Positions 1 to 64,000 of a stretch of DNA of 64,000 bases are shown here, piece after piece. The notes beneath the pieces are model-generated. The model saw nothing but the letters and a program-made list of their open reading frames with translations. It made no database searches and was not told where the DNA came from. The stretch lies in assembly GCA_021784575.1 (NCBI GenBank), contig JAJYHX010000001.1, positions 273,280 through 337,279 of the forward strand. The letters are read 5' to 3'. The translations under genes and the position numbers were made by a program. The stretch is from Nitrospirota bacterium. Lineage in GTDB: Bacteria > Nitrospirota > JACRHJ01. Positions within the stretch are counted from its first letter, which is position 1; each line of letters starts with the position of its first letter.

Positions 1-2
1 CC

Positions 3-989
3 GCTATCGCCGCGTTCGGCATAGTCTTCTCCACATACGCCGCTATCGTGGCGACGGAGATATGGTTTGTCTACAGGAAATATTTCGTGGAAACCGCCAC
101 GGCGCTCAAGAACAAGCCGAACAAGGGAATGATAGACGGCATCCGTCAGCTTATATTCAGCGCCCTGACGCTGGGCGCATGGGACATTAGCAACGAAGCG
201 CTGGAAAAAGACCATAAGGCGATAGGCATCATGGCCGGCATCGGCATACCGGTCGCCTGCTTCCTGCACGGCTACGCCGGCTTCATCTTCGGCTCCGTCA
301 AGGCGAACGCGCTCTGGATGACGCCGCTCATGCCCGTCATATTCATAATGTCCGCCGTGGTCTCCGGTATCGCGCTCTGCCTGCTCGTCTATACAATCGT
401 GATGGAAGGGCGCAAGAGGCTGGCGAAGCTTAAGAAGCCGGGAACGCATGGTTACCAGGACCTCAAGCACATAAGGGGCGTGGAGGACCACGAGGTAAAG
501 CTGACCGCAAAATACCTCATGATTTTCATGATACTGGCCTTTACACTGGAGATCCTCGACCTCGTGTTCAGGGGATACACCGCCATGAAGTCTTGGGACG
601 CCCTTCGGGAAGTGCTTTACAAGAGGGACATTTTCAAGCTGGTGGTGCTCCAGTACGCCATAGGCAACGTCCTGCCGTTTATTATGCTCCTTTGGCCGCG
701 CATCACGGTCAAGAGGGCTGCGATAGCCTCGGTTTTTGTCCTGTTCGGCGTGTTTATGATGCGCTGGAACGTCGTTATCGGCGGCCAGGCATTCTCGTCC
801 ACCTTCCACGGCTTCATGGACTATCATTTCCCATGGATACCGCGCAACATGGAAAGTGTAAAGGAAGGGCCTCCCGGCGTTTTCCTCGTGGCGGTTACGC
901 CCTTTATCCTCTTCTATATACTGAACAAGTTCGTGCCCGTGTTCGTAGGGGAAGAAAAGGAAAAGGAAAAGGAAAAGGAAAAGGCTTAA
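3..989 (+). CDS. NrfD/PsrC-type membrane subunit, 5' partial
   Basis: Seen: the reading frame is open to the left edge, so the N-terminus is missing; it ends at TAA 987-989. The protein has about eight hydrophobic segments, and the stretch around GYAGFIFGSVKANALWMTPL is typical of NrfD/PsrC/HybB-like quinone-binding subunits. Near the C-terminus MRWNVVIGGQAFS is also family-like. Known: these proteins exchange electrons between the (mena)quinone pool and a periplasmic or cytoplasmic FeS/cytochrome partner (Nrf, Psr, Qrc, Act complexes). Inference: it is the membrane subunit of such a complex whose partner genes lie to the left. Oddity: the C-terminal tail is a simple EKEKEKEKEKEK run encoded by a gaaaag-type microsatellite. 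A strong terminator follows, so it is the last gene of its operon. Family confident; exact complex unknown. Confidence 0.82.
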   Translation, partial: AIAAFGIVFSTYAAIVATEIWFVYRKYFVETATALKNKPNKGMIDGIRQLIFSALTLGAWDISNEALEKDHKAIGIMAGIGIPVACFLHGYAGFIFGSVKANALWMTPLMPVIFIMSAVVSGIALCLLVYTIVMEGRKRLAKLKKPGTHGYQDLKHIRGVEDHEVKLTAKYLMIFMILAFTLEILDLVFRGYTAMKSWDALREVLYKRDIFKLVVLQYAIGNVLPFIMLLWPRITVKRAAIASVFVLFGVFMMRWNVVIGGQAFSSTFHGFMDYHFPWIPRNMESVKEGPPGVFLVAVTPFILFYILNKFVPVFVGEEKEKEKEKEKA

Positions 990-1035
990 GTTCGGTTGTT
1001 TTGCTTGCGATATCTCTTTAATTAAAGAATAAAAT

Positions 1036-1068
1036 AAAGCCCGGCGGATAAGGTTCGCCGGGCTTTTT
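1036..1068 (+). terminator. Rho-independent terminator after NrfD-like gene
   Basis: AAAGCCCGGCG and CGCCGGGCTTTTT form an 11-bp stem with a 9-nt loop followed by a T-run, 47 nt after the stop codon. Confidence 0.9.
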
Positions 1069-1163
1069 CTATTGCAACGCCTTTCTTTCAAGCGCCTTCT
1101 GCGCCACATTTCTTGCCCTTTGCGATAGGAAAAAATCGAGTACTGAAATTGAATAAAATTCGG

Positions 1164-1191
1164 TTGACTCCAATATATTGTGGCGTATAAT
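1164..1191 (+). promoter_or_regulatory. Sigma-70-type promoter of nrdJ
   Basis: TTGACT (1164-1169), 16-nt spacer, TATAAT (1186-1191). It lies about 115 nt upstream of the nrdJ start in an otherwise gene-free AT-rich stretch (1069-1306) and overlaps a predicted NrdR box. A second TTGACA at 1272-1277 has no -10 partner. Confidence 0.75.
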
Positions 1192-1214
1192 AAAAAAACT
1201 ACAAAATGCTATGT
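1168..1214 (+). promoter_or_regulatory. Tandem NrdR-like boxes
   Basis: Known: NrdR binds paired 16-bp boxes, consensus acaCwAtATaTwGtgt, about three helical turns apart. Seen: CTCCAATATATTGTGG at 1168-1183 matches 12 of 16 positions with a perfect central CAATATATTG palindrome. CTACAAAATGCTATGT at 1199-1214 matches 10 of 16. The starts are exactly 31 bp apart. The first box lies between -35 and -10 of the nrdJ promoter, so bound repressor would block RNA polymerase. No nrdR gene is in the window. Confidence 0.68.
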
Positions 1215-1306
1215 AAAATTTTCATACGATTATCCATCTGAACCAGTTTCCAAGCGTTTTTATTTGTTTTTTTGACAAGTTATACTTAATTAACCGGAGG
1301 CGGCAT

Positions 1307-3781
1307 ATGGCACTTGGGGAGGCCGGCGACAAGGCGGCGGAAGGCCGCAGGAGGGACAGTCAGAACGACTTCTTTAACCAGGCGGCACGGCAACCTTCAG
1401 GGCCGGCGGGCCAGGACGGACCGCCGGCTGGCAGACAGGCGGCGCGCCGTCCGGTTGCGTCGTTCGACCCGCAGCTTTCGGACGCCGGGGACGCGCCGGA
1501 TTTTGTTTTGGATGGATCTGCGGATTATGAAAGGAAACCGGTCTTGACCAAAAACGCGATAAAAGTCCTTGAGAAGAGATACCTGAAAAAGGGCGAGGAC
1601 GGAAATCCCGTCGAGACGCCGGAGGAGATGTTCCTGCGCGTCGCGCGGAACATCGCCCAGGCGGAGACCAACTACGGCATGTCGAAAAAAGACGCGGAGG
1701 CCGTAGCGCGCGGGTTCTACGACATCATGGCCGGGCTTGACTTCCTGCCCAATTCCCCTACGCTTATGAATGCGGGAAGGGAGCTTCAGCAGCTCTCCGC
1801 ATGTTTTGTCCTGCCAATCGAAGATACGATGGAGAGCATATTCTCCACCATCAAGAAGACCGCGCTTATCCACCAGTCCGGCGGCGGGACGGGCTTTTCG
1901 TTCTCGCGTCTGAGGCCTGCGAACGACAAGGTGGCATCCACCGGCGGGGTCGCCTCCGGGCCGGTATCCTTCATGCGCGTTTTCAACGCGGCGACGGAGG
2001 CCGTGAAGCAGGGCGGGACAAGGCGCGGCGCGAACATGGGTATACTGAGGGTTGACCACCCGGACATCCTCGAATTCATAAACTGCAAGGACTCCTCAGG
2101 CGAATACAACAACTTCAATATTTCCGTCGGCATCACCGAGAAGTTCATGGACGCCGTGGACAAGGGTCTGGACTATGAGCTTGTAAGCCCGCGCTCGGGC
2201 AATGTCGTGAAGACCCTCCCGGCGAGGATGGTCTTCAGCCAGATTGTGGATCTCGCCTGGAGGACGGGAGACCCCGGCATTGTCTTCCTCGACCGTCTGA
2301 ACCGGGATAACCCCACCCCGCACATAGGCGAGATAGAATCCACCAACCCCTGCGGGGAACAGCCGCTTCTGCCGCACGAGTCCTGCAACCTGGGCTCCAT
2401 AAACCTCTCCGACATGGTCCGGGACAACGCCATCGACTGGAAGAAGCTTGAGGCGACGGTGAAGACCGCCGTCCGCTTTCTCGACGACGTCATAGACATG
2501 AACCGCTATCCCCTTCCGGAAATATCCGAGATGACAAGGGGCAACAGGAAGATCGGGCTTGGCATCATGGGTTTTGCCGATATGCTCATCAAGCTCGGTA
2601 TCCCGTATAATTCAGACGAGGCGGTTTCCCTTGGCCGAAGCGTGATGAAGTTCATAGACGAAGAGGCGAAGGCCGCCTCCGAGGAGCTTGCCGGCGGGCG
2701 CGGCGTGTTCCCGAATTTCAATGGCAGCGTCTACGACAGGGACGGCGGGCGGAGGATGAGAAACGCCACCGTAACGACCATCGCCCCAACCGGGACTCTC
2801 TCGATAATCGCCGGGTGCAGCAGCGGGATTGAGCCGCTGTTTGCCGTGTCGTATGTCCGCACCGTAATGGACAAAGACGAAATGGTAGAGGTGAATCCTT
2901 ACTTCGCGGCGGTCGCAAAGGAACGCGGCTTTTACTCCGACGCGCTTATGAAGAAGATTGCGCACCACGGGTCCGTGGCCGGCATAAAGGAGGTCCCGGA
3001 GGACATAAAGAGGCTCTTCGTCACGGCGCACGACATAGCGCCCGTCTGGCACGCGAAGATGCAGGCGGCCTTCCAGGAACATACGGACAACGCCGTCTCG
3101 AAGACGGTCAATTTCTCTCACGACGCGACTGTAGCGGACGTGGAGGAGGTCTATCGCCTGGCATACAGCCTCGGCTGCAAGGGCGTCACGATATACCGGG
3201 ACGGGTCCAAGGACGAGCAGGTGCTCTCGACCGGCAGGACGAAGGAGGCGAAGAAAAAAGAAGAGGCGCCGTCGGCGGAAAAGCTCCCGCACGAACCCGG
3301 CAAGATAATGCCCCGGCCCCGGCCGCACATAACCAAAGGATACACGAGGCAGGTCAATACAGGGTGCGGCAGGTTATACGTTACCATCAACAAAGACGAA
3401 AAGGGACTGTGCGAGCTCTTCGCCATGATGGGCAAGTCCGGCGGCTGCGCAACTTCCCAGACGGAGGCTACCGGGCGGCTCGTGTCCCTGGCGCTTCGCT
3501 CCGGGGTCGACCCCGCCTCCATCATAGACCAGCTTAAGGGTATTCGCTGTCCGTCTCCGGCATGGGTCTCCGGCTCCACGATATATTCCTGCGCGGACGC
3601 CATCGCCACTGTGCTGGAGGAATACCTTCTGGAGAAGAAGCAGGCCGGTGAAGATGGCAAAAGCTTCACGGAAGAAAACCTGTTGAACCACTGCCCGCAG
3701 TGTCCGGAGTGCGGCTCGATGGTCTCGTTCGCCGAAGGATGCGTGGTGTGCAGCTCCTGCGGCTACTCCAAGTGCGGCTGA
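1307..3781 (+). CDS. nrdJ: Class II (B12-dependent) ribonucleotide reductase NrdJ
   Basis: Reduces ribonucleotides to deoxyribonucleotides using adenosylcobalamin to make the thiyl radical, so it works with or without oxygen. At 824 aa it is family-sized. The start ATG has GGAGG 6 nt upstream. Active-site residues by analogy with E. coli NrdA: thiyl Cys349 in N347-P-C349-G-E351, redox pair Cys166 (SACFVLP) and Cys360 (HESCNLGSINL). The APTGTLSIIAGCSSGIEP loop is present. The C-terminus is a Cys-rich CPQCPECG...CVVCSSCG...CG tail that should act as a re-reducing zinc-ribbon-like arm. Oddity: the first about 75 residues are Arg/Gly/Ala/Gln-rich and probably disordered; the usual domain begins near LTKNAIKVLEKRYL. 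Regulation is likely by NrdR through the paired boxes upstream. No nrdA/B or nrdD is seen here. Confidence 0.97.
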   Translation: MALGEAGDKAAEGRRRDSQNDFFNQAARQPSGPAGQDGPPAGRQAARRPVASFDPQLSDAGDAPDFVLDGSADYERKPVLTKNAIKVLEKRYLKKGEDGNPVETPEEMFLRVARNIAQAETNYGMSKKDAEAVARGFYDIMAGLDFLPNSPTLMNAGRELQQLSACFVLPIEDTMESIFSTIKKTALIHQSGGGTGFSFSRLRPANDKVASTGGVASGPVSFMRVFNAATEAVKQGGTRRGANMGILRVDHPDILEFINCKDSSGEYNNFNISVGITEKFMDAVDKGLDYELVSPRSGNVVKTLPARMVFSQIVDLAWRTGDPGIVFLDRLNRDNPTPHIGEIESTNPCGEQPLLPHESCNLGSINLSDMVRDNAIDWKKLEATVKTAVRFLDDVIDMNRYPLPEISEMTRGNRKIGLGIMGFADMLIKLGIPYNSDEAVSLGRSVMKFIDEEAKAASEELAGGRGVFPNFNGSVYDRDGGRRMRNATVTTIAPTGTLSIIAGCSSGIEPLFAVSYVRTVMDKDEMVEVNPYFAAVAKERGFYSDALMKKIAHHGSVAGIKEVPEDIKRLFVTAHDIAPVWHAKMQAAFQEHTDNAVSKTVNFSHDATVADVEEVYRLAYSLGCKGVTIYRDGSKDEQVLSTGRTKEAKKKEEAPSAEKLPHEPGKIMPRPRPHITKGYTRQVNTGCGRLYVTINKDEKGLCELFAMMGKSGGCATSQTEATGRLVSLALRSGVDPASIIDQLKGIRCPSPAWVSGSTIYSCADAIATVLEEYLLEKKQAGEDGKSFTEENLLNHCPQCPECGSMVSFAEGCVVCSSCGYSKCG

Positions 3782-3848
3782 CCTGGCCGGTATGCCGGCA
3801 GGGGGGGCCGGGGCCTTTTTAACGCTGATCGAGCAAAGAGGGGGCGGC

Positions 3849-4115
3849 GTGAAGCACAGCATCAAGGCGTTTATAAAGCGGGACGGCGTGGGCGGCTATT
3901 TTGCGGAATGCCTGGAGGTGGACGTCGAGGCGCGGGGTGAGACGCTCGACGAAACGGTCTGCAAACTGCGGCGCGAGATATGCAGCTACCTTCGCGGCAG
4001 GAACATGGCGGAGTTCGGGCTGGTGGACGAGCCGATGCTGTTTATGACCTTCGAGGACGAGCCGATAATCCCAAGCCCGCTTCAATGCAGCATGGAGCTT
4101 GAGGGTAACGCATGA
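3849..4115 (+). CDS. HicB-like small protein
   Basis: An 88-aa protein with the HicB/UPF0150 pattern: a strand-rich N-terminus (KAFIKRDGVGGYFAECLEV) followed by a helix (GETLDETVCKLRREICSYL). GTG 3849 is chosen because a purine-rich GAGGGGG lies just upstream; an ATG at 3792 would add a 19-aa Gly-rich, non-homologous extension. Known: HicB proteins are antitoxins of HicAB, but orphan HicB-fold proteins are common. No hicA is adjacent, so a toxin-antitoxin role is not claimed. It lies 67 bp after nrdJ and may be co-transcribed. Confidence 0.65.
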   Translation: MKHSIKAFIKRDGVGGYFAECLEVDVEARGETLDETVCKLRREICSYLRGRNMAEFGLVDEPMLFMTFEDEPIIPSPLQCSMELEGNA

Positions 4116-4157
4116 CGCAGGGCGAACGCCCTCGGCGCGTCATAGTTAAAGGCAACC

Positions 4158-4337
4158 ATGACGGAAGATCAAAAGAAGAAAATCCGCGAAGCAGCGGCCA
4201 CCCACGGCGGCAAACTCCCCTGCGCGGCCGCTTTTGCTCTCTCCAGGGAACTCGGCGCCTCTTTAAAGGAAATAGGCGAGTTCTGCAACAAAGAGAACAT
4301 CCGCATCAAGAACTGCCAGCTCGGATGCTTCCCGTAA
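4158..4337 (+). CDS. Small conserved Cys-containing protein
   Basis: A 59-aa frame, MTEDQKKKIREAAATHGG...CQLGCFP. It starts with ATG 4158 and ends at TAA 4335-4337; a longer frame overlapping it on the same strand (4112-4342) has Arg-rich, non-protein-like composition and was discarded. The order helix-(PCAAAFALSRELG)-helix-(LKEIGEFCNKENIRI)-KNCQLGCF resembles a small helix-turn-helix-like unit ending in two cysteines. I recall similar tiny proteins in sulfate- and metal-reducing bacteria but cannot name a characterised member. No good Shine-Dalgarno is visible (ggcaacc), so translation may be weak or coupled. Function unknown; Cys21, Cys43, Cys53 and Cys57 could bind metal (inference). Confidence 0.6.
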   Translation: MTEDQKKKIREAAATHGGKLPCAAAFALSRELGASLKEIGEFCNKENIRIKNCQLGCFP

Positions 4338-4409
4338 ATTAAAAACCATTAACCTCGCTTCCCGCCGCCATGCCACGGGGATGTTTCGCCGTTAAGCCCC
4401 TTATTTGTC

Positions 4410-4439
4410 TTGAAATCGGCTCCGGAAATGTCGTAGAAT
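4410..4439 (+). promoter_or_regulatory. Sigma-70-type promoter of the TPR/HEAT operon
   Basis: TTGAAA (4410-4415), 18-nt spacer, TAGAAT (4434-4439), 42 nt upstream of the ATG at 4482 of the first gene. Confidence 0.6.
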
Positions 4440-4481
4440 CAAGACGCCTCTTCCTCCGGCAGGAGACTTAAGGGATTCCCC

Positions 4482-7400
4482 ATGTCCGATACAACCGATA
4501 AAAACCCTGAGGGCGGCTCCGCCGTGGCGCAGGCGGATGCCGCCGCGCCGTCCGAGCTTTACGCCGAGGGCGCCCGATGCCTCAAGGCCAGGGACTACGC
4601 CTCCGCGCGGGCCTGCCTTGAGAAATATCTGGAGCAGAACCCGGACGACCCCGCCGCGCTGCACCTGCTCTCAAGGACGCTCTATCACCAGAACGACGAC
4701 CTGGGCAAGGCCAGGGAATATCTGGAGAAAGCCGCCGCTATCGACCCCGGCTCCCTGACCAGCTATCTCCAGACCCTCGGGATACTGCTGATCCACCAGG
4801 GGAAATACGAAAAGGCGCGCGAGGTGTTGGAGCGCGCCCTCTCGGCGGACAAAAAAACCGACGCGCGCCACACCGCCGCCCTGAAGTTCTACCTCGACCT
4901 TGTAAAAAAGAAAGGCGCGTCAGACCGCGCGCGCCACACAAAGCCGCGCGACTTCTTCTTCGCCGCCGAATACGGCCACAGGAAGATGAAGGCCCCGTAT
5001 TTCGTAATTCCCTCGTTTGTCGTTCATGCGCTTGTCCTCATACTTGTAAGTTACATCTCCACGCACCACATGCCGTTCAACAAACCGAAGGCCCATACGG
5101 ATTTTACGTATGTGCAGCTCTCCCAGCCCTCCGGCCTGGAAAGGGCATCGACAGGCAGGGCCGCCGCCAGGACGGTCGCGGTGCATCACCCCGCGGGCCG
5201 GTCGGGGGCCGGAGGGCAGGCTCCTGCCCCGCCGAAGATGGCGAAGGTCGAAATGGGAAATACCCCGGCAACGGCTCCGCGGGAGATAAAAGAGGCAAAT
5301 AACGGCTCTCCGGGCGCCATAAGCGCGAAGAATATCGTGACAGCCATGAAAACCGGCAGGCTCGCGGCTTTAAGCCCGATGTCCGCAGGCAAGAAAGCGG
5401 ATTTAAAGGCCGTCAGGCAGCAGTTTGCCGAGGGGGGGGCGGAGATTTCGATAAAAAGCCTTGTGGCGCCGTCGGAAAGGACGAAGGGTCGCCTGAATAG
5501 AAAATACCGTGCGGCGAGGTTGAACCGTAAGGCGTCCGCCGTTGCCGGAGGGACAATTACCATGGCCGCAGGCCGGGCGGGGAAAGGCGGGCCGAAATGG
5601 AACATGGGGAAGATGGCCGGACTTCGGGAGCAGGGTTTCAGGGCCGCCGTCCCGGAGGAGTTGGCGCGAGAGAAGGCAATCGCCATGTCCGCCCCGTCGT
5701 TCCGCTCGACGCCCGACGAGCTTAAAAACCTTACTGCAAGACCGCTCGGAATCAATACGGGTGGCTCCGCCCGGGGCGCGAAGCCCGGCCGGTTTAAGGG
5801 CGTGAAATCCTTTACCCGGATGAAAGAGGACATATCGGCCTACGACAACCTGCAGGGAAAGATGGGGATACCAGTATACTCACAGGGCGCGGGCGGCGGG
5901 ACGGTGGCGTCGAAGGAGCGCGCGAACCTGGGCCAGGCTATGCCGGGCGGCCAGGCGCAGGCGCTGCCTGGAGGCGGAATGATGGTCGCCTCGCTGGACA
6001 GGCTGACGGGCAGGCGGTTCGCCTCCACCACGGTTTCTCCGGGCAGGAAAACGCTTGAAATGCCGGGGGGCAGGGCAGGAAGACGGGCCTCCGGGAGCGG
6101 CAGCCGGAGCGTAAAAATGAGGGCTTTAAGCATGAATTCAACCTTTCCGGCGGGCTACGCATCCCCCGGAATCGGCTCGTCCGCCGCAGGCCGAAGCGGC
6201 GGCTTGAGAGGCGTATCTACCGGGATTCAAAGGGGAATAAGCCGCAATTCGCTTGGGCAGTCCGGAAGCGGCGGCGGCCTTGGCGGCCTGCTTGCGAACG
6301 CATCGGAGAAAATCTCCGGCATGTTTGGGCTGCGCGGCAAACCCGCCGGCCCTTCCGGCCCGTCCGCCGTGGAATTTAAAAGGGGCGGGGTCGCCGGCCT
6401 TGCGGCGGGTTTAAGGCCGGGCGTTGGAAAGGCCGGGAGCCGGGGCGGTTATGGCTATTACGGCAAAGGCGCGGGCGGAAAAGGCGTGCAGGGCGGAAAG
6501 ACGGGCGGGCAGTCTTCCTGGGTCTCGGCGGTCGGCCCGCAGAAGCAGTCTTCCTGGGTGTCTGCAAGGTCGCTCTCCGGGGGATACAGGGCGGCGCAGC
6601 CGGGCGGAATAACCGGCGGCAAGCTCTTTGCCGGGAACGCGCTTGGGACGCCGGGAGGGAGACGTTACGCCTCCGCCTCGAGCGCTGGGGTTACGCCCGT
6701 ATCCGTCGGCAGAGGCTCGGTAATATCCCGCGGCACGCTTATGGCCCAGAATAAAATCGGCCCGAAGGTGCGCATACTCTCGCCCGGCTCCGGCTCGACG
6801 GACAGTATCTCGCAGACGATAAAGGGTGTCGTATCGGATACGCGGGTGCGGAATGCGACTCTTACCGTGGACAACAACTCCCAGGTCATATCCGTGGAGA
6901 ACGGGAGGTTCGAGGCGACGTTCTCGCTCTCCAAGGGGAGAAATACGGTAACCGTGATGGCCTTCGACTCCGACGGCAACGTCGGGAAAGACAGCATAAC
7001 CCTCGACTATTCCGGGTCTTCGGAAGGCGCCCCGGTAAATATCATATACCCAAGGGACGGCCAGGTCTTCGACGTCTCGGAAAACTGCGTGGTTACCGTA
7101 AAGGGAACCGTCGGAGACCCAGACATCAGCCGCGCGAAGCTTATACTCAACGGCAACCCGATGGACATCGTGGTAAACAGGGGATATTTCGAGCAGAAGG
7201 TCGCGCTCATGGAGGAGCAGAACACTATACAGATCGAGGCCGTGAACCGCCGGGGCCAGGTGACGCACAGCCCCGTGGTGAACGTGGGCACAGTAAACGT
7301 AAGGCCGAAGGACATATTGATAATACTCACGTGGGACAAGCCGCACGCGGATTTCGACCTGCATGTCTACAGCCCCTCCGGCGGCCATACATACTACAAG

Positions 7401-7718
7401 CAGCCGAACATCTACGAGTCGAGAAACGCCATACCGGGAGGCAGGCTGGAGCAGGACGCCAAGGGGAATTTCGGGCCGGAGGTGTTCGACCAGGAACACG
7501 CCGAGCGCGGGATTTACACCGTCAGGTCCAACTACTTCTACTCCGGCGGCGACGGTGACGCCCATTCCAAGATTACGATAATCCTGTACGGCGACAACCC
7601 CTCGCGCAGGATTGTGCGCGTGTTCGGGCCTTACCTCCAGAGGGATACAAAGGACGGCTCGGACTGGGGGCCGGCGATAAAATTCAAGATGCCCGAGGGA
7701 ATATTCCTGGATAATTAG
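4482..7718 (+). CDS. TPR / TonB-like membrane anchor / Ig-like / DUF2135 protein
   Basis: A 1,078-aa mosaic. Residues about 25-145 are TPR-like (LYAEGARCLKARDYASA; LGILLIHQGKYEKA). One membrane segment lies at about 174-193, preceded by a Lys/Arg-rich stretch and PSFVVHALVLILVSY, which resembles the N-terminus of TonB-type energy transducers. So the TPR part should be cytoplasmic and the rest periplasmic. Residues about 215-745 are a very long Gly/Ser/Ala/Arg low-complexity linker. Two Ig-like beta domains follow (about 755-845 and 848-935). The C-terminal about 140 residues (LTWDKPHADFDLHVYSPSGGH...GIYTVRSNYF) match the DUF2135/YfaP type. First gene of a five-gene operon; the next gene starts 9 nt on. 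Role unknown; an envelope-spanning scaffold is a reasonable guess. Confidence 0.75.
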   Translation: MSDTTDKNPEGGSAVAQADAAAPSELYAEGARCLKARDYASARACLEKYLEQNPDDPAALHLLSRTLYHQNDDLGKAREYLEKAAAIDPGSLTSYLQTLGILLIHQGKYEKAREVLERALSADKKTDARHTAALKFYLDLVKKKGASDRARHTKPRDFFFAAEYGHRKMKAPYFVIPSFVVHALVLILVSYISTHHMPFNKPKAHTDFTYVQLSQPSGLERASTGRAAARTVAVHHPAGRSGAGGQAPAPPKMAKVEMGNTPATAPREIKEANNGSPGAISAKNIVTAMKTGRLAALSPMSAGKKADLKAVRQQFAEGGAEISIKSLVAPSERTKGRLNRKYRAARLNRKASAVAGGTITMAAGRAGKGGPKWNMGKMAGLREQGFRAAVPEELAREKAIAMSAPSFRSTPDELKNLTARPLGINTGGSARGAKPGRFKGVKSFTRMKEDISAYDNLQGKMGIPVYSQGAGGGTVASKERANLGQAMPGGQAQALPGGGMMVASLDRLTGRRFASTTVSPGRKTLEMPGGRAGRRASGSGSRSVKMRALSMNSTFPAGYASPGIGSSAAGRSGGLRGVSTGIQRGISRNSLGQSGSGGGLGGLLANASEKISGMFGLRGKPAGPSGPSAVEFKRGGVAGLAAGLRPGVGKAGSRGGYGYYGKGAGGKGVQGGKTGGQSSWVSAVGPQKQSSWVSARSLSGGYRAAQPGGITGGKLFAGNALGTPGGRRYASASSAGVTPVSVGRGSVISRGTLMAQNKIGPKVRILSPGSGSTDSISQTIKGVVSDTRVRNATLTVDNNSQVISVENGRFEATFSLSKGRNTVTVMAFDSDGNVGKDSITLDYSGSSEGAPVNIIYPRDGQVFDVSENCVVTVKGTVGDPDISRAKLILNGNPMDIVVNRGYFEQKVALMEEQNTIQIEAVNRRGQVTHSPVVNVGTVNVRPKDILIILTWDKPHADFDLHVYSPSGGHTYYKQPNIYESRNAIPGGRLEQDAKGNFGPEVFDQEHAERGIYTVRSNYFYSGGDGDAHSKITIILYGDNPSRRIVRVFGPYLQRDTKDGSDWGPAIKFKMPEGIFLDN

Positions 7719-7727
7719 AGGGTTATT

Positions 7728-10700
7728 ATGAAAAAACTGATTGCGATTGCGGCTGTTTTTGTTTCACTGCTCCCGGCGGTCTCATTTGCCGATACGCCGG
7801 ACGAGATTATGAAGACGGCGGTCCAGCTCTACCAGAACGCGGACTACGACCTTGCGGCGGAACAGTTCAAAAAATATATCACGTCGTTCCCCGGCGACCC
7901 TCATGCGGACGAGGCGATGTATGGGCTTGCGGAATCCTATTTCGCCGGCGGCTCCGTAAAGCCGTCGCTCGAAATGTTCAGGAAGCTCCTGGCGAAATAT
8001 CCGTCGTCGAAGAAGGCGCCCGCCGCGAAGCTCAGGCTCGGGGACTGCCACTATCTCCTCAAGAAGTACCATAAGGCGGTAAAGGACTACAAGGCGTTCA
8101 TAGGCGCCTACCCCGCGAGCAAGTCCGCGGCGGATGCGTTCTACATGATCGGACACAGCTATCTCAAACTCGGGGACTTCGAGAGGGCGGGCAAGGCCTT
8201 CGGAGAGGTCGCGTCGAAGTTCCCGGACAGCTCGAAGGCGGTGGAGTCCGGCTTCATGGCGGGAGAGAGCGCGGCGCAGAAAGGCGACTATGCGAAGGCC
8301 AAGGCGTATTACAAGGCGGCGCTCGCCAAAGACCCGGAGGGAAAATATGGGAAGAAGGCCGCGTTCAGGATTGCCGAGGCGGACTTCCTGGGCGGGGATT
8401 ACGACAAGGCAAAGAAGTCCCTCGGCGATTTCCTAAAGAAGTTTCCCGGTTCGGCGGACGCCCCTGTCGCAACGCTCGACCTTGGCGACGCGTATTTCAA
8501 GACCGGCCTTTACGAGAACGCGATTATCGAATACGAGACGTTCGTAAAGGATTACGGCCAGAGCGATCTCCTGCCGGAGGCGGAGTTCCGCCTGGCGGAG
8601 AGCTATTACCAGAGGAAAGACTACGGGAAAGCCAGGGACAAATACATCGCCATCCTCGGAACATACCCGGAGGCAAAGGGCCGCGACCGTTTCCTCTACG
8701 GCCTGGGCTGGTCTTACTTCAAGCTTGGTGAGATGAAAAAGGCCGCGGATAATTTTGAAAGGCTGGCGCATGACTATCCGGACTCCGGACTTTTTGTGGC
8801 GTCCTGCCTCCAGCTCGGCGCGGCAAGGGCCGGGATGAAGGAATACAGGCGTGCCGCCGAGGCGTATAACCAGGCGCTCCTGAAGGCCAAGGGATCCCCG
8901 GACGCAAAGACCGCAAGATACGACATGGCCTGGGCTTATTACCAGGCGAAGATGTTCAAGGAGGCGGCGGACGCCCTTGTGGGGACGCTCGCAAACCGGA
9001 AGGACACGAACTCGCCCGAATATATCGAGGCGGAAAACCTGCTGGCGAGGTGCAGGCTCTACCTGGGCGATTATCTGCACGCCATAGAGGGCTTCAAGAA
9101 GATAGCGGACAATTACCCCTCGAACCCCCTGGCCCAGGACGCGCTAATGGGGCTTGCCGAGGCGTATGAACGCCACAGCGAGCTTTACAAGGCCGTGGAC
9201 ACCTACAAAAGGCTTCTCAAGAACTATTCGAGCAGCCCCATGAAGGCGGAGGCGCTTTTCGGGATAGGACGCAATTTCCTGGAACAGGAAAATTTCCCGC
9301 AGGCCGCCGAGGGCTTCAAGGCGCTTCTTTACCAGGAGCCGTCCTCTGCATATACCGAGAAGGGCATCTTCGGCCTGGCTGAGGCGTTCTACGGAGAAAA
9401 AGACTACCCGGACGCCAAAGAGAATTACGCAAAATACCTCCGGCAGTACCCGGCGGGGAAGCGCAGAGACCAGGCCCTCTACGGCCTGGCGTGGTCTCAG
9501 CTTGGGCTTAAGGATTATCAGGACTCTTACACGTCGTTTACTGAGCTCTCGACGGAAGCCAGGGACAAATCGCTTGTCCCGGAGGCATTGCTGGACGCCG
9601 GCGAGGCGCTCTACGACCAGGGCAGGTATGCCGACGCGGAGAAACAGTACAAGGACGTGCTGGCGAAATTCCCCGGCAGCGGCCAGGCGAAGAAGGCGGT
9701 ATACGCGCTCGCATGGACGGAGCTCAAGCTGAAAAACTTCAAGGACGCCGCATCCGGGTTCAAGGCGTTTTCGGAGGCGAACCCCAAAGACCCGCTCTCG
9801 AAGGAAGCGGATTACCAGAGGGCCCTTATAATCATCCAGCAGGGGGACGCGGCCAAGGGGATGGCCCTTTTGAAGTCCGTCGCGGACAGAGACCCTTCCG
9901 GCGACGTCGGGAACCGGGCGAGGCTTGCGCTTGCGAAGGCGTTGACGGCGCAGGGAAATCAGGCTCAGGCGCAGACGGTCTTAAGCCAGCTTGAAAAGGA
10001 AGGTTCCTCCGGTCTCGTCCAGGAGGCCGTGTTCCAGCAGGCGTTCCTTAAGTTCAAACAGCAGGATTTCGCAGGCGCAAGGAAGCTCTTCACGCAGTTT
10101 GCCCGGAAATATCCCGGAAGCAGCTACGAGCCGAAGGCGGTTTATTTCGCGGCGCTCTCTGCGATAAACCTCAAAGACTACCAGGCGGCGGCGGACGGAC
10201 TTAGGAAGGTAGCCGGCATGTCGGACGAGGAAATCAAGCCCGGCGCGCTCTACTGGTATGCGGACAGCTGCTATAACCTCAAAAAATACCAGGACGCGCT
10301 CGATGCGTACGAGTCTTTCATTAATACCTGCAAGACCGACAAGCTCCTTTCTGAGGCGAAATACGGGCGCGCGTGGGCGCTCGACAAGCTGAACCGGACA
10401 TCGGACGCGGAGGCGGCGTTCAAAGACCTGGCTCTGAAATATCCGAACGGCCCACACGCGTCGGAGGCGTGGTACAAGGTGGGCGGATACGCGCTTGCCG
10501 CGAAGGATTATGCGGACGCCTCGGACGCCTTTTCCAACTTCCTGAAACTAAAGCCGGGCAGCTCTCTTAAGGGAGACGCAAGCTTTCAGCTGGGCGAGGC
10601 CCTCGAAGCGCAGAAGAAGGACGACGATGCGGCGAAGGCGTATCTTGACGCCGAAGCGGCTGGAGGAAGTCTTAAGTCGCCTTCGGCGCTGCGCGCGGGG

Positions 10701-11147
10701 AAGCTTCTTGCGGGCGCCGGGAAATACGCGACCGCCTGCGCCGAATTCGATACCGCCGCGCTCGACCCAAGCCTTGCCGGGGAGGCTCTTGTGGAAAAAG
10801 GGAAGGCCCTCTTCGCGCAGAAGAAATATGACGATGCCGTTGCCGCCTTCAGGAAAGCGGCGGATTACAGCCAGACGCTGGATATCCGCGCGGACGGTTA
10901 TTATACCGCCGGGGAATGTTTCTCGGCGAAATCGGACTATAACGACGCGATAATCGAGTATACGAAATGTGTCGTGCTCGGCGAGAACCCGCGCAAGGCG
11001 GACTCCATGCTCAGGATTGCCGAGAGCTACGCGGGCCTGGGGGAGAAGGACAAGGCCGCGCTGGCATACAAGGACTACCTTGGCGCATACCCGGACGGCC
11101 CTGATGCGCCCAAGGCGAAAGAGGCCCTTAAAAAACTCGGGGGGTGA
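7728..11147 (+). CDS. Giant periplasmic TPR-repeat protein
   Basis: 1,139 aa with a signal peptide (MKKLIAIAAVFVSLLPAVSFA, cleavage near 22) followed by some 30 tetratricopeptide-like units to the end. Typical repeats are YQNADYDLAAEQFKKYITSF, LGDFERAGKAFGEVASKFP and RYADAEKQYKDVLAKFPGSG. The units are of the YbgF/CpoB/BamD-like A-x-x-x-F-x-x-x-x-x-x-x-P-x-S kind that work in the periplasm. The start is fixed by AGAGGG just upstream and the clear signal peptide. It is the second gene of the operon and is followed 2 nt later by the HEAT-repeat gene, so the products probably form one protein-protein scaffold (inference). No catalytic domain seen. Confidence 0.85.
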   Translation: MKKLIAIAAVFVSLLPAVSFADTPDEIMKTAVQLYQNADYDLAAEQFKKYITSFPGDPHADEAMYGLAESYFAGGSVKPSLEMFRKLLAKYPSSKKAPAAKLRLGDCHYLLKKYHKAVKDYKAFIGAYPASKSAADAFYMIGHSYLKLGDFERAGKAFGEVASKFPDSSKAVESGFMAGESAAQKGDYAKAKAYYKAALAKDPEGKYGKKAAFRIAEADFLGGDYDKAKKSLGDFLKKFPGSADAPVATLDLGDAYFKTGLYENAIIEYETFVKDYGQSDLLPEAEFRLAESYYQRKDYGKARDKYIAILGTYPEAKGRDRFLYGLGWSYFKLGEMKKAADNFERLAHDYPDSGLFVASCLQLGAARAGMKEYRRAAEAYNQALLKAKGSPDAKTARYDMAWAYYQAKMFKEAADALVGTLANRKDTNSPEYIEAENLLARCRLYLGDYLHAIEGFKKIADNYPSNPLAQDALMGLAEAYERHSELYKAVDTYKRLLKNYSSSPMKAEALFGIGRNFLEQENFPQAAEGFKALLYQEPSSAYTEKGIFGLAEAFYGEKDYPDAKENYAKYLRQYPAGKRRDQALYGLAWSQLGLKDYQDSYTSFTELSTEARDKSLVPEALLDAGEALYDQGRYADAEKQYKDVLAKFPGSGQAKKAVYALAWTELKLKNFKDAASGFKAFSEANPKDPLSKEADYQRALIIIQQGDAAKGMALLKSVADRDPSGDVGNRARLALAKALTAQGNQAQAQTVLSQLEKEGSSGLVQEAVFQQAFLKFKQQDFAGARKLFTQFARKYPGSSYEPKAVYFAALSAINLKDYQAAADGLRKVAGMSDEEIKPGALYWYADSCYNLKKYQDALDAYESFINTCKTDKLLSEAKYGRAWALDKLNRTSDAEAAFKDLALKYPNGPHASEAWYKVGGYALAAKDYADASDAFSNFLKLKPGSSLKGDASFQLGEALEAQKKDDDAAKAYLDAEAAGGSLKSPSALRAGKLLAGAGKYATACAEFDTAALDPSLAGEALVEKGKALFAQKKYDDAVAAFRKAADYSQTLDIRADGYYTAGECFSAKSDYNDAIIEYTKCVVLGENPRKADSMLRIAESYAGLGEKDKAALAYKDYLGAYPDGPDAPKAKEALKKLGG

Positions 11148-11149
11148 TT

Positions 11150-12133
11150 ATGCGGTTTGGGCTATGGATGGCGGTCTTTCTTGTGTTCATTGCCTTTGCT
11201 CCGGCATATGCGGGACAGGGCGGGATTCATCCCGCCGTTAAGCTTACCGGCCTGACACGCGCCCTGAAGAACCCCGACCCGGCTGTGAGGGTGGCGGCGG
11301 CGAGACGCCTGGGCGACATGAAAGAGAAATCTGCCGTCCCGGCGCTGATGGACATGCTTGTCAAAGACAACGACAAAGGCGCGAGGCTTGCCGCGCTCGG
11401 CGCGCTCAGCGTCATAGCGGACAGGCAGGCGTTGCCTGCATATCTACAGGCGCTTAAGGACGAGGACGCCCAGATACGGCAGAGCGCGGCGGATGCCATG
11501 AGCGGCCTTTGGGACGAAAAGGGAAAGGAAGCGCTCATAGGCGTTGTGCTGAAAGACCCCTCGCCGGACGTGCGGCGAAGCGCGGCGCTTGCCCTGGGAG
11601 CGCCCGGAGCTGCGGCGAAGAAGGAGGCCGGCGGGACGGATGGGGCCAGGGATGTCGAAAGAGCGCTTATACAGGTTCTGATAAACGATAAGAGCTATGA
11701 AGTCCGGGCGGCTGCTGCGAGCGTGCTGGGCAGGATAAAAGGGAAAAACTCGCTCGGCCCGCTCCTCAACGCCATGTCCGGGGACAAAAACGCCTCGGTG
11801 CGCGCGGCGGCTGTGAAAGCGGTGGGAAACTTCCAGGACAATGCGGCGGTAGAGCCGCTTATAAAGGTGCTTTACTTTGAAAAAGACGAAAACGTCGTTG
11901 TAAACGCCATAAAGGCCCTGAGATATTCTTCCGACCCGAGGATTGCCGCCCCGATTGTAGATAAGCTCGATTCCGCCAGCGACAGGGTATTGTGGCAGGC
12001 GATAGACCTCATAGAACGCATTAAACCTCCGGAGGCGGTGGACAAGCTTAAAAGCATATCCGAAGACAATTACGAATCCAGGGGCGTGAGGGAAAAAGCC
12101 AGGGAGGCCCTCGAACTCATGGGCGAGGACTGA
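11150..12133 (+). CDS. Secreted HEAT-repeat protein
   Basis: 327 aa with a signal peptide (MRFGLWMAVFLVFIAFAPAYA) followed by about nine HEAT/PBS-lyase-type repeats of about 31 residues, for example NPDPAVRVAAARRLGDMKEK, VLKDPSPDVRRSAALALGAP and SGDKNASVRAAAVKAVGNF. ATG 11150 is preferred over an overlapping GTG at 11144 because GGGGGG lies just before it and the signal peptide then begins cleanly. Only 2 nt separate it from the TPR gene stop. Known: such repeats bind proteins and in some families are linked to phycobilin lyases; nothing here indicates enzymatic activity. Confidence 0.8.
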   Translation: MRFGLWMAVFLVFIAFAPAYAGQGGIHPAVKLTGLTRALKNPDPAVRVAAARRLGDMKEKSAVPALMDMLVKDNDKGARLAALGALSVIADRQALPAYLQALKDEDAQIRQSAADAMSGLWDEKGKEALIGVVLKDPSPDVRRSAALALGAPGAAAKKEAGGTDGARDVERALIQVLINDKSYEVRAAAASVLGRIKGKNSLGPLLNAMSGDKNASVRAAAVKAVGNFQDNAAVEPLIKVLYFEKDENVVVNAIKALRYSSDPRIAAPIVDKLDSASDRVLWQAIDLIERIKPPEAVDKLKSISEDNYESRGVREKAREALELMGED

Positions 12134-12135
12134 TT

Positions 12136-13272
12136 ATGCCGGATGAGATTACGGAGCGTTTTAAAAAAATTTACAAGGCAAATTTAAACGTCCGTCCCGG
12201 CGAGAGGGTCCTGGTATTTACGGATCTCGTCGCGGAAGGCGAGAAACCGGACGAGGCGGGTTTCAGGAGGAGAAAAGGGCTTGTAAGGCTTGCCCGCGCC
12301 GCAGGAGAGGCCGCCGGGGGACTTGGTTTTGACACTTTTTATCTGGAATTCCCCGCGCTGGGGAGCCACGGCTCCGAGCCTGGCGAAGACCTATGGAGGC
12401 TTGCCTTCGGGGAGGACACAGTCGTGGCGCTTGGCGAAAAAGGGCTGCTTGGCAGGATAATGTCCAAGACCGCATCGAAAGAAGACTTACGGGAGGCAAA
12501 AGAGATTGTCCTGGCCGGTAAAGGCTCCGCGGTCTCTGTCGTTATAGCGCTTTCCAACTACTCGACAAGCCATACGCGTTTCCGTGACCTCCTAACCTCC
12601 GCCGCGGGGGCGAGATACGCCAGTATGCCCCTTTTCGAGGAAGACATGCTGTTCGGCTCCATGGAGGCGGACTGGGAAGAGGTCGCGGCCCGGTCGCGCC
12701 GTATCGCGGACGCAATTGACGGGGCCGGCAAGGCGAGGATAACCACCCTTGAAGGCACGGATATAACCTTTGGCATTGCCGGAAGAAAACCCATGATTGA
12801 CACCGGCATGCTCCATGAACCGGGTTCGTTTTCCAACCTGCCGGCGGGCGAGGTCTATCTGGCCCCGGTCGAAGGGACAGGGGAAGGTAGTCTGAAGCTT
12901 TTATGGGCGCCAAACCGTAGACTTGAGACGCCGGTAACGGTAATGGTGCGCAAAGGATTGGCGGCCGAGGTAAAAGGAGATGAGCCGTTCGCGCGGGAGT
13001 TCCGCGAAGCGCTGGACAGGGCGCCTGGCAACAGGAACCTTGCGGAACTGGGCATAGGCACAAACGACAGGGCTACGAAGCCGGATAACGTGCTGGAGTC
13101 CGAGAAGATATTCGGGACAATCCATCTGGCCTTCGGCGACAACAGCTCCTTCGGCGGGACTGTCAGCGCCCCGTTCCACCAGGACTTTGTGTTCTTTCGC
13201 CCCACACTCGCCGTCTCAGGGAGCGATACTCCTGAGACAATAATCCTGGATTCCGGAAGACTCGTAATCTGA
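12136..13272 (+). CDS. M29-family (AmpS/PepS-like) aminopeptidase
   Basis: A 378-aa cytoplasmic protein without signal peptide. The C-terminal part carries the M29-like blocks LEGTDITFGIAGRK, NLPAGEVYLAPVEGTGEG, NLAELGIGTND, EKIFGTIHLAFGDN and HQDFVFFRPTL, with the Glu and His residues expected to bind the dinuclear metal site (E in PVEGT and AELG, H in HLAFGDN and HQDF). Known: M29 enzymes remove N-terminal residues from peptides. It begins 2 nt after the HEAT gene stop, so it is co-transcribed with envelope scaffold genes, an unusual setting for a cytosolic peptidase. The N-terminal third diverges more than the rest. Family assignment fairly sure; substrate unknown. Confidence 0.78.
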   Translation: MPDEITERFKKIYKANLNVRPGERVLVFTDLVAEGEKPDEAGFRRRKGLVRLARAAGEAAGGLGFDTFYLEFPALGSHGSEPGEDLWRLAFGEDTVVALGEKGLLGRIMSKTASKEDLREAKEIVLAGKGSAVSVVIALSNYSTSHTRFRDLLTSAAGARYASMPLFEEDMLFGSMEADWEEVAARSRRIADAIDGAGKARITTLEGTDITFGIAGRKPMIDTGMLHEPGSFSNLPAGEVYLAPVEGTGEGSLKLLWAPNRRLETPVTVMVRKGLAAEVKGDEPFAREFREALDRAPGNRNLAELGIGTNDRATKPDNVLESEKIFGTIHLAFGDNSSFGGTVSAPFHQDFVFFRPTLAVSGSDTPETIILDSGRLVI

Positions 13273-13288
13273 AGAGGCCACGGGACAA

Positions 13289-13957
13289 ATGGAAGAAAAG
13301 GTTAAGATTCTTATTGTTGACGACCATGCTATTGTCAGGCAGGGGATTCGTGCCCTGCTGGACGCGCAGGACGGCCTTGAAGTTATCGGCGAGGCCGAAA
13401 ACGGGCGCGATGCGGTAAAGAAAACGCACGATCTTGCCCCCGATGTTGTGATAATGGATATCGCCATGCCTATATTGAACGGCCTCGAAGCGACAAGACA
13501 GATAAAGAGGCTAAGACCTGGCGTCAAGGTGCTCGCCCTTACGATGTATAACGAAGAAAACTATATCTTTCAGATACTTAAATCCGGCGCCTCCGGATAT
13601 TTGACGAAAGAGTGTTCCGCGGGCGAACTTATAGCCGCAATAAGGTCTGTCAATGTCGGCAGTCCCTACTTCTCTCCGGCAATTTCAAGGAAGATAATGG
13701 ACAGCTATCTTCGCGATGACGGCGAGAAAAATGCCGGGAGAGAGCCCGACAAGCTGACAAACCGGGAAAAGGAAGCGCTTCAACTGATTGCCGAGGGCTA
13801 TACGAATAGTGAAATAGGCGGTTTTATGAAGATAAGCGTAAAGACAGTTGAAACCCACAGGGCGCATATAATGAACAAGCTTGACCTGCACGATGTGGCC
13901 GGACTTATAAAGTACGCGATAAGAAAGGGGATCGTCATGCTCGATGATACCCGTTGA
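13289..13957 (+). CDS. NarL/LuxR-family response regulator
   Basis: 222 aa. The N-terminal receiver domain (about 5-122) has the acidic pair Asp11/Asp12, phospho-acceptor Asp57 in VVIMDIAMP, Thr in LALTMY, and Lys in YLTKE. The C-terminal HTH-LuxR domain (about 153-215) has LTNREKEALQLIAEGYTNSEIG...SVKTVETHRAHIMNKL. It binds DNA as a phosphorylated dimer and controls transcription. It is the last gene of the operon (16 nt after the aminopeptidase) and directly upstream of the cytochrome island. No histidine kinase gene is nearby, so its partner is elsewhere. Either its own operon or the cytochromes could be its target (inference). Confidence 0.95.
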   Translation: MEEKVKILIVDDHAIVRQGIRALLDAQDGLEVIGEAENGRDAVKKTHDLAPDVVIMDIAMPILNGLEATRQIKRLRPGVKVLALTMYNEENYIFQILKSGASGYLTKECSAGELIAAIRSVNVGSPYFSPAISRKIMDSYLRDDGEKNAGREPDKLTNREKEALQLIAEGYTNSEIGGFMKISVKTVETHRAHIMNKLDLHDVAGLIKYAIRKGIVMLDDTR

Positions 13958-14052
13958 GCCGGGAATCATTAAAAAAGAAATTCAAATAGACGGCATGAGC
14001 GTATTTGCTCAAGGGTTGTATCTGTGTTTGCGCGAAAAGAAGCTTTATTGCT

Positions 14053-14080
14053 CCCCGGGGATTCTCCTCCGGGGTTTTTT
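14053..14080 (+). terminator. Terminator of the TPR/HEAT/regulator operon
   Basis: CCCCGG...CCGGGG hairpin followed by TTTTTTT, about 95 nt after the response regulator stop. Confidence 0.8.
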
Positions 14081-14237
14081 TATGATTTTTGCCCCGATTT
14101 CGACGGCTAAAAGCAAAAAATTTTTAAAATAATTACGCCGGGCGGAGTTTTTTTAGTAAGAATTTTCATTATATTTCCCATTGTTAGCAGAAATTACCCC
14201 TTGGTGCGCCTCTTGTCGCGCTTTAAAATGGCCCGGA

Positions 14238-14253
14238 AGGTATGCATGTTGCA
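14238..14253 (+). promoter_or_regulatory. Possible sigma-54 (-24/-12) promoter
   Basis: AGGTATGCATGTTGCA has the invariant GG-N10-GC spacing and a full TTGCA -12 element; it matches 9 of 12 informative positions of TGGCACG-N4-TTGCA. It lies about 180 nt upstream of the first multihaem cytochrome. The -24 half is imperfect and no enhancer site was identified. Confidence 0.35.
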
Positions 14254-14296
14254 AATCTATTTTTCTGAAGTGTAAGGTCTTTCTGTATCTTGTTAT

Positions 14297-14332
14297 AAGG
14301 TATTTATTTTAGATTTATACATAAAATACCTT
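14297..14332. repeat. Inverted repeat upstream of cytochrome genes
   Basis: AAGGTATTT (14297-14305) and AAATACCTT (14324-14332) form a 9-bp inverted repeat with an 18-nt AT-rich centre, 100 nt before the cytochrome start codon. It could be an operator or an mRNA leader hairpin. The rest of 14081-14432 is AT-rich and holds no gene. Confidence 0.5.
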
Positions 14333-14432
14333 AGTTGTGTAGTGAATACCGTAATCGGACTAGATAAAAAACCAAGTATTTTTATGCATTTATGTTTATA
14401 AGGGATTAACTCTTACAAAAGGCGGTGTGGAA

Positions 14433-16799
14433 ATGAAAAGGAGCTTAATTATAGTGGTGGTAGCGCTTGTGGTATTGGCAGGCGCATATGGCCTCACCAT
14501 GGCGGATACGGATCCGCCGCATTCCGACTACCGCCCCGGCTACCAGGGCGCAAGCTGCGGCACAAATCCGGGGACAGGCGCCTGCCACGATGTAACCGCA
14601 AACACATTTCTGCCGAACAGCTTTAATCACAATGACGGCACCTCGGACGATTATACCATCTTCTGCCTTTCCTGTCACAATTCGGCGGGCGAGGCTCACA
14701 ACAGAAATGTCGGCGTCGCCTCGACTAATAAATACGTTAATTTTACCGGAATAGACCCGAACTTCCCGTATACCGGGAACGCCCACAGTTGGAACGGGGT
14801 TATCGGCAACGCCGGCACAAGGTTCCCGACGCTGTCCGGCTTCATGTACGACGAGAACGGGGGATATCATCCGAACAGCCCCACGCTGCACATGGTTGAC
14901 TGGAGCACTTCAAGCGGCAAGTTCTACAAGGTCCGTTGCCAGACCTGCCACGTGGCGATGTATAAAACCTTCTGGCTTAATTCCGGCAAATGGAGCGGAG
15001 ATGTTGACTGGGCGCAGACCAACCCGTATCCTGACAACACAAGATACAAGTTGCTGATAAGCTACTCGACCACCAAGACCTATCTGAACCCGTTCGTTCA
15101 GGTTTACGAGGAGAGCGCGTATACACCGCGTCCGCAAAACAGCCGGACAAAAGAGCAGTATCTCGTCAACCCTTCGCTGTATACGTATAACGACCGGTCT
15201 GCGCTTGTAATATTCAAGCAGCCCCAGCCCGCCGGCACCAATGTAACCGTGGACATAAGGCAGCCTTACCTGAGGTTTGACAACTCCTACGACACGATGT
15301 GCGTTGACTGTCATTACAACCGCCCGTCCCAGCAGGCTACCCACGCCCCCGGCACCGGCGTGCTTAACGGCCATCCGGTAAGCGGCGTGCTCCAGGGCAT
15401 CACGGTTCCGTTTGGCTACAAATACGGCCTGCACTCAACCCTGATGCCCCATACGAAGGGGAATGTGCTGCTTCAAGATGGAAAGATTTACTGCACCACC
15501 TGCCACCAGCAACACAACGCCCCGTCAAACGACGGCGAATTACACAGGGAAGCCACCGGCACGGACCTTTGCAGCGACTGCCACAAGACAAAGATGAACG
15601 GCTACTCCGGCATCAATTCGGTCAATTTCCACGACGGTCCCAAGCACACAACACCGACCGAATGCCTTGACTGTCATACCGCGCATAATACAAACAACAT
15701 AATGCTTATCAGAAACGTCATAAACGGCAAGAGGGTCGTCTTCGAGAACTTCACCGGTTCCAAGAGCTTCGGCCCGGACACCGGTTTCGGCGTCTGCGAG
15801 GTCTGCCATACAACGACCGCACATCACCTGTCAGACAACGCCCCAAGCGGCCAGGGGCACCATACCGACCAGAACTGCACCTTGTGCCACAAGCATAATA
15901 CCGGATTCCAGCCGACAGGCGCCTGCACAAGCTGTCACGGCCAGCCGCCAGCTCCGGGCAACGCCGGGCCGCAGATGGCCTCCCAGGGCGGCTATGACTG
16001 GGCCGATAAAACAGGCGGCATGCACTCATTCCATATGGGCGAGTTCCTGACGAAGTTCCCCGGAATATCCGGTGTCAATCCCGCCACGGGCGCGGATTAC
16101 AGGTGCGGCTTATGCCACGGGAACATGCCAAACGGCACGCATCCACAGAACCTGACGACAGCCTACATCAATACCACTTCCGCTTATTGGCAGGGGAGCA
16201 AAGGCACCGTTACCGGCACGACGAACTGGGGCACGGCTGTATTCAGCATCGGAAGCACCGCCGGCTATATAAGCACCAACGACGACACCTGCACCAACGT
16301 GGGTTGCCATAACGCTTCCGGCACCAGGTCGTGGAGTGGCGGCAGCTCAGGCAACGGCCCATACGGTCTGGCCTGCGACTCCTGCCACGAGTATCCTGGC
16401 TCAACGACGAACGACTGGCCGTCAACCAACGGACACAGCGTAAGGTCCACATTCAACCAGGTCAGCACGACGCAGCTTCTGGCTTCCGGCGCGATTACGG
16501 CAGGCGCCATCAAGCACTTAAGCGTCGCTTCCGCATATAACGCAACCCTGGACTACTACTCCAGCGTCACGAAAGACCCGAACAAGTGCGGCAAGTGCCA
16601 CTACCGCGCCACCCATGGCTATAACGGGTCGGTAGCCTTCAAGCAGTACAGCCTGGTTAAGCCGTACACCGGGCCTGACGCGAGCGTCCAGGAGACGGGG
16701 GCCACGGGCTTCACGCTGGTCAACCACACGTTCGGCTCGTCGGCGCAGTGCTCGAACGTAAGGTGCCACTTTAACAGGACAACACCGAACTGGTATTAA
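14433..16799 (+). CDS. Secreted multihaem cytochrome c, 12-15 haems
   Basis: 788 aa. ATG 14433 is preferred to GTG 14427: AAGGCGG lies at good distance and the signal peptide MKRSLIIVVVALVVLAGAYG is then clean. Twelve CXXCH motifs are visible (CLSCH, CQTCH, CVDCH, CTTCH, CSDCH, CLDCH, CEVCH, CTLCH, CTSCH, CGLCH, CDSCH, CGKCH). There are also two CX4CH motifs (CTNVGCH, CSNVRCH) and an N-terminal CX8CH (CGTNPGTGACH). Known: the CxxxxCH...CXXCH arrangement is typical of Geobacter outer-surface cytochromes. Role: periplasmic or extracellular electron transfer; partner unknown. Its C-terminal about 30 residues (GFTLVNHTFGSSAQCSN...) are almost the same as those of the next cytochrome, so the two are recent paralogues in that part. 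Confidence 0.93.
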   Translation: MKRSLIIVVVALVVLAGAYGLTMADTDPPHSDYRPGYQGASCGTNPGTGACHDVTANTFLPNSFNHNDGTSDDYTIFCLSCHNSAGEAHNRNVGVASTNKYVNFTGIDPNFPYTGNAHSWNGVIGNAGTRFPTLSGFMYDENGGYHPNSPTLHMVDWSTSSGKFYKVRCQTCHVAMYKTFWLNSGKWSGDVDWAQTNPYPDNTRYKLLISYSTTKTYLNPFVQVYEESAYTPRPQNSRTKEQYLVNPSLYTYNDRSALVIFKQPQPAGTNVTVDIRQPYLRFDNSYDTMCVDCHYNRPSQQATHAPGTGVLNGHPVSGVLQGITVPFGYKYGLHSTLMPHTKGNVLLQDGKIYCTTCHQQHNAPSNDGELHREATGTDLCSDCHKTKMNGYSGINSVNFHDGPKHTTPTECLDCHTAHNTNNIMLIRNVINGKRVVFENFTGSKSFGPDTGFGVCEVCHTTTAHHLSDNAPSGQGHHTDQNCTLCHKHNTGFQPTGACTSCHGQPPAPGNAGPQMASQGGYDWADKTGGMHSFHMGEFLTKFPGISGVNPATGADYRCGLCHGNMPNGTHPQNLTTAYINTTSAYWQGSKGTVTGTTNWGTAVFSIGSTAGYISTNDDTCTNVGCHNASGTRSWSGGSSGNGPYGLACDSCHEYPGSTTNDWPSTNGHSVRSTFNQVSTTQLLASGAITAGAIKHLSVASAYNATLDYYSSVTKDPNKCGKCHYRATHGYNGSVAFKQYSLVKPYTGPDASVQETGATGFTLVNHTFGSSAQCSNVRCHFNRTTPNWY

Positions 16800-16836
16800 C
16801 GGATAAACAAAAAACGCTTAATTAAGGGAAGGAGTG

Positions 16837-16908
16837 ATGAAAAACAGGGTGGGGAATTTTACGGTTGCATGCCATTTTGCAGTCTTTTTAACGTGGAGGG
16901 TTATATGA
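16837..16908 (+). CDS. Possible 23-aa leader peptide coupled to next cytochrome
   Basis: A short frame beginning MKNRVGNFTVACHFAVFLTW starts at ATG 16837 just after AAGGAG (only 2 nt spacing) and ends at TGA 16906-16908. That stop overlaps the ATG (16905) of the following cytochrome in an ATGA arrangement. Such overlap suggests translational coupling. The cytochrome has its own GGAGGG at 16895-16900, so the peptide may be dispensable or accidental. Confidence 0.3.
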   Translation: MKNRVGNFTVACHFAVFLTWRVI

Positions 16909-19061
16909 GTAGGTTAAGGGTTTTATTAACAGCCGTCGCCGCCATGGGTCTGATACTTGGCGTGGCGGGCATGGCATCCGCATCGACTATCGGTTGCGGT
17001 CAGTGTCATGGCGTGTTCGTCAACAACTCCACCGCCGGCGTAAGCACTCGCGGCGGCAGCGTGTCCCACGACTTGAGAAATACCGGCCAGGCGGCTCCGT
17101 ATGAGAACGAACTCCTGCCGCAGTCGGACAACTACCGTGGACTGCACGGCATCCACATGAACTACTCCTCGATCAGCTTCCCGACGGGCTTGTACGGGAC
17201 TTATTCCAGCGGCAGCTGGGTTCCGAAACCGCAGACAAATACCGTTACCGGTCCGTATGCAGGCACATACGGCCAGCGCGGCGTCTGCGAGGAATGCCAC
17301 GCGGCAGACCATCCGAACCACGAGAGCGGGTTCCTGCAGTGGTCAACCACATCGGTCATAGGGAGCGCGCCCAACAACCAATACGAAAAATACAATAACT
17401 TTGGCTGGCCGGCGACGAAGGGCTACATGAGGTTCTCCTCAATCGCGGGCGGCACCAGCGACAAGGGCAACGTCGCCTCGATGGGTATCACGACGAACGC
17501 CAACGGCGTATCCGGTTACTGCACCAAGGCCTGCCACAAGGGCACAAGCGTGTCCAACCCGGCTCCGTGGGGCAACTACACCTCGGCCAGCATTGTCCTT
17601 TCCTGCTCCAGCTGCCACGGCGACGCCAGTAACAACGGCGCCACCAACGCCAATGCCCAGGTCACGGGTTACAGCCTGTCGGCTCCGCTCAACTATGGGC
17701 ACAAGATACACTTGAACTCATACAGCACGGCTGACGACTGGACAGCCGGCGGCGTCAAGATTGTGCTTGGAAACAACTCCGGCATTTTGTATGACAGGGC
17801 CTCCGCCGCGGGCGGCAACACAGACAAGGCCTGTTTGTTCTGCCACCCGGCGCCCATTGATGCGGTCACGGGACTGCCGACAGAGGGCAAGACTAAGCTG
17901 GACTGGGGTCCCGGCGGTCTTAACACGAACCAGGGCAAGGCCTATCCGCACGCTGTGGACGGCACCAACGTCGTAACTGCAAACGCCGTCAAAAACAACC
18001 AGATTGGTGGTATGGCCAGTGTAACTCTTGCCAATACGACCGGCAACGACTTAGGCGCGACCTGTTCGAGCGCATGTCATACCAACCCGCTCGCCGGCTC
18101 GCTCTACGAGACGTCGAACCCGGGCTGGAACGGCAAGTTTGCCACGGGCGGCGGCTGCGACCTCTGCCACAACCATCAGTTCAGCGCATCTGCGAACGAG
18201 GCCGCCGGAAGGTCGCTGTCCTACGCTCACACGCTGCACTTCCTGAACCTGTCGGCGTCAGGGAACCACGGCAGCCCGGCCTGCTCTGCCGGCGCGGTTT
18301 CCAACGGGTATGGTATAACCACCGGCGGTTGCCATAACGCCAATAAGAGCAACACGAGCGGTCTTACCGCCATTCCTCTGCACGTGAACATCGTGGGCGC
18401 CGCCACCGGCAGCACTACGCCGAACCTGTACGAGATACCGGTAGCGAACGGCTCCGCCGGTCTCGATCCGTCCATGAATCCGAAGTTCATCTACGGCAAT
18501 ACTACAACGGCTACGCCGACCGGCCCGACCACCGGCGTTACCTGTCAGAACAGCTGCCACACCACCCGTTCGCCGCGTTGGGACAGCATAGTTACGAACG
18601 GCACGCAGGCGGCCCTCGGTTGCAACCTCTGCCACGAGTATCCGAGCGTGGCTCCGGGCGGCGCGGGCACCTGGGCGAGCACCAACGGCCACTCCGTCGA
18701 GGCTCCGTTCAACGAGGCCAGCACTGTGACCATCCAGGCCGCCGGCGGCAACACGGCTGGCGCACTCAAACACCTGAGCGCGTCCTGGTCGTATAACTAC
18801 GCGACCGACACGTTCGCGGGCGTGACGAACGACGTTACGAAGTGCGGTAAGTGCCACTACGGTGCTACCCACGGTTTGGGCCATGGTGCGGATAACGCCT
18901 TCTTAACGTATAGCATGGTGAATCCGTACAGCGGGTCCGATACGCGTATCCAGGCGAAGGCCGCCTCAGGCTTCACGCTGGTCAACCATACGTTCGGTTC
19001 GTCGGCACAGTGCTCGAACGCGAAGTGCCACTTCAACAGGACTACGCCGAACTGGTACTAA
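16905..19061 (+). CDS. Secreted multihaem cytochrome c with CX3CH motifs
   Basis: 718 aa with ATG 16905 behind GGAGGG; upstream in-frame codons lack a signal peptide. The signal peptide is MSRLRVLLTAVAAMGLILGV...ASA, then STIGCGQCHG. Motifs: seven CXXCH (CGQCH, CEECH, CSSCH, CLFCH, CDLCH, CNLCH, CGKCH), three CX3CH (CTKACH, CSSACH, CQNSCH) and one CX4CH (CSNAKCH). In addition Cys and CH are 15 residues apart in ACSAGAVSNGYGITTGGCH, the spacing of the special haem of MccA sulfite reductase. Many His residues outside the motifs can serve as distal ligands. Probably a periplasmic or surface electron carrier. Paralogous to the cytochrome at 19823 (shared WGNYTSAS block) and at its C-terminus to the one at 14433. 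Confidence 0.92.
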   Translation: MSRLRVLLTAVAAMGLILGVAGMASASTIGCGQCHGVFVNNSTAGVSTRGGSVSHDLRNTGQAAPYENELLPQSDNYRGLHGIHMNYSSISFPTGLYGTYSSGSWVPKPQTNTVTGPYAGTYGQRGVCEECHAADHPNHESGFLQWSTTSVIGSAPNNQYEKYNNFGWPATKGYMRFSSIAGGTSDKGNVASMGITTNANGVSGYCTKACHKGTSVSNPAPWGNYTSASIVLSCSSCHGDASNNGATNANAQVTGYSLSAPLNYGHKIHLNSYSTADDWTAGGVKIVLGNNSGILYDRASAAGGNTDKACLFCHPAPIDAVTGLPTEGKTKLDWGPGGLNTNQGKAYPHAVDGTNVVTANAVKNNQIGGMASVTLANTTGNDLGATCSSACHTNPLAGSLYETSNPGWNGKFATGGGCDLCHNHQFSASANEAAGRSLSYAHTLHFLNLSASGNHGSPACSAGAVSNGYGITTGGCHNANKSNTSGLTAIPLHVNIVGAATGSTTPNLYEIPVANGSAGLDPSMNPKFIYGNTTTATPTGPTTGVTCQNSCHTTRSPRWDSIVTNGTQAALGCNLCHEYPSVAPGGAGTWASTNGHSVEAPFNEASTVTIQAAGGNTAGALKHLSASWSYNYATDTFAGVTNDVTKCGKCHYGATHGLGHGADNAFLTYSMVNPYSGSDTRIQAKAASGFTLVNHTFGSSAQCSNAKCHFNRTTPNWY

Positions 19062-19072
19062 AACTGACTTGT

Positions 19073-19102
19073 CGTCCGGGCCCCCCGCAGGGGGCCCGGA
19101 CG
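19073..19102 (+). other. Perfect 13-bp hairpin after cytochrome stop
   Basis: CGTCCGGGCCCCC and its exact complement enclose a CGCA loop, 11 nt after the cytochrome stop. There is no T-run, so it is more likely an mRNA 3'-stabilising or processing hairpin than a full terminator. Structured element A begins 2 nt later. Confidence 0.8.
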
Positions 19103-19103
19103 G

Positions 19104-19219
19104 CTGTATCTCTCATAGGACGCGCAAATGGGCAAGCGGGCATAAAGAAGCAGTTCGTTATTCCCGCGGCAGAGGGAATTCAGAGACTTCAACCTTTGCG
19201 CATCCTTTAAGGAATACAG
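19104..19219 (+). ncRNA. Structured intergenic RNA-like element, copy A
   Basis: Begins CTGTAT and ends ATACAG, pairing as an outer stem. An inner stem joins GGACGCGCAAA to TTTGCGCATCC (10 of 11 pairs). The central part is a larger loop than in copies B and C and includes GGGCAAGCGGG. It sits in the 207-bp gap before the lipoprotein at 19269. Class unknown; a GEMM (c-di-GMP/cGAMP) riboswitch core was looked for and not found. Confidence 0.5.
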
Positions 19220-19268
19220 ATGAGCAAGCGAGATTAAAGGCAGTAAAAATTAAGAAGAGATGGATGCT

Positions 19269-19661
19269 ATGTGGAAAATTGCTTTATTGGTTCTGTCCAT
19301 TGGTGTAATAATGCTTCTGGCCGGTTGCTCCTCAAGCGAGCAGAAGGCCGACAGCGTGGTTTTTAAAACGCTGGGGTCGGTGCTTACGATAAAGGACAGG
19401 CCTTTGTCCAACAGGATTATAAAAATATCATACGACAACGCAGGCAAAAACAAGCCGGGGCAGAGGACGGCATATTATGTCAAGGGATATGTCACCGTCA
19501 GGAGGACCGCGCTCAGGAATTTCATGTTCAGAGGGCAGGTTGTTCCCAAAGGGGCATCCCAGGACTACAGGTATTTCTACGAAGCCAGGGTGATCGAGGG
19601 CATGAAGAACACCCTCGTTATCGTGCCGAGCGGGTTGTATATAAGAAACGCGAACGGTTAG
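19269..19661 (+). CDS. Small outer-membrane-type lipoprotein
   Basis: 130 aa with a lipoprotein signal peptide MWKIALLVLSIGVIMLLAGC (lipobox LAGC, Cys20). ATG 19269 is chosen because AGAAGAG lies 9 nt upstream; ATG 19260 would put that sequence directly against the start. The mature part has a beta-rich pattern (VKGYVTVRRTALRNFMFRGQ; YRYFYEARVIEGMKNTLVIVPSG). No haem motif and no recognised family. Because it lies between cytochrome genes it may be an accessory or assembly lipoprotein of the same electron-transfer system (inference). Confidence 0.72.
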   Translation: MWKIALLVLSIGVIMLLAGCSSSEQKADSVVFKTLGSVLTIKDRPLSNRIIKISYDNAGKNKPGQRTAYYVKGYVTVRRTALRNFMFRGQVVPKGASQDYRYFYEARVIEGMKNTLVIVPSGLYIRNANG

Positions 19662-19675
19662 TTTTTGAAAAACGG

Positions 19676-19761
19676 CTGTATTTCTCGCAGGGCGCGCAAG
19701 GGAACAGCGAGCAAGGGGCTAATAAAAAGCCCGGCTTTTGCGCATCCTCTAAGGAATACAG
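19676..19761 (+). ncRNA. Structured intergenic RNA-like element, copy B
   Basis: The 86-nt clearest copy. CTGTATTTCT pairs with AGGAATACAG, and GGGCGCGCAA with TTGCGCATCC. The centre carries an AAGGGGCT...AGCCC hairpin. It begins 14 nt after the lipoprotein stop and ends 61 nt before the next cytochrome start. Copies A and B share both outer and inner stems nearly base for base. Confidence 0.55.
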
Positions 19762-19822
19762 AAACGAAAAACCGCAAAAACGAGTTTTTTTAACTTTTAT
19801 GAAATTAAATTTAGGAGGCAAA

Positions 19823-21577
19823 ATGCGATACGCCAGCGAGTCCAAGAACAAAAGGTGGGGGTTGCCGACAGGCCTGGCTCTCATCCTTATAATAGCCGTC
19901 ATGGTGGCCACGGGCGCGCCAACACCGGCCTCCGCATCGACAATAGGCTGCGGGCAATGCCACGGCATCTACACGAACAAGAGCGCCGCAGGTATCACGC
20001 TGTCATCCATTTCAACAACCATGCCCGGCGTGGCGCAATATGAAAACGAGAACACGCCGCAGGCCGACAACATCGCCGTCGGCTTAGGCCGGGGTTTGCA
20101 CGGCGTGCACATGAACTATTCCTCGGCCTCCTATGGACGTTCGTGGGATTCGAGCACCGGCAGTTTTTCCTCTACAAGAGGCGATTGCAGGCTCTGCCAT
20201 AACAACAACCACCATGAAAGCGGCTATGTCAACTTCTCCGGCATGACTTATACCAATACCAGCAGTAACCTCAAAATCAGTTCCCGGGTTCAGATATTCA
20301 GCGGCACCACGGGATATACTCCCAACGGCCTGGACATAACGGCCATAAACGGGAAGGCATACTGCACAACAGCCTGTCACAAGGGCACGAGCAGCGTCAA
20401 CATGGCGCCGTGGGGCAACTACACCTCCGCGTCCGTAAAGCTTACCTGCAACAGCTGCCATGCGGCCTTCCCGGACGTTACCTCGCTCACGTTCTCCGGC
20501 ACGCTTTCCGGCAACCATAGCAACCACCTGTTGTCAAACTGCACAACTCCGGTTTATAGCGGTTCGAGGCCGTCTCTTATGAGCAGCACCGGAAACGCCG
20601 GATGCGTGAACTGCCACCCGGACAACAGGAACGACCAGTGGAAAAACGGCAAGGCGGACAACGGTTCCGCAAAGGCATATCCACATGCTTCGGACGGCAC
20701 AAATGTCGTAAGCGACAACGTCGTCCTCCAGGAGGAGATAACTGGCGCCGCCAAGAACGGCGTGAACACCACCTGCGCCTCCGCCTGCCATCCGAGGCTC
20801 AGCAACATCCCCTGGAACGGGGCTGTAAATTGCGACATGTGCCATTATTACGCGGCAGTCCCGCTCGACGCCAACAATACCGGCATAAACGCCCTCGACT
20901 CAGGGCATAACTGGCACTTCAAGGCAGGTTACCAGTTCGCCTGCTACAATTGCCACCCGGATCACACGACGGACGGCGAAACCGCCAAACTCAACCCCGG
21001 ACACGCGAGAAGCCTTCCGCCGCAAGGATATAATGCGAAGGTGGCGAGTACGCTCCGTCCCACCATGAGTTTTGATCCTGCGACCAATACCTGCATCAAC
21101 ACGGGCGCCGGTTGCCACGGCTCGCAGCAAACCCCGGATTGGACGACCAGGGTCAACACCGGTTGCGCGACCTGCCACGAGTATCCGGGCGCGACCGCCG
21201 GGTATAAGGACTGGACAAGCACCGGCAACGGCCATACTATCAGGTTTAACGGCAGCACCACGACGCACCTGAGGCCGGCGAGCTACTACAATACCTACTA
21301 CAACTACACGTCCACGCCCTTCAGGGTATTCAGCGGCGTAACCCACGATACCAAGGCGTGCGGACTTTGCCACAGGAACATACAGTCGCACAGAAATATC
21401 TTCGCGCACCTGAGTTCCGCGCCGGGCTTTGCGTACACTACCAGCAGCGGATACTTTACGTATAACATCAACGGCAGCAACATCGGCACGGGCGGCGTCG
21501 GCGCGGGTTCGACCGACAACGCGACCTGTTCCAACGTATACTGCCACAGCGGCAACACCACCCCGGTGTGGTGGTAA
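19823..21577 (+). CDS. Secreted multihaem cytochrome c, CX3CH-containing
   Basis: 584 aa with ATG 19823 behind TTAGGAGG. The signal sequence includes KRWGLPTGLALILIIAV and cleavage near ASA, then STIGCGQCHG. Motifs: eight CXXCH (CGQCH, CRLCH, CNSCH, CVNCH, CDMCH, CYNCH, CATCH, CGLCH), two CX3CH (CTTACH, CASACH), one CX6CH (CINTGAGCH) and one CX4CH (CSNVYCH). The C-terminus NTTPVWW echoes the TTPNWY ends of its paralogues. Likely a periplasmic or extracellular electron carrier. The signal peptide is closely like that of the next cytochrome (KRWGLPAGL), showing local gene duplication. Preceded by structured element B. Confidence 0.92.
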   Translation: MRYASESKNKRWGLPTGLALILIIAVMVATGAPTPASASTIGCGQCHGIYTNKSAAGITLSSISTTMPGVAQYENENTPQADNIAVGLGRGLHGVHMNYSSASYGRSWDSSTGSFSSTRGDCRLCHNNNHHESGYVNFSGMTYTNTSSNLKISSRVQIFSGTTGYTPNGLDITAINGKAYCTTACHKGTSSVNMAPWGNYTSASVKLTCNSCHAAFPDVTSLTFSGTLSGNHSNHLLSNCTTPVYSGSRPSLMSSTGNAGCVNCHPDNRNDQWKNGKADNGSAKAYPHASDGTNVVSDNVVLQEEITGAAKNGVNTTCASACHPRLSNIPWNGAVNCDMCHYYAAVPLDANNTGINALDSGHNWHFKAGYQFACYNCHPDHTTDGETAKLNPGHARSLPPQGYNAKVASTLRPTMSFDPATNTCINTGAGCHGSQQTPDWTTRVNTGCATCHEYPGATAGYKDWTSTGNGHTIRFNGSTTTHLRPASYYNTYYNYTSTPFRVFSGVTHDTKACGLCHRNIQSHRNIFAHLSSAPGFAYTTSSGYFTYNINGSNIGTGGVGAGSTDNATCSNVYCHSGNTTPVWW

Positions 21578-21588
21578 GATAAATTTGA

Positions 21589-21620
21589 CCTGGGATCCCC
21601 GTTCATTCGGGGATCCCAGG
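21589..21620 (+). other. Perfect 13-bp hairpin after cytochrome stop
   Basis: CCTGGGATCCCCG and its exact complement enclose a TTCATT loop, 11 nt after the stop codon. This is the same arrangement as at 19073 but with a different sequence. No T-run. Element C follows after 2 nt. Confidence 0.8.
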
Positions 21621-21622
21621 GG

Positions 21623-21709
21623 CTGTGTTCGTAGCAGGACAGGCAATGGGGCAAGCGGGAAGGGACTCGGAAAAACCAATGCCCCTTGCAGGCTCTGCCA
21701 GGAGCACAG
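21623..21709 (+). ncRNA. Structured intergenic RNA-like element, copy C
   Basis: An 87-nt element. CTGTGTTC pairs fully with GAGCACAG, and GCAATGGGGCA with TGCCCCTTGC (one bulged T). Relative to copies A and B the outer stem has an A-U to G-C compensatory change (CTGTAT/ATACAG versus CTGTGT/GCACAG), which supports a conserved RNA structure. It lies 54 nt before the next cytochrome start. Confidence 0.5.
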
Positions 21710-21762
21710 AATAAAAAAGCAATCATAGAAGATTTCAGTTTTCTACTTTAAGGAGGAATAAA

Positions 21763-23466
21763 ATGGGAAACCTCAATAGGGCGACGGATAAAAGGTGGGG
21801 GCTGCCGGCAGGCTTGATTGCCCTCCTCCTGGGGCTTGTTCTCTTCGGCGGCCTCTCAGGGCCGACGCCGGCGTATGCAAAAGCCATTTTATGCGGTCAG
21901 TGCCACAGCATTCCGCCGCAAAGCTCGGACAACGGCAATATAAAAGATACAACGGCACGGCATTTCGAGCATGTCACCAGTGTCGGGACAAGCCCCAACT
22001 ATAACACCACGTCGTGCGGGCGGTGCCATACGGTGCCTCCAACTGCCGCGCCGACGGCGACACACATAAATACGCTGAACAGAACCGTAAACATAAATTC
22101 GTCTGACGGCGCCGCGCCCGGACTTAGCTATAACAGAGCCACGAAAAACTGCACCAACGCATGCCACAGCAACCGGAACGACGCCTTCTGGACATATACG
22201 AGCCATCTGACCTGCAACTCGTGCCACTACAGAAGCGGCCTTCCGGGAAACTACACCCAGATGCTCGAGTTCGGTCTGCACCGCCGCGCCTTCGGCACGG
22301 TCTCCTCGTTCGGGCATTTCAGCTCGATTATAAATGTCGGCGACAATACCCAGACCGTAACGTGCAATAACTGCCACCCGGACAACAGCGCCGACGTCAA
22401 CCTGACACATGCGAAAGCCAGCACCTTCCAGGGCAGGGCGGATATGAACCCGACCGACGTTTTTCAAAATGTTACCGTCATTGACGTCGGATATACCAAA
22501 GGATATTCTCACGATTCCGGCACCTGCACCAGCGCCTGCCATAACAATTCCGCGAACCCGGTCGGGTTCGCCAACATGACCGTTTACTATAAGCCGGGCG
22601 ATAAAATTGTTTTCGGCGGCTACAGCGCGCCGAAGTGGTCCGACACAACCCTCAGGTGCAATGCCTGCCACAGCGTGCCAAGCCAGCAGGCAACGTTCTC
22701 CAATACGACGAGCGGAGTATTCGGCACATATACCACCGCCGCGAGCAAAAACGCCGATGCGCACCACCTCGCACACATGTTTGTATACAAACTGAACTCC
22801 ACCAACTTCCCGAACCAGGACAGAAACATATACTGTTCCGACTGCCACAAGCTGCCGAACGTAACGGCGGTGCGCGGGTTCAAGAACCACTCCACGTACG
22901 GCCAGAACGGAAGCGGCCTTATCTCCCTGCCGGTGAAATCCCAGAACGCGAGGGTGGTGTTCAGGCGTAACAGCGGCATAGGGCGCGACGGCATCAACCC
23001 GGCCAGCTTTACCGGGACGGTGGCGTCCTGCACCAACATATACTGCCACAGCGCCATCAGCCCGACAGCCAAGGCCCAATGGTCCGGACAGGCGTGCAAC
23101 TCCTGCCACGGCACGAAGAACGGCGTTGAGGCAGGCTCCGGCGCGCCCGGTTACAGAGACTGGACGACCCCGTCCACATACAGCGCATTCGAGGACTATA
23201 CCGGCGGCGGCGGCGCGCACTATATGCACGTCGAGAAGCTCGGCTACTCGTGCCGCACGTGCCACTATCGCGGCGGCGTGGACAACCCGGCGAACCACCA
23301 CAAGACTACAACCGTCGTCCTCCGGCAGAACGTAACCGTAAACGTCGAGCCGAAGTGGTGGTTCAAGAACAATTCGTCCGTCTACAATAAAGCGAACAGA
23401 ACCTGTTCCAACGTACGGTGCCATTACGGCACGTCGAAGAACTGGGACTGCTCGCCGGCGCACTAA
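21763..23466 (+). CDS. Secreted multihaem cytochrome c, CX3CH/CX4CH-containing
   Basis: 567 aa with ATG 21763 behind AAGGAGG. The signal peptide (KRWGLPAGLIALLLGLVLFG) is cleaved near AYA. Motifs: eight CXXCH (CGQCH, CGRCH, CNSCH, CNNCH, CNACH, CSDCH, CNSCH, CRTCH), two CX3CH (CTNACH, CTSACH) and two CX4CH (CTNIYCH, CSNVRCH). No domain other than haem-binding is seen. Role: electron transfer outside the cytoplasm, partner unknown. Codon use and motif style match the neighbouring cytochromes, so the four medium-sized genes and the giant one form one functional island. Confidence 0.92.
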   Translation: MGNLNRATDKRWGLPAGLIALLLGLVLFGGLSGPTPAYAKAILCGQCHSIPPQSSDNGNIKDTTARHFEHVTSVGTSPNYNTTSCGRCHTVPPTAAPTATHINTLNRTVNINSSDGAAPGLSYNRATKNCTNACHSNRNDAFWTYTSHLTCNSCHYRSGLPGNYTQMLEFGLHRRAFGTVSSFGHFSSIINVGDNTQTVTCNNCHPDNSADVNLTHAKASTFQGRADMNPTDVFQNVTVIDVGYTKGYSHDSGTCTSACHNNSANPVGFANMTVYYKPGDKIVFGGYSAPKWSDTTLRCNACHSVPSQQATFSNTTSGVFGTYTTAASKNADAHHLAHMFVYKLNSTNFPNQDRNIYCSDCHKLPNVTAVRGFKNHSTYGQNGSGLISLPVKSQNARVVFRRNSGIGRDGINPASFTGTVASCTNIYCHSAISPTAKAQWSGQACNSCHGTKNGVEAGSGAPGYRDWTTPSTYSAFEDYTGGGGAHYMHVEKLGYSCRTCHYRGGVDNPANHHKTTTVVLRQNVTVNVEPKWWFKNNSSVYNKANRTCSNVRCHYGTSKNWDCSPAH

Positions 23467-23711
23467 ACGTGGGCATGGAGGCGAGGGCGCGCTTCAACGT
23501 GAAGGACGCATAAGAGGGACATTGAATTAACCAGTTACCCGCGCGAGGGGCCTTGGATTTTCCGGGGTCCCTGTGCGGGGGACAGATAAACATCGAGGGT
23601 TTGGGGTCGGGCCGGAGAGTCCCGGCCAATCCCCAAGTTCTTGAAATTAAAAACAACTGACACGGAATAATCTTGAAGATTTTTAAATTTTTAAGTAATC
23701 GGAGGATTAAG
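23467..23711 (+). other. Gene-free gap before giant cytochrome
   Basis: Contains GC-rich hairpins, the clearest at 23601-23636 (TTGGGG/CCCCAA outside GGCCGG/CCGGCC). A stretch at 23479-23517 (GCGAGGGCGCGC...GGACGCATAAGAGG) is faintly like the inner stem of elements A and B. The Shine-Dalgarno GGAGG (23701-23705) serves the ATG at 23712. No coding sequence seen. Confidence 0.5.
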
Positions 23712-26700
23712 ATGATTAAGACATCGAAAGCTGGCAGGTATTTCGGGCTTATAGCGGTGATGCTCTTCCTTGGACTGCTGGCGCCTTACGCGGCCCTGGC
23801 CGGGAGCAGTTCCGCGGCGACGGTCTGGCTGTCAAGCCCGGGCAATTTTGGGCAATCGACAGGTTCTAATAACGCACAGAAGTATGCGGTTATTTTCTAC
23901 AACCCCAGCAACACCAGCATAACGGTTTCGCAGGTGGATATAACTGACAGCGACACCACGGGCTACTGGAGCACCGTTACAACCCCGGCATCGTCCGGCG
24001 GCACCTGGTCGATTGCAAGCGGGAGCGATATACGCTGGACCGGTACCCAGAGCGTGGGCGCACAAGGCGAGTATGTGTTCTATTGTACCGTGTATGGCAG
24101 CAGCAGCGCGCCCGGTTCATGGACGGCGGTGACTCTCTCCGCCACCGTGACCGACAGCAAGTCAAACACTTACAGCAGCACCGGAGTAACCAACGCGACG
24201 GTGGAGGGCGCTGGCAAAGCTCCAACCACCGTTAATGGTTATTTTGCTGCGTCCACGGCGGACAACAGCGCCAGCCCGTTATACGTCCTCACTAATGGCG
24301 GCACTCCCTACGCGGGAGGCGCCACCGTTAATTTTGACTATCAGCTCTGGTCCTTGGGTAATAATGGCACCTACACCAGGTATATCTACGGCGGCTGCGG
24401 TACCGTGCAGGTTGTTATAACCCTGCCTTCAGGCTGGGGCACGCCGACAAACATCACCGTGCCGTCGATATTCAACACGCCGGTCGTTACCACGGACGGA
24501 AGCGGCAACGAGATAATCACGATCACGCAGAACGCGACGGCGGCGATGGGCAATTTCAATGCCTCCGTTCTTAATAATATAACGTTCCAGGCCACCGCAC
24601 CGAATACCTATACGGCAACCACCGCAAGCCCGATTACGGCGACATACGGCGGAGGCACAAGCGCCGTTGTGGAGAGCACATCAAATACAAGTTGTAGCAC
24701 AAGCAGCTATACGTCACCCGTGAACGCCGTCAGCAACATGGCCGTAATGGTCGCGGCGGGTTCAACCTACACGCCCGTTAACGTTACCGGAATAACCGCG
24801 GGCACTCCGACGGATACCACCGTGCCGCTAACCTCGACATTTACCGGAGACCAGGGAAACCAATGCACGTTTTACGTTTCCCCGGCTGGTGCGGGTACAT
24901 ATACTGCGATAACTGGCACAAATCTTACCGAGACCACCGGGCAATGGACTGAAACCGCGACAGGCCTCACGCCCGGCACGGCCTATGATTTCGAGGCCGT
25001 ATATACAGATTCCAATACCAGCGTAACCGGAAGCCCGGCCACTACTGCCAGCAGTGTCAGCACCACCTATACCGGGACCACGCCGGGAACCGTAACGGCG
25101 AGTTCGGTAGCCGATACATCCCTTACCGCGACGGTAACGTATAACGGCGACAGCGGCAATACCAATACCTGCGCTCTTACAACCTCGCCCGCAGGAGGCA
25201 CGGTAACCCCGACAGCACAAAATACGACCTCTAGTCCCAAGACGTATACGTATTCGGTAACAGGGTTAACCCCCGGCACGGCATATACGCTAACCGCGAC
25301 CTTTGGCAATACCACAATCGAGCCCGGCGCGACGAACCCGATTTCGGCGAGCGCGACGACCACATATACCGGGACCACGCCGGGAACTGTAACGCCGAGT
25401 TCGGTAGCCGATACATCCCTTACCGCGACGGTAACGTATAACGGCGACAGCGGCAATACCAATACCTGCGCTCTTACAACCTCGCCCGCGGGAGGCACGA
25501 TAACCCAAACAGGACACAATACGACCTCCAGCCCAAAATCGTATACGTATTCGGTCACGGGCTTAGCCCCGGGCACGGCGTATACCTTAACCGCGACCTT
25601 CGGCAGCACCACAATCGAGCCCGGCGCGACGAACCCGATTTCGGCGAGCGCGACGACCACATATACCGGCATCACGCCCGGCACAATCACAATCGGCGCC
25701 GTAACGGATACCACCATACCCGTATCTGTCGGGTTCCAGGGCGATACGGACAGCAACGCGGGCGTCTCATTCCAGTATAGTACCAACCCGTCGGGCCCGT
25801 GGAGCAGCGTAACCGGCACAAGGGGCACGAACTCTTATACGGCGACCATAACCGGCCTTTCGCCTGGCACGCCTTACTACGTACAGGCGGTATTTACCGA
25901 CGAAGCCATTTACGGTTCAGGCACGGTTACATATTCTTCAAACCCCGTAACCACGACCTATACCGGCACCACGCCGGGAACGATAACGCCGAGTTCGATA
26001 GCCAACACGTCCTTTGACGTGACGGTAACATATACCGGCGACACGGACAACAACAACACCTGCGCTCTTACCGTCTCACCATCAGGAGGCACGATAACCC
26101 AGACAGCACACGATACGACCTCCAACCCCAAATCGTATACGTATTCAGTAACGGGGTTAGCCCAGGGCACTCAATATACGGTATCGGCAAGCTTCACGGA
26201 CAGCAGCATCGACGGCTCACAGCCGACTCCTGTTAACGTAACCACCACCGTCAACACTGCCGTCACAACGCCTGTGTCGTTAACGGCGCCCACAATCGGG
26301 GACACGTTCATTGGCATTGATACGACATACTCCGGCGGTTCGAATAATAACAACACATGCACGATAACGTCTTCCGGCGGCACAGTGGTACACCCGGCTG
26401 CGGTCAACTACACGTTGAAGTCATATACTACAACTATCACCGGCCTACAGCGGAATACCAGTTACACCGTGTTTGCGCACTATACGGGTGTTGACGGCGT
26501 AACGCAGCCCTCAACGCTGTCGACTACCTTTACGACAACCTATTACGGCATCACGCCCGGCGCAATTGCAACCGGCGCCGCAACGGATACCACCATACCC
26601 GTGTCTGTAGGGTTCCAGGGCGATACGGACAGCAATGCTACCGTCGCATTCCAGTATAGAACCGATCCGTCGGGCACATGGTACAGCGTAGCCGGCACAA

Positions 26701-29700
26701 GGGGCGCGAACTCTTATACGGCTACCATAACCGGCCTTTCGCCTAACACGCTCTACGACATACAGGCGGTCTTCACCGACGAAAGCATTTACGGTTCTGG
26801 CACGGTTACATCAAGCCCCGTAATGACAGCCGGCCCGACCAAAATGGGCACGGCCACGGCGGTCGTGAATTCCAGCACGCAGATAACCGTATTCTCCAAT
26901 TTTTCCGGCGATGCGTCGGACAGCACCACGGCAATAGCCTATGGGACAAGCCCAACTTCGTTTCCTAACACCGCGCCCGGCTCGCCGGTTGGAGGCTCGT
27001 CCCCAAGGTCCAGCATTATTACCGGACTTACGACCGGCACTCCGTATTATTTCCAGATTACGTACACTAACTCTACATATGGTGTAACTACGGATACGGG
27101 GATCACAAACCCGCTGGTCATTGGCCCCTATACACCCACTGCCGTCTGCCAGTCCGAGATAACAAGCTGCACGGACTGCCACTCGCTGCCGCCCAATGAG
27201 GGCAGCCACCAGATTCCTGAACATGAGGGCAAGGCGACGAGGAGCGCCTGCGCTGTCTGCCACTTCAACTACAAGACCATGACTAATGTTACGTCACCGC
27301 GCTGGACGGTAGGCCACTTCGACAACACGATGCATATATATACTTCCAGCCATATCAACGGCGGCATAAAGGGCGGCTACTATATGGGGCTCAGAAACAG
27401 GTCGTCGCTCTGGGCCGGCGGCACCGAGAACGCCAACACCACATACGAATGCACCGCCACATACTGCCATGGCCAGAGCAACTCGCCCCAGTGGGGCACC
27501 ACAGGCATAACCTGCACGGCCTGTCACGATGCTCCGCCAACAGCAGGTTCGCACGGTATGCACAACCAGGGATACATAGGCTATGCGGATAATTCCAACG
27601 GCACCCTAAACTACGATTTCGGCTGCTTTAAGTGCCATCCGAAATCCACGCATGCACAAGGCCCGGCAACCTCGTCATCTGCGGCCTTTGTAGGGCCGTT
27701 CAGCGACATATCGTCCCCGGTTACGCTCGGCGGCACGTATGCGAATGGCACCAGCTCTCAGACTGATAGCAGAGGGTTCGAGTGGAGCGACGCAACCTGC
27801 ACGAACCTCTACTGCCATTCTAACGGCCAGACCGGGGAGACCGGGGCGAAGGTGGTCTACGCGACTCCAAAATGGGGAAACAACACAATAAGCTGCACGA
27901 GCTGCCACGGACAGGCAGATACTGTTGCAAACATGACGTCGTCAACGACGAATCACCTGTCCAGCTCGCACGCGATGCATGCGGCAAATGACAGATATCA
28001 GTTCCCTTGCGCACAGTGCCATAACGAAACAGTCTCGTCGAGCAATTCCATCAGCAACACCGCCCTGCACGTCAACGGCGTGAGGGACGTCCATATCACC
28101 TCGCCCAGTTCTACATATACAAACTGGACCGGGCCTTTCAACTCCAGCACCAATCTATGCAGCAACGTCTACTGCCACAGCAACGGCAACGGCGGTCCGC
28201 CGAACGTTACTCCCCAGTGGGGCGTAACCGTCACGAACTGCGCCAGCTGCCACAACTACAAGGCCCCGTTTGCGGTTATGTCCACCGGCCAACACAAGGC
28301 GCACGTCAATTCGAGTATCGCCCAGTTCGACTGCTACCAGTGCCATTCCGAGACGGTCGATTCGAACGACCAGATTATCTACGCCAACAAGAAACACGTA
28401 AACGGCGTCAAGGACGTGCATATAAATGGCTTTAACGGCATAAGCGGCGTTTACGACAGCACGACCAAGACCTGTAGCGGCGTTTTCTGCCATAGCTCCG
28501 GCCAGCCGGTGAGCACGACGGATCCCACCCACACACCGGTATTCCACGTGACCTCGAGCTGGACCAGGACCGTAACCTACAACTGCAAGTCCTGCCACGG
28601 CTCCAACGGAACGAGCAAGTTCGGCGAGCCGGACTATGCGAACAATTCGACGGTCGGCAGGGCGTTCTTCAACGGACACGGCGAACCCGGCCATGTCAGC
28701 GCCGCGTCCGACTGCGCTAACTGCCATTCCGGAGTGGCCTCAGTCCATACCGTCAACGGATTTGCCACCATCACGTCGCAAACACAGCACATCACCGGCA
28801 CGGTTGTCGTCAAATTCCGTTCTGACATACAAACTGGCGGTGCCACTTGGGACCCGATTACGAAGACCTGCTCGAACGTTCCCTGTCACGGCCCCAACTC
28901 CGGCACGCTTCGCTGGGGCGGCCACGGCAATTGCCAGGCGTGCCACGGCGTGAACTCCAACACAGAGGTCGATAACTTCAACTTTAATAACGGCATAGAG
29001 GCCACCATCAGTATGCTCCAGTACACGTCCGTCGGCCACGGCAAGACGGGCACGTATGCGTATTCCGGCAATACCGGCGCGAACCTGCAATGCACAAACT
29101 GCCATACCGAGTCGGTTGCTCATAACGATGCAAAGGATCCGTTCAGGCTCATATCCTCCGCTACGCAGGAACCGTCTCAGCCTGACACTATCTGTCTCTA
29201 TTGCCACAATTCGGGCATAGAGGTGCATAACTTCCACAATGCCTCCACCGTCTATAGCGGCGGCGTTAACCCGACATGGCTCTTCACGCCTAAGTGCGTG
29301 GACTGTCACGACCCGCACGGCGACATGGGCCCGAACGGCAGATACAACGCATACATGATGCAGAGCTACGTGAACTACACCGCGGGCAGCAATGTCTTCG
29401 GCCAGCCCTCCACCGCCTATGCGCCGTATCGCAAGGCGCTGAACTTCCCGGCGGACGCCGTGGCGAAGTCATACCTCACCATGACGAGTTTTGCGACGCC
29501 GAGCTACAACGGTCTCTGCCAGATATGTCACACCAGGGGCATATCGACGACCGGCGGCACTAAATTCCCGGCCCACTATAACAGGGCCATGTATGGCCCG
29601 GCGTCGGGTGATAGCATGCAAGGCGTATGCACGCAGTGCCACTCGCACTCAAGCGGCTTCAAGGGCGCGGGCGGGGACTGCACACAGTGTCACACGACGG

Positions 29701-32375
29701 GCGGGTCCCCGACAGTGGCAGGCCGCCGCAACGTTATGATCGAGTTTGAGAACTCATCGTCGCACCACGTAGTCGGCACGCCCACGAAATTCGACTGCGC
29801 CGCGTGCCATGCGGAAGGCAATTACGCGGACGGCTCGATGAACTCGACGTATCATACCTTTAGACACGGGGCACCGGTATTCCTGAAGGTTTGGACCGGT
29901 CAGTTCGGCACGGGTTCGTTCAACGTCATAAGCACGATGCCGACGTCAAATCCGTACTTCGACACCACCAAGCTCACTCCGTTCTGCCTCGGCTGCCATA
30001 ACGATGCTAACGACACGGCGACGCCGTTCAGCGACGGACTGAATCCGAACACGTACGCGTGGGACAACAACTCCATCGCGAGCAAGTACAACAACATCTC
30101 CACGACGCCTTGGGGCAAGTTCAACTCCACGCTGTATAATGTCGTCCCGGCGGATGTCGTAACGAAGGCGTACAGCCCGCACGGCAACCCCGGCAAGAAC
30201 AAGTCCGTGATGAGCATAGCCACATTCTTCACATACTCATCCACGAAGGCCGTCGCCTGCCTCGACTGCCACAACGCGCACGCGTCCAATGTCTCAGGCG
30301 GCACGTCCTACAAGAGCAAGAACCCCGAGGGCGGCATACTCAACAGCTACTCAACTGCGGGCGGCAAGCTCAGGTGGAGGCCGACAAGGTTCACCCCGAC
30401 TGAGGGCGGCTCGTCGTCGACGAAGAACATGTACTCCGCGTCGTCCGACCTCTGCTTCAGTTGCCATAACGGCGACAACCCGGCCATCGCGAAGAACTAC
30501 TCCTCCTTCGGCCTGAAGCGCGGCATGACCATCGCAGGCAGCTACTACGACCGCGTCGGCAACACGAAGGTCTGGACGAACTGGTCCACCACGCGCTGGT
30601 CTACGAACGACGTCTGGCGCGGCAGCTTCGCCTATAAGGACGCGCCGTTCCAAGGCGGCCACTTCGGCAACTCGCTGGGCTACCTCCAGGAAGGCATGAC
30701 GAACATGGGCAGCGAGAAGAACCTTGGCCGCGCACTGGTGAACTCGCAGGGGTACGGCAACTGCACCGCCTGCCACGACCCGCACGGCGTATCGACGGAC
30801 TGGACAACCGGCTCGTACAGCAGGCCGGTAAGGACGCTCGCAATGTCCAACGCAACGAGCATCCCGTCGGTATCGATCAGCAGCTATTCCGGCACAAATA
30901 CGGGCATCTACGTAGTTCAGGCCACCGGCGCAAATACCTATCAGGTATCCGGCGACGGCGGCAAGACCTGGACGGATACCAACGTAAGCACCGGCACACA
31001 GGCGACGCAAATTAACGGTGTTGCCGTAACCTTGCCGAGCACCCAGACGTACGCCACGGACGACACCTGGACGTTCATCGTGGGTTACTCCTACATCACG
31101 AAGCAGTACATGATCCCGGCCCTGAAGGGCACCTGGATGCACTCGCCCTACAAGGAAGACCGCGCGCCGAGGAACAGCTACACGACAGACCTCGGCCCGA
31201 ATGGCGCAACGACGGCCAGGCTTGCGGGCATAAACAACGCCAACGATGTCTCCAGCTACAACCCATCAACCATGCCGGGTAGACTCTGGGACGACATCAC
31301 AGGTGGAACTTCTACGGCTACCAGCAACAGGGGCGTTGGAGGGCCGGCGCCAAGAGCGAACCCGGACTTTAAGGCGGGTTCATATGTTCCCGGCTATAAC
31401 GCAGTGGCCATCCAGGGCGACGGCTTTGGCCGCGGCCCGAATATGGGAACGAGCTACCTGTATGGCACGGGATACAAAAATATCTCATCCCTCAAGGGCT
31501 GGAATGGCTACTTCATCGATGAGAATACGTTTGGAACCAGCGCTCTAAAGGGTTACTGGGGTTCAAACTACAATACTATCTCCTCGATAACCATGACGGA
31601 TGCGAACCCGAATGCAACTCCTGGGAACTTCTCGGGCCTGTGCCTCCAATGCCATGCCTGGAGCAGGAACAGCGGCATAGCGCTTAACAATGTCACTTCC
31701 TCAACAATTGGTACTGGAGCGCAGCATATAACCACAAAACCGCATGAGACGGTCTCAGGCATGGGCTCGATAACCGTCGATCTCTTTAGGAGGGAAGTGG
31801 ACTACAACGGCGGAAGCTGGCAGAACTCTCAGACGTCGCGAGCGCAGGGTGACATACATAACCTTGCCAACCTTTCGCGCGGCACTGATACCAGTACAGC
31901 TCCGCATAATGGACCCGCTGGTCAGATTTCCAATTCGGGCGGCACTATTTACACCGGTGCGGCCGATACAACAGCAGATAGCACGAACCAGGGATATTCA
32001 CATTACTATCGCTGGGGCGTAAATCCGGGTGACGGCTCGCATGGTGGCAATGGCGAGGGTGTGGTAGGATGGGTACAGTCAACATACCACAAGTTCCCGT
32101 GTGCTAAGTGCCACACGCCGCACGTTGCCAGACTGCCGAGGCTGATGAAGACGAACTGCCTCGATAACGACGACCTGACCAAGACTGGTGCTACCGGCGG
32201 CGCACACACTACGCAGGCATACGCAACTCAAACAGCGAACAGCCCCAATGCGGCGGCTGGCATGGGCGCACTGTATAGGAACATGGCCTGCCACAGCACG
32301 AAGATCCAGTCGTGGGATGGCACGAATCAAACATGGGAGTCCGGCGGCGGCTGGAACAACAAGACCCCGTGGTAA
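23712..32375 (+). CDS. Giant surface cytochrome: adhesin-like / Fn3 array / 29 haem motifs
   Basis: 2,887 aa. ATG 23712 follows GGAGG and gives the signal peptide MIKTSKAGRYFGLIAVMLFL...ALA; TTG 23673 would add 13 poor residues. Residues about 30-355 are Ser/Thr/Gly-rich beta structure as in surface adhesins. About 356-1136 are a fibronectin III-like array with ITGLSPGTPYY/VTGLTPGTAYT signatures. From about 1152 to 2800 there are 24 CXXCH and 5 CX4CH motifs (CTATYCH, CTNLYCH, CSNVYCH, CSGVFCH, CSNVPCH). A beta insert without haems lies near 2380-2450. The C-terminus carries one more CH (MACHSTK) with a distant Cys. Known: fusions of adhesive modules and haem arrays occur in extracellular electron-transfer proteins. 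Inference: an extracellular conduit reaching minerals or partner cells. Confidence 0.92.
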   Translation: MIKTSKAGRYFGLIAVMLFLGLLAPYAALAGSSSAATVWLSSPGNFGQSTGSNNAQKYAVIFYNPSNTSITVSQVDITDSDTTGYWSTVTTPASSGGTWSIASGSDIRWTGTQSVGAQGEYVFYCTVYGSSSAPGSWTAVTLSATVTDSKSNTYSSTGVTNATVEGAGKAPTTVNGYFAASTADNSASPLYVLTNGGTPYAGGATVNFDYQLWSLGNNGTYTRYIYGGCGTVQVVITLPSGWGTPTNITVPSIFNTPVVTTDGSGNEIITITQNATAAMGNFNASVLNNITFQATAPNTYTATTASPITATYGGGTSAVVESTSNTSCSTSSYTSPVNAVSNMAVMVAAGSTYTPVNVTGITAGTPTDTTVPLTSTFTGDQGNQCTFYVSPAGAGTYTAITGTNLTETTGQWTETATGLTPGTAYDFEAVYTDSNTSVTGSPATTASSVSTTYTGTTPGTVTASSVADTSLTATVTYNGDSGNTNTCALTTSPAGGTVTPTAQNTTSSPKTYTYSVTGLTPGTAYTLTATFGNTTIEPGATNPISASATTTYTGTTPGTVTPSSVADTSLTATVTYNGDSGNTNTCALTTSPAGGTITQTGHNTTSSPKSYTYSVTGLAPGTAYTLTATFGSTTIEPGATNPISASATTTYTGITPGTITIGAVTDTTIPVSVGFQGDTDSNAGVSFQYSTNPSGPWSSVTGTRGTNSYTATITGLSPGTPYYVQAVFTDEAIYGSGTVTYSSNPVTTTYTGTTPGTITPSSIANTSFDVTVTYTGDTDNNNTCALTVSPSGGTITQTAHDTTSNPKSYTYSVTGLAQGTQYTVSASFTDSSIDGSQPTPVNVTTTVNTAVTTPVSLTAPTIGDTFIGIDTTYSGGSNNNNTCTITSSGGTVVHPAAVNYTLKSYTTTITGLQRNTSYTVFAHYTGVDGVTQPSTLSTTFTTTYYGITPGAIATGAATDTTIPVSVGFQGDTDSNATVAFQYRTDPSGTWYSVAGTRGANSYTATITGLSPNTLYDIQAVFTDESIYGSGTVTSSPVMTAGPTKMGTATAVVNSSTQITVFSNFSGDASDSTTAIAYGTSPTSFPNTAPGSPVGGSSPRSSIITGLTTGTPYYFQITYTNSTYGVTTDTGITNPLVIGPYTPTAVCQSEITSCTDCHSLPPNEGSHQIPEHEGKATRSACAVCHFNYKTMTNVTSPRWTVGHFDNTMHIYTSSHINGGIKGGYYMGLRNRSSLWAGGTENANTTYECTATYCHGQSNSPQWGTTGITCTACHDAPPTAGSHGMHNQGYIGYADNSNGTLNYDFGCFKCHPKSTHAQGPATSSSAAFVGPFSDISSPVTLGGTYANGTSSQTDSRGFEWSDATCTNLYCHSNGQTGETGAKVVYATPKWGNNTISCTSCHGQADTVANMTSSTTNHLSSSHAMHAANDRYQFPCAQCHNETVSSSNSISNTALHVNGVRDVHITSPSSTYTNWTGPFNSSTNLCSNVYCHSNGNGGPPNVTPQWGVTVTNCASCHNYKAPFAVMSTGQHKAHVNSSIAQFDCYQCHSETVDSNDQIIYANKKHVNGVKDVHINGFNGISGVYDSTTKTCSGVFCHSSGQPVSTTDPTHTPVFHVTSSWTRTVTYNCKSCHGSNGTSKFGEPDYANNSTVGRAFFNGHGEPGHVSAASDCANCHSGVASVHTVNGFATITSQTQHITGTVVVKFRSDIQTGGATWDPITKTCSNVPCHGPNSGTLRWGGHGNCQACHGVNSNTEVDNFNFNNGIEATISMLQYTSVGHGKTGTYAYSGNTGANLQCTNCHTESVAHNDAKDPFRLISSATQEPSQPDTICLYCHNSGIEVHNFHNASTVYSGGVNPTWLFTPKCVDCHDPHGDMGPNGRYNAYMMQSYVNYTAGSNVFGQPSTAYAPYRKALNFPADAVAKSYLTMTSFATPSYNGLCQICHTRGISTTGGTKFPAHYNRAMYGPASGDSMQGVCTQCHSHSSGFKGAGGDCTQCHTTGGSPTVAGRRNVMIEFENSSSHHVVGTPTKFDCAACHAEGNYADGSMNSTYHTFRHGAPVFLKVWTGQFGTGSFNVISTMPTSNPYFDTTKLTPFCLGCHNDANDTATPFSDGLNPNTYAWDNNSIASKYNNISTTPWGKFNSTLYNVVPADVVTKAYSPHGNPGKNKSVMSIATFFTYSSTKAVACLDCHNAHASNVSGGTSYKSKNPEGGILNSYSTAGGKLRWRPTRFTPTEGGSSSTKNMYSASSDLCFSCHNGDNPAIAKNYSSFGLKRGMTIAGSYYDRVGNTKVWTNWSTTRWSTNDVWRGSFAYKDAPFQGGHFGNSLGYLQEGMTNMGSEKNLGRALVNSQGYGNCTACHDPHGVSTDWTTGSYSRPVRTLAMSNATSIPSVSISSYSGTNTGIYVVQATGANTYQVSGDGGKTWTDTNVSTGTQATQINGVAVTLPSTQTYATDDTWTFIVGYSYITKQYMIPALKGTWMHSPYKEDRAPRNSYTTDLGPNGATTARLAGINNANDVSSYNPSTMPGRLWDDITGGTSTATSNRGVGGPAPRANPDFKAGSYVPGYNAVAIQGDGFGRGPNMGTSYLYGTGYKNISSLKGWNGYFIDENTFGTSALKGYWGSNYNTISSITMTDANPNATPGNFSGLCLQCHAWSRNSGIALNNVTSSTIGTGAQHITTKPHETVSGMGSITVDLFRREVDYNGGSWQNSQTSRAQGDIHNLANLSRGTDTSTAPHNGPAGQISNSGGTIYTGAADTTADSTNQGYSHYYRWGVNPGDGSHGGNGEGVVGWVQSTYHKFPCAKCHTPHVARLPRLMKTNCLDNDDLTKTGATGGAHTTQAYATQTANSPNAAAGMGALYRNMACHSTKIQSWDGTNQTWESGGGWNNKTPW
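25071..25961 (+). repeat. Tandem 297-bp Fn3 repeats within giant cytochrome gene
   Basis: Three consecutive units start at the ACCGG of TATACCGG at 25071, 25368 and 25665, each exactly 297 bp (99 codons); the next begins at 25962. The first two units are nearly identical in DNA. The third unit (ITIGAVTDTTIPVSVGFQGD) recurs as a diverged copy after 26545. This points to recent internal duplication and possible length variation. Confidence 0.85.
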
Positions 32376-32438
32376 TCCGGGACAGGAGGGCTGAATAGGG
32401 CGCGACACCCTTGGCGCGCCGAGACGATAAAGGAGGGA

Positions 32439-32466
32439 CGGGGGCCTCTTAAGGAGGAGGCCCCCG
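32439..32466 (+). terminator. GC-rich hairpin after giant cytochrome
   Basis: CGGGGGCCTC and GAGGCCCCCG form a 10-bp stem with an 8-nt loop, 64 nt after the stop. No T-run follows, so termination would be partial or Rho-assisted. Confidence 0.45.
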
Positions 32467-32478
32467 CCAGATATTGCC

Positions 32479-32556
32479 TGTCATTCCCGAATGTCTTAAT
32501 CGGGAACCCAGTGGCTTTAAAAAGTCGCTGGGCCCCCGTTTTCACGGGGGTGACAA
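32479..32556. repeat. REP-like palindromic element
   Basis: Starts TGTCATTCCCGA and ends CGGGGGTGACA. It contains TTCCCGA/TCGGGAA and CCCAGTGGCTTT/AAGTCGCTGGG sub-hairpins. The type is common in intergenic DNA of many bacteria. A half copy lies at 35174-35215. Confidence 0.75.
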
Positions 32557-32596
32557 ACACATTAATTAACCAGACAAATCCAGAAAGGAGGAAGAC

Positions 32597-32656
32597 ATGA
32601 AGATAAAGTACACCGCGCCGAAAGTGGTGGCGTCCTCCAGCGTCCACCCCTGCTAA
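32597..32656 (+). CDS. 19-aa peptide gene, possible modified-peptide precursor
   Basis: ATG 32597 to TAA 32654-32656 encodes MKIKYTAPKVVASSSVHPC. AAAGGAGG at 32584-32591 with 5-nt spacing is one of the best ribosome-binding sites in the window, which argues for real translation. The basic MKxKYxxP start and Ser/His/Cys-rich end recall precursors of ribosomally made, modified peptides, but no maturase is seen nearby and no family is claimed. The stop codon TAA is also the first three bases of a TAAC-bounded miniature repeat (32654-32701), so the original gene may have been longer and cut short by insertion. Alternatives: a leader peptide or a small stress peptide. Confidence 0.5.
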   Translation: MKIKYTAPKVVASSSVHPC

Positions 32657-32701
32657 CTTTCTCCCCTCTCTTAAGTTAAAAGAGGGTTCCGGGGTGAGTT
32701 A
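32654..32701. repeat. TAAC/GTTA-bounded miniature repeat, copy R1
   Basis: A 48-bp element from TAAC to GTTA with a central CCCTCTCTTAAGTTAAAAGAGGG hairpin-type core. Related copies lie at 57651-57701 and 63386-63440. Confidence 0.6.
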
Positions 32702-32747
32702 TGAAACCTTTCCATTCAAGGATGGGAGTTGGTATTGGAATGAAAAA

Positions 32748-32779
32748 GGCCGGTGATTTATATTCACCGGCCCGTTTTT
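32748..32779. terminator. Bidirectional terminator
   Basis: GGCCGGTGA and TCACCGGCC enclose a 7-nt loop. The stem is followed by CGTTTTTT on the plus strand and by TTTTT on the minus strand. It separates the cytochrome island (+) from the TPR lipoprotein gene that converges from the right. Confidence 0.88.
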
Positions 32780-32804
32780 TGTCCGCATATCCTCTATCAA
32801 GGAC

Positions 32805-33911
32805 TTATTTTCCAACTAATGCCGCGAACTTTTCCGCCTCGCCGTTTCTGCCTCCCTTCCTGAGCGCGGAGGCGTAATCGAAATAACCGAGCCTGTATAC
32901 CGGGTCGAGCTTCGCCGCCGCCGCCAGCTCCTTCATGCAGGACTCCAAATCGCCCGTCTTGAAATAGGCATATGAGAGGTCGTAAAGGCTTGCGGCGTCG
33001 TTCGGGTAATGCCGGATTATGTCCTTGTAAATCGGCACGGCGTCCTTGAATGACACCTGCTCCGTCTTCCAGGCCTCGGCGCGTTCCTTCCAGAGAGCCG
33101 GCGGAGCGCCTTTTATAATATCCGGGGCGGCAAAAAGCTGGCTTAAATACGTCACAAGGAACCTGAATTTCAGGGGCACAAGGCCGTCCGCGTTGGACGC
33201 GCTAACGGACACCATGTCGGAGGAAAGCCCGCAATTTCGCAGGGTTGCGAAGAATCCGGATATGAACGACAACATCCGGGTTTTTGTTTCGCCCTGATAC
33301 AGCGCGCTTAAGTATGAAATATCGATTTCCACGAGGGCCGGCCCTGTTATGTGCGGCATGTGCTCAAGCGAAACTATCCTTAGCGGGACACCGTTTATCG
33401 TTCCCTTGATTACATCCCCGCTCATGGTCATGGCGTCTATCTCCTTCGCCTGGCCGGGAAAACGCTCCTTCATGTAGCCCTTGAATCCCCGAAGGTCGCC
33501 ATAGGATATCCCGCCGAAAACCGGGACCACCCAATAGATTTTGTTCGCCACGCCGAGATCTTGTGCGAGCCAGGCGGTGTTTTTGGAATCAAACAGGCCG
33601 TCCGGAGCGATTTCTTGGGCCATCGCCTGGAAGTTCCTCTGCGCCGCAAGCTTGTGCAGCTTATCCAGCGCCTGCGCCTTAAGAGGCATAAGCCCGTCGG
33701 TGGCGGAAAAGATAACCACAGTGCGCCCGGAAGCCCCGTTCGCAAGCCAGTAGGGCACTGCCTGAGCCTCGTATTCAAGGGGTTGAACCTGTATCTTGTC
33801 CCGGCCAACCTTCTTGGCAGGCCGCGTTAGTTGAGAGACCGGTTTGGAACAAGAGGATAAAAATAGAAACAATATAACAATTACCGAGGTCGAGAAAATT
33901 ATTTTTTTCAC
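32805..33911 (-). CDS. TPR-containing lipoprotein of unknown function
   Basis: 368 aa. Lipoprotein signal MKKIIFSTSVIVILFLFLSSC (lipobox LSSC, Cys21). The middle part has no clear family; segments such as GRTVVIFSATDGLMPLK and KIYWVVPVFGGISYGDLRGF look like an alpha/beta or beta-rich periplasmic domain. The C-terminal about 90 residues hold two TPR-like units (AVPIYKDIIRHYPNDAASLY; LGYFDYASALRKGG). It lies 51 nt after xseA in the same direction and is probably the last gene of that operon. Probably outer-membrane anchored; role unknown. Confidence 0.75.
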   Translation of the reverse strand: MKKIIFSTSVIVILFLFLSSCSKPVSQLTRPAKKVGRDKIQVQPLEYEAQAVPYWLANGASGRTVVIFSATDGLMPLKAQALDKLHKLAAQRNFQAMAQEIAPDGLFDSKNTAWLAQDLGVANKIYWVVPVFGGISYGDLRGFKGYMKERFPGQAKEIDAMTMSGDVIKGTINGVPLRIVSLEHMPHITGPALVEIDISYLSALYQGETKTRMLSFISGFFATLRNCGLSSDMVSVSASNADGLVPLKFRFLVTYLSQLFAAPDIIKGAPPALWKERAEAWKTEQVSFKDAVPIYKDIIRHYPNDAASLYDLSYAYFKTGDLESCMKELAAAAKLDPVYRLGYFDYASALRKGGRNGEAEKFAALVGK

Positions 33912-33962
33912 TAAGTTACCTTCCGGATTATAAGGTGGGAGCGCGCGTCAAATGCGCAAACA

Positions 33963-35162
33963 CTATTTTATCACTTCGACTTTGATTTCTCCATCGTTAA
34001 ATTGAAGCGTAAGCCTCTCCGCCGCAAAAGCCTCGACAGCCGATTTTATCATCCGGCCATCCGGCAGGCCCTTTGCGATAGCAAAACCGGCCTTCAGGGG
34101 CGCGAGCGGCTCCAAAAGCGACAGGGCGCGGGAGAGCGAAGCCAGCCTGTTGCTTGCCGCAAGCATAAGCCTTGCCTGCGCGGAAGACAGCCGTCCGGAC
34201 AATTCGTCAAGCCGGAGGGCATGGTCTTGCAGACGCCGCATCGGGTTAATCAGGGCGCGTTCCTCGGAAGATACGATTGCCCGGAGATTCCTTAAAAGCT
34301 GGGAGACGGCATACTCCATGCGATTTCGCAGGTTGCGAAGGACTGCGATCAAGTCCTCCTCGTTTTTTGCGACAATCTCCGCGGCGGCGGAAGGCGTGGG
34401 GGCGCGCAAATCCGCGGCGAAATCGGCAATAGTAAAGTCCGTCTCGTGCCCCACGGCTGAAATAACGGGGATTCTCGAAAAGGCGATGGCGCGGGCTACA
34501 ATTTCGGTATTGAATGCGGCGAGGTCTTCGATTGATCCGCCTCCGCGCCCGACGATAAGCACGTCCAGGTCGCTTATTTTGTTCAATTCGGCTATCGCGG
34601 AAGCAATCTCCGCCGGGGCCAGATTGCCCTGAACAGTAGCCGGTGCGATTAATATCTTAACCCCGGGCGCGCGCCTGCCGAGGACGTTCAGGATGTCCCG
34701 TATCGCCGCCCCGGAGGGCGACGTTACCACGCCGACGCGCCTGGGATGGCCGGGGAGCGGGCGCTTCCGGGCCTGGTCGAAAAGTCCCTCTTTTTCCAGC
34801 TTCTCTTTTAATTGGAGAAATGCGAGTTGGAGCGCGCCTATCCCTTTAGGCTCCATGTATTCCGCGACAACCTGGTATTCGCCGCGCGGGTCGTAGACGG
34901 TCAGCCTCCCGCGCAGGATCACCTCAAGCCCGTCCTTCGGGATGAATTTCAGGAACCGGCTCCCGGAGCGGAAGAAGACGACTTTAATCTGCGCGTTCTT
35001 GTCCTTCAGCGTAAAATACAGATGCCCGGAGGAAGGAATCCTCAGCCCGGATATCTCGCCGGTAATCCATACGTCGGAGAAATCGGATTCCAGCTTCTCC
35101 CGTATCCGCCGGGTAAGTTCGGATACTGTAATCGGCGCCTGAAAGTTTAAGTCGAGCTGCAT
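33963..35162 (-). CDS. xseA: Exodeoxyribonuclease VII large subunit
   Basis: 399 aa, family length slightly short (E. coli 456). The N-terminal OB-fold (ITVSELTRRIREKLESDFSD; ITGEISGLRIPSSGHLYFTL) binds single-stranded DNA. The central catalytic region has VGVVTSPSGAAIRDIL, the GRGGGSIEDLAAFN block and PVISAVGHETDFTIADF, followed by a coiled-coil stretch of Arg/Leu-rich helices. With XseB it degrades single-stranded DNA from both ends to oligonucleotides in repair. xseB is not in the window. About 125 bp separate it from ymdB upstream, holding repeat DNA. Confidence 0.96.
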   Translation of the reverse strand: MQLDLNFQAPITVSELTRRIREKLESDFSDVWITGEISGLRIPSSGHLYFTLKDKNAQIKVVFFRSGSRFLKFIPKDGLEVILRGRLTVYDPRGEYQVVAEYMEPKGIGALQLAFLQLKEKLEKEGLFDQARKRPLPGHPRRVGVVTSPSGAAIRDILNVLGRRAPGVKILIAPATVQGNLAPAEIASAIAELNKISDLDVLIVGRGGGSIEDLAAFNTEIVARAIAFSRIPVISAVGHETDFTIADFAADLRAPTPSAAAEIVAKNEEDLIAVLRNLRNRMEYAVSQLLRNLRAIVSSEERALINPMRRLQDHALRLDELSGRLSSAQARLMLAASNRLASLSRALSLLEPLAPLKAGFAIAKGLPDGRMIKSAVEAFAAERLTLQFNDGEIKVEVIK

Positions 35163-35169
35163 AGGAATT

Positions 35170-35285
35170 CAACCTGCCCGTTATTCCCATATGTCTTAAT
35201 CGGGAATCCAGGTTTTTCTTTTACCTGTCATTACCAAGCGCAGCGAAGAATCTGCTTTTATGCCCGCCCCGCCATTCTTGATGCA
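35170..35285. repeat. Degenerate REP-like repeat between ymdB and xseA
   Basis: TTATTCCCATATGTCTTAATCGGGAATCCAG is a partial copy of the palindrome at 32479. It is followed by CCTGTCATTACCAAGCGCAG, which looks like another widespread intergenic repeat type. No gene. Confidence 0.5.
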
Positions 35286-35287
35286 AT

Positions 35288-36070
35288 TTAGTCCCGCAGG
35301 CTCAGTCTCTTTATCCCCGTCGCCTTGCCGGTCTCCGGGTCGGCGGAGACAATCACCGCCTCGAAGGTGCCGGGGCCTTTCGCCGTATCGAAGCGCGCGG
35401 GCATCCCCGTGAGGAACCTTCCGACTGCAAGCTCCGACGTTACGCCGATTACGGAGTCGTGCGGGCCGGTCATGCCGACGTCCGTGATGTATGCCGTGCC
35501 GCCCTGAAGCACTTTTTCGTCGGAGGTCTGGACGTGCGTGTGCGTCCCCAATATCGCCGCGACCTGGCCGTCGAGGTGCCGTGCCAGCGCGACTTTCTCT
35601 GATGTAGCCTCCGCATGGAAGTCGATAAGAATGACCTCCGCGCCCCGGTTCTTAAGCTTCTCGATTTCTTCTTTTCCCCGCCGGAACGGGCAGTCGGACG
35701 GCGTCATGAAGATGCGGCCCATGAGGTTGATTACGCCGACTTTCGTCCCGTCTGAGGCCGTGAATACCGCGCTCCCCGTGCCGGGCGCGCCGAGCGGGAG
35801 GTTCGCGGGCCGGAGCAGCTTGTCCGTCCTGTCGATGTATTCGTATATCTCTTTTTTGTCCCAGATGTGGTTGCCGGAGGTGAGGAGGTCGATGTCCATC
35901 CTCAGAAGTTCATCGGCTATCTTCGGCGTTATGCCGAAGCCCCCGGCGGCGTTCTCTCCGTTGGCGATAACCGCATGTAAGCCGTAATCTTCGCGCACCT
36001 TCGGGAGAAAAGACTCCACGGCCCTGCGCCCCGGCTCGCCGACTATGTCGCTGATAAAGAGGATTTCCAT
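35288..36070 (-). CDS. ymdB: YmdB-type metallophosphoesterase
   Basis: 260 aa, the usual length of the TIGR00282/YmdB family. Metal-ligand blocks: FISDIVGEPGR (Asp8), ANGENAAGG (Asn/Glu), SGNHIWDKKE (His), DFHAEATSEK (His) and LGTHTHVQTSDE (His pair). Known: YmdB hydrolyses 2',3'-cyclic nucleotides in vitro and influences RNase Y-linked processes in Bacillus. Here it lies 6 nt downstream of rny, the conserved pairing, so co-expression is nearly certain. The cytoplasmic product needs two metal ions. Confidence 0.93.
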   Translation of the reverse strand: MEILFISDIVGEPGRRAVESFLPKVREDYGLHAVIANGENAAGGFGITPKIADELLRMDIDLLTSGNHIWDKKEIYEYIDRTDKLLRPANLPLGAPGTGSAVFTASDGTKVGVINLMGRIFMTPSDCPFRRGKEEIEKLKNRGAEVILIDFHAEATSEKVALARHLDGQVAAILGTHTHVQTSDEKVLQGGTAYITDVGMTGPHDSVIGVTSELAVGRFLTGMPARFDTAKGPGTFEAVIVSADPETGKATGIKRLSLRD

Positions 36071-36076
36071 TTCGCG

Positions 36077-37636
36077 TTACTTCGCGAATTCCACGTAGCG
36101 CGACTCGCGTATAACGGTGACCTTTATCTGTCCCGGATAGGCCATCTCCTCTTCTATCTTCTTGGCTATCTCGCGTGAAATCTGCGCCGCAGAGATGTCG
36201 TCCACGTCCTCCGGCTTCACGATTACCCTGATCTCGCGTCCCGCCTGGATGGCGTAGCATTTTTCCACGCCCCTGAAGGATGTCGCCACCTCTTCGAGCT
36301 TCTCAAGGCGCTTGACATATGTCTCAAGCGTCTCGCGCCTCGCGCCGGGCCGCGCCGCGGAGAGCGCGTCTGCCGCCGCGACAAGGACGGACTCCACGCA
36401 GGAAAACGGTTCGTCCCCGTGGTGCGCCATTATTGCGTTCAAGACTTTCTGGTTCTCGCCGTATTTCTTCGCGAGGTCGCATCCTATGCTCGAATGCGTC
36501 CCCTCTATCTCGTGGTCAACTGCCTTGCCGATGTCGTGCAGCAGCCCCGCGCGCTTTGCGAGCTTCGTGTCTACGCCGAGTTCCGAGGCCATCACGCCGG
36601 AAAGGAACGCGACCTCGCGGGAGTGCATAAGGACGTTCTGGCCGTAGCTGGTGCGATATTTCAGGCGCCCGACGAGTTTTATTATCTCCGGGTGTATGCC
36701 GTGCAGCGCAAGGTCGAAGGCCGCCTTCTCGCCCTCCTCGCGCATGGCGTCTTCGAGTTCCTTCCTTACCTTGTCCACGACCTCTTCTATCCTGCCGGGG
36801 TGTATGCGCCCGTCGGCCATGAGACGCTCTATGGAGATCCTGGCAATCTCGCGCCTGACCGGGTCGAACCCTGAGACGATTACGGCCTGCGGAGTGTCGT
36901 CTATGATGAGGTCTATACCCGTAGCGGCTTCGAGCGCGCGGATGTTCCTGCCTTCGCGGCCTATGATGCGTCCCTTCATCTCGTCGTTGGGGAGGTTCAC
37001 AAGAGACGTCGTGGATTCCGCGACGTAATCGCTCGCGTATCTCTGGATGGCGAGCGCCATAATCTCCCTGGACTTTTTGTCCGCAGTGCCCTTGGCCTCG
37101 TCCTCGATGTGTTTTACCATCTTCGCGCCTTCGAGCATGGCCGCTTCTTCCATGCGGGCCAGGAGCTCCTTCTTTGCCTCCTCGGAGCTCATCCCCGCGA
37201 TGCGCTCAAGGCTCTTCGCCTGTTCCGCCAGGCCATCGTCGTAGCGCTTCTCTTTTTCTATCACCAGGCGCTCGCGGTTTGCCGCTTCTTTTTCCTTCCT
37301 TATAAGGTCGCCCTCCCGCTTGTCGAAGGAGTCGGCCTTCTTGTCGAGGTATTCCTCTTTTTGTATCATGCGCTTTTCGAGGGTGTTGAGCTCCGCGCGC
37401 CTGTCCTTTATCTCCTTCTCGAAGTCGGAGCGCTGCTGATAGAGTTTGTCTTTCGCTTCGAGCAGAAGCTCCTTCTTCTTCGTCTCCGCGTCCCGCTCGG
37501 CGTCCTTAAGAATCCTTTTTGCGCCCTCTTCCGCTTCCCGTATCTTGGATTCGGCCATGCCCCTCTTTGTCAGCATACCGACTGCAAGGCCCGCTATGGC
37601 CGCTGCCACTGCCCAGACGATGTTCATCAAGTTCAT
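36077..37636 (-). CDS. rny: Ribonuclease Y
   Basis: 519 aa, standard length. N-terminal membrane anchor ([18 protein letters not shown]), then a long Glu/Lys-rich coiled coil to about 200. A KH RNA-binding domain follows ([32 protein letters not shown]). The HD catalytic domain has [10 protein letters not shown]...[14 protein letters not shown]...HHGDEP. Membrane-bound endoribonuclease starting mRNA decay. A Shine-Dalgarno AAGGAGGA lies about 12 nt before the ATG. It is 33 nt downstream of rarA and directly upstream of ymdB. Confidence 0.97.
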
Positions 37637-37669
37637 GGTGCTGTGTTTCCTCCTTGGAATTTATAAAGT

Positions 37670-39016
37670 CTATGAAGCCCTGTCTTTTCCTTTGCGCGAA
37701 TCAAGCCTTTGTCTTATCTCAACCTCAAAGCCCTGGTCTGACGGCCTGTAGTATTCCCGTTTCTCCGGGAGGTAGTCCTGCTCCACCCAGTGCCCCGGAT
37801 AGTCGTGCGGGTATTTGTATCCCTTGCCTCGTGCGAGCCTCCCGGCGCCCTTGTAGCTTGCGTCGCGGAGGTGGTCCGGAACCGGCAAGACCTTCCCGTC
37901 CCGTATGTCGCCCATTGCGGTTTCCAGCGCAATGTATGAGGCGTTGGACTTCGGCGCCGAGGCTATGTATACAGCCGCCTGGGCCAGCGCGATTCGACCC
38001 TCGGGCATCCCGACATGTTCAAGCGCATGAAGCGCCGCCACGGCGACGGACAGCGCGTTCGGGTCGGCATTCCCCACGTCTTCCGAGGCGGATATGACAA
38101 GCCGCCGGGCTATAAAAAGCGGGTCTTCGCCCGCGTAAATCATCTTGGCAAGCCAATAAATGGAGGCGTCCGGGTCGCTCCCGCGGAGGCTTTTTATAAA
38201 TGCGGAGATCGTGTCGTAATGCTCGTCTTCCTCGTATACCACCGCCTTTTTCTGTATGGATTCCTCCGCGACTCCCATACCGAAATCTATAAACCCGCCG
38301 GGGCCGGGTTTTGTGGTTAAAACCCCCACTTCAAGCGCATTCAAGACCCGCCTTGCGTCCCCCTCGGAGCGGGAGATTATGAATTCCCGCGCATCATCCG
38401 CCAGCCGGACATTGTATCCGCCAAGGCCCCGCTCCCTGTCGGACAGCGCCCTGTCGATAAGCAGGCTTAAGTCATTGTCCGAAAGCGGTTTAAGCTCGAA
38501 TACCCGCGAGCGCGAGGACAGCGCCGGTATAATCGAAAAAAACGGGTTTGCCGTAGATGCCCCTATCAATATAACCACGCCCTTTTCCACGTCCGGCAGG
38601 AGCGCGTCCTGCTGCGCGCGGTTGAACCTGTGGATCTCGTCGATGAAGAGAATTGTCTTTCTGCCGCTTCTCCTTAGCTCCTGCGCCGCCTGAGAGGTAA
38701 TCCGCCTGATGTCCGCAACGCCTGAGGTAACGGCGTTTATGGAATCGAACGCCGCCCTTGTCCTGGCCGCTATTACATGCGCCAGGGCGGTTTTTCCGGA
38801 ACCGGGAGGGCCGTAAAGGATTACGGAGCTTAGGCTGTCCGCCTCGATCATCCGGCGGAGCATCTTCCCCTCTCCGACAATATGTCCCTGCCCGACGAAC
38901 TCGTTTAAGTCCCTTGGCCTCATGCGCCAGGCAAGGGGCCGGTCGGCAGGCAAAGACCTGTTGTCCGGCTGACAAGAGTCGCCCTGATCCCCCAGCGAAG
39001 ACAAGAGGTCCGGCAT
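37670..39016 (-). CDS. rarA: Replication-associated recombination protein A (AAA+ ATPase)
   Basis: 448 aa, matching RarA/MgsA length. N-terminal AAA+ core with Walker A GPPGSGKT (69-76), Walker B TILFIDEIHRFN (121-132), sensor region GASTANPFFSI and arginine-finger region ALSSRSRV. The C-terminal tetramerisation part has SLRGSDPDASIYWLAKM, EDVGNADPNAL and GYKYPHDYPGHWVEQDYLP. It acts at stalled replication forks. The start has AAGGAAAA about 7 nt upstream. First gene of the rarA-rny-ymdB-xseA run. Confidence 0.97.
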   Translation of the reverse strand: MPDLLSSLGDQGDSCQPDNRSLPADRPLAWRMRPRDLNEFVGQGHIVGEGKMLRRMIEADSLSSVILYGPPGSGKTALAHVIAARTRAAFDSINAVTSGVADIRRITSQAAQELRRSGRKTILFIDEIHRFNRAQQDALLPDVEKGVVILIGASTANPFFSIIPALSSRSRVFELKPLSDNDLSLLIDRALSDRERGLGGYNVRLADDAREFIISRSEGDARRVLNALEVGVLTTKPGPGGFIDFGMGVAEESIQKKAVVYEEDEHYDTISAFIKSLRGSDPDASIYWLAKMIYAGEDPLFIARRLVISASEDVGNADPNALSVAVAALHALEHVGMPEGRIALAQAAVYIASAPKSNASYIALETAMGDIRDGKVLPVPDHLRDASYKGAGRLARGKGYKYPHDYPGHWVEQDYLPEKREYYRPSDQGFEVEIRQRLDSRKGKDRAS

Positions 39017-39580
39017 GGATTTTCCTTTCGGGGCGACGCGCCCCGTAAGCGGATAAGACGGGGGAAAATCGGGTTCAAAAAGAGGCTCTTTTTGCCAGCA
39101 AGGGCGCGAGAAGAAGCATATCGCACCCCTGTCCCGGGAGCCGGAACCCGCCTGTAAAGAAGGGACTAAAGGAGAAGAAAAAACCGAGAGATATTAAGAC
39201 CTTTGGCGCATCCGAGAGCATCCCGGCGGCGGCGAATAACTCCCCGGTGGACCGTGGTGATTCGGAGAGACCGCGCAGAACAGGGCGCTGCATTCGGCCA
39301 GGTTATGAACGGCATACGCCTGCACCGGGAACTCCAGCGTCGGCCGGAGCGTTGCCGTGCAGATGAAGGCGATACCGATTAGAAGCCCAAAAGTCATGTA
39401 AGTTCCTGTAATCTCTAAGTTCTTTTGTTTCTGCCCAAGTCCCTGTGCGGCCATTTCCGCTAAATTGGCCGCCGGAAAATGTTTTGAAGCGTGGTGCGGA
39501 TAACGATTAGAAACGGCTTCCGCAACTACTGCCGCGTCTCCGTAAATCCGTCCCCCCGTCCCCCTTGTTGTTGCAAAATC
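39017..39580. other. Gene-poor interval between 6S RNA and rarA
   Basis: No convincing gene. A minus-strand frame (39194-39643) overlaps the 6S RNA and has unusual composition. Its inner part from about 39385 (MTFGLLIGIAFICTATL) could be a tiny membrane peptide, but it lacks a good ribosome-binding site and a natural end. The promoter for rarA probably lies near 39020-39100, but no clear -35/-10 pair was found. Confidence 0.4.
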
Positions 39581-39757
39581 GGCCCCCGCCCATGCCGTGT
39601 CGGGTAGTGTTTTTTGAGCCTGGTTAAACCAGGTGGGCGCCAAGATGGAGAGTTAAGGCTTCCCTCACGGGCATGCACACCCTCTCCAGATGACCCGGCT
39701 CCCTATTTTTAAGCGTTGGTCAAAAAACCCCCGGTAACCACGCGCCGGGCAGGGGAT
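39581..39757 (-). ncRNA. ssrS: 6S RNA
   Basis: Read on the minus strand, the interval has the 6S signature GCATGCCCGTGAGGGAAGCC followed by TTAA, matching E. coli 6S (GCATGCTCGG...GAGAAGCCTTAA). It also has the small ACCTGGTTTAACCAGG hairpin in the 3' half. The ends pair: CCCCTGCCC (39755-39747) with GGGCGGGGG (39591-39583). The length of about 177 nt is right. The position downstream of zapA is the conserved zapA-ssrS neighbourhood. Known: 6S RNA binds the housekeeping RNA polymerase holoenzyme and modulates growth-phase transcription. The exact 5' and 3' ends are estimated. Confidence 0.88.
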
Positions 39758-39862
39758 AAATAGAACATTGACCAATATAAAAATACTTTATTTGATTGAA
39801 AAATTCAAGGAAAAAATCAGCCGCAACAGGATGCCCAATGAAAAATAAAAATTGCTTGACAG

Positions 39863-39997
39863 ATGCTATCAACTAACTCTGTCGATACGTCCAGAATTGC
39901 TTATTTTGCCTTCGAGCTTGGGTCGGCCGTAATAGACAGCACGACGGGCTTGTCCAAGCATAACACCGTCTACATCGACCGGATAGAGGCAGAATAG
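39863..39997 (+). CDS. Possible 44-codon ORF or gene remnant
   Basis: ATG 39863 to TAG 39995-39997. The second half (AFELGSAVIDSTTGLSKHNT) has codon choice like real genes here, but there is no Shine-Dalgarno and the first codons are AT-rich. It may be the surviving 3' end of a lost gene. It lies between 6S RNA and zapA on the opposite strand. Confidence 0.2.
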   Translation: MLSTNSVDTSRIAYFAFELGSAVIDSTTGLSKHNTVYIDRIEAE

Positions 39998-40032
39998 AAA
40001 TAGCTTAGATAAATCAATAGGTTATTTGAAAA

Positions 40033-40308
40033 TCAGCCGTCTTCGAGGATGTCGAAAAGGTCGGAGGTCTTTTTCTGGATGATGTTTTCCACCTCCGTCT
40101 GCCTTCTGCGGAGCTTGAAGAGCTCGTCGGTGATATTCAATGCGGCAAGCACGGCAATTTTCTGCGCGCTGACCGTGGAAGGGCTTTTCTTCTGGAGCGC
40201 GCGCATCTTTTCGTCCACATACCGGGCGAGGCTTTGCACATATTCCGGGTCTTCCTCCCCCTTGACGGTATATGGTGTCCCGAATATTTCCACCTCTGCG
40301 CTCTTCAT
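40033..40308 (-). CDS. zapA: Cell division protein ZapA
   Basis: 91 aa. N-terminal VEIFGTPYTVKGEEDPEYVQSLARYVDEKM is the ZapA globular domain; a C-terminal helix (ELFKLRRRQTEVENIIQKKT) forms the coiled coil. It stabilises FtsZ filaments. It starts 2 nt after the upstream zapB-like gene, and 6S RNA follows downstream. Confidence 0.93.
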   Translation of the reverse strand: MKSAEVEIFGTPYTVKGEEDPEYVQSLARYVDEKMRALQKKSPSTVSAQKIAVLAALNITDELFKLRRRQTEVENIIQKKTSDLFDILEDG

Positions 40309-40310
40309 GG

Positions 40311-40535
40311 CTACGCCGTTAGGCCCTCTATAGACTCAAGAAGCCGCTCCAGCCTCTCGCGCACCTGCTCTTTTTCGGCCCGAAGCCTCTGCGCTTCCTC
40401 TTCCAGCGCCTGCCTGGATTCACCCATCCGGGAAAGTTCTTCCTGGAGGCGGGACTTTTCCTCTCTAAGAGTCTTTACCGTCTCGATTATCCGGGAAACT
40501 CCGTTTTCCAGCGCGTCTATCTTCTCAATCGACAT
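40311..40535 (-). CDS. zapB: ZapB-like coiled-coil division protein
   Basis: A 74-aa, almost entirely coiled-coil protein (MSIEKIDALENGVSRIIETV ... LRAEKEQVRERLERLLESI). The start at 40535 has AAAGGAGA with 5-nt spacing; longer upstream extension lacks signals. Position immediately before zapA and its size support ZapB/YgfE-like function in Z-ring assembly, though coiled coils give weak sequence evidence. Confidence 0.78.
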   Translation of the reverse strand: MSIEKIDALENGVSRIIETVKTLREEKSRLQEELSRMGESRQALEEEAQRLRAEKEQVRERLERLLESIEGLTA

Positions 40536-40565
40536 CCTGTCTCCTTTCAAAAGAAAAACTGCGCT

Positions 40566-40595
40566 ATTATATAGCACGAAAAGGCCCTCATTCAA
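40566..40595 (-). promoter_or_regulatory. Promoter of zapB-zapA
   Basis: On the minus strand TTGAAT, 18-nt spacer, TATAAT; the -10 lies 31 nt before the zapB start codon. It is divergent from the promoter at 40701. Confidence 0.7.
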
Positions 40596-40700
40596 GGATT
40601 TTCGACCTGTCCGGGGAGAACGGCTTTTCAAAACGGAAATATGTGTTATACTTGCAGGAAATAAATCAGAAAAATAAATTAGAAAACTCAAATTTCTTAG

Positions 40701-40729
40701 TTGACAAAGGGATTCTGTTTGACTAAACT
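40701..40729 (+). promoter_or_regulatory. Strong sigma-70 promoter of small lipoprotein
   Basis: TTGACA (40701-40706), 17-nt spacer, TAAACT (40724-40729), 61 nt upstream of the lipoprotein start. Confidence 0.78.
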
Positions 40730-40790
40730 CTTTGGAACCGGCTGGCCCGGTGGGTTAACACTTGACTCTTAATGAAAGGAGACGAAGAAA

Positions 40791-40991
40791 ATGAAGAAGT
40801 TGATTGTCCTGTTGGCATCCGGCGCTCTCGTTATTTCCCTGGCCGCCTGCGGCAAAAAGGCAGCAGAGACTACACCTGCTCCCGCACCCGCTCCGGCTGC
40901 TCCGGCTGCTCCGGCTGCCCCGGCAATGGGCGGTGCGACCACGGCGGCTCCTGCTCCCGCACCTGCTCCTGCTCCTGCACCGGGTCAGTAG
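40791..40991 (+). CDS. Small Pro/Ala-rich lipoprotein
   Basis: 66 aa. Lipoprotein signal MKKLIVLLASGALVISLAAC (Cys20), then GKKAAETT and a run of Pro-Ala repeats (APAPAPAA...). The ATG is preceded by AAAGGAGACG. Strong promoter and terminator surround it, so it is probably a highly expressed single-gene unit. Like other tiny PA-rich lipoproteins it may span between outer membrane and peptidoglycan; no specific function can be named. Confidence 0.8.
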   Translation: MKKLIVLLASGALVISLAACGKKAAETTPAPAPAPAAPAAPAAPAMGGATTAAPAPAPAPAPAPGQ

Positions 40992-41086
40992 TTCCGACCG
41001 CAAGGAAGGAAGCGATCTACGAAGTCATAACCGCGCGGAAATATTTTCAAGTATTTGTCAGCTATTATAGCCGTATCGGTTCCATC

Positions 41087-41116
41087 GCCCGTTTTCGAAA
41101 GGAAACGGGCTTTTTT
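41087..41116 (+). terminator. Terminator of small lipoprotein gene
   Basis: GCCCGTTT...AAACGGGC followed by TTTTTT. Confidence 0.88.
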
Positions 41117-41225
41117 GTTTTGCGTCTCGGGATAAACTGGCGGCTGTTTGACAGGTGCGGGATTGCCGGATAAACTAAAATCCCAAAGCATTAGTCTGAC
41201 GGCGAAAATCAAGGGGGTGAACCAG

Positions 41226-41537
41226 ATGCGAAAGAAAATAATCGTAATATCGCTTGGCCTTGTTCTCGCAGCCTCCATGGCGCAGGCCGCGGCTCCGAAC
41301 GGGAAGGCGCTCTTCCAGAAGAACTGCGCCATATGCCATGTCAACGGCGGCAATGTTGTAAACCCGAAATTCACGCTCTCGAAAAAAGACAGGTATGAGC
41401 ACGGCGTAAAGACGGCGGGCGGCATAGTGGAAAAAATGCGCAACCCCGGCCCCGGCATGACCAGGTTCACAAAGAAAACGGTCTCGGACAAGGACGCCAT
41501 GGCCATTGCCGATTATATAATGAAGACATTCAAATAA
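41226..41537 (+). CDS. Monohaem cytochrome c
   Basis: 103 aa. Signal peptide MRKKIIVISLGLVLAASMAQA, then a class I cytochrome c: Cys34-Ala-Ile-Cys37-His38 haem site and a probable distal Met78 in NPGPGMTRF. It ends with DKDAMAIADYIMKTFK, the usual C-terminal helix. ATG 41226 has GGGGGTGA upstream; earlier in-frame codons have no signal. It resembles small soluble periplasmic carriers of the c6/c551 type that shuttle electrons between membrane complexes and terminal partners. Stands alone between two terminators. Confidence 0.92.
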   Translation: MRKKIIVISLGLVLAASMAQAAAPNGKALFQKNCAICHVNGGNVVNPKFTLSKKDRYEHGVKTAGGIVEKMRNPGPGMTRFTKKTVSDKDAMAIADYIMKTFK

Positions 41538-41554
41538 AGTTGCAGGGACAACAA

Positions 41555-41582
41555 AAGGCCCCCGGTTTTCCGGGGGCCTTTA
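41555..41582. terminator. Bidirectional terminator
   Basis: AGGCCCCCGG-TTTT-CCGGGGGCCT stem-loop with T-rich sequence on the plus side and TTTTGT on the minus side. It serves cytochrome c (+) and the lipoprotein at 41607 (-). Confidence 0.85.
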
Positions 41583-41606
41583 TCTTATTCCAGTCAGGGC
41601 CGTTTG

Positions 41607-41909
41607 CTAAAGCGCTTTCAACCTGCCGGTCTCTTCTATCTCTACCGGGTATCCTTCTATCCGCTCAGGTATTTTCGCCGCGAGCGCCGGAGTCTTTTTC
41701 TTCACATACACCTTTATGCAGGGCTTGCCGCCGCATTTCCCTTCCGCCGTCCCGACGACTCCCGGAATAGCCATCAGATCCCGCGAGTGCCTGGCAATTA
41801 CTTCCTCTATGCTCCCCTTCGCTTTATCCGCCGTATACTGCCCGCCGGAAGCACATGCGGCGGTAAACACCGCGAGCGATGCGAAAACGAGCGCCCTTGC
41901 CGCAAACAT
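41607..41909 (-). CDS. Lipoprotein repeating the N-terminal domain of the adjacent protease
   Basis: 100 aa starting at ATG 41909; an ATG five codons earlier overlaps the protease stop and lacks a Shine-Dalgarno. Signal MFAARALVFASLAVFTAAC (Cys19). The mature part, IEEVIARHSRDLMAIPGVVG ... CIKVYVKKKTP ... RIEGYPVEIEETG, lines up with residues about 50-110 of the protease next door (RHTRELMSIKGVVGTAAG ... VIVYTSATPE ... SLEGVPVDVKATG). Known: this small domain appears at the N-terminus of some secreted trypsin-like peptidases. Inference: it could act as a detached pro-domain, inhibitor or chaperone for that protease at the membrane. It has an extra Cys pair (KCGGKPC). Confidence 0.72.
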   Translation of the reverse strand: MFAARALVFASLAVFTAACASGGQYTADKAKGSIEEVIARHSRDLMAIPGVVGTAEGKCGGKPCIKVYVKKKTPALAAKIPERIEGYPVEIEETGRLKAL

Positions 41910-41913
41910 AATC

Positions 41914-42969
41914 CTATTTCCCATCGATAGTCACGCCCAGATCGCTTAGCACGTCCGCGATGGGGTTCGCTATGGAATAGTTGCCCGAAGAATTACCGGC
42001 GAAGATAAGCCCCACCGGGTTTGCCGCCGTATTGTCCGTAACAAGAAGCGAGCCGGAATCGCCCGCTTTTATAAACGGCTTTTTCGTGCCGATGATTATC
42101 TGGTTCACGAAAGTCGCGCTTTCGCCGCTTCCATAGTCCACAATTACGTTCGCGTTGATAGCGGAAACGGCGCCCTTGGTGAGTTGGGTTGACCTGCCGT
42201 ATTTCTGCACGGCCATACCGATGGCGGGTGACGCCGTCGTGGAGCCGGGAGTTCCGTAGCCGTTCGGGGGGGTCGAGTTGCCGAGCTCGGATGTGGAAGT
42301 AAGCGCGATGGCCGCGTCAACCGTGTTGTTCCCGCCGGAGAAGTTTATAGTTACAAACCTGGAAAGCGCCCCGATGTCGTTGTTTCCGTTAAGCTGGCAC
42401 TGCGTGTCGTAAAGGCCCGGTTGAGTGATTTCACTGCCGACAGGCGCGCTGTTTTCCAGCGCATAGACGTGGTTATTGCTGAGCGCGTAATAATTGCCGC
42501 CGCTGTCTTTCACCCTTGCGCTTATTGTGCCCGATTCGCACTGCCCCACGTTCCCGGTGGATACTCCGATAGGCAGGGGCAGGGGCAGTATCGCCGTAGT
42601 GCTGAACTTGGTGGATTTCACGGTCTTTTCAATCTCAAACGGGCCCGTCGCCTTTACATCCACCGGGACGCCTTCGAGGCTTTGCGGTATGCTTCCCGGC
42701 TCTGGTGTTGCACTCGTATATACGATTACGGCCGGACGGCCCGCGTCGTTTACTCCAGCCGCCGTGCCGACAACTCCCTTTATCGACATTAGTTCCCGGG
42801 TATGCCTGTCCTGGACGTCGATGACGTGATGTATCTGCGGGTTTTTCTGGTCAAGGACCGCAGATGGCTGATTCCCCTGCGCCGTTTCCGGAGTGACGTT
42901 GGCGAGAGTTCCTTTTGACGGCAGGAGCAAGCAGGTAAATGCAAACATAGCGGCAACTAATTTTTTCAT
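41914..42969 (-). CDS. Secreted trypsin-like serine protease
   Basis: 351 aa. Signal peptide MKKLVAAMFAFTCLLLPSKG...LA, N-terminal pro-like domain (about 45-115), then a chymotrypsin-fold catalytic domain. The likely triad is His167 (ALSNNHVYA), Asp218 (NNTVDAAIAL) and Ser305 in AGDSGSLLV. The order His-Asp-Ser and the GDSGS motif fit family S1-like peptidases of the type found in soil bacteria. GGAGGGG precedes the ATG. It starts 105 bp downstream of nuoN in the same direction, with no clear terminator between. Periplasmic or extracellular; substrate unknown. Confidence 0.85.
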   Translation of the reverse strand: MKKLVAAMFAFTCLLLPSKGTLANVTPETAQGNQPSAVLDQKNPQIHHVIDVQDRHTRELMSIKGVVGTAAGVNDAGRPAVIVYTSATPEPGSIPQSLEGVPVDVKATGPFEIEKTVKSTKFSTTAILPLPLPIGVSTGNVGQCESGTISARVKDSGGNYYALSNNHVYALENSAPVGSEITQPGLYDTQCQLNGNNDIGALSRFVTINFSGGNNTVDAAIALTSTSELGNSTPPNGYGTPGSTTASPAIGMAVQKYGRSTQLTKGAVSAINANVIVDYGSGESATFVNQIIIGTKKPFIKAGDSGSLLVTDNTAANPVGLIFAGNSSGNYSIANPIADVLSDLGVTIDGK

Positions 42970-43074
42970 GGTTTTCCCCTCCGACAGGCTTTTTATAAGA
43001 ATAGATTATTGAATTGTAGACGAGAATGTCTTTTTAGTCAATCGGGGAAACTTGATTTAAAGTGTTTTAAGAAT

Positions 43075-44523
43075 TTATACCGTTAGCCGCGTCAGGGAGG
43101 CGACAAGGTTCAGAAGTTTTCCCGGGAATATTCCAAGATAGACGACTATAACGGAAAGGGCCGCAAGCGCGAGTCCGGATGGGAAATCTGCCTCCGGGAA
43201 CGCGACGGCCTTTTCCGCTTCCCCGCCGCGCATGTATAGATACACCACAACGCGCAGGTAATAATACACCGAGACTATAGCGGTCAGTATGCCTATTATT
43301 GACAGCCAGACATACCCGGAATTCAGCGCCGAATAAAATATCCCGAATTTGCCGATAAACCCGGCTGTAGGAGGAAGCCCGGCCAGCGAAACCAGGGCAA
43401 TGGAAAGAGCCGCGCTCCTTGCCGGATATTTGAACCCCGCGCCGCGCAGTTCGCGTATATCGCCAAGCTCCCCGTCTTTGCCGGAGAACGCCGAAATCGC
43501 CCCGAACGCGCAAAGCTCCATCGCGGAATAGGCCACAAGGTAGAATATGGCGGCGCCCTCGCCGCTTCCGGGCGCGGCAATCAGCGCAACGAGCACGTAG
43601 CCCATCTGCGCAATCGAGGAATATGCCAGCAGCCGTTTTATGTTGTTCTGCGTAAGGGCGGCGATATTCCCGAATATCATCGTCAGGGCGGCCATGACCC
43701 ACAGGACATGGGACAGCTCTGCCCGCGGCGCGCCGACGGCCCCGGTAAACTTAAGGAAGACCGCGAATACTGAGGCCTTCGATGCCGTGGAGAGAAACCC
43801 GACCGCAGGCGCGGGGCCGCCCTGGTAGACGTCCGGCGCCCAGAGATGGAAGGGGAAAAGAGACGTCTTGAACCCCAGGCCCACTATCAGCAGGGCCCAT
43901 CCGGCGAGGCCCAAGCCGGTGATTTTTGCCGTCCCCGCCCCCCCCGAAAGCGCGGCAATCGAGCCCGCGAGTGAAAGCGTGCCCGAATCGACATAAATAA
44001 GCGCGAGGCCGTATGCGAAGAACGCTGTGGAGATCGCGCCGATGACAAGGTATTTGAGCCCGGACTCCCCTGAGAGCGGGTCGGACTTGTTGGCCGCAAG
44101 CATCACGTAGAGCGAAAGGGACATGCTCTCCAGGCCCAGGAACACGCCAAGGAGGCTTGTGGAAGACGCCAGGAGCGACATCCCGAACGCCGCGAACAGG
44201 GCAAGGGAAGGGAATTCCTCGCCGCCTATGGGCCTTCTCGCGGAATATCCGGACGCGAAGAGCAGGCTGACGCAGGCCATGAAGGAGGCGGCGGCTGTAA
44301 AGAACCTGTCGTAGGCGTCGAAGGCAAGCAGGTTACCGATGTCTGCTTGGGAAGGATGGATGCATATCGCCGAGATCCCGGCGGCAAGCGCGATTGCCGC
44401 CCCCATGATATTCAGCGTCCTGGCGTCCGGCCTTCGCATGAATGCCCCGGCCGGCAGCAAAAGACATGCCCCCATTGAGAGCAGTATATACGGCAGGAGC
44501 ATGTGGAAATCCATAAGCGTCAC
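43075..44523 (-). CDS. nuoN: NADH-quinone oxidoreductase subunit N
   Basis: 482 aa with about 14 membrane helices, the antiporter-like proton-pumping subunit. Characteristic blocks: LGLESMSLSLYVMLA, LKYLVIGAISTAFFAYGLAL, GLGFKTSLFPFHLWAPDVYQGGP (Lys of the discontinuous helix) and AYSSIAQMGYVLVALI. The GTG start overlaps the nuoM stop (GTGA). Last gene of the nuo operon. Confidence 0.96.
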   Translation of the reverse strand: MTLMDFHMLLPYILLSMGACLLLPAGAFMRRPDARTLNIMGAAIALAAGISAICIHPSQADIGNLLAFDAYDRFFTAAASFMACVSLLFASGYSARRPIGGEEFPSLALFAAFGMSLLASSTSLLGVFLGLESMSLSLYVMLAANKSDPLSGESGLKYLVIGAISTAFFAYGLALIYVDSGTLSLAGSIAALSGGAGTAKITGLGLAGWALLIVGLGFKTSLFPFHLWAPDVYQGGPAPAVGFLSTASKASVFAVFLKFTGAVGAPRAELSHVLWVMAALTMIFGNIAALTQNNIKRLLAYSSIAQMGYVLVALIAAPGSGEGAAIFYLVAYSAMELCAFGAISAFSGKDGELGDIRELRGAGFKYPARSAALSIALVSLAGLPPTAGFIGKFGIFYSALNSGYVWLSIIGILTAIVSVYYYLRVVVYLYMRGGEAEKAVAFPEADFPSGLALAALSVIVVYLGIFPGKLLNLVASLTRLTV

Positions 44524-46016
44524 GGCATTATCCCTCCGACGGGATTTATGGAAACCGCGCTGACCATGTCCCTGACCGGCGTGTCAAGAACCCGCAGGAG
44601 CGCCGACGGGTATACCCCTATGAATACCACGAGAAAGGCCAGGGGTATCAATACCGCCAGCTCCCGCCCGGAAAGGTCGGTAAACCCGCGGTATTCCTTC
44701 GGCGGTCCGAAAAGAATTTTCTGCGCAAGCGACAGCAGGTATATCAGTGTCGTAACCATGCCCGCAAACCCCGCCGCGCAGAGCCAGGGGTGCGCGCGGA
44801 AAAGCCCGGTGAGGATTAGGAACTCCCCGGTGAAATTATTGAGCCCCGGAAGCCCGAGAGACGAAAGAATAAAAAACAGGAAGAATGCAGACATCGCCGG
44901 AGCCTTCGACCACAACCCCCCGTATGCCGAAATATCGCGCGTGTGCATACGCTCGTCCATCATGCCGACCATTATGAAAAGAGCGCCGGTGGTGATGCCG
45001 TGGTTCACCATCTGAAGCACCGAACCTGCAATGGACACATCGTTCCAGACGGCTATCCCCAGCACGACGTATGCCAGATGCGAGACGCTCGAATACGCTA
45101 TGAGCCTCTTCATGTCCTTCTGGGCAAACGCGATCCACGCGGCATAGAATATGCCTGTCACGGAGATTGTGAATATGAGCGGCAGGAAGGCCGCCGCCGC
45201 CCGCGGGAAAAGCGGAAACGCCACGCGGAGAATCCCGTACGCGCCCGTCTTGAGCAGAACCCCGGCGAGTATTACGCTGCCTGCCGTGGGGGCGTCGGTG
45301 TGGGCGTCCGGCAGCCACGTATGAAGCGGGAAAAGCGGCACCTTCACGGCAAAGCCGAGCAGGAAGCCTATGAAGAGGACGCCTGAAACCACGGGAGACA
45401 CCTGGGTGTGCGCAAGGTCCCGCAGCATGAAGCTGTATACGCCGGTCTCCCTGCCGTGAATGATATAAACGCCGATTATGGAGAGAAGCATGAGCAGGCT
45501 TCCCGTGATGGTGAAGACGAAGAACTTCACCGCCGAATATACGCGCCGTCCGTGCCCGAAGACCCCTATCAGGAAGAACATGGGGATGAGCATTGCCTCC
45601 CAGAAAAGATAGAAAAGAAAAAGGTCGGCCGAGAGGAACACGCCCATTATGCCGGTCTCCAGGAAGAGCAGCATGGCATGGAAGAGCGAGACCCGCTCGT
45701 TTACCTGTCTCCAGGATACCAGGACACAAAGCGCAAACAGAAGAGCGGTGAGCGTTACGAGCAGCAGGCTTACGCCGTCCATGGCAAGCGCGTAATGTAT
45801 CCCGAAGCGGGCAATCCACGGATAATCAAGCTTGATGAGCGTCCGTCCGGAAAATATCCCCCGCCAGCAAAGCCAGTAAACGAGGAGGCTTATTGCCAGT
45901 TCGCAAGAGGTGATAAAAAGCGCGAACAGCCGGACGGTCTTCGGGTTCTTCTCCAAGAGCAGGAGAAGCGCGCTTAAGGCCGGCAGGAATATGAGGAATG
46001 TAAGCGTCCCGTTCAT
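44520..46016 (-). CDS. nuoM: NADH-quinone oxidoreductase subunit M
   Basis: 498 aa with 14 membrane helices; antiporter-like proton channel. Blocks: LAMDGVSLLLVTLTALL, FLFYLFWEAMLIPMFFLIG, GFAVKVPLFPLHTWLPDAHTDAPTAGSV and LIAYSSVSHLAYVVLGI. ATG 46016 overlaps the nuoL stop as ATGA and is preferred to an ATG five codons upstream. Very typical family member. Confidence 0.97.
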   Translation of the reverse strand: MNGTLTFLIFLPALSALLLLLEKNPKTVRLFALFITSCELAISLLVYWLCWRGIFSGRTLIKLDYPWIARFGIHYALAMDGVSLLLVTLTALLFALCVLVSWRQVNERVSLFHAMLLFLETGIMGVFLSADLFLFYLFWEAMLIPMFFLIGVFGHGRRVYSAVKFFVFTITGSLLMLLSIIGVYIIHGRETGVYSFMLRDLAHTQVSPVVSGVLFIGFLLGFAVKVPLFPLHTWLPDAHTDAPTAGSVILAGVLLKTGAYGILRVAFPLFPRAAAAFLPLIFTISVTGIFYAAWIAFAQKDMKRLIAYSSVSHLAYVVLGIAVWNDVSIAGSVLQMVNHGITTGALFIMVGMMDERMHTRDISAYGGLWSKAPAMSAFFLFFILSSLGLPGLNNFTGEFLILTGLFRAHPWLCAAGFAGMVTTLIYLLSLAQKILFGPPKEYRGFTDLSGRELAVLIPLAFLVVFIGVYPSALLRVLDTPVRDMVSAVSINPVGGIMP

Positions 46017-47875
46017 CGCCCGGAGCCCCACAGGAAATATGCGAGAATCAGGGCCGTTCCGGCGGCGATTGACGAAATATATGTGGCGGCCCTGCCGTTA
46101 ACCCCGCCGCGAAGCCACGTGCCGAAGGCGGCGAAGCCCTCGGCGGTCTTGTCGAGGAAATCGTCAACCGCCCCTTCGTCTATCTGCTGCCAAAGTATGT
46201 CCGCCATTTTCCGGTATGGCCTGACGAACAGCAGGTAATAGAAATCGTCGATGCGCCAGGCATTCTCGAAGAATCCGGCGATACGCGCGTGCCTTGAAAC
46301 GAGGGCCTCGCGCCTCTCGGGACGCATGACGTAAAGATAATACGAGGCGGCCAGCCCAAGAACGAAAACGAGAGCCGTAATGGCCGGGAGGCCGATTCCG
46401 GACGGTTCCGTGAGGCTGCCGGCCAGGCCCTGCGCCATTAAAAAGCCCGTCAGCCGCCCGGAGCCGCCAAGGGCCGCCGGCATGTCGAGAAATCCGCCGA
46501 TGATGCTGAGTATGGCGAGCGGCACAAGTATCGCCGGCATGGCGGACGGTATCGGCGCCGGCGTTTTTTTCTCCGGCCCGAAGAATACCACGAACACGAC
46601 GCGGAATATGTATATTGTCGTAATCAGCGCCGTAAGCTCCGAGAGCGCGTAAACGGAATAATAGAACCACCCGCCGCGCATGAAGACCGCCGTCAGTATT
46701 GCGTCCTTGCTGAAGAAGCCGCCCGTGCCCGGCGCGGCGGAAAGCGCAAGCGCGCCTGCCAGGAAACATCCGAACGTGAGGGGCATACTCTTCCCGAGGC
46801 CGCCCATTTTGAATATGTCGTGCTCCTCGCGCATGGCCTGTATGACGCATCCAGCCGCCATGAAGAGAAGGCTCTTGAAGAACGCGTGGATTATGAGGTG
46901 AAACAGCGACGCGGAGACGCTTCCAGCGCCCACCGCAACGACCATATACCCTATCTGGCTGATGGTGGAATATGCCAGGACTTTCTTGATGTCTCTCTGG
47001 AAAAGAGCCGCGGTCGCCGCATAAAACGCCGTAACTGCACCAAGGCCAGCAATTGTCATCATCGCCGCCGGGGAAATCTCTATCACCGGGAACATCCTCA
47101 TCAGGAGGTACGCCCCGGCCGTGACCATCGTCGCCGCGTGTATCAGGGCGGAGACGGGCGTAGGGCCGGCCATCGCGTCCGGGAGCCATACGGTAAGCGG
47201 TATCTGCGCGGATTTGCCCGCCGCGCCCGTTAGCAGCAGGATGGAAATCGCAAAAGCGGTCTTCTCCGGCATGGAGGCCGCGGCTATGTTGTTTATGGCC
47301 GATATGTCCGTTGTCCCGGCGAAATAAAAAAGCCAGATTAACGCCACACCCAAGGCCGCGTCGCCAAGCCTCGTAACGACGAACGCCTTCCTGCCCGCAT
47401 CCGCGTTTTTCGGGTCGGTATACCAGTGCCCGATGAGGGCGTATGAGCAGAAGCCGACTCCCTCCCAGCCGACAAACAGAAGCGGCAGGCTCGATGCCGT
47501 GACAAGCAGGAGCATGGAGAATACGAACAGGTTCAGGAAAGAGAAATAACGGGCGTAAGAGGCGTCGTCGCGCATGTACCAGACGCTGTAGAGATGTATG
47601 AGGAAGGACACGCCGGATACCATTACGGCCATCGAAAGCGAGAGCGCATCGAGCCTCAGCGCAAAGGGGGCATTAAACCACGAAAAAGAGAGCCAGTTGT
47701 AAAGGAAGACGCTGGCCGGGCCGTTCCCGAGGGCCAGGACGGAGAACACAAACGACAGGCCCACGGATGCGCAGGCAATGATCTCCGACAGCCTGCGGGG
47801 AAGTTTCCATCCGAGGATTGCGTTTATGGCGCCGCCTGCAAGCGGGAGCGCAAGCATGTAAAGAGATGGCTGCAT
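46013..47875 (-). CDS. nuoL: NADH-quinone oxidoreductase subunit L
   Basis: 620 aa. Antiporter-like subunit with the long lateral helix at the C-terminus. Blocks: LLFVGWEGVGFCSYALIGHWY, ARKAFVVTRLGD-like GRKAFVVTRLGDAALG, GKSAQIPLTVWLPDAMAGPTPVSALIHAATMVTAG and VLAYSTISQIGYMVVAVG. It begins directly after the nuoK stop. Confidence 0.97.
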   Translation of the reverse strand: MQPSLYMLALPLAGGAINAILGWKLPRRLSEIIACASVGLSFVFSVLALGNGPASVFLYNWLSFSWFNAPFALRLDALSLSMAVMVSGVSFLIHLYSVWYMRDDASYARYFSFLNLFVFSMLLLVTASSLPLLFVGWEGVGFCSYALIGHWYTDPKNADAGRKAFVVTRLGDAALGVALIWLFYFAGTTDISAINNIAAASMPEKTAFAISILLLTGAAGKSAQIPLTVWLPDAMAGPTPVSALIHAATMVTAGAYLLMRMFPVIEISPAAMMTIAGLGAVTAFYAATAALFQRDIKKVLAYSTISQIGYMVVAVGAGSVSASLFHLIIHAFFKSLLFMAAGCVIQAMREEHDIFKMGGLGKSMPLTFGCFLAGALALSAAPGTGGFFSKDAILTAVFMRGGWFYYSVYALSELTALITTIYIFRVVFVVFFGPEKKTPAPIPSAMPAILVPLAILSIIGGFLDMPAALGGSGRLTGFLMAQGLAGSLTEPSGIGLPAITALVFVLGLAASYYLYVMRPERREALVSRHARIAGFFENAWRIDDFYYLLFVRPYRKMADILWQQIDEGAVDDFLDKTAEGFAAFGTWLRGGVNGRAATYISSIAAGTALILAYFLWGSGR

Positions 47876-48181
47876 CTATCCCTTCATTTCGTCGAAGTGG
47901 TCGATATTGACGGTCTTTTTCCTGCGGTGCAGGTAGACTATCATGGCAAGGCCGACCGACACCTCGGATGCGGCCATGGCCGCGAGGAACAGGACGAATA
48001 TCTGCCCATCCGGCATGTTCCAGCGCAGGCTTCCGGCCACGAACGCAAGCCCTGCCGCGTTTATTATTATCTCCACGCCGATGAGTATCATAATTAGATT
48101 CCTGCGCACGGCCACGCAGACGACTCCCAGGCCGAAAAGGATCGCGGAGAGCACAAGGACATATGAAAAAGGAGGCATCAT
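47876..48181 (-). CDS. nuoK: NADH-quinone oxidoreductase subunit K
   Basis: 101 aa, the standard length, with three membrane helices and membrane Glu residues expected in the proton path (NLIMILIGVEIIINAAGLAF; AMAASEVSVGLAMIVYLHRR). ATG 48181 overlaps the nuoJ stop. A longer upstream extension is an out-of-frame shadow of nuoJ. Confidence 0.95.
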   Translation of the reverse strand: MMPPFSYVLVLSAILFGLGVVCVAVRRNLIMILIGVEIIINAAGLAFVAGSLRWNMPDGQIFVLFLAAMAASEVSVGLAMIVYLHRRKKTVNIDHFDEMKG

Positions 48182-48672
48182 GGGTTGTCCCTTTTGCCGA
48201 GGTACAGCGCCCCGACAAGCGCGAATAGCAGCAGAAGCGACGCCGCCTCCACCGCGAGGTAATATTTCGTATAAAGCGCCTGGCCGAACTGGCGGGGCGA
48301 TATGAACGCCGTCATGGGAGAGAGCGGCGTCTGGGGTGTTCCTAAAAAGAGAAGCGACATGCTGAAAAGTATCACGGCGGCGATAACGACAGCCGGCCCC
48401 CACACCTTCCAGAACGGCGTCAGGGGAATCTTTGCCGCGCCCATCTCGAGCATCATCACGATAAAGAGAAAGAGCACCATTATCGCGCCCGCGTAAATCA
48501 GCACCTCGAGCGCGGCGATAAGCGGCGCGCCCATCATGAAGAATATAAGCCCGAGCGAAAAGAACGACAGCACGAGATATACGACGGCATGTATCAGCTC
48601 CCTTCTCGAAATCGCCATCAATGTCGAGAATACCGCCGCCGCGGAAAGCAGATAGAAGATAATTGCGTTCAC
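48178..48672 (-). CDS. nuoJ: NADH-quinone oxidoreductase subunit J
   Basis: 164 aa with five membrane helices; [50 protein letters not shown] contains the family-typical helix with the pi-bulge region. Start overlaps the nuoI stop (ATGA). Confidence 0.95.
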
Positions 48673-49202
48673 GGCATGTTGCTCCTTATGTCCACGGGGC
48701 CGTATTCGTCTGGGTTTTTGCCCTTCGGGTTTACAATGCCGATACCGGCGTGCTTATAGAAATTATACTCCGGGTCCTTTCCCGTCCCGTCGATGAGAAG
48801 ATCCTCCTTCTCGTAAACCATGTCGAGAGCCTTGTATTTGCAGAACTCGTAGTCCGGCGTAAGCTGTATTGCGAGGGTGGGGCAGGCTTCCTCGCACATC
48901 CCGCAAAGAATGCACCTTCCGAAATTTATTCTGAACCACTCCGGATACCGCCGCCCGTCGCCCCTGTCGGCGGACTGCATGGAGATGCACGATACCGGGC
49001 AGACAGCGGAGCAGAGGTAGCAGGCGACGCATCTCTCCCCGCCGTCCGGGTCGCGCGTAAGGACTATTCTCCAGCGCGCCCTTGCGGAAAGCGGCTTCTT
49101 CTCTTCCGGGTATTGTATCGTCACGGGCTTCCTGAACATCTCCCGGAGCGTCGTAGCAAACGCCTCGAAAAGCCCCTTCAGGATGCCGGTCGACCGGCTC
49201 AT
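48669..49202 (-). CDS. nuoI: NADH-quinone oxidoreductase subunit I
   Basis: 177 aa with two [4Fe-4S] motifs, [15 protein letters not shown] and [12 protein letters not shown], carrying clusters N6a/N6b that link NuoG to NuoB. ATG 49202 overlaps the nuoH stop; upstream codons of the same frame are the out-of-frame shadow of nuoH. Peripheral arm subunit. Confidence 0.96.
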
Positions 49203-50206
49203 ACGTTCCTCCAGTGGAATATAAGCGCCAGGAAGCCGGTCAGAAGGACATTGGCAAGGGATAGCGGCACAAGGAACTTCCAGCCCAGGTGCATGAGCTG
49301 GTCGTAGCGCAGCCTCGGGAGCGTCGCCCGCATCCAGATGAAAAAGAACGCAATCGCCGCCGCCTTGAGGAAAAACCAGAACAGGGAAAGCCACGAAGGT
49401 CCGGGGCCGTGCCAGCCGCCCAGGTAGAACGTTACGGCGAGCGCGGAAAGGACGATGATGTTTACGTATTCGCCGATATAGAAAAGCCCGAACCGCATCC
49501 CGCTGTATTCCGTGTGATAGCCCGCGACAAGCTCGTTCTCCGCCTCGGCAAGGTCGAAAGGTATTCTCCTCGACTCCGCCGCGACGCTCACGAGGAATAT
49601 CACGAATGCAAGCGGAGAATATACGACGAACGGGACGTTCGACTGCGCGGCGACAATGTCGTTTAGGCTGAAGGAGCCCGTCAGCATCACCACAGGGACG
49701 AGCGCAAGGCCCATCGACAACTCGTATGAAATCATCTGCGCCGAGCCGCGTATGCCGCCGAACAGGCTGTATTTCGACCCGGAAGACCACCCCGCGAGAG
49801 CCACGCCGTATACGCCGAGCGACGACATAGCGAGGAAATAAAGCGCGCCGACGTTCAAGTCGATTACCGGCATCTGCACCGTAACGCCGCCGATTTTCAC
49901 GGGCGCCCCGAACGGCACGACGGCGAACGTCAGGAGCACCGTCCCGGCGACGACACCCGGCGCAATCAGGTATATGAACCTGTCCGCCTGGGCCGGCAGG
50001 ATGTCTTCCTTCGTGATGAGCTTTATGACGTCCGCAAGCGGCTGCAAAAGGCCGAAAGGCCCGACGCGGTTGGGCCCGTAGCGGTCCTGCATCCGCGCAA
50101 GGAGCTTCCTCTCGGCCAGCACCATGTATGCCGCGAGCGTAAGGGTTACGAACAGGATAAGGAACGCCTTTATTATGATTATGAGCCACGGTATGTAACT
50201 GTTCAT
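49199..50206 (-). CDS. nuoH: NADH-quinone oxidoreductase subunit H
   Basis: 335 aa, eight membrane helices, quinone-site subunit. Blocks: [37 protein letters not shown] and [31 protein letters not shown], and [22 protein letters not shown] 50206 overlaps the nuoG stop (ATGA). Confidence 0.97.
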
Positions 50207-52566
50207 ACGCTCTCTTTTGTAATGTTGACCCTCTTCCCGGACAGCGCCGCGGCGTCGAAGCCCGTGAGCCTCGGCGCGAACGCAGCGCCCTTCGCGCAGG
50301 ACGCGCTCGTTTTCAGGACGCACGAAAGGGCGCTCTTCCCGGACGATACTTTTACCCGCTCCCCGTCCTTAAGCCCCAGCCCCGCCGCGTCGGCGGAGTT
50401 TATCAGCACATAAGGCTCAGGCGCGCGAAGCCGGGTTTTGCCGGAGTATGCCGAAATCTCTTCCGTGCCGAAGGTCAGTTCGACCGCATAAAAGAGCAAC
50501 CCTTCGCCCGTATCCGGCTTTCCCCCGGCAGAGGGCGGCGTTTGGGCCTTAGGCCGGTCTGCCTGCCCGGCGGTTATCAACGCTCCTTCCGATTCCGGAT
50601 GAAGCGCGGCGAGCGGCGCAAACCGCCTGTCTTCCGACAGTGTCGCCCTTATCGTTTCCAGGGATTCAAGGTTATTACACTCCATACCAAGACCGCGGGC
50701 GATATCCCCCAAATACTCCCACGCAGGGAACGACCGCCCCGGAACCTCGGAGAAAAATTCCCTCGGCGGATGAAGCTCAGGCGGCGTGCGCCCCGGCCCC
50801 ATTGAATTGACGGGGATGCCCGGGATGTATGCGCGCGAAAAGCCTTGGGCCCGGCCTTCGTTGTTTATAAAAATACCGTCCATCTCCGCATATGCAGCCG
50901 CGGGGAAGAACACGTCAGCCGCTTTTGCCGTATCGGTCGGGAGGTAGTCCATGACGATGAGCGAGTCCAGTTTTTTCAGCGCCCGCGCGGCCCTTTCCTT
51001 GTCAGGATACCGTCCCAGCGGGTCGGATTCAAGCGCGATTAATACCCGTATATTGCCGCCTTCCATGCCGGACAGCATAGCCCCGAAATCCGGGCCGCTT
51101 CCGGCCAGGACTGCCGCCCCGAACGAGTTCGCGGAGGAAAGCGTATAAAACAGGCCGCAGTTAAGCCTTCCGGCCGCCGCGGCGCAGGCGTCAATTGCGT
51201 CGATGCCTGGAATGTCCGTGCCGCAGATTATGACCGGATTTTTCGAGTCGTTGCGGGTCTCGTTTAAAACCCCGGCAAGTTTTTCCGCGAGCTCATCTGG
51301 CAACGCCGGTATGTGGGTGAATGCAAACGGGAGCCTTACCGGGCGCGGGTCGATTACGAATACGCGCGCGCCCTTCCGGGCCGCCTGGCGCATCATGAGC
51401 GCAAGCATCGGCGCCTCGTTTACGGGGTCCGCCCCGGCAGAGATTATAAGATCGGAAAACTCCACGTCCCGAAGCGAGCGGCGGCTGCCCGCATTGAGCA
51501 GAGAAACCGCCCGGCGCTCTTTCATGTCCCGAAACGGTTCAGTGGAGAAGCATATGTTTTCCGCCTTCAGCATGTCGGCGAGTTTTTTCAGGACATGGTT
51601 ATTCTCCAGGGACGTTCTCGGCGAACCTGTCAGCGCGACGGAGCCGGGGCCGTATCTTGCGATGGCGGCGGATATTAGTTTCACGGCCGCGCCAACCGCC
51701 TCGTCCCGGTTTGTCTCTTGTCTGTTCACGATGAACTTCCTGGGCCTGTCCCCGCGGGACGCGAAACCGCCGCCGAACCGCCCCCTGTCGCATATGAACC
51801 AGCCGTTGACCTTCGGGTTCTCCCGCGCCTTTATTAACATGAGTTCGCGGAGCTTTGCGCCCGGGGTAAGGTTGCAGCCGAGGGAGCAGTGCGGACATAC
51901 GGACGGCGCGGTCTCAAGCTCCCACGGCCGCGCCCTGAAATGGCAGGTTTTGTCCGTGAACACGCCCGTCGGGCATACGTCGGCCAGGTTTCCCGCGAAC
52001 TCGCTCTCAAGCCATCCGTCCTTGAACCTGCCGAAGAAGGTCCGGTTTGCAATCTTTTTCGTGCCGAAATCGTCTCCTCCGGCGTAGTCCCTGTAGAAGC
52101 GGTGACACCGGTAGCACTGTATGCACCGGTTCATCTCCTGCTCGATGAACTCGCCGAGATATTGTGAAAGATACGTCCGTTTTTTCCCTTTATAGCGCCG
52201 CCTGCCGTGTCCGCCCGCTATGGTGTAGTCCTGGAGGAGGCACATGCCGCCCTCGTCGCAGACCGGGCAGTCGTGCGGGTGATTCGTCATAAGCCATTCG
52301 ATTACCATCCGGCGCGCACGCATTGCGTCCGGGTCGGCGGTCTCGACAACCATGCCGTCCTGGGCCTTTATCATGCAGGATACCTGCACGCCTTTTACCG
52401 GCCCCTCGACGAACTTCATCGCGCACAGGCGGCACGCGCCGACAGCGCCCATCGCGCTGTGGTAGCAGAAGTGCGGGATGACGATTCCCAGCTTCTTCGC
52501 CGCCTCCAGCACGTTCGTCCCTTCCGGGACCTCCACTTCAAGTCCGTCGATAATCAGCTTGGGCAT
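50203..52566 (-). CDS. nuoG: NADH-quinone oxidoreductase subunit G
   Basis: 787 aa. N-terminal [2Fe-2S] ferredoxin-like domain ([21 protein letters not shown]), then the His/Cys-ligated N5 cluster ([18 protein letters not shown]), N4 cluster ([16 protein letters not shown]) and a CPHCSLGC block, the extra N7-like site. The C-terminal about 500 residues are a molybdopterin-oxidoreductase-like fold without active cofactor motifs. ATG 52566 ([13 protein letters not shown]) overlaps the nuoF end by 13 nt; GTG 52572 is an alternative. Confidence 0.95.
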
Positions 52567-53822
52567 GGACACCGTTTTAACTTTATATGCGCCTCCACCT
52601 CGTCACGGAACAGCCGCATCATGCTCCTGACCGGGTCCACCGCGCCCGGCGCGAACGCGCAGAACGAGTTCGGATAAATCGTCTCGCAGTTCTCCTCAAG
52701 CGCGTCAAGCTCGTCCATCTCCGCAACGCCCGCCTCTATGCGCTGAAGGATGTTGTAAACGAACGGAAGACCGTCGCGGCACGGAGTGCACCAGCCGCAG
52801 GACTCGCGAGTAAAGAAAAGCAGGTTGTTAATCATCGCGCGCACGATGCAGCAGGTGTTGTCGAGTACGGTTACGCAGCCGGTTCCCATGCGGGAGCCGA
52901 TTTTTGAGACCGCGTCGAAATCCATCCGGACGTCCATGTGCTCAGGCGCAAGCAGCGGCGTCGAGGCCCCGCCGGGCAGACACGCCTTGAAGAAATATCC
53001 GTCCCGCATCCCGCCGCCGTGTGTCTCGATTATCTCACGAAGCGGAGTCCCGGTCGGAAGCTCGAAAAGCCCCGGTTTTTTTACCCTGCCGGAGACGCCG
53101 TAGAGCTTTGTCCCGGCCCCGCCCTCGTATGCCGCGAGAGACTTCCATGCGCTTCCGCCCATTTTTATTATGTGCGGGATATTCGCCACGGTCTCGGCAT
53201 TGTTTATGGTCGTGGGCCTCATCCGGAAGCCCTCTGAGGCGGGGTAGGGGGGCTTCGAGCGCGGGTTCGCGCGTTTGCCTTCCAGCGCGTTCATAAGCGC
53301 CGTCTCCTCGCCGCACTCGTACCGGCCCGCGCTCCTGTGGACGGATATTTCCATCGAAAACCCGCTCCCAAGTATATTACTGCCGATAAATCCCGCGCTC
53401 CCGGCCTCTTCTATGGCACGGTTTAGCGCCCGCGCGGCCTCGGCGTATTCGCAGCGGATGAAGATATATCCCTTTGCGGCGTCCGTGGCGTAGCCGCTTA
53501 TCAGGAGTCCCTCGATGACCTGGTGCGGGTCTCTCTCCATAAGGAAGCGGTCCTTGAACGTCCCCGGCTCCATCTCGTCCGCGTTCACCAGGAAATACCT
53601 TGGGCCGGGGTTTTTCCTGTCGGTCAGGCTCCACTTCTTCCCTGTCGGGAAGCCCGCGCCGCCCCGGCCCCGAAGGCCTGAGTCGATGACGGCCTTTATC
53701 ACCTCGTCCGGCGTCATCGTGAGCGCGGCGCGCAGGCCGTCGTATCCGCCGGACGCCTCATATTCCTCCAGGGTCGCCGGATGGCCGTAATGGAAATTCT
53801 TAGTGAGCAGAGGTTGAAGCAT
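52554..53822 (-). CDS. nuoF: NADH-quinone oxidoreductase subunit F
   Basis: 422 aa. NADH/FMN site: GLRGRGGAGFPTGKKW (about 50-64) and NADEMEPGTFKDRFLMERDPH; [4Fe-4S] N3 motif ESCGWCTPCRDG near 340 with a later Cys. It takes hydride from NADH. The sequence ends in the unusual KLKRCPCPS, encoded within the overlap with nuoG. No good Shine-Dalgarno is seen before the ATG, which lies just behind the palindromic element. Confidence 0.96.
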   Translation of the reverse strand: MLQPLLTKNFHYGHPATLEEYEASGGYDGLRAALTMTPDEVIKAVIDSGLRGRGGAGFPTGKKWSLTDRKNPGPRYFLVNADEMEPGTFKDRFLMERDPHQVIEGLLISGYATDAAKGYIFIRCEYAEAARALNRAIEEAGSAGFIGSNILGSGFSMEISVHRSAGRYECGEETALMNALEGKRANPRSKPPYPASEGFRMRPTTINNAETVANIPHIIKMGGSAWKSLAAYEGGAGTKLYGVSGRVKKPGLFELPTGTPLREIIETHGGGMRDGYFFKACLPGGASTPLLAPEHMDVRMDFDAVSKIGSRMGTGCVTVLDNTCCIVRAMINNLLFFTRESCGWCTPCRDGLPFVYNILQRIEAGVAEMDELDALEENCETIYPNSFCAFAPGAVDPVRSMMRLFRDEVEAHIKLKRCPCPS

Positions 53823-53829
53823 AATTAGA

Positions 53830-54008
53830 AGAAATTAATTAATGGATTCACTCCCGTTGACTCCCTCGGCAAATTCTAAGGCTCGCTCGGTTGCGGCAGA
53901 CAAACTTCTCACTTCGTTCGTCGAACGGTCTCTGCCGAGGTCTCTTCGCTTCGCCAGGAATTTCCAACTCGGTCGCCAAAAGTGCGCTCATCCATTTAAT
54001 TAATTTCT
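53830..54008. repeat. Long imperfect palindrome filling the nuoE-nuoF gap
   Basis: Left arm AGAAATTAATTAATGGAT (53830-53847) pairs with right arm ATCCATTTAATTAATTTCT (53990-54008). Inside, CGGCAAATTCTAAGGC and CCAGGAATTTCCAACTCGG, and GGCAGA/TCTGCC, pair as further blocks. The right arm overlaps the nuoE stop codon. Probably an inserted MITE-like element or a processing hairpin. Confidence 0.7.
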
Positions 54009-54477
54009 ATACCCTCTCCTTTTCCAGTATTTCGTCGATCATCTCCGGCGTCAGGTTCCCGTATAGTTTCTCGCCCACCAGCATCGCCGGGGCGACATGA
54101 CACGCGCCGAGGCAGCATATCGGCAGCAGTGTGAACGCCCCGTCCGCCGTCGTTTCGCCTATGTCGATACCGAGTCTCGCTTTCAAGCGCTCAAAGAGGT
54201 TCTCCATACCCATGACCCAGCAGGAGATGCTGTCGCATACGAAGATGACCTTTCTGCCTACGGGTCTTCTGAAGATGAGGCTGTAAAACGTCGCAAGCTC
54301 GTCAACCTTTATTACCGGCACCTGGGCTATCTCCGCGACCTTTTCCGCCGCCTCGTCCGAGAGATAGCCGTAAGCTTCCTGCGCCTCGCGCATGAGGTCA
54401 ACCAGCGCCTCCTCGGGGCGCTCAAGGGAGGCGACGTATTCGCGGAGTTCTTTTATGCGGTTGTCTGATAACATGTT
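54007..54477 (-). CDS. nuoE: NADH-quinone oxidoreductase subunit E
   Basis: 156 aa with the start MLSDNRIKELREYV (AAGG upstream); starts up to 54531 are possible. Thioredoxin-like [2Fe-2S] subunit: ligands in FVCDSISCW and PICCLGACHVAP. Carries cluster N1a near the FMN of NuoF. 120 nt separate it from nuoBCD. Confidence 0.95.
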   Translation of the reverse strand, partial: NMLSDNRIKELREYVASLERPEEALVDLMREAQEAYGYLSDEAAEKVAEIAQVPVIKVDELATFYSLIFRRPVGRKVIFVCDSISCWVMGMENLFERLKARLGIDIGETTADGAFTLLPICCLGACHVAPAMLVGEKLYGNLTPEMIDEILEKERV

Positions 54478-54597
54478 GCCTTGTTTGGATGGCATTCTCT
54501 GCGAAAAAATATTATTCGCAATAATGCTCATCGGCTACAGCCCTATTTTACGTTCAAGATATTTTTTCTTCGAGGATACTCCCTCCAAAATATCTCC

Positions 54598-57057
54598 CTA
54601 TCTGTCTATGTCCGCCATGACGTAATCAAGCGCGCCGACGACCGCTATCAGATCTGATATGAACCAGCCCCGGACAAGCATCGGCGTCATCTGCATATGC
54701 GGAAAGGACGGCGCGCGCACCCGCACCCTGTAAGGATAGTTCAGGCCGTCCGAGACGACGTAGTAGCCGTATTCCCCTTTTGGGGACTCTATGCTGAAAT
54801 ACGCCTCGCCTTTTGGCGGCGTCAGGCCGCGCGTCACGTTCACGAAGTGGTGTATAAGGCTCTCGATGTCGCGCAGCGTGTCCCGTTTCTGCGGTATGCA
54901 GTAGCGGTAGTCCTCCGAGACCCATCGGCCCGGCGGCATTCCCTTTGCCGCCTGCTCTATTATCCTTGCGCTCTGGCGCATCTCCTCCAGCCGAACGAGA
55001 TAGCGGTCGTAGCAGTCCCCTGTATTCCCGACCGGCACGTCGAAGTCGAAGGACTCGTAGCCGGAATAAGGCATTTTTTTCCTCAAATCCCACTCCAGGC
55101 CGCACGCCCTGAGATTCGGCCCGGTCATGCCCCAGTCTATCGCTTGGGCAAGCTCCAGGCCGCCCACGCCCTTTGTCCTGGCCTTGAATATCGCGCTGTC
55201 GGTAAGGAGTCTTGAGTATTCCGTTATCTTGGAGGGAAACTCGCGAATGAAATCGTCTATCATCTCTTTCCAGCCTTCGGGCAGGTCGTCGGCGATTCCG
55301 CCGATGCGGAACCACGACGGATGGAGCCTGCCGCCCGTGATGTGTTCCACTATGTCCATTATCATCTCGCGGTCGCGGAAGCAGTAGAATACCGGAGTCA
55401 TGGCTCCGATGTCGTGCGCAAATGTCCCAAGCCAGACGAGGTGGCTCGAAATCCTGAAAAGCTCGCATAGCATCACGCGGATATACTGCGCGCGCGCCGG
55501 GACATTTACGCCCAGAAGCCTTTCCACCGCGCCAAGGTATGCCAGGTTGTTGTTCGAGCCGATGAGGTATTCGACGCGGTCGGTATAGACGATGTATTGA
55601 TGCCAGGACTGGCGCTCAGCGGTCTTCTCCGCCGCGCGGTGATGGTATCCTATGTCCACGGCCATGTCGAGGATTTCCTCGCCCCGGAGCTTGAGCGCGT
55701 AGCGTATAATCCCGTGCGTCCCGACGTGGTGCGGCCCGAGGTTCAAGTAGGCGGTGTCGAACTCCTCGTCGCCGGTCGAAGCGCCGCCCGCACTTTTGCC
55801 GCGGTTGAAATAATCCTTAATATCGCGCGGCTCGTGGCTGGCCGCGTCGTCTCGCGTATACGGCTTCATGTCCGTCGCCCGATAGGGGTGAGACTTCCTT
55901 AGCGGGTGGCCCTCCCAGTCGTCCGGCATGATAAGCCGTTTGAGGTATGGATGGCCGTCGAAATTTATCCCGAACATATCGTAGGCCTCGCGCTCGTACC
56001 AGTTGGCCGACGGCCATACGCCGGTAACGGACGGCACGGAGGGAGTGTCTCCCGACAGGTCGGATTTTATTCTTATGTGCCCCGGCACATCGTAGGAGAA
56101 AAGCGTGTGGACAAGCGTGAAGTCTTTATGCTTCGTCCTGTCCCGGCGGGCGGACTCGTCCACGGCGGTCAGGTCTTCAAGCCTCTGGAACCTGACGGGC
56201 GCTTTCCTTTTCAGGTACGCGAGCACGTCCGGTATTTTTTCCGGAGGGATTTTTATCGTCGCCATATCGCAGGCCGAGGCGTCGTCCACAACGGCATCGC
56301 CGAATTCCTGTTTCAGGCTCCCGACGACGGCGGAAATTTTTTCCGGTATTGGCGCCGGTCGGCCGGCTGCCGCGGGCGGTGTCCACATAAGCGGCGCGCG
56401 GCTTCCCCACAGCCTCGGCGGGGTAACCTCGGTGCCGCGCATTTTTGTCCCCTCGTATCCGGGGCCTCTGCCGTCCCTGAATTTCGTTACGCCGTCCACA
56501 AGCGGCCCGCCCGCAGTCCCCTGGCTGCCGCCCTTCATATGCAATACTGGGCGGAGCGGTTTTTCTTCCCTTGTAATTTTATCCTGGAGCATGGTGAGGG
56601 CCTGCATGACTTCCTCCGGGCGGGGCGGGCATCCCGGGATGTAGGCGTCCACGGGGAGTATCTGGTTTATACCCTGCACGACGCTGTAGACATCATACAT
56701 CCCGCCGGTGTTGGAACACGACCCCATCGACACCACCCAGCGCGGTTCGGCCATCTGCTCGTAAAGCCGGAGGATCGAGGGGGCCATTTTCTTGAATACC
56801 GTCCCGGCGACGAACATGACATCCGCCTGCCGGGGCGAACCCCGGAGCACCTCCGCGCCGAAGCGCGCGATGTCGTAGCGGGGCGTCGCGGTGTTGCTGA
56901 ACTCTATAAAGCAGCAGGAAAGCCCGAAGAACATCGGCCAGAGGCTGTTCTTGCGGCCCCAGTTCAGGCCGAAGTTCAAGACATCCTCGACGGACGCCAG
57001 CGCTATGCCGCCGCCTATTTGCTTCCCGGCCCCCACTGAAGCCCTTTCTTTTTCCAT
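54598..57057 (-). CDS. nuoBCD: Fused NADH-quinone oxidoreductase subunits B, C and D
   Basis: 819 aa, one uninterrupted frame. NuoB part (about 20-185): [21 protein letters not shown] and [14 protein letters not shown], the ligands of cluster N2. A Gly/Pro-rich linker (about 190-235) leads to NuoC (about 240-400: [39 protein letters not shown]). NuoD (about 430-819) has [31 protein letters not shown] and the C-terminal [27 protein letters not shown]. NuoCD fusions are well known; the triple fusion is rarer. The three parts form the quinone-reducing junction of Complex I. ATG 57057 overlaps the 3' end of nuoA by 43 nt; a GTG at 57036 is an alternative. Confidence 0.94.
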
Positions 57058-57473
57058 ATGTAGACAAGTCCTATCAAAAGCGCGCCGATGAAGAAGGAAA
57101 TACAGGCGAATCCCTGCCAGCCCAGGAGGTCGAAGGCGACGGCCCAGGAATACACGAAGACCGCCTCAAGGTCGAATATTATGAAGAATATCGCAACGAG
57201 ATAGAACTGCACCGGGAGCCTCAGGCGCGCGCTGCCTGTCGGGATTACGCCGGACTCGTAGGGCATGTCTTTCTCCGGCGCGGGTCTTCTGCCCCCAAGC
57301 CAGGTGGTGAGGAACATCAAAACCCCAAGTATTATGAGCACCATCAGGGCGTAAATGCCGAACGACGCAAGCTGTGAAAGCCCCGTCGGCGTTTCGCCGG
57401 AAAGGACGGCGGACCGGCCTGTGGCAGGGCCGGTAGACAGGCCTCCCGCAAACGCAATAGCGTTTAACAGCAT
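57015..57473 (-). CDS. nuoA: NADH-quinone oxidoreductase subunit A
   Basis: 152 aa with three membrane helices. Blocks: [20 protein letters not shown] and [28 protein letters not shown] 57473 has GGAGAACG upstream. Relative to E. coli NuoA it has about 25 extra N-terminal residues ([19 protein letters not shown]). First gene of the nuo operon. Confidence 0.93.
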
Positions 57474-57562
57474 ATTCGTTCTCCACATGCAGGGGCGCGA
57501 TAAATCGCGCACCCGGCCGCAATAAAATTACGCCCCTACAATAAGTTAGGCATATTCATTAA

Positions 57563-57591
57563 AATTTACCGGTGCGGGAGGGGTTTGTCAA
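57563..57591 (-). promoter_or_regulatory. Promoter of the nuo operon
   Basis: On the minus strand TTGACA, 17-nt spacer, TAAATT; the -10 ends 90 nt before nuoA. Confidence 0.7.
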
Positions 57592-57613
57592 GAAAAAGGA
57601 GGCCCTCCAGGGC

Positions 57614-57642
57614 GCAAAAAAGGAGGGGCAACCTGCCCCTCC
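57614..57642 (-). terminator. Terminator of the dsrE2-porin unit
   Basis: On the minus strand GGAGGGGCA-GGT-TGCCCCTCC followed by TTTTTT; it lies 68 nt downstream of the porin stop and insulates the nuo promoter. Confidence 0.85.
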
Positions 57643-57650
57643 AATAAAAG

Positions 57651-57701
57651 TAACGTCCCCTCGCTCCCCCTCTTAAGATATAAAGAGGGAAGGAGGAGTT
57701 A
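57651..57701. repeat. TAAC/GTTA-bounded miniature repeat, copy R2
   Basis: 51 bp with a CCCCCTCTTAAGATATAAAGAGGG core. Nearly the reverse complement of copy R3 (63386-63440), including flanking AAAAG and ATGAAAA. Confidence 0.65.
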
Positions 57702-57709
57702 TGAAAACT

Positions 57710-59014
57710 TTAGAATATTACATTCAGACCGAACTCGTAGGAGTCCTCGTCGAGCTTGCTCTGGAGCGTTATGGTCTGCCCGCCTAACGCAGCGATAGGG
57801 GCGGAGGTCTCGGATATGGTATTCCCGAAGGCGTGCATGTAGCCCAGGTTAAGCGAGACCTTCTTGGATAAGTTGATCCCGACGCCGGCTGTCAGGTGGT
57901 GCTCCACTATCGCCGGGAAGCCGATTGTCCTCAGGTACTCGTAGAAGAAGGTGTTGGTGGGGGTGCCCTCGACATATGTGGTGCCGAACGCATTCCATCC
58001 GGGATGATCTTTAACAGGGTTGTTGCCGTAGTTGTAGCCCAGCCGCAGCGCCAGCCAGTTCAGGGGTTTTTCCTGAATTCCGACGGCCACGATGTACTGG
58101 TCCTTCCAGTCGAAGTCCTTGTATCCCGACGCGTCCGCCCAGTCATACCATCTGCCGTCCACCTCCATCATCAGCTTGTTGGGGATGATGTCGTAGCCCA
58201 CTCCGGCCGACACCTGGTTGGGCTGTTCCAGGGTGAGGTTGTCCAGCGTGTTGTCGGTATTGGCCAACCCGAAGGCAGCCAGACTGGGCGGGTTGAAGTT
58301 GTATATGTTCTTGAAGGTATGCCTCTGTGCGGACTGCCATGTCACGCCGATGGAGAGCGGGTCTATCGGCTTGTATATGATGCCGAGCTGTGTGCCGTAT
58401 CCAAATGTGTGCGAGCTGCCGTCGCCAAGGTCGAGCTGCGCCCAGTTCAGCTGAAAGGCCGCGCCGACGGAGAGATTCGGGAGTATCCTGTAGGCCAGGT
58501 TCGGCGCGAACTTCATTATCTGGAGGTCGGTCTTTATATCTGTACCGGGAAGGGGTGTGGTAAGGCTGAAGGCCTTGTCGAAGGCCGTGCCTACATTGGC
58601 CAGACCAGTGCCCTTGTAGTCAACGCCGAGGCCGCTCACGCCGTATGCGGCGAGGCCGAATTTCAAATCAGGGGTAATAGGCGTGTAAATACCGATGGCC
58701 GGGAAGGCGTAGGGTTCGCTGTTGCTGGAGGCCGAGATGGTGCCGGTGAGGGGCGTGGTCACGTTGGCCTTCACGTGCGGATAGAACAGGCTTGCCGCGA
58801 AATCCACCTCGGACGACTGGCAGGGGATGTAGCACATGGCGGCGGGGTTGCCGAAAACCGCCGTTATGGCGTCCTGCGGGTCGGCGGTGCCGACGCCGCC
58901 CATCGAGCGCGATACCGCACCGACACCAATGATATTGTCGCCGTTTGTGGCGAATGCGGGGGCCGAGAAGCAAATCACGGCCAGGACTGCCGCAAAAGCA
59001 AAAAACTTCCTCAT
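57710..59014 (-). CDS. OMPP1/FadL/TodX-family outer-membrane porin
   Basis: 434 aa. Start at 59014 has GGAGGAGAGG upstream and signal peptide MRKFFAFAAVLAVICFSAPAFA. The mature N-terminus TNGDNIIGVGAVSRSMGGVGTADPQDAITAVFGNPAAM is the family hallmark (NPA motif after the hatch region). Repeated amphipathic beta-strands fill the rest and the protein ends in YEFGLNVIF with terminal Phe, as in outer-membrane barrels. Family members carry hydrophobic compounds across the outer membrane. It follows dsrE2 by 92 nt, apparently in the same transcription unit. Confidence 0.93.
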   Translation of the reverse strand: MRKFFAFAAVLAVICFSAPAFATNGDNIIGVGAVSRSMGGVGTADPQDAITAVFGNPAAMCYIPCQSSEVDFAASLFYPHVKANVTTPLTGTISASSNSEPYAFPAIGIYTPITPDLKFGLAAYGVSGLGVDYKGTGLANVGTAFDKAFSLTTPLPGTDIKTDLQIMKFAPNLAYRILPNLSVGAAFQLNWAQLDLGDGSSHTFGYGTQLGIIYKPIDPLSIGVTWQSAQRHTFKNIYNFNPPSLAAFGLANTDNTLDNLTLEQPNQVSAGVGYDIIPNKLMMEVDGRWYDWADASGYKDFDWKDQYIVAVGIQEKPLNWLALRLGYNYGNNPVKDHPGWNAFGTTYVEGTPTNTFFYEYLRTIGFPAIVEHHLTAGVGINLSKKVSLNLGYMHAFGNTISETSAPIAALGGQTITLQSKLDEDSYEFGLNVIF

Positions 59015-59106
59015 CCTCTCCTCCGTTCGGTTATGGCCGTCAAGACTGTTCGGGAACCTTCCCGCGCCGCCTAAACGGCCCATATAAAACGTTTTCTACG
59101 CTTCGA

Positions 59107-59580
59107 TCAGACGAAAAGCGGTATCTGCGCGCCCGCGGCGAACTCCAGGTACATAGCCGCCCCGCCGAAAGCCACGCCGTCAACGAAATCGGACTGCTTC
59201 ATGCCGAAGAGGTCGATGGTCATCTGGCAGGCGATCATCTTCACATCCGACATCTGGCATATCTCGATGAGCTTCGGTATCGGCAGGACGTTGTGCTTCT
59301 TCATCATGCCCTTCATCATCATCGTGGCCATGGAAGGCATCCCCGGCAGCGTCCCAAGGAACCCCTGGAAAAGCCCCGGCATCCCGGCGTTGGCGTGCGG
59401 GAAGACCTTAAGGTTGTTCATCCTCTGCTTGTGTATTATGTTCAGGCCGTAGAACGTGAAGAATATCTGCGCCTCCATGTCGAGCGCCGCAGCGGCGGAA
59501 GCAAGGATTAGCGGCGGGTAGGCCATGTCAAGCGTGCCCTTTGAGGCTATTATGGCGATTTTTGAAATTTCTTCGGACAT
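59107..59580 (-). CDS. DsrE2-like (DsrE/DsrF/TusD family) protein
   Basis: 157 aa. Rossmann-like start KIAIIASKGTLDMAYPPLIL, a hydrophobic central part (FTFYGLNIIHK), a Met-rich stretch (MPSMATMMMKGMM) and the conserved Cys region KMIACQMTIDLFGM. Known: DsrE-type proteins carry persulfide sulfur in dissimilatory sulfur metabolism and sulfur relay; DsrE2 members are membrane-associated and often lie near rhodanese/TusA genes. No such genes are adjacent here. A good Shine-Dalgarno GAAGGAGT precedes the ATG. Its leader appears to be controlled by antitermination. Confidence 0.85.
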   Translation of the reverse strand: MSEEISKIAIIASKGTLDMAYPPLILASAAAALDMEAQIFFTFYGLNIIHKQRMNNLKVFPHANAGMPGLFQGFLGTLPGMPSMATMMMKGMMKKHNVLPIPKLIEICQMSDVKMIACQMTIDLFGMKQSDFVDGVAFGGAAMYLEFAAGAQIPLFV

Positions 59581-59618
59581 TTTGGAGACTCCTTCTTTAA
59601 AAAAACCGGGTTCAAAAC

Positions 59619-59700
59619 AAAAAAACCTTCCCCCAGGCCTTCACGGGCCAAGAGAAAGGCTTCCCGGCCTTTCTGTAAAAGAGCCTCCGTCATGAGAGGC
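59619..59700 (-). promoter_or_regulatory. Predicted ANTAR antitermination leader with terminator
   Basis: On the minus strand, 9 nt after the ANTAR gene stop: hairpin P1 (59700-59683, GCCTCT-CATGAC-GGAGGC, hexaloop). After 8 nt comes hairpin P2 (59674-59653, AGAAAGGC-CGGGAA-GCCTTTCT, hexaloop). The 3' arm of P2 is shared with a terminator (59659-59619) whose 14-bp stem closes on GGCC-CGTGAA-GGCC and ends in seven T. P2 and the terminator are mutually exclusive. Known: ANTAR proteins bind tandem hexaloop hairpins and stop terminator formation. The canonical loops have A1 and G4; here all three loops have C1, G4 and A5. Confidence 0.6.
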
Positions 59701-59709
59701 GTGTTGAAA

Positions 59710-60285
59710 CTATATAAGTTCGGCGGCGGTGATTATCGACTGGGCGATGTTTTCCATGGAGACGTTCGAGTCCCTGGAGAGCTTCTGTATCCTCAAAAAG
59801 GCCTCTTCCTCGTTTAACGAATTCCTTTTCATGAGGATACCCTTCGCCCGCTCGATAATCTTTCTTATCCTGAGAGCTTCCTTGCAGTCCCCTACCTCTT
59901 CCCTCAGGGCCTGGCACTGCCTGAAACGCGATATTCCGAGCTCCACCGAACCAAGCAGGTTCTCCCGCGTCAGAGGACCGAAAAAATGGGCCGAAACACC
60001 AAGCCCGTCTGCCCTGACGGCGTCGGAGAGCTGCTCGAAATTATAATGCATCACTACCGGGACGGGGCGCACGGAGATGAGCCCGTCGACAATGGCAAGC
60101 GGCTCGCCCTCCGGCAATTCCTGGCCGTCCAGTATGATTACGTCCGGTTCGGCCTTCCCCGCCACAGCCAGCGCGCTTTGCAGGTCATGCACCGCGGTAA
60201 TCCTCGTAAGCCCTTCTTTTTTCAGTAAACCCGCAATCTTTCGGCACCGCGCCGGACTGCCGATAATAAGGAACTTGCGCGTCAT
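59710..60285 (-). CDS. ANTAR-domain RNA-binding antiterminator
   Basis: 191 aa. The N-terminal about 120 residues are a receiver-like fold (FLIIGSPARCRKIAG; DVIILDGQELP) that lacks the usual acidic pair at its first strand, so phosphorylation is doubtful although Asp53 is kept. C-terminal ANTAR domain: coiled EEVGDCKEALRIRKIIERAKGILMKRNSLNEEEAFLRIQKLSRDSNVSMENIAQSIITA matches the family pattern. ATG 60285 follows AGGTGATA; an overlapping GTG (60291) is possible. Known: such proteins bind paired RNA hairpins and allow transcription through a terminator. The likely target lies immediately downstream, before dsrE2. Confidence 0.9.
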   Translation of the reverse strand: MTRKFLIIGSPARCRKIAGLLKKEGLTRITAVHDLQSALAVAGKAEPDVIILDGQELPEGEPLAIVDGLISVRPVPVVMHYNFEQLSDAVRADGLGVSAHFFGPLTRENLLGSVELGISRFRQCQALREEVGDCKEALRIRKIIERAKGILMKRNSLNEEEAFLRIQKLSRDSNVSMENIAQSIITAAELI

Positions 60286-60360
60286 TATCACCTGATAGGA
60301 ACTTCGGACCGTAACGACCTTGCAACCGCGAAAGTATGACTTTTGTCACAATCCGACATC

Positions 60361-60389
60361 AATATAATATTTCTGAATGATATTGTCAA
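60361..60389 (-). promoter_or_regulatory. Promoter of the ANTAR gene
   Basis: On the minus strand TTGACA, 17-nt spacer, TATATT, about 75 nt before the start codon. A short TGAC-AAAA-GTCA palindrome lies in the leader (60337-60348) and could be an operator. Confidence 0.7.
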
Positions 60390-60395
60390 GATTCT

Positions 60396-62354
60396 TTATT
60401 TCTGAATGTTGCCTATATCCTGAACATTACCCATATATGGAGAAAGCGACTGCTCCAGCTCCGGCGCATACTGCACCGCCTTGTCGAATTCCGTTTGCGC
60501 CAGTGGAGAGAGCCCTATCTGTATGTATCTTTTGCCGAGGTCGGCATGTATGTAGCCGTAGATGCTGACGGCCTTCGTTTCGTCCAGGTCAAGGGCCATC
60601 TTCGGGTATGGAAGCCCTCTTGTCACAAGATAAGACCAGTCCCTGAAGTTTTCGTCGGCAAAGTGATTTTTCCTGAACTTCCGGTATGTTATACCATACG
60701 GGTATACCTTGTAGGGCATGGATACGGAATACCTTGACGAATAATCGAAGCAGTACGGCCTGTCCGGGTTCATGTCTATTATCTGCCTGATGAGGTCGGG
60801 CGGGTCGCGGAAGTCCTCCGGTATCGCCAGAAGCTGCGGAATCCCAACTACGCCGTTGTAATTCCGAAGCATACGGTAATCCCGCATCTGCGAGGGGTCT
60901 CCAAGTGTCGGAGCCTCGCGGCTTATGCTCTCCAGGAACCAACGGAGCGGCAGGTGGGGCGTATGGACGAGGAGAACGTCCGGGCGCTTCCTCTCGACAT
61001 CCTGGAGATACCACATGGGGAAAGCCCCGGAATCGCCCCAGGTGAAGAGCACGGAGAACTGGGGCGCGAAATTAAGCTCCGCGTTGCCCATGTCGTATGC
61101 GATAAAATTGTGGCTCCGGTCGTTTTCCCAGTAATGCGCCTCCAGCTCGGAGGCGGGATACAGGATAACCAGCAGCGCAATCAGCGCGGACAGTATCAGG
61201 TTCTTCGGGCGTATCTTCAGGGCCGTGTAAATCGCGCCGCCCATGATTACGCAGAGGAAGATGTACACGGGGATGTAGAACTGCTGCAGAAGGAATATGT
61301 TCTCCTCGGGCGGGTTGCCGCCTATTATTACGGCGGCGAGGAGGAGGACGGAGCCGAAGACGAGCACGGTGAAATTGCGCCAGTCCCTCCTGAAATGGCC
61401 CCAAAGGCCTATAAAGATAATGGGAATGCCGGTCCAGGTAAACTCACGGACTAGGTTGAAGCTCTTTAGCTGGTCCCAGAAAAGGCTCCATGACCTCTCT
61501 CCGCCAACCGTAGGATAACCCTCGCGGTTGTATATCCATACGAACTGCTTCCAGGTGGTGCCGAGGCCCCAGTTTATAAGCGGAAACCTTGACGCCCGAA
61601 GCGGCACGTGCAGGTATATGGAATGCCCCAGTCCTACGAAGAAGAGCATGATGAGGATGGTCTTGATATGGAGCCTTTTAAGAAGCGCCATAGGCGACTT
61701 GGAAGCGCCCTTCTTCATAAGGTCCTTGAAGTCGTAGAACACGCTTCCGTCCACTATCAGGATATAGAGTATGTAGACCGGCATCAGGACGAACTGGGAG
61801 ATATGAACGACCAGTGCGATGCCGAAGATGAACGCGATGGTGTAGAGATACGCCAGGGAGTGCCCGCCGCCGGCCTCGCCTTCCTCCAGCCGGGCGCGCC
61901 GCCAGCGTATGAGGAGCATCAGGATGCACGCCACGATGAACGCGTTCTGCGTGTAGAACTTCGATACCACCGACCATGCCCAGAGGTTGTAGGAGAACGC
62001 GAATGCGAGAGCGCCGAGTATGCCGGCCAGGTCGGCGAACGTAAGTTTTTTGAACAGTATGAACCTCTCGTTGTCCTTGTCGATTAACATCGCGCGGGTG
62101 ATGTAGTAGATCATGACGGACGTCATGGAGGCGAAAAAGGACGACATGAGGTTTACCCGGAAGGCGACGTTCCCAAGGGGCAGGAACGTGAAGAGCTTGC
62201 CGAGCGTGACGTATACGGGGTATCCTGGCGGATGTGAGACGCCAAGAGTATACGAGCCGGCGATCATCTCGCCGCTGTCGAAGAACGAGAGTGTCGGCGC
62301 GATGGTCATAAGGTAGACCAGCATGGTCACGAAGAAAATGAATAACGCAATCAT
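60396..62354 (-). CDS. DUF2723 polytopic membrane protein
   Basis: 652 aa. About 10-11 membrane helices in the first 420 residues, beginning VTMLVYLMTIAPTLSFFDSGEMIAGSYTLGVSHPPGYPVYVTLGKLF, the hallmark of DUF2723 (Asp in FFDSGE, the HPPGYP motif). A soluble C-terminal domain of about 230 residues follows (ELNFAPQFSVLFTWGDSGAFP; YLQDVERKRPDVLLVHTPHLP). Known: DUF2723 proteins are GT-C-fold and suspected lipid-linked glycosyltransferases, similar to protein O-mannosyltransferases. Start overlaps the stop of the upstream flippase-like gene by 4 nt (ATGA) and has GGGGAG upstream. Confidence 0.88.
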   Translation of the reverse strand: MIALFIFFVTMLVYLMTIAPTLSFFDSGEMIAGSYTLGVSHPPGYPVYVTLGKLFTFLPLGNVAFRVNLMSSFFASMTSVMIYYITRAMLIDKDNERFILFKKLTFADLAGILGALAFAFSYNLWAWSVVSKFYTQNAFIVACILMLLIRWRRARLEEGEAGGGHSLAYLYTIAFIFGIALVVHISQFVLMPVYILYILIVDGSVFYDFKDLMKKGASKSPMALLKRLHIKTILIMLFFVGLGHSIYLHVPLRASRFPLINWGLGTTWKQFVWIYNREGYPTVGGERSWSLFWDQLKSFNLVREFTWTGIPIIFIGLWGHFRRDWRNFTVLVFGSVLLLAAVIIGGNPPEENIFLLQQFYIPVYIFLCVIMGGAIYTALKIRPKNLILSALIALLVILYPASELEAHYWENDRSHNFIAYDMGNAELNFAPQFSVLFTWGDSGAFPMWYLQDVERKRPDVLLVHTPHLPLRWFLESISREAPTLGDPSQMRDYRMLRNYNGVVGIPQLLAIPEDFRDPPDLIRQIIDMNPDRPYCFDYSSRYSVSMPYKVYPYGITYRKFRKNHFADENFRDWSYLVTRGLPYPKMALDLDETKAVSIYGYIHADLGKRYIQIGLSPLAQTEFDKAVQYAPELEQSLSPYMGNVQDIGNIQK

Positions 62355-63367
62355 CTTGCTCCCCTCAGGCTTTCAGCCGATTTAAGACTCGATAGTGTGA
62401 GGTTCTCCCTTGACAGGCAGATAAGCCCCACGATTACGACCGGCACGTATCCCATTGCCCAAATCACTATGGAAAGCGCCAACGCTTTTTCCTTCCCCAC
62501 GCCGAGCGCCACCAGAGCGACCGACACCGCGGCCTGGAAAGTCCCTACGAAACCCGGCGTGGACGGCAGCGCCACGGCGAACGCAATCACGACGAACGTA
62601 AAGACCGAGGCCCAGACGCCGAGGGAGAGGCCGTATCCCTTGAATATTATGTATACCGGAACCCATACAACCCCCCAGTGGACGGCGGAGAGAAGGATTA
62701 TCGGCACGAGAAGCCCCGGTCTTTTTATAACGCTCAGGCCGTGGACGAATTTATCCATGAGACTGGCAGCCCTGTCAGCCAGCCTGGAGGAGAAGCGCCT
62801 CAAGAAGCCCACGGCGACCCCTATAAAATAATCCCGCTTGCTTACCAGCGCCGCGAGAAAGACGACAAGGACTATCCCGCCTGTGAGCGAGACGGTCCTC
62901 GTCCGGCGTATCGTCTCCGCCAGGTGTCCGCCGGAGAGCGACTGCGGCATGAGCGCCAGGACTATCAGCAGCATCACGAATACCGAAAGGCTGTCGAAGA
63001 CCCTCTCCACGACTATCGTGGCGAACGCGGAGCTTTTGGGGACGTTCTCCCGCCTGCCGATTACATAGGCCCTGACAATCTCGCCCAGCCTCGCCGGCAG
63101 GAGGTTGTTCGCCATGAAGCCTATCATCGTCGCGGAATAAAGATGCGAGAGTTTAACCCGTTCCTTTACCGGGGCCATTAGATAGCGCCACCTGAGCGCC
63201 CTGATTATGTAAATGGCGAGGTTTATGACCACCGCCGCCATGAGATACCAGAGGTTTACGCCCTTCGCGGCCTCCCAGAGACTCCTGAAGTTGAACCCCG
63301 TCCACCAGAACATCAGGGCCAGGAGCCCCGCGCTTATGAATATGCCGATCCAGAACTTAAAACGCAT
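62351..63367 (-). CDS. UPF0104/LPG-synthase-TM family membrane protein
   Basis: 338 aa with eight or so membrane helices. Family blocks: IYIIRALRWRYLMAPV, MIGFMANNLLPARLGEIVRAYVIGRRE, IVVERVFDSLSVFVMLL and ALPSTPGFVGTFQAAVSVALVALGVGKEKALA. Known: members include the flippase half of lysylphosphatidylglycerol synthases and AglD-like proteins. Translationally coupled to the DUF2723 glycosyltransferase-like gene, suggesting the pair acts on one lipid-linked saccharide or glycolipid (inference). Confidence 0.9.
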   Translation of the reverse strand: MRFKFWIGIFISAGLLALMFWWTGFNFRSLWEAAKGVNLWYLMAAVVINLAIYIIRALRWRYLMAPVKERVKLSHLYSATMIGFMANNLLPARLGEIVRAYVIGRRENVPKSSAFATIVVERVFDSLSVFVMLLIVLALMPQSLSGGHLAETIRRTRTVSLTGGIVLVVFLAALVSKRDYFIGVAVGFLRRFSSRLADRAASLMDKFVHGLSVIKRPGLLVPIILLSAVHWGVVWVPVYIIFKGYGLSLGVWASVFTFVVIAFAVALPSTPGFVGTFQAAVSVALVALGVGKEKALALSIVIWAMGYVPVVIVGLICLSRENLTLSSLKSAESLRGAR

Positions 63368-63385
63368 TAATACACCTGATTTTCA

Positions 63386-63440
63386 TAACTCCCCCATCCC
63401 CCTCTCTTTTATCTTAAGAGGGGGACAGGAGGGAGCGTTA
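63386..63440. repeat. TAAC/GTTA-bounded miniature repeat, copy R3
   Basis: 55 bp between the ribF stop and the next gene start, with core CCCCCTCTCTTTTATC/TTAAGAGGGGG; the reverse orientation of copy R2 with most bases conserved. Confidence 0.65.
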
Positions 63441-63447
63441 CTTTTCG

Positions 63448-64000
63448 TTAGTAAAGCACCGACCTTACAAGCTCCAGGTCCTTCCTTATCTGCTCCTTGA
63501 GCTCTTCCGTGGACTTGAACTTGAACTCGTCCCGGACCCGTTTTATGAACTTCATCTTGAGGAATTTCCCGTAGAGGTCGCCCTCGAAGTCGAAGAGGTG
63601 CGCCTCGTAGGATACGCTTGAATCCCCGAAGGTCGGGTTGCTGCCGATATTCGCCGCGCCCTTGTAGAGTTTTCCTTCGACCTCCAGCGTCACGGCGTAT
63701 ACGCCCTCCTTCGGGGCGAGTTCGTTGGGCGTGGTGATATTCGCCGTCGGGAAGCCTATCTCCCGCCCGCGGGAGTGGCCGGAGATGACCGTCCCTTCAA
63801 TGGAATATGGCCTGCCCAGGAGCTTCGAGGCAAGGCAGACCTCGCCGTCCATGATGAGCTGCCGGATTTTCGTGGAGGATACGATTATCCCTTCCACCTT
63901 TACCGGGCCTGTGACATGCACCTCGAAGCCGTATCTCTTCCCCGCCTCCCGGAGGAAGTTTATATCGCCCTTCCTGTCCTTACCGAAGGCGTAATCGTGC
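63448..64000 (-). CDS. ribF: Riboflavin kinase/FAD synthetase, 5' partial
   Basis: The 3' part (about 183 codons) runs to the right edge. The visible N-terminal fragment HDYAFGKDRKGD is the adenylyltransferase motif, followed by SSTKIRQLIMDGEVCLASKLLGRPYSIEG. The riboflavin kinase domain shows GHSRGREIGFPTANI (substrate and Mg site), GVYAVTLEVEGKLYKGAANIGSNPTF and SYEAHLFDFEGDLYGKFLKMKFIKRVRDE. It makes FMN and FAD. The upstream part is outside the window. Confidence 0.96.
   Translation of the reverse strand, partial: HDYAFGKDRKGDINFLREAGKRYGFEVHVTGPVKVEGIIVSSTKIRQLIMDGEVCLASKLLGRPYSIEGTVISGHSRGREIGFPTANITTPNELAPKEGVYAVTLEVEGKLYKGAANIGSNPTFGDSSVSYEAHLFDFEGDLYGKFLKMKFIKRVRDEFKFKSTEELKEQIRKDLELVRSVLY

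Follow-up and report, generated by a model that had tools for sequence, protein, structure and literature searches.

The ANTAR-dsrE2-fadL operon and its leader

The window, the whole stretch of 64,000 nucleotides that was analysed, comes from a metagenome-assembled Nitrospirota genome of 2.1 Mb and carries an ANTAR-dsrE2-fadL operon, with all operon and leader features on the minus strand. A sigma-70-like promoter (TTGACA-17-TATATT, 60361-60389) with 11 of 12 consensus matches is found upstream of the ANTAR gene (59710-60291; 193 amino acids, alternative ATG start at 60285). The encoded regulator has a degenerate receiver domain and a C-terminal ANTAR domain (about 59731-59883); the genome has no other ANTAR gene. 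It matches PF03861 with 69.9 bits, above the Pfam gathering cut-off of 27.3, and its score for the receiver family PF00072 is below the cut-off. The next gene (59107-59580, ATG at 59580) follows the Shine-Dalgarno sequence AAGGAG at 59594-59589 and encodes a DsrE2-like sulfur carrier of 157 amino acids, which belongs to the wider family PF13686 (166.6 bits) and scores 174.4 bits with the DsrE2 equivalog NF047629, under the NCBIfam cut-off of 210. The last gene (57710-59083) encodes a FadL/TodX-type outer-membrane protein (PF03349, 73.8 bits, cut-off 29.7), the signal peptide of which probably starts at an internal MRKFFAF. An intrinsic terminator at 57622-57642, a 9-pair stem followed by TTTTTT, ends the operon. 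No AmiC-like or nitrate-binding partner gene is present in the operon.

Two other features were seen on the minus strand of the window. A single frame of 819 amino acids (54598-57057) resembles by eye, in translation, a fusion of NuoB, NuoC and NuoD of complex I, and a 6S RNA (Rfam RF00013, 96.9 bits) at 39579-39758 is the sole Rfam match in the window.

The ANTAR stop codon (TAG, 59712-59710) is followed by 9 nt and then by hairpin P1 (59700-59683) of the leader. P1 has a 6-bp stem with arms GCCTCT and GGAGGC, a closing U.G pair and the hexaloop CATGAC, which is CCTGAC in one congener. A linker of 8 nt (59682-59675) leads to P2 (59674-59653), a perfect stem of 8 bp read as AGAAAGGC, hexaloop CGGGAA and GCCTTTCT. 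The intrinsic terminator (59659-59619) shares the 3' arm of P2 as its 5' arm; its arms at 59659-59646 and 59639-59626 form a stem of 14 positions with one T.T mismatch, around the loop CGTGAA (59645-59640) and ahead of seven T residues (59625-59619). The sequence-only reading had described this layout up to dsrE2, including the 9 nt between the ANTAR gene and P1, and re-reading of the minus strand gave exactly the same. The minus strand shows no promoter-like site from the end of the ANTAR gene to dsrE2, including the part that follows this terminator.

The predicted fold of the minus-strand leader is lower in energy than those of its shuffled versions by a wide margin (z -4.3, 0 of 200), while the plus-strand fold is unremarkable (z -1.7). 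No family in Rfam 15 reaches its gathering threshold for the leader, the best weak match being on the wrong strand. The terminator loop CGTGAA, invariant within the genus, also fits the pattern C1-x-x-G4-A5. It was considered as a third recognition hexaloop and taken as chance; the terminators of other families have no such loop.

Conservation and targets of the leader in Nitrospirota

The search for relatives covered 396 Nitrospirota genomes. The class of the window genome is small, with six genomes examined, and a first scan for close relatives returned three congeners only. These keep the gene order, and their leaders are nearly identical letter for letter. In one further genome of the genus (G005, 75% complete) and one of the same family (G001), no clade protein, leader or dsrE2 was found. 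A protein search of the phylum gave a second tier of full-length ANTAR relatives in four further families (f5, f6, f14 and f35), and tandem hexaloop hairpins with C-x-x-G-A loops were found beside three ANTAR genes of f5.

A covariance model (R1) run on the 396 genomes gave matches at E<=1e-4 in ten genomes only, all bearing this ANTAR clade. Some of the ten had supplied training sequences; G002, G035, G062 and G067 had not. Within f5, leaders occur in each of the five clade-bearing genomes and in none of the nine that lack the clade. A second model (R2) was trained on f5 alone, as a leave-family-out test of the window leader. In the window genome the leader is the top match of R2 (34.3 bits, E 5.5e-6; the next match has 22.3), as it is in each of the three congeners. 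R2 also adds leaders in G279, G010, G019 and G027, so that leaders of this class are found in 14 of 15 clade genomes and in no genome that lacks the clade; in the remaining clade genome (G202), which has the clade protein and a second ANTAR protein, no leader was found. Among 38 genomes with dsrE2 and without the ANTAR clade the R2 maximum is 26.6 bits, and the top matches there have no terminator. The f6 matches (27.6-29.7 bits) are barely over this noise and are based further on terminators at two of four sites and on the operons behind them. Weak matches elsewhere in the phylum (L067, L068, L086, L127, L129 and L178-L180) lack a terminator and were rejected. The 3' arm of P2 is reused by the terminator in 21 of 24 leaders, compared with 0 of 9 spurious matches. 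The architecture of ANTAR antitermination in cis, which the sequence-only reading had recognised, is well supported by the comparative evidence, and the R2 rank of the window leader together with the compensatory changes in relatives shows more than a chance structure.

The same reading had proposed a covariance search in related genomes and had counted a lack of compensatory changes against itself. Such changes are present: four of the six P1 pairs vary on both sides, and the four inner pairs of P2 are invariant. In an alignment of 20 distinct sequences, which was fitted to the model and therefore somewhat favours the structure, 99.2% of cells are paired, 29 cells are doubly changed compared with 8.6 in shuffles, and the covariation score is 0.389 against 0.205 when shuffled and at most 0.136 when slid. 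The 15 sequences of f5, aligned by MAFFT without a model, score 0.253 against 0.154. The leader is nearly invariant within the genus, and the covariation signal comes from the other families. One alignment (A8) had P2 misaligned by loops of 7 nt.

It had also been claimed that the targets are neither nitrate/nitrite nor ethanolamine genes, and this agrees with the recurrence of the sulfur carrier and FadL in other families. The dsrE2/FadL target is found again in f6 and f35, and FadL alone in f14. The order is leader-TusA-DsrE2-SCP2-like-FadL-TusA in G279, where the first TusA was called from a CPMPVV motif, and leader-FadL-...-DsrE2-FadL in G010. In G019 an unlinked leader stands immediately ahead of DsrE2, and in G035 a leader precedes a FadL-like start that was judged by eye from a fragment without a Pfam match. 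In the window genome, dsrE2 is probably the sole target of the leader class because the other candidate sites score near noise; one of them, L128, has neither a hexaloop pair nor a terminator.

The targets in f5 are of another kind. Nine leaders lie ahead of genes for exported proteins that carry cytochrome c domains and 7-12 CxxCH haem motifs, in one case with a small gene in between, and another leader sits ahead of the ANTAR gene itself. Three genomes (G041, G052 and G083) resemble the window in having a leader also 3' of the ANTAR gene. The combination of leader and multiheme c-type cytochromes at L108, L109, L110, L112, L114, L117, L118 and L120 has the appearance of an ANTAR cytochrome regulon. 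At L117 (G083) two plus-strand leaders (2841-2882 and 3687-3727) lie one on each side of the ANTAR gene, which suggests autoregulation. A small Cys-containing protein (CKLFxDxVxEHLCxLRRRELNxxGGFSCEGC-like) follows f5 leaders at L115, L116, L117 and L111, mostly directly 3' of the ANTAR gene. Literature searches gave nothing on DsrE2 together with FadL and nothing relevant on ANTAR with Nitrospirota or with cytochromes.

Loop sequence, ANTAR residues and input to the regulator

The leader has the features of an ANTAR-target RNA: tandem short hexaloop hairpins with a short linker, G4 in both loops and an overlap between P2 and the terminator. The ANTAR RNAs of the literature carry A1 and G4 (PMC3369931), and A1/G4 is found in more than half of the actinobacterial ones (PMC8164766). 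Here A is missing from loop position 1, which is C in the window and C or T across the clade leaders. Because it fails the A1 of the published consensus, the RNA is classed as a new variant of ANTAR-target RNA, and a predicted antiterminator, rather than as a plain member. Among the 24 clade leaders, G4 and A5 are present in 21/21 P1 and 19/19 P2 hexaloops; position 1 is C in 18/21 and 18/19 respectively and otherwise T, and the loop is closed by U.G or C-G. The C1-x-x-G4-A5 signature noted in the window leader thus extends, as Y1-N-N-G4-A5, to five Nitrospirota families. The hexaloop is not strict, with loops of 7 nt in places in f6. In three leaders of that family (L123, L124 and L125) such loops (CATGGCT, CATGAAC) keep C1 and G4 and are possibly a further variant.

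The signature goes together with a replacement of Met by Arg at the loop-plugging position of EutV. In the EutV-RNA structure, Tyr164 lies under a stacked G4, Met172 is essential and plugs the loop, and A1 is without contact (PMC8934654). Alignment with EutV places Phe165 at Tyr164 and Arg173 at Met172 in the window protein. The plug residue is Arg in all 15 clade proteins and Met in all 15 other Nitrospirota ANTAR proteins. A scan for tandem hexaloops with a shared terminator, allowing any loop sequence, found C1/G4 leaders next to genes of the clade, whereas two Met-type genes had A1/G4 leaders next to them; a third A1/G4 leader of a Met-type ANTAR was found by a scan in which A1 was demanded, and the contrast set therefore comprises two or three leaders. 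From this pattern we infer that Arg at the plug position is linked to the variant loop code, but the match is a correlation between two clades that shared ancestry could explain.

One of the closest known systems is that of the eut leaders and EutV in Enterococcus faecalis, with dual hexaloops, a short linker, a strand shared by P2 and the terminator, and G4 in both loops (PMC3369931, PMC8934654). Both regulators are receiver-ANTAR proteins, and the RNA contacts R142, K143, K149 and E160 of EutV are kept here. In contrast to the EutV system, the first loop base is C or T instead of A and A5 is fixed, and in addition to the two changes above Arg168, Arg175 and Arg177 correspond to Gln169, Asn176 and Ser178. 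The window genus also differs in having no kinase, a degenerate receiver, and sulfur and outer-membrane targets. Actinobacterial ANTAR RNAs are similar in having dual stem-loops, a variable linker and targets beyond nitrogen metabolism, but most are A1/G4, few overlap terminators and many lie over the ribosome site or inside genes (PMC8164766). The ANTAR domains of AmiR in Pseudomonas and NasR in Klebsiella likewise act on leader terminators, although with canonical A1/G4 loops (PMC3369931) and amide and nitrate targets. The Met-type Nitrospirota systems share the phylum and the dual hexaloops with a terminator by the ANTAR gene, but have proteins of about 420 amino acids, a Met plug and canonical A1/G4 loops. 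Their A1/G4 dual hairpins and terminators adjoin the ANTAR genes at L051, L054 and L056 (minus strand, about 2730-2930).

The receiver in the window genus has kept D55 but is without the acidic pair, Thr/Ser and Lys. A GAF-histidine kinase gene adjoins the ANTAR gene in f6, f14 and f35, and orthologues are found unlinked in three f5 genomes; in all, the kinase orthologue is present in seven relatives and absent from 4/4 ANTAR-bearing genomes of the window genus. With an incomplete phosphorylation site and no cognate kinase, the window protein does not qualify as a two-component response regulator. Since the kinase is absent and the phosphorylation residues are lost, the regulator of this genus is unlikely to be switched by phosphorylation, and its input probably comes from a partner protein, from a ligand or from the amount of the regulator itself. 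AmiR, which has a receiver-like domain and does not rely on phosphorylation, resembles the window protein in this respect.

Proposed regulation of dsrE2 and fadL

Judged from sequence comparison, the leader very probably serves ANTAR antitermination in the ANTAR-dsrE2-fadL operon, with a variant loop code. Transcription would begin upstream of the ANTAR gene and, by default, the leader would fold as the terminator so that RNA polymerase halts after this gene. An active ANTAR dimer would grip the hexaloops of both hairpins once these emerge, recognising the pattern Y1-N-N-G4-A5 (position 1 almost always C) through an ANTAR surface that carries Arg in place of the loop-plugging Met. Readthrough into dsrE2 and fadL would follow because P2 holds the 5' arm of the terminator. 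The structures with their conservation, covariation and terminator overlap, the association with the ANTAR clade, the loop code and the repeated targets are seen in the sequences themselves; that the protein binds this RNA and that antitermination takes place in the cell we infer.

The terminator is strong by itself, and dsrE2 could in principle be tuned by a plain operon-internal terminator without a regulator, the upstream hairpins being fortuitous. This is very improbable in view of P1, which lies outside the terminator and yet covaries across families, and of the dual hairpin as a whole, which tracks the ANTAR clade and elsewhere precedes unrelated genes. It is also quite improbable that the ANTAR protein represses through the hairpins, by keeping the terminator or by blocking translation, a mode put forward for the ANTAR RNAs of mycobacteria. 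Actinobacterial ANTAR RNAs over ribosome sites are reported, after earlier work, as repressing translation (PMC8164766), but P2 and the terminator are mutually exclusive in the present leaders, and the conservation of their overlap fits antitermination.

A translational layer might be added to antitermination. The Shine-Dalgarno region GAAGGAGTCTCC (59584-59595) is predicted to form 12 bp with 59688-59677, the 3' arm of P1 and the linker, which without the regulator would silence readthrough RNA, while the P1-P2 form would free the site. In the minimum-energy folds of 4/4 congeners this helix is present and all of the Shine-Dalgarno sequence is paired; when P1-P2 is forced, several positions of that sequence become more likely to be unpaired. 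The 12 pairs are kept in G004, which has a changed linker. The duplex (-19.3 kcal/mol) is matched in strength by 0 of 5000 full-arm shuffles, but by 302 of 5000 linker shuffles when the P1 sequence is fixed. The pairing could silence leaky transcripts, but the layer is kept as a prediction because much of the pairing follows from P1's own sequence. The congeners are also closely alike, the P1-P2 form frees the ribosome site only partly and least in G004, and in other families the start codon is usually far from the motif. Antitermination together with translational control is a tentative proposal and somewhat doubtful.

Searches for ANTAR targets have used models with A1/G4 fixed, by which the C1 class would be missed, and the class is absent from Rfam. 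The EutV crystal structure left the role of loop position 1 open, and the natural paired change, Met to Arg in the protein and A1 to C1 plus A5 in the RNA, makes the basis of loop recognition testable. There is an even chance that Nitrospirota possess a second ANTAR code, in which the Arg-plug clade reads Y1-N-N-G4-A5 closed by U.G or C-G and coexists in one phylum with Met-plug proteins that read A1-N-N-G4, and in which the regulator of the window genus has lost its kinase and come to lie beside its only target, with an additional translational layer. Antitermination by such proteins would bring sulfur carriers with FadL porins, as well as exported multiheme cytochromes, under ANTAR control in Nitrospirota. 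It also suggests how kinase-driven control in trans could give way to a regulator that needs no kinase and lies beside its own target.
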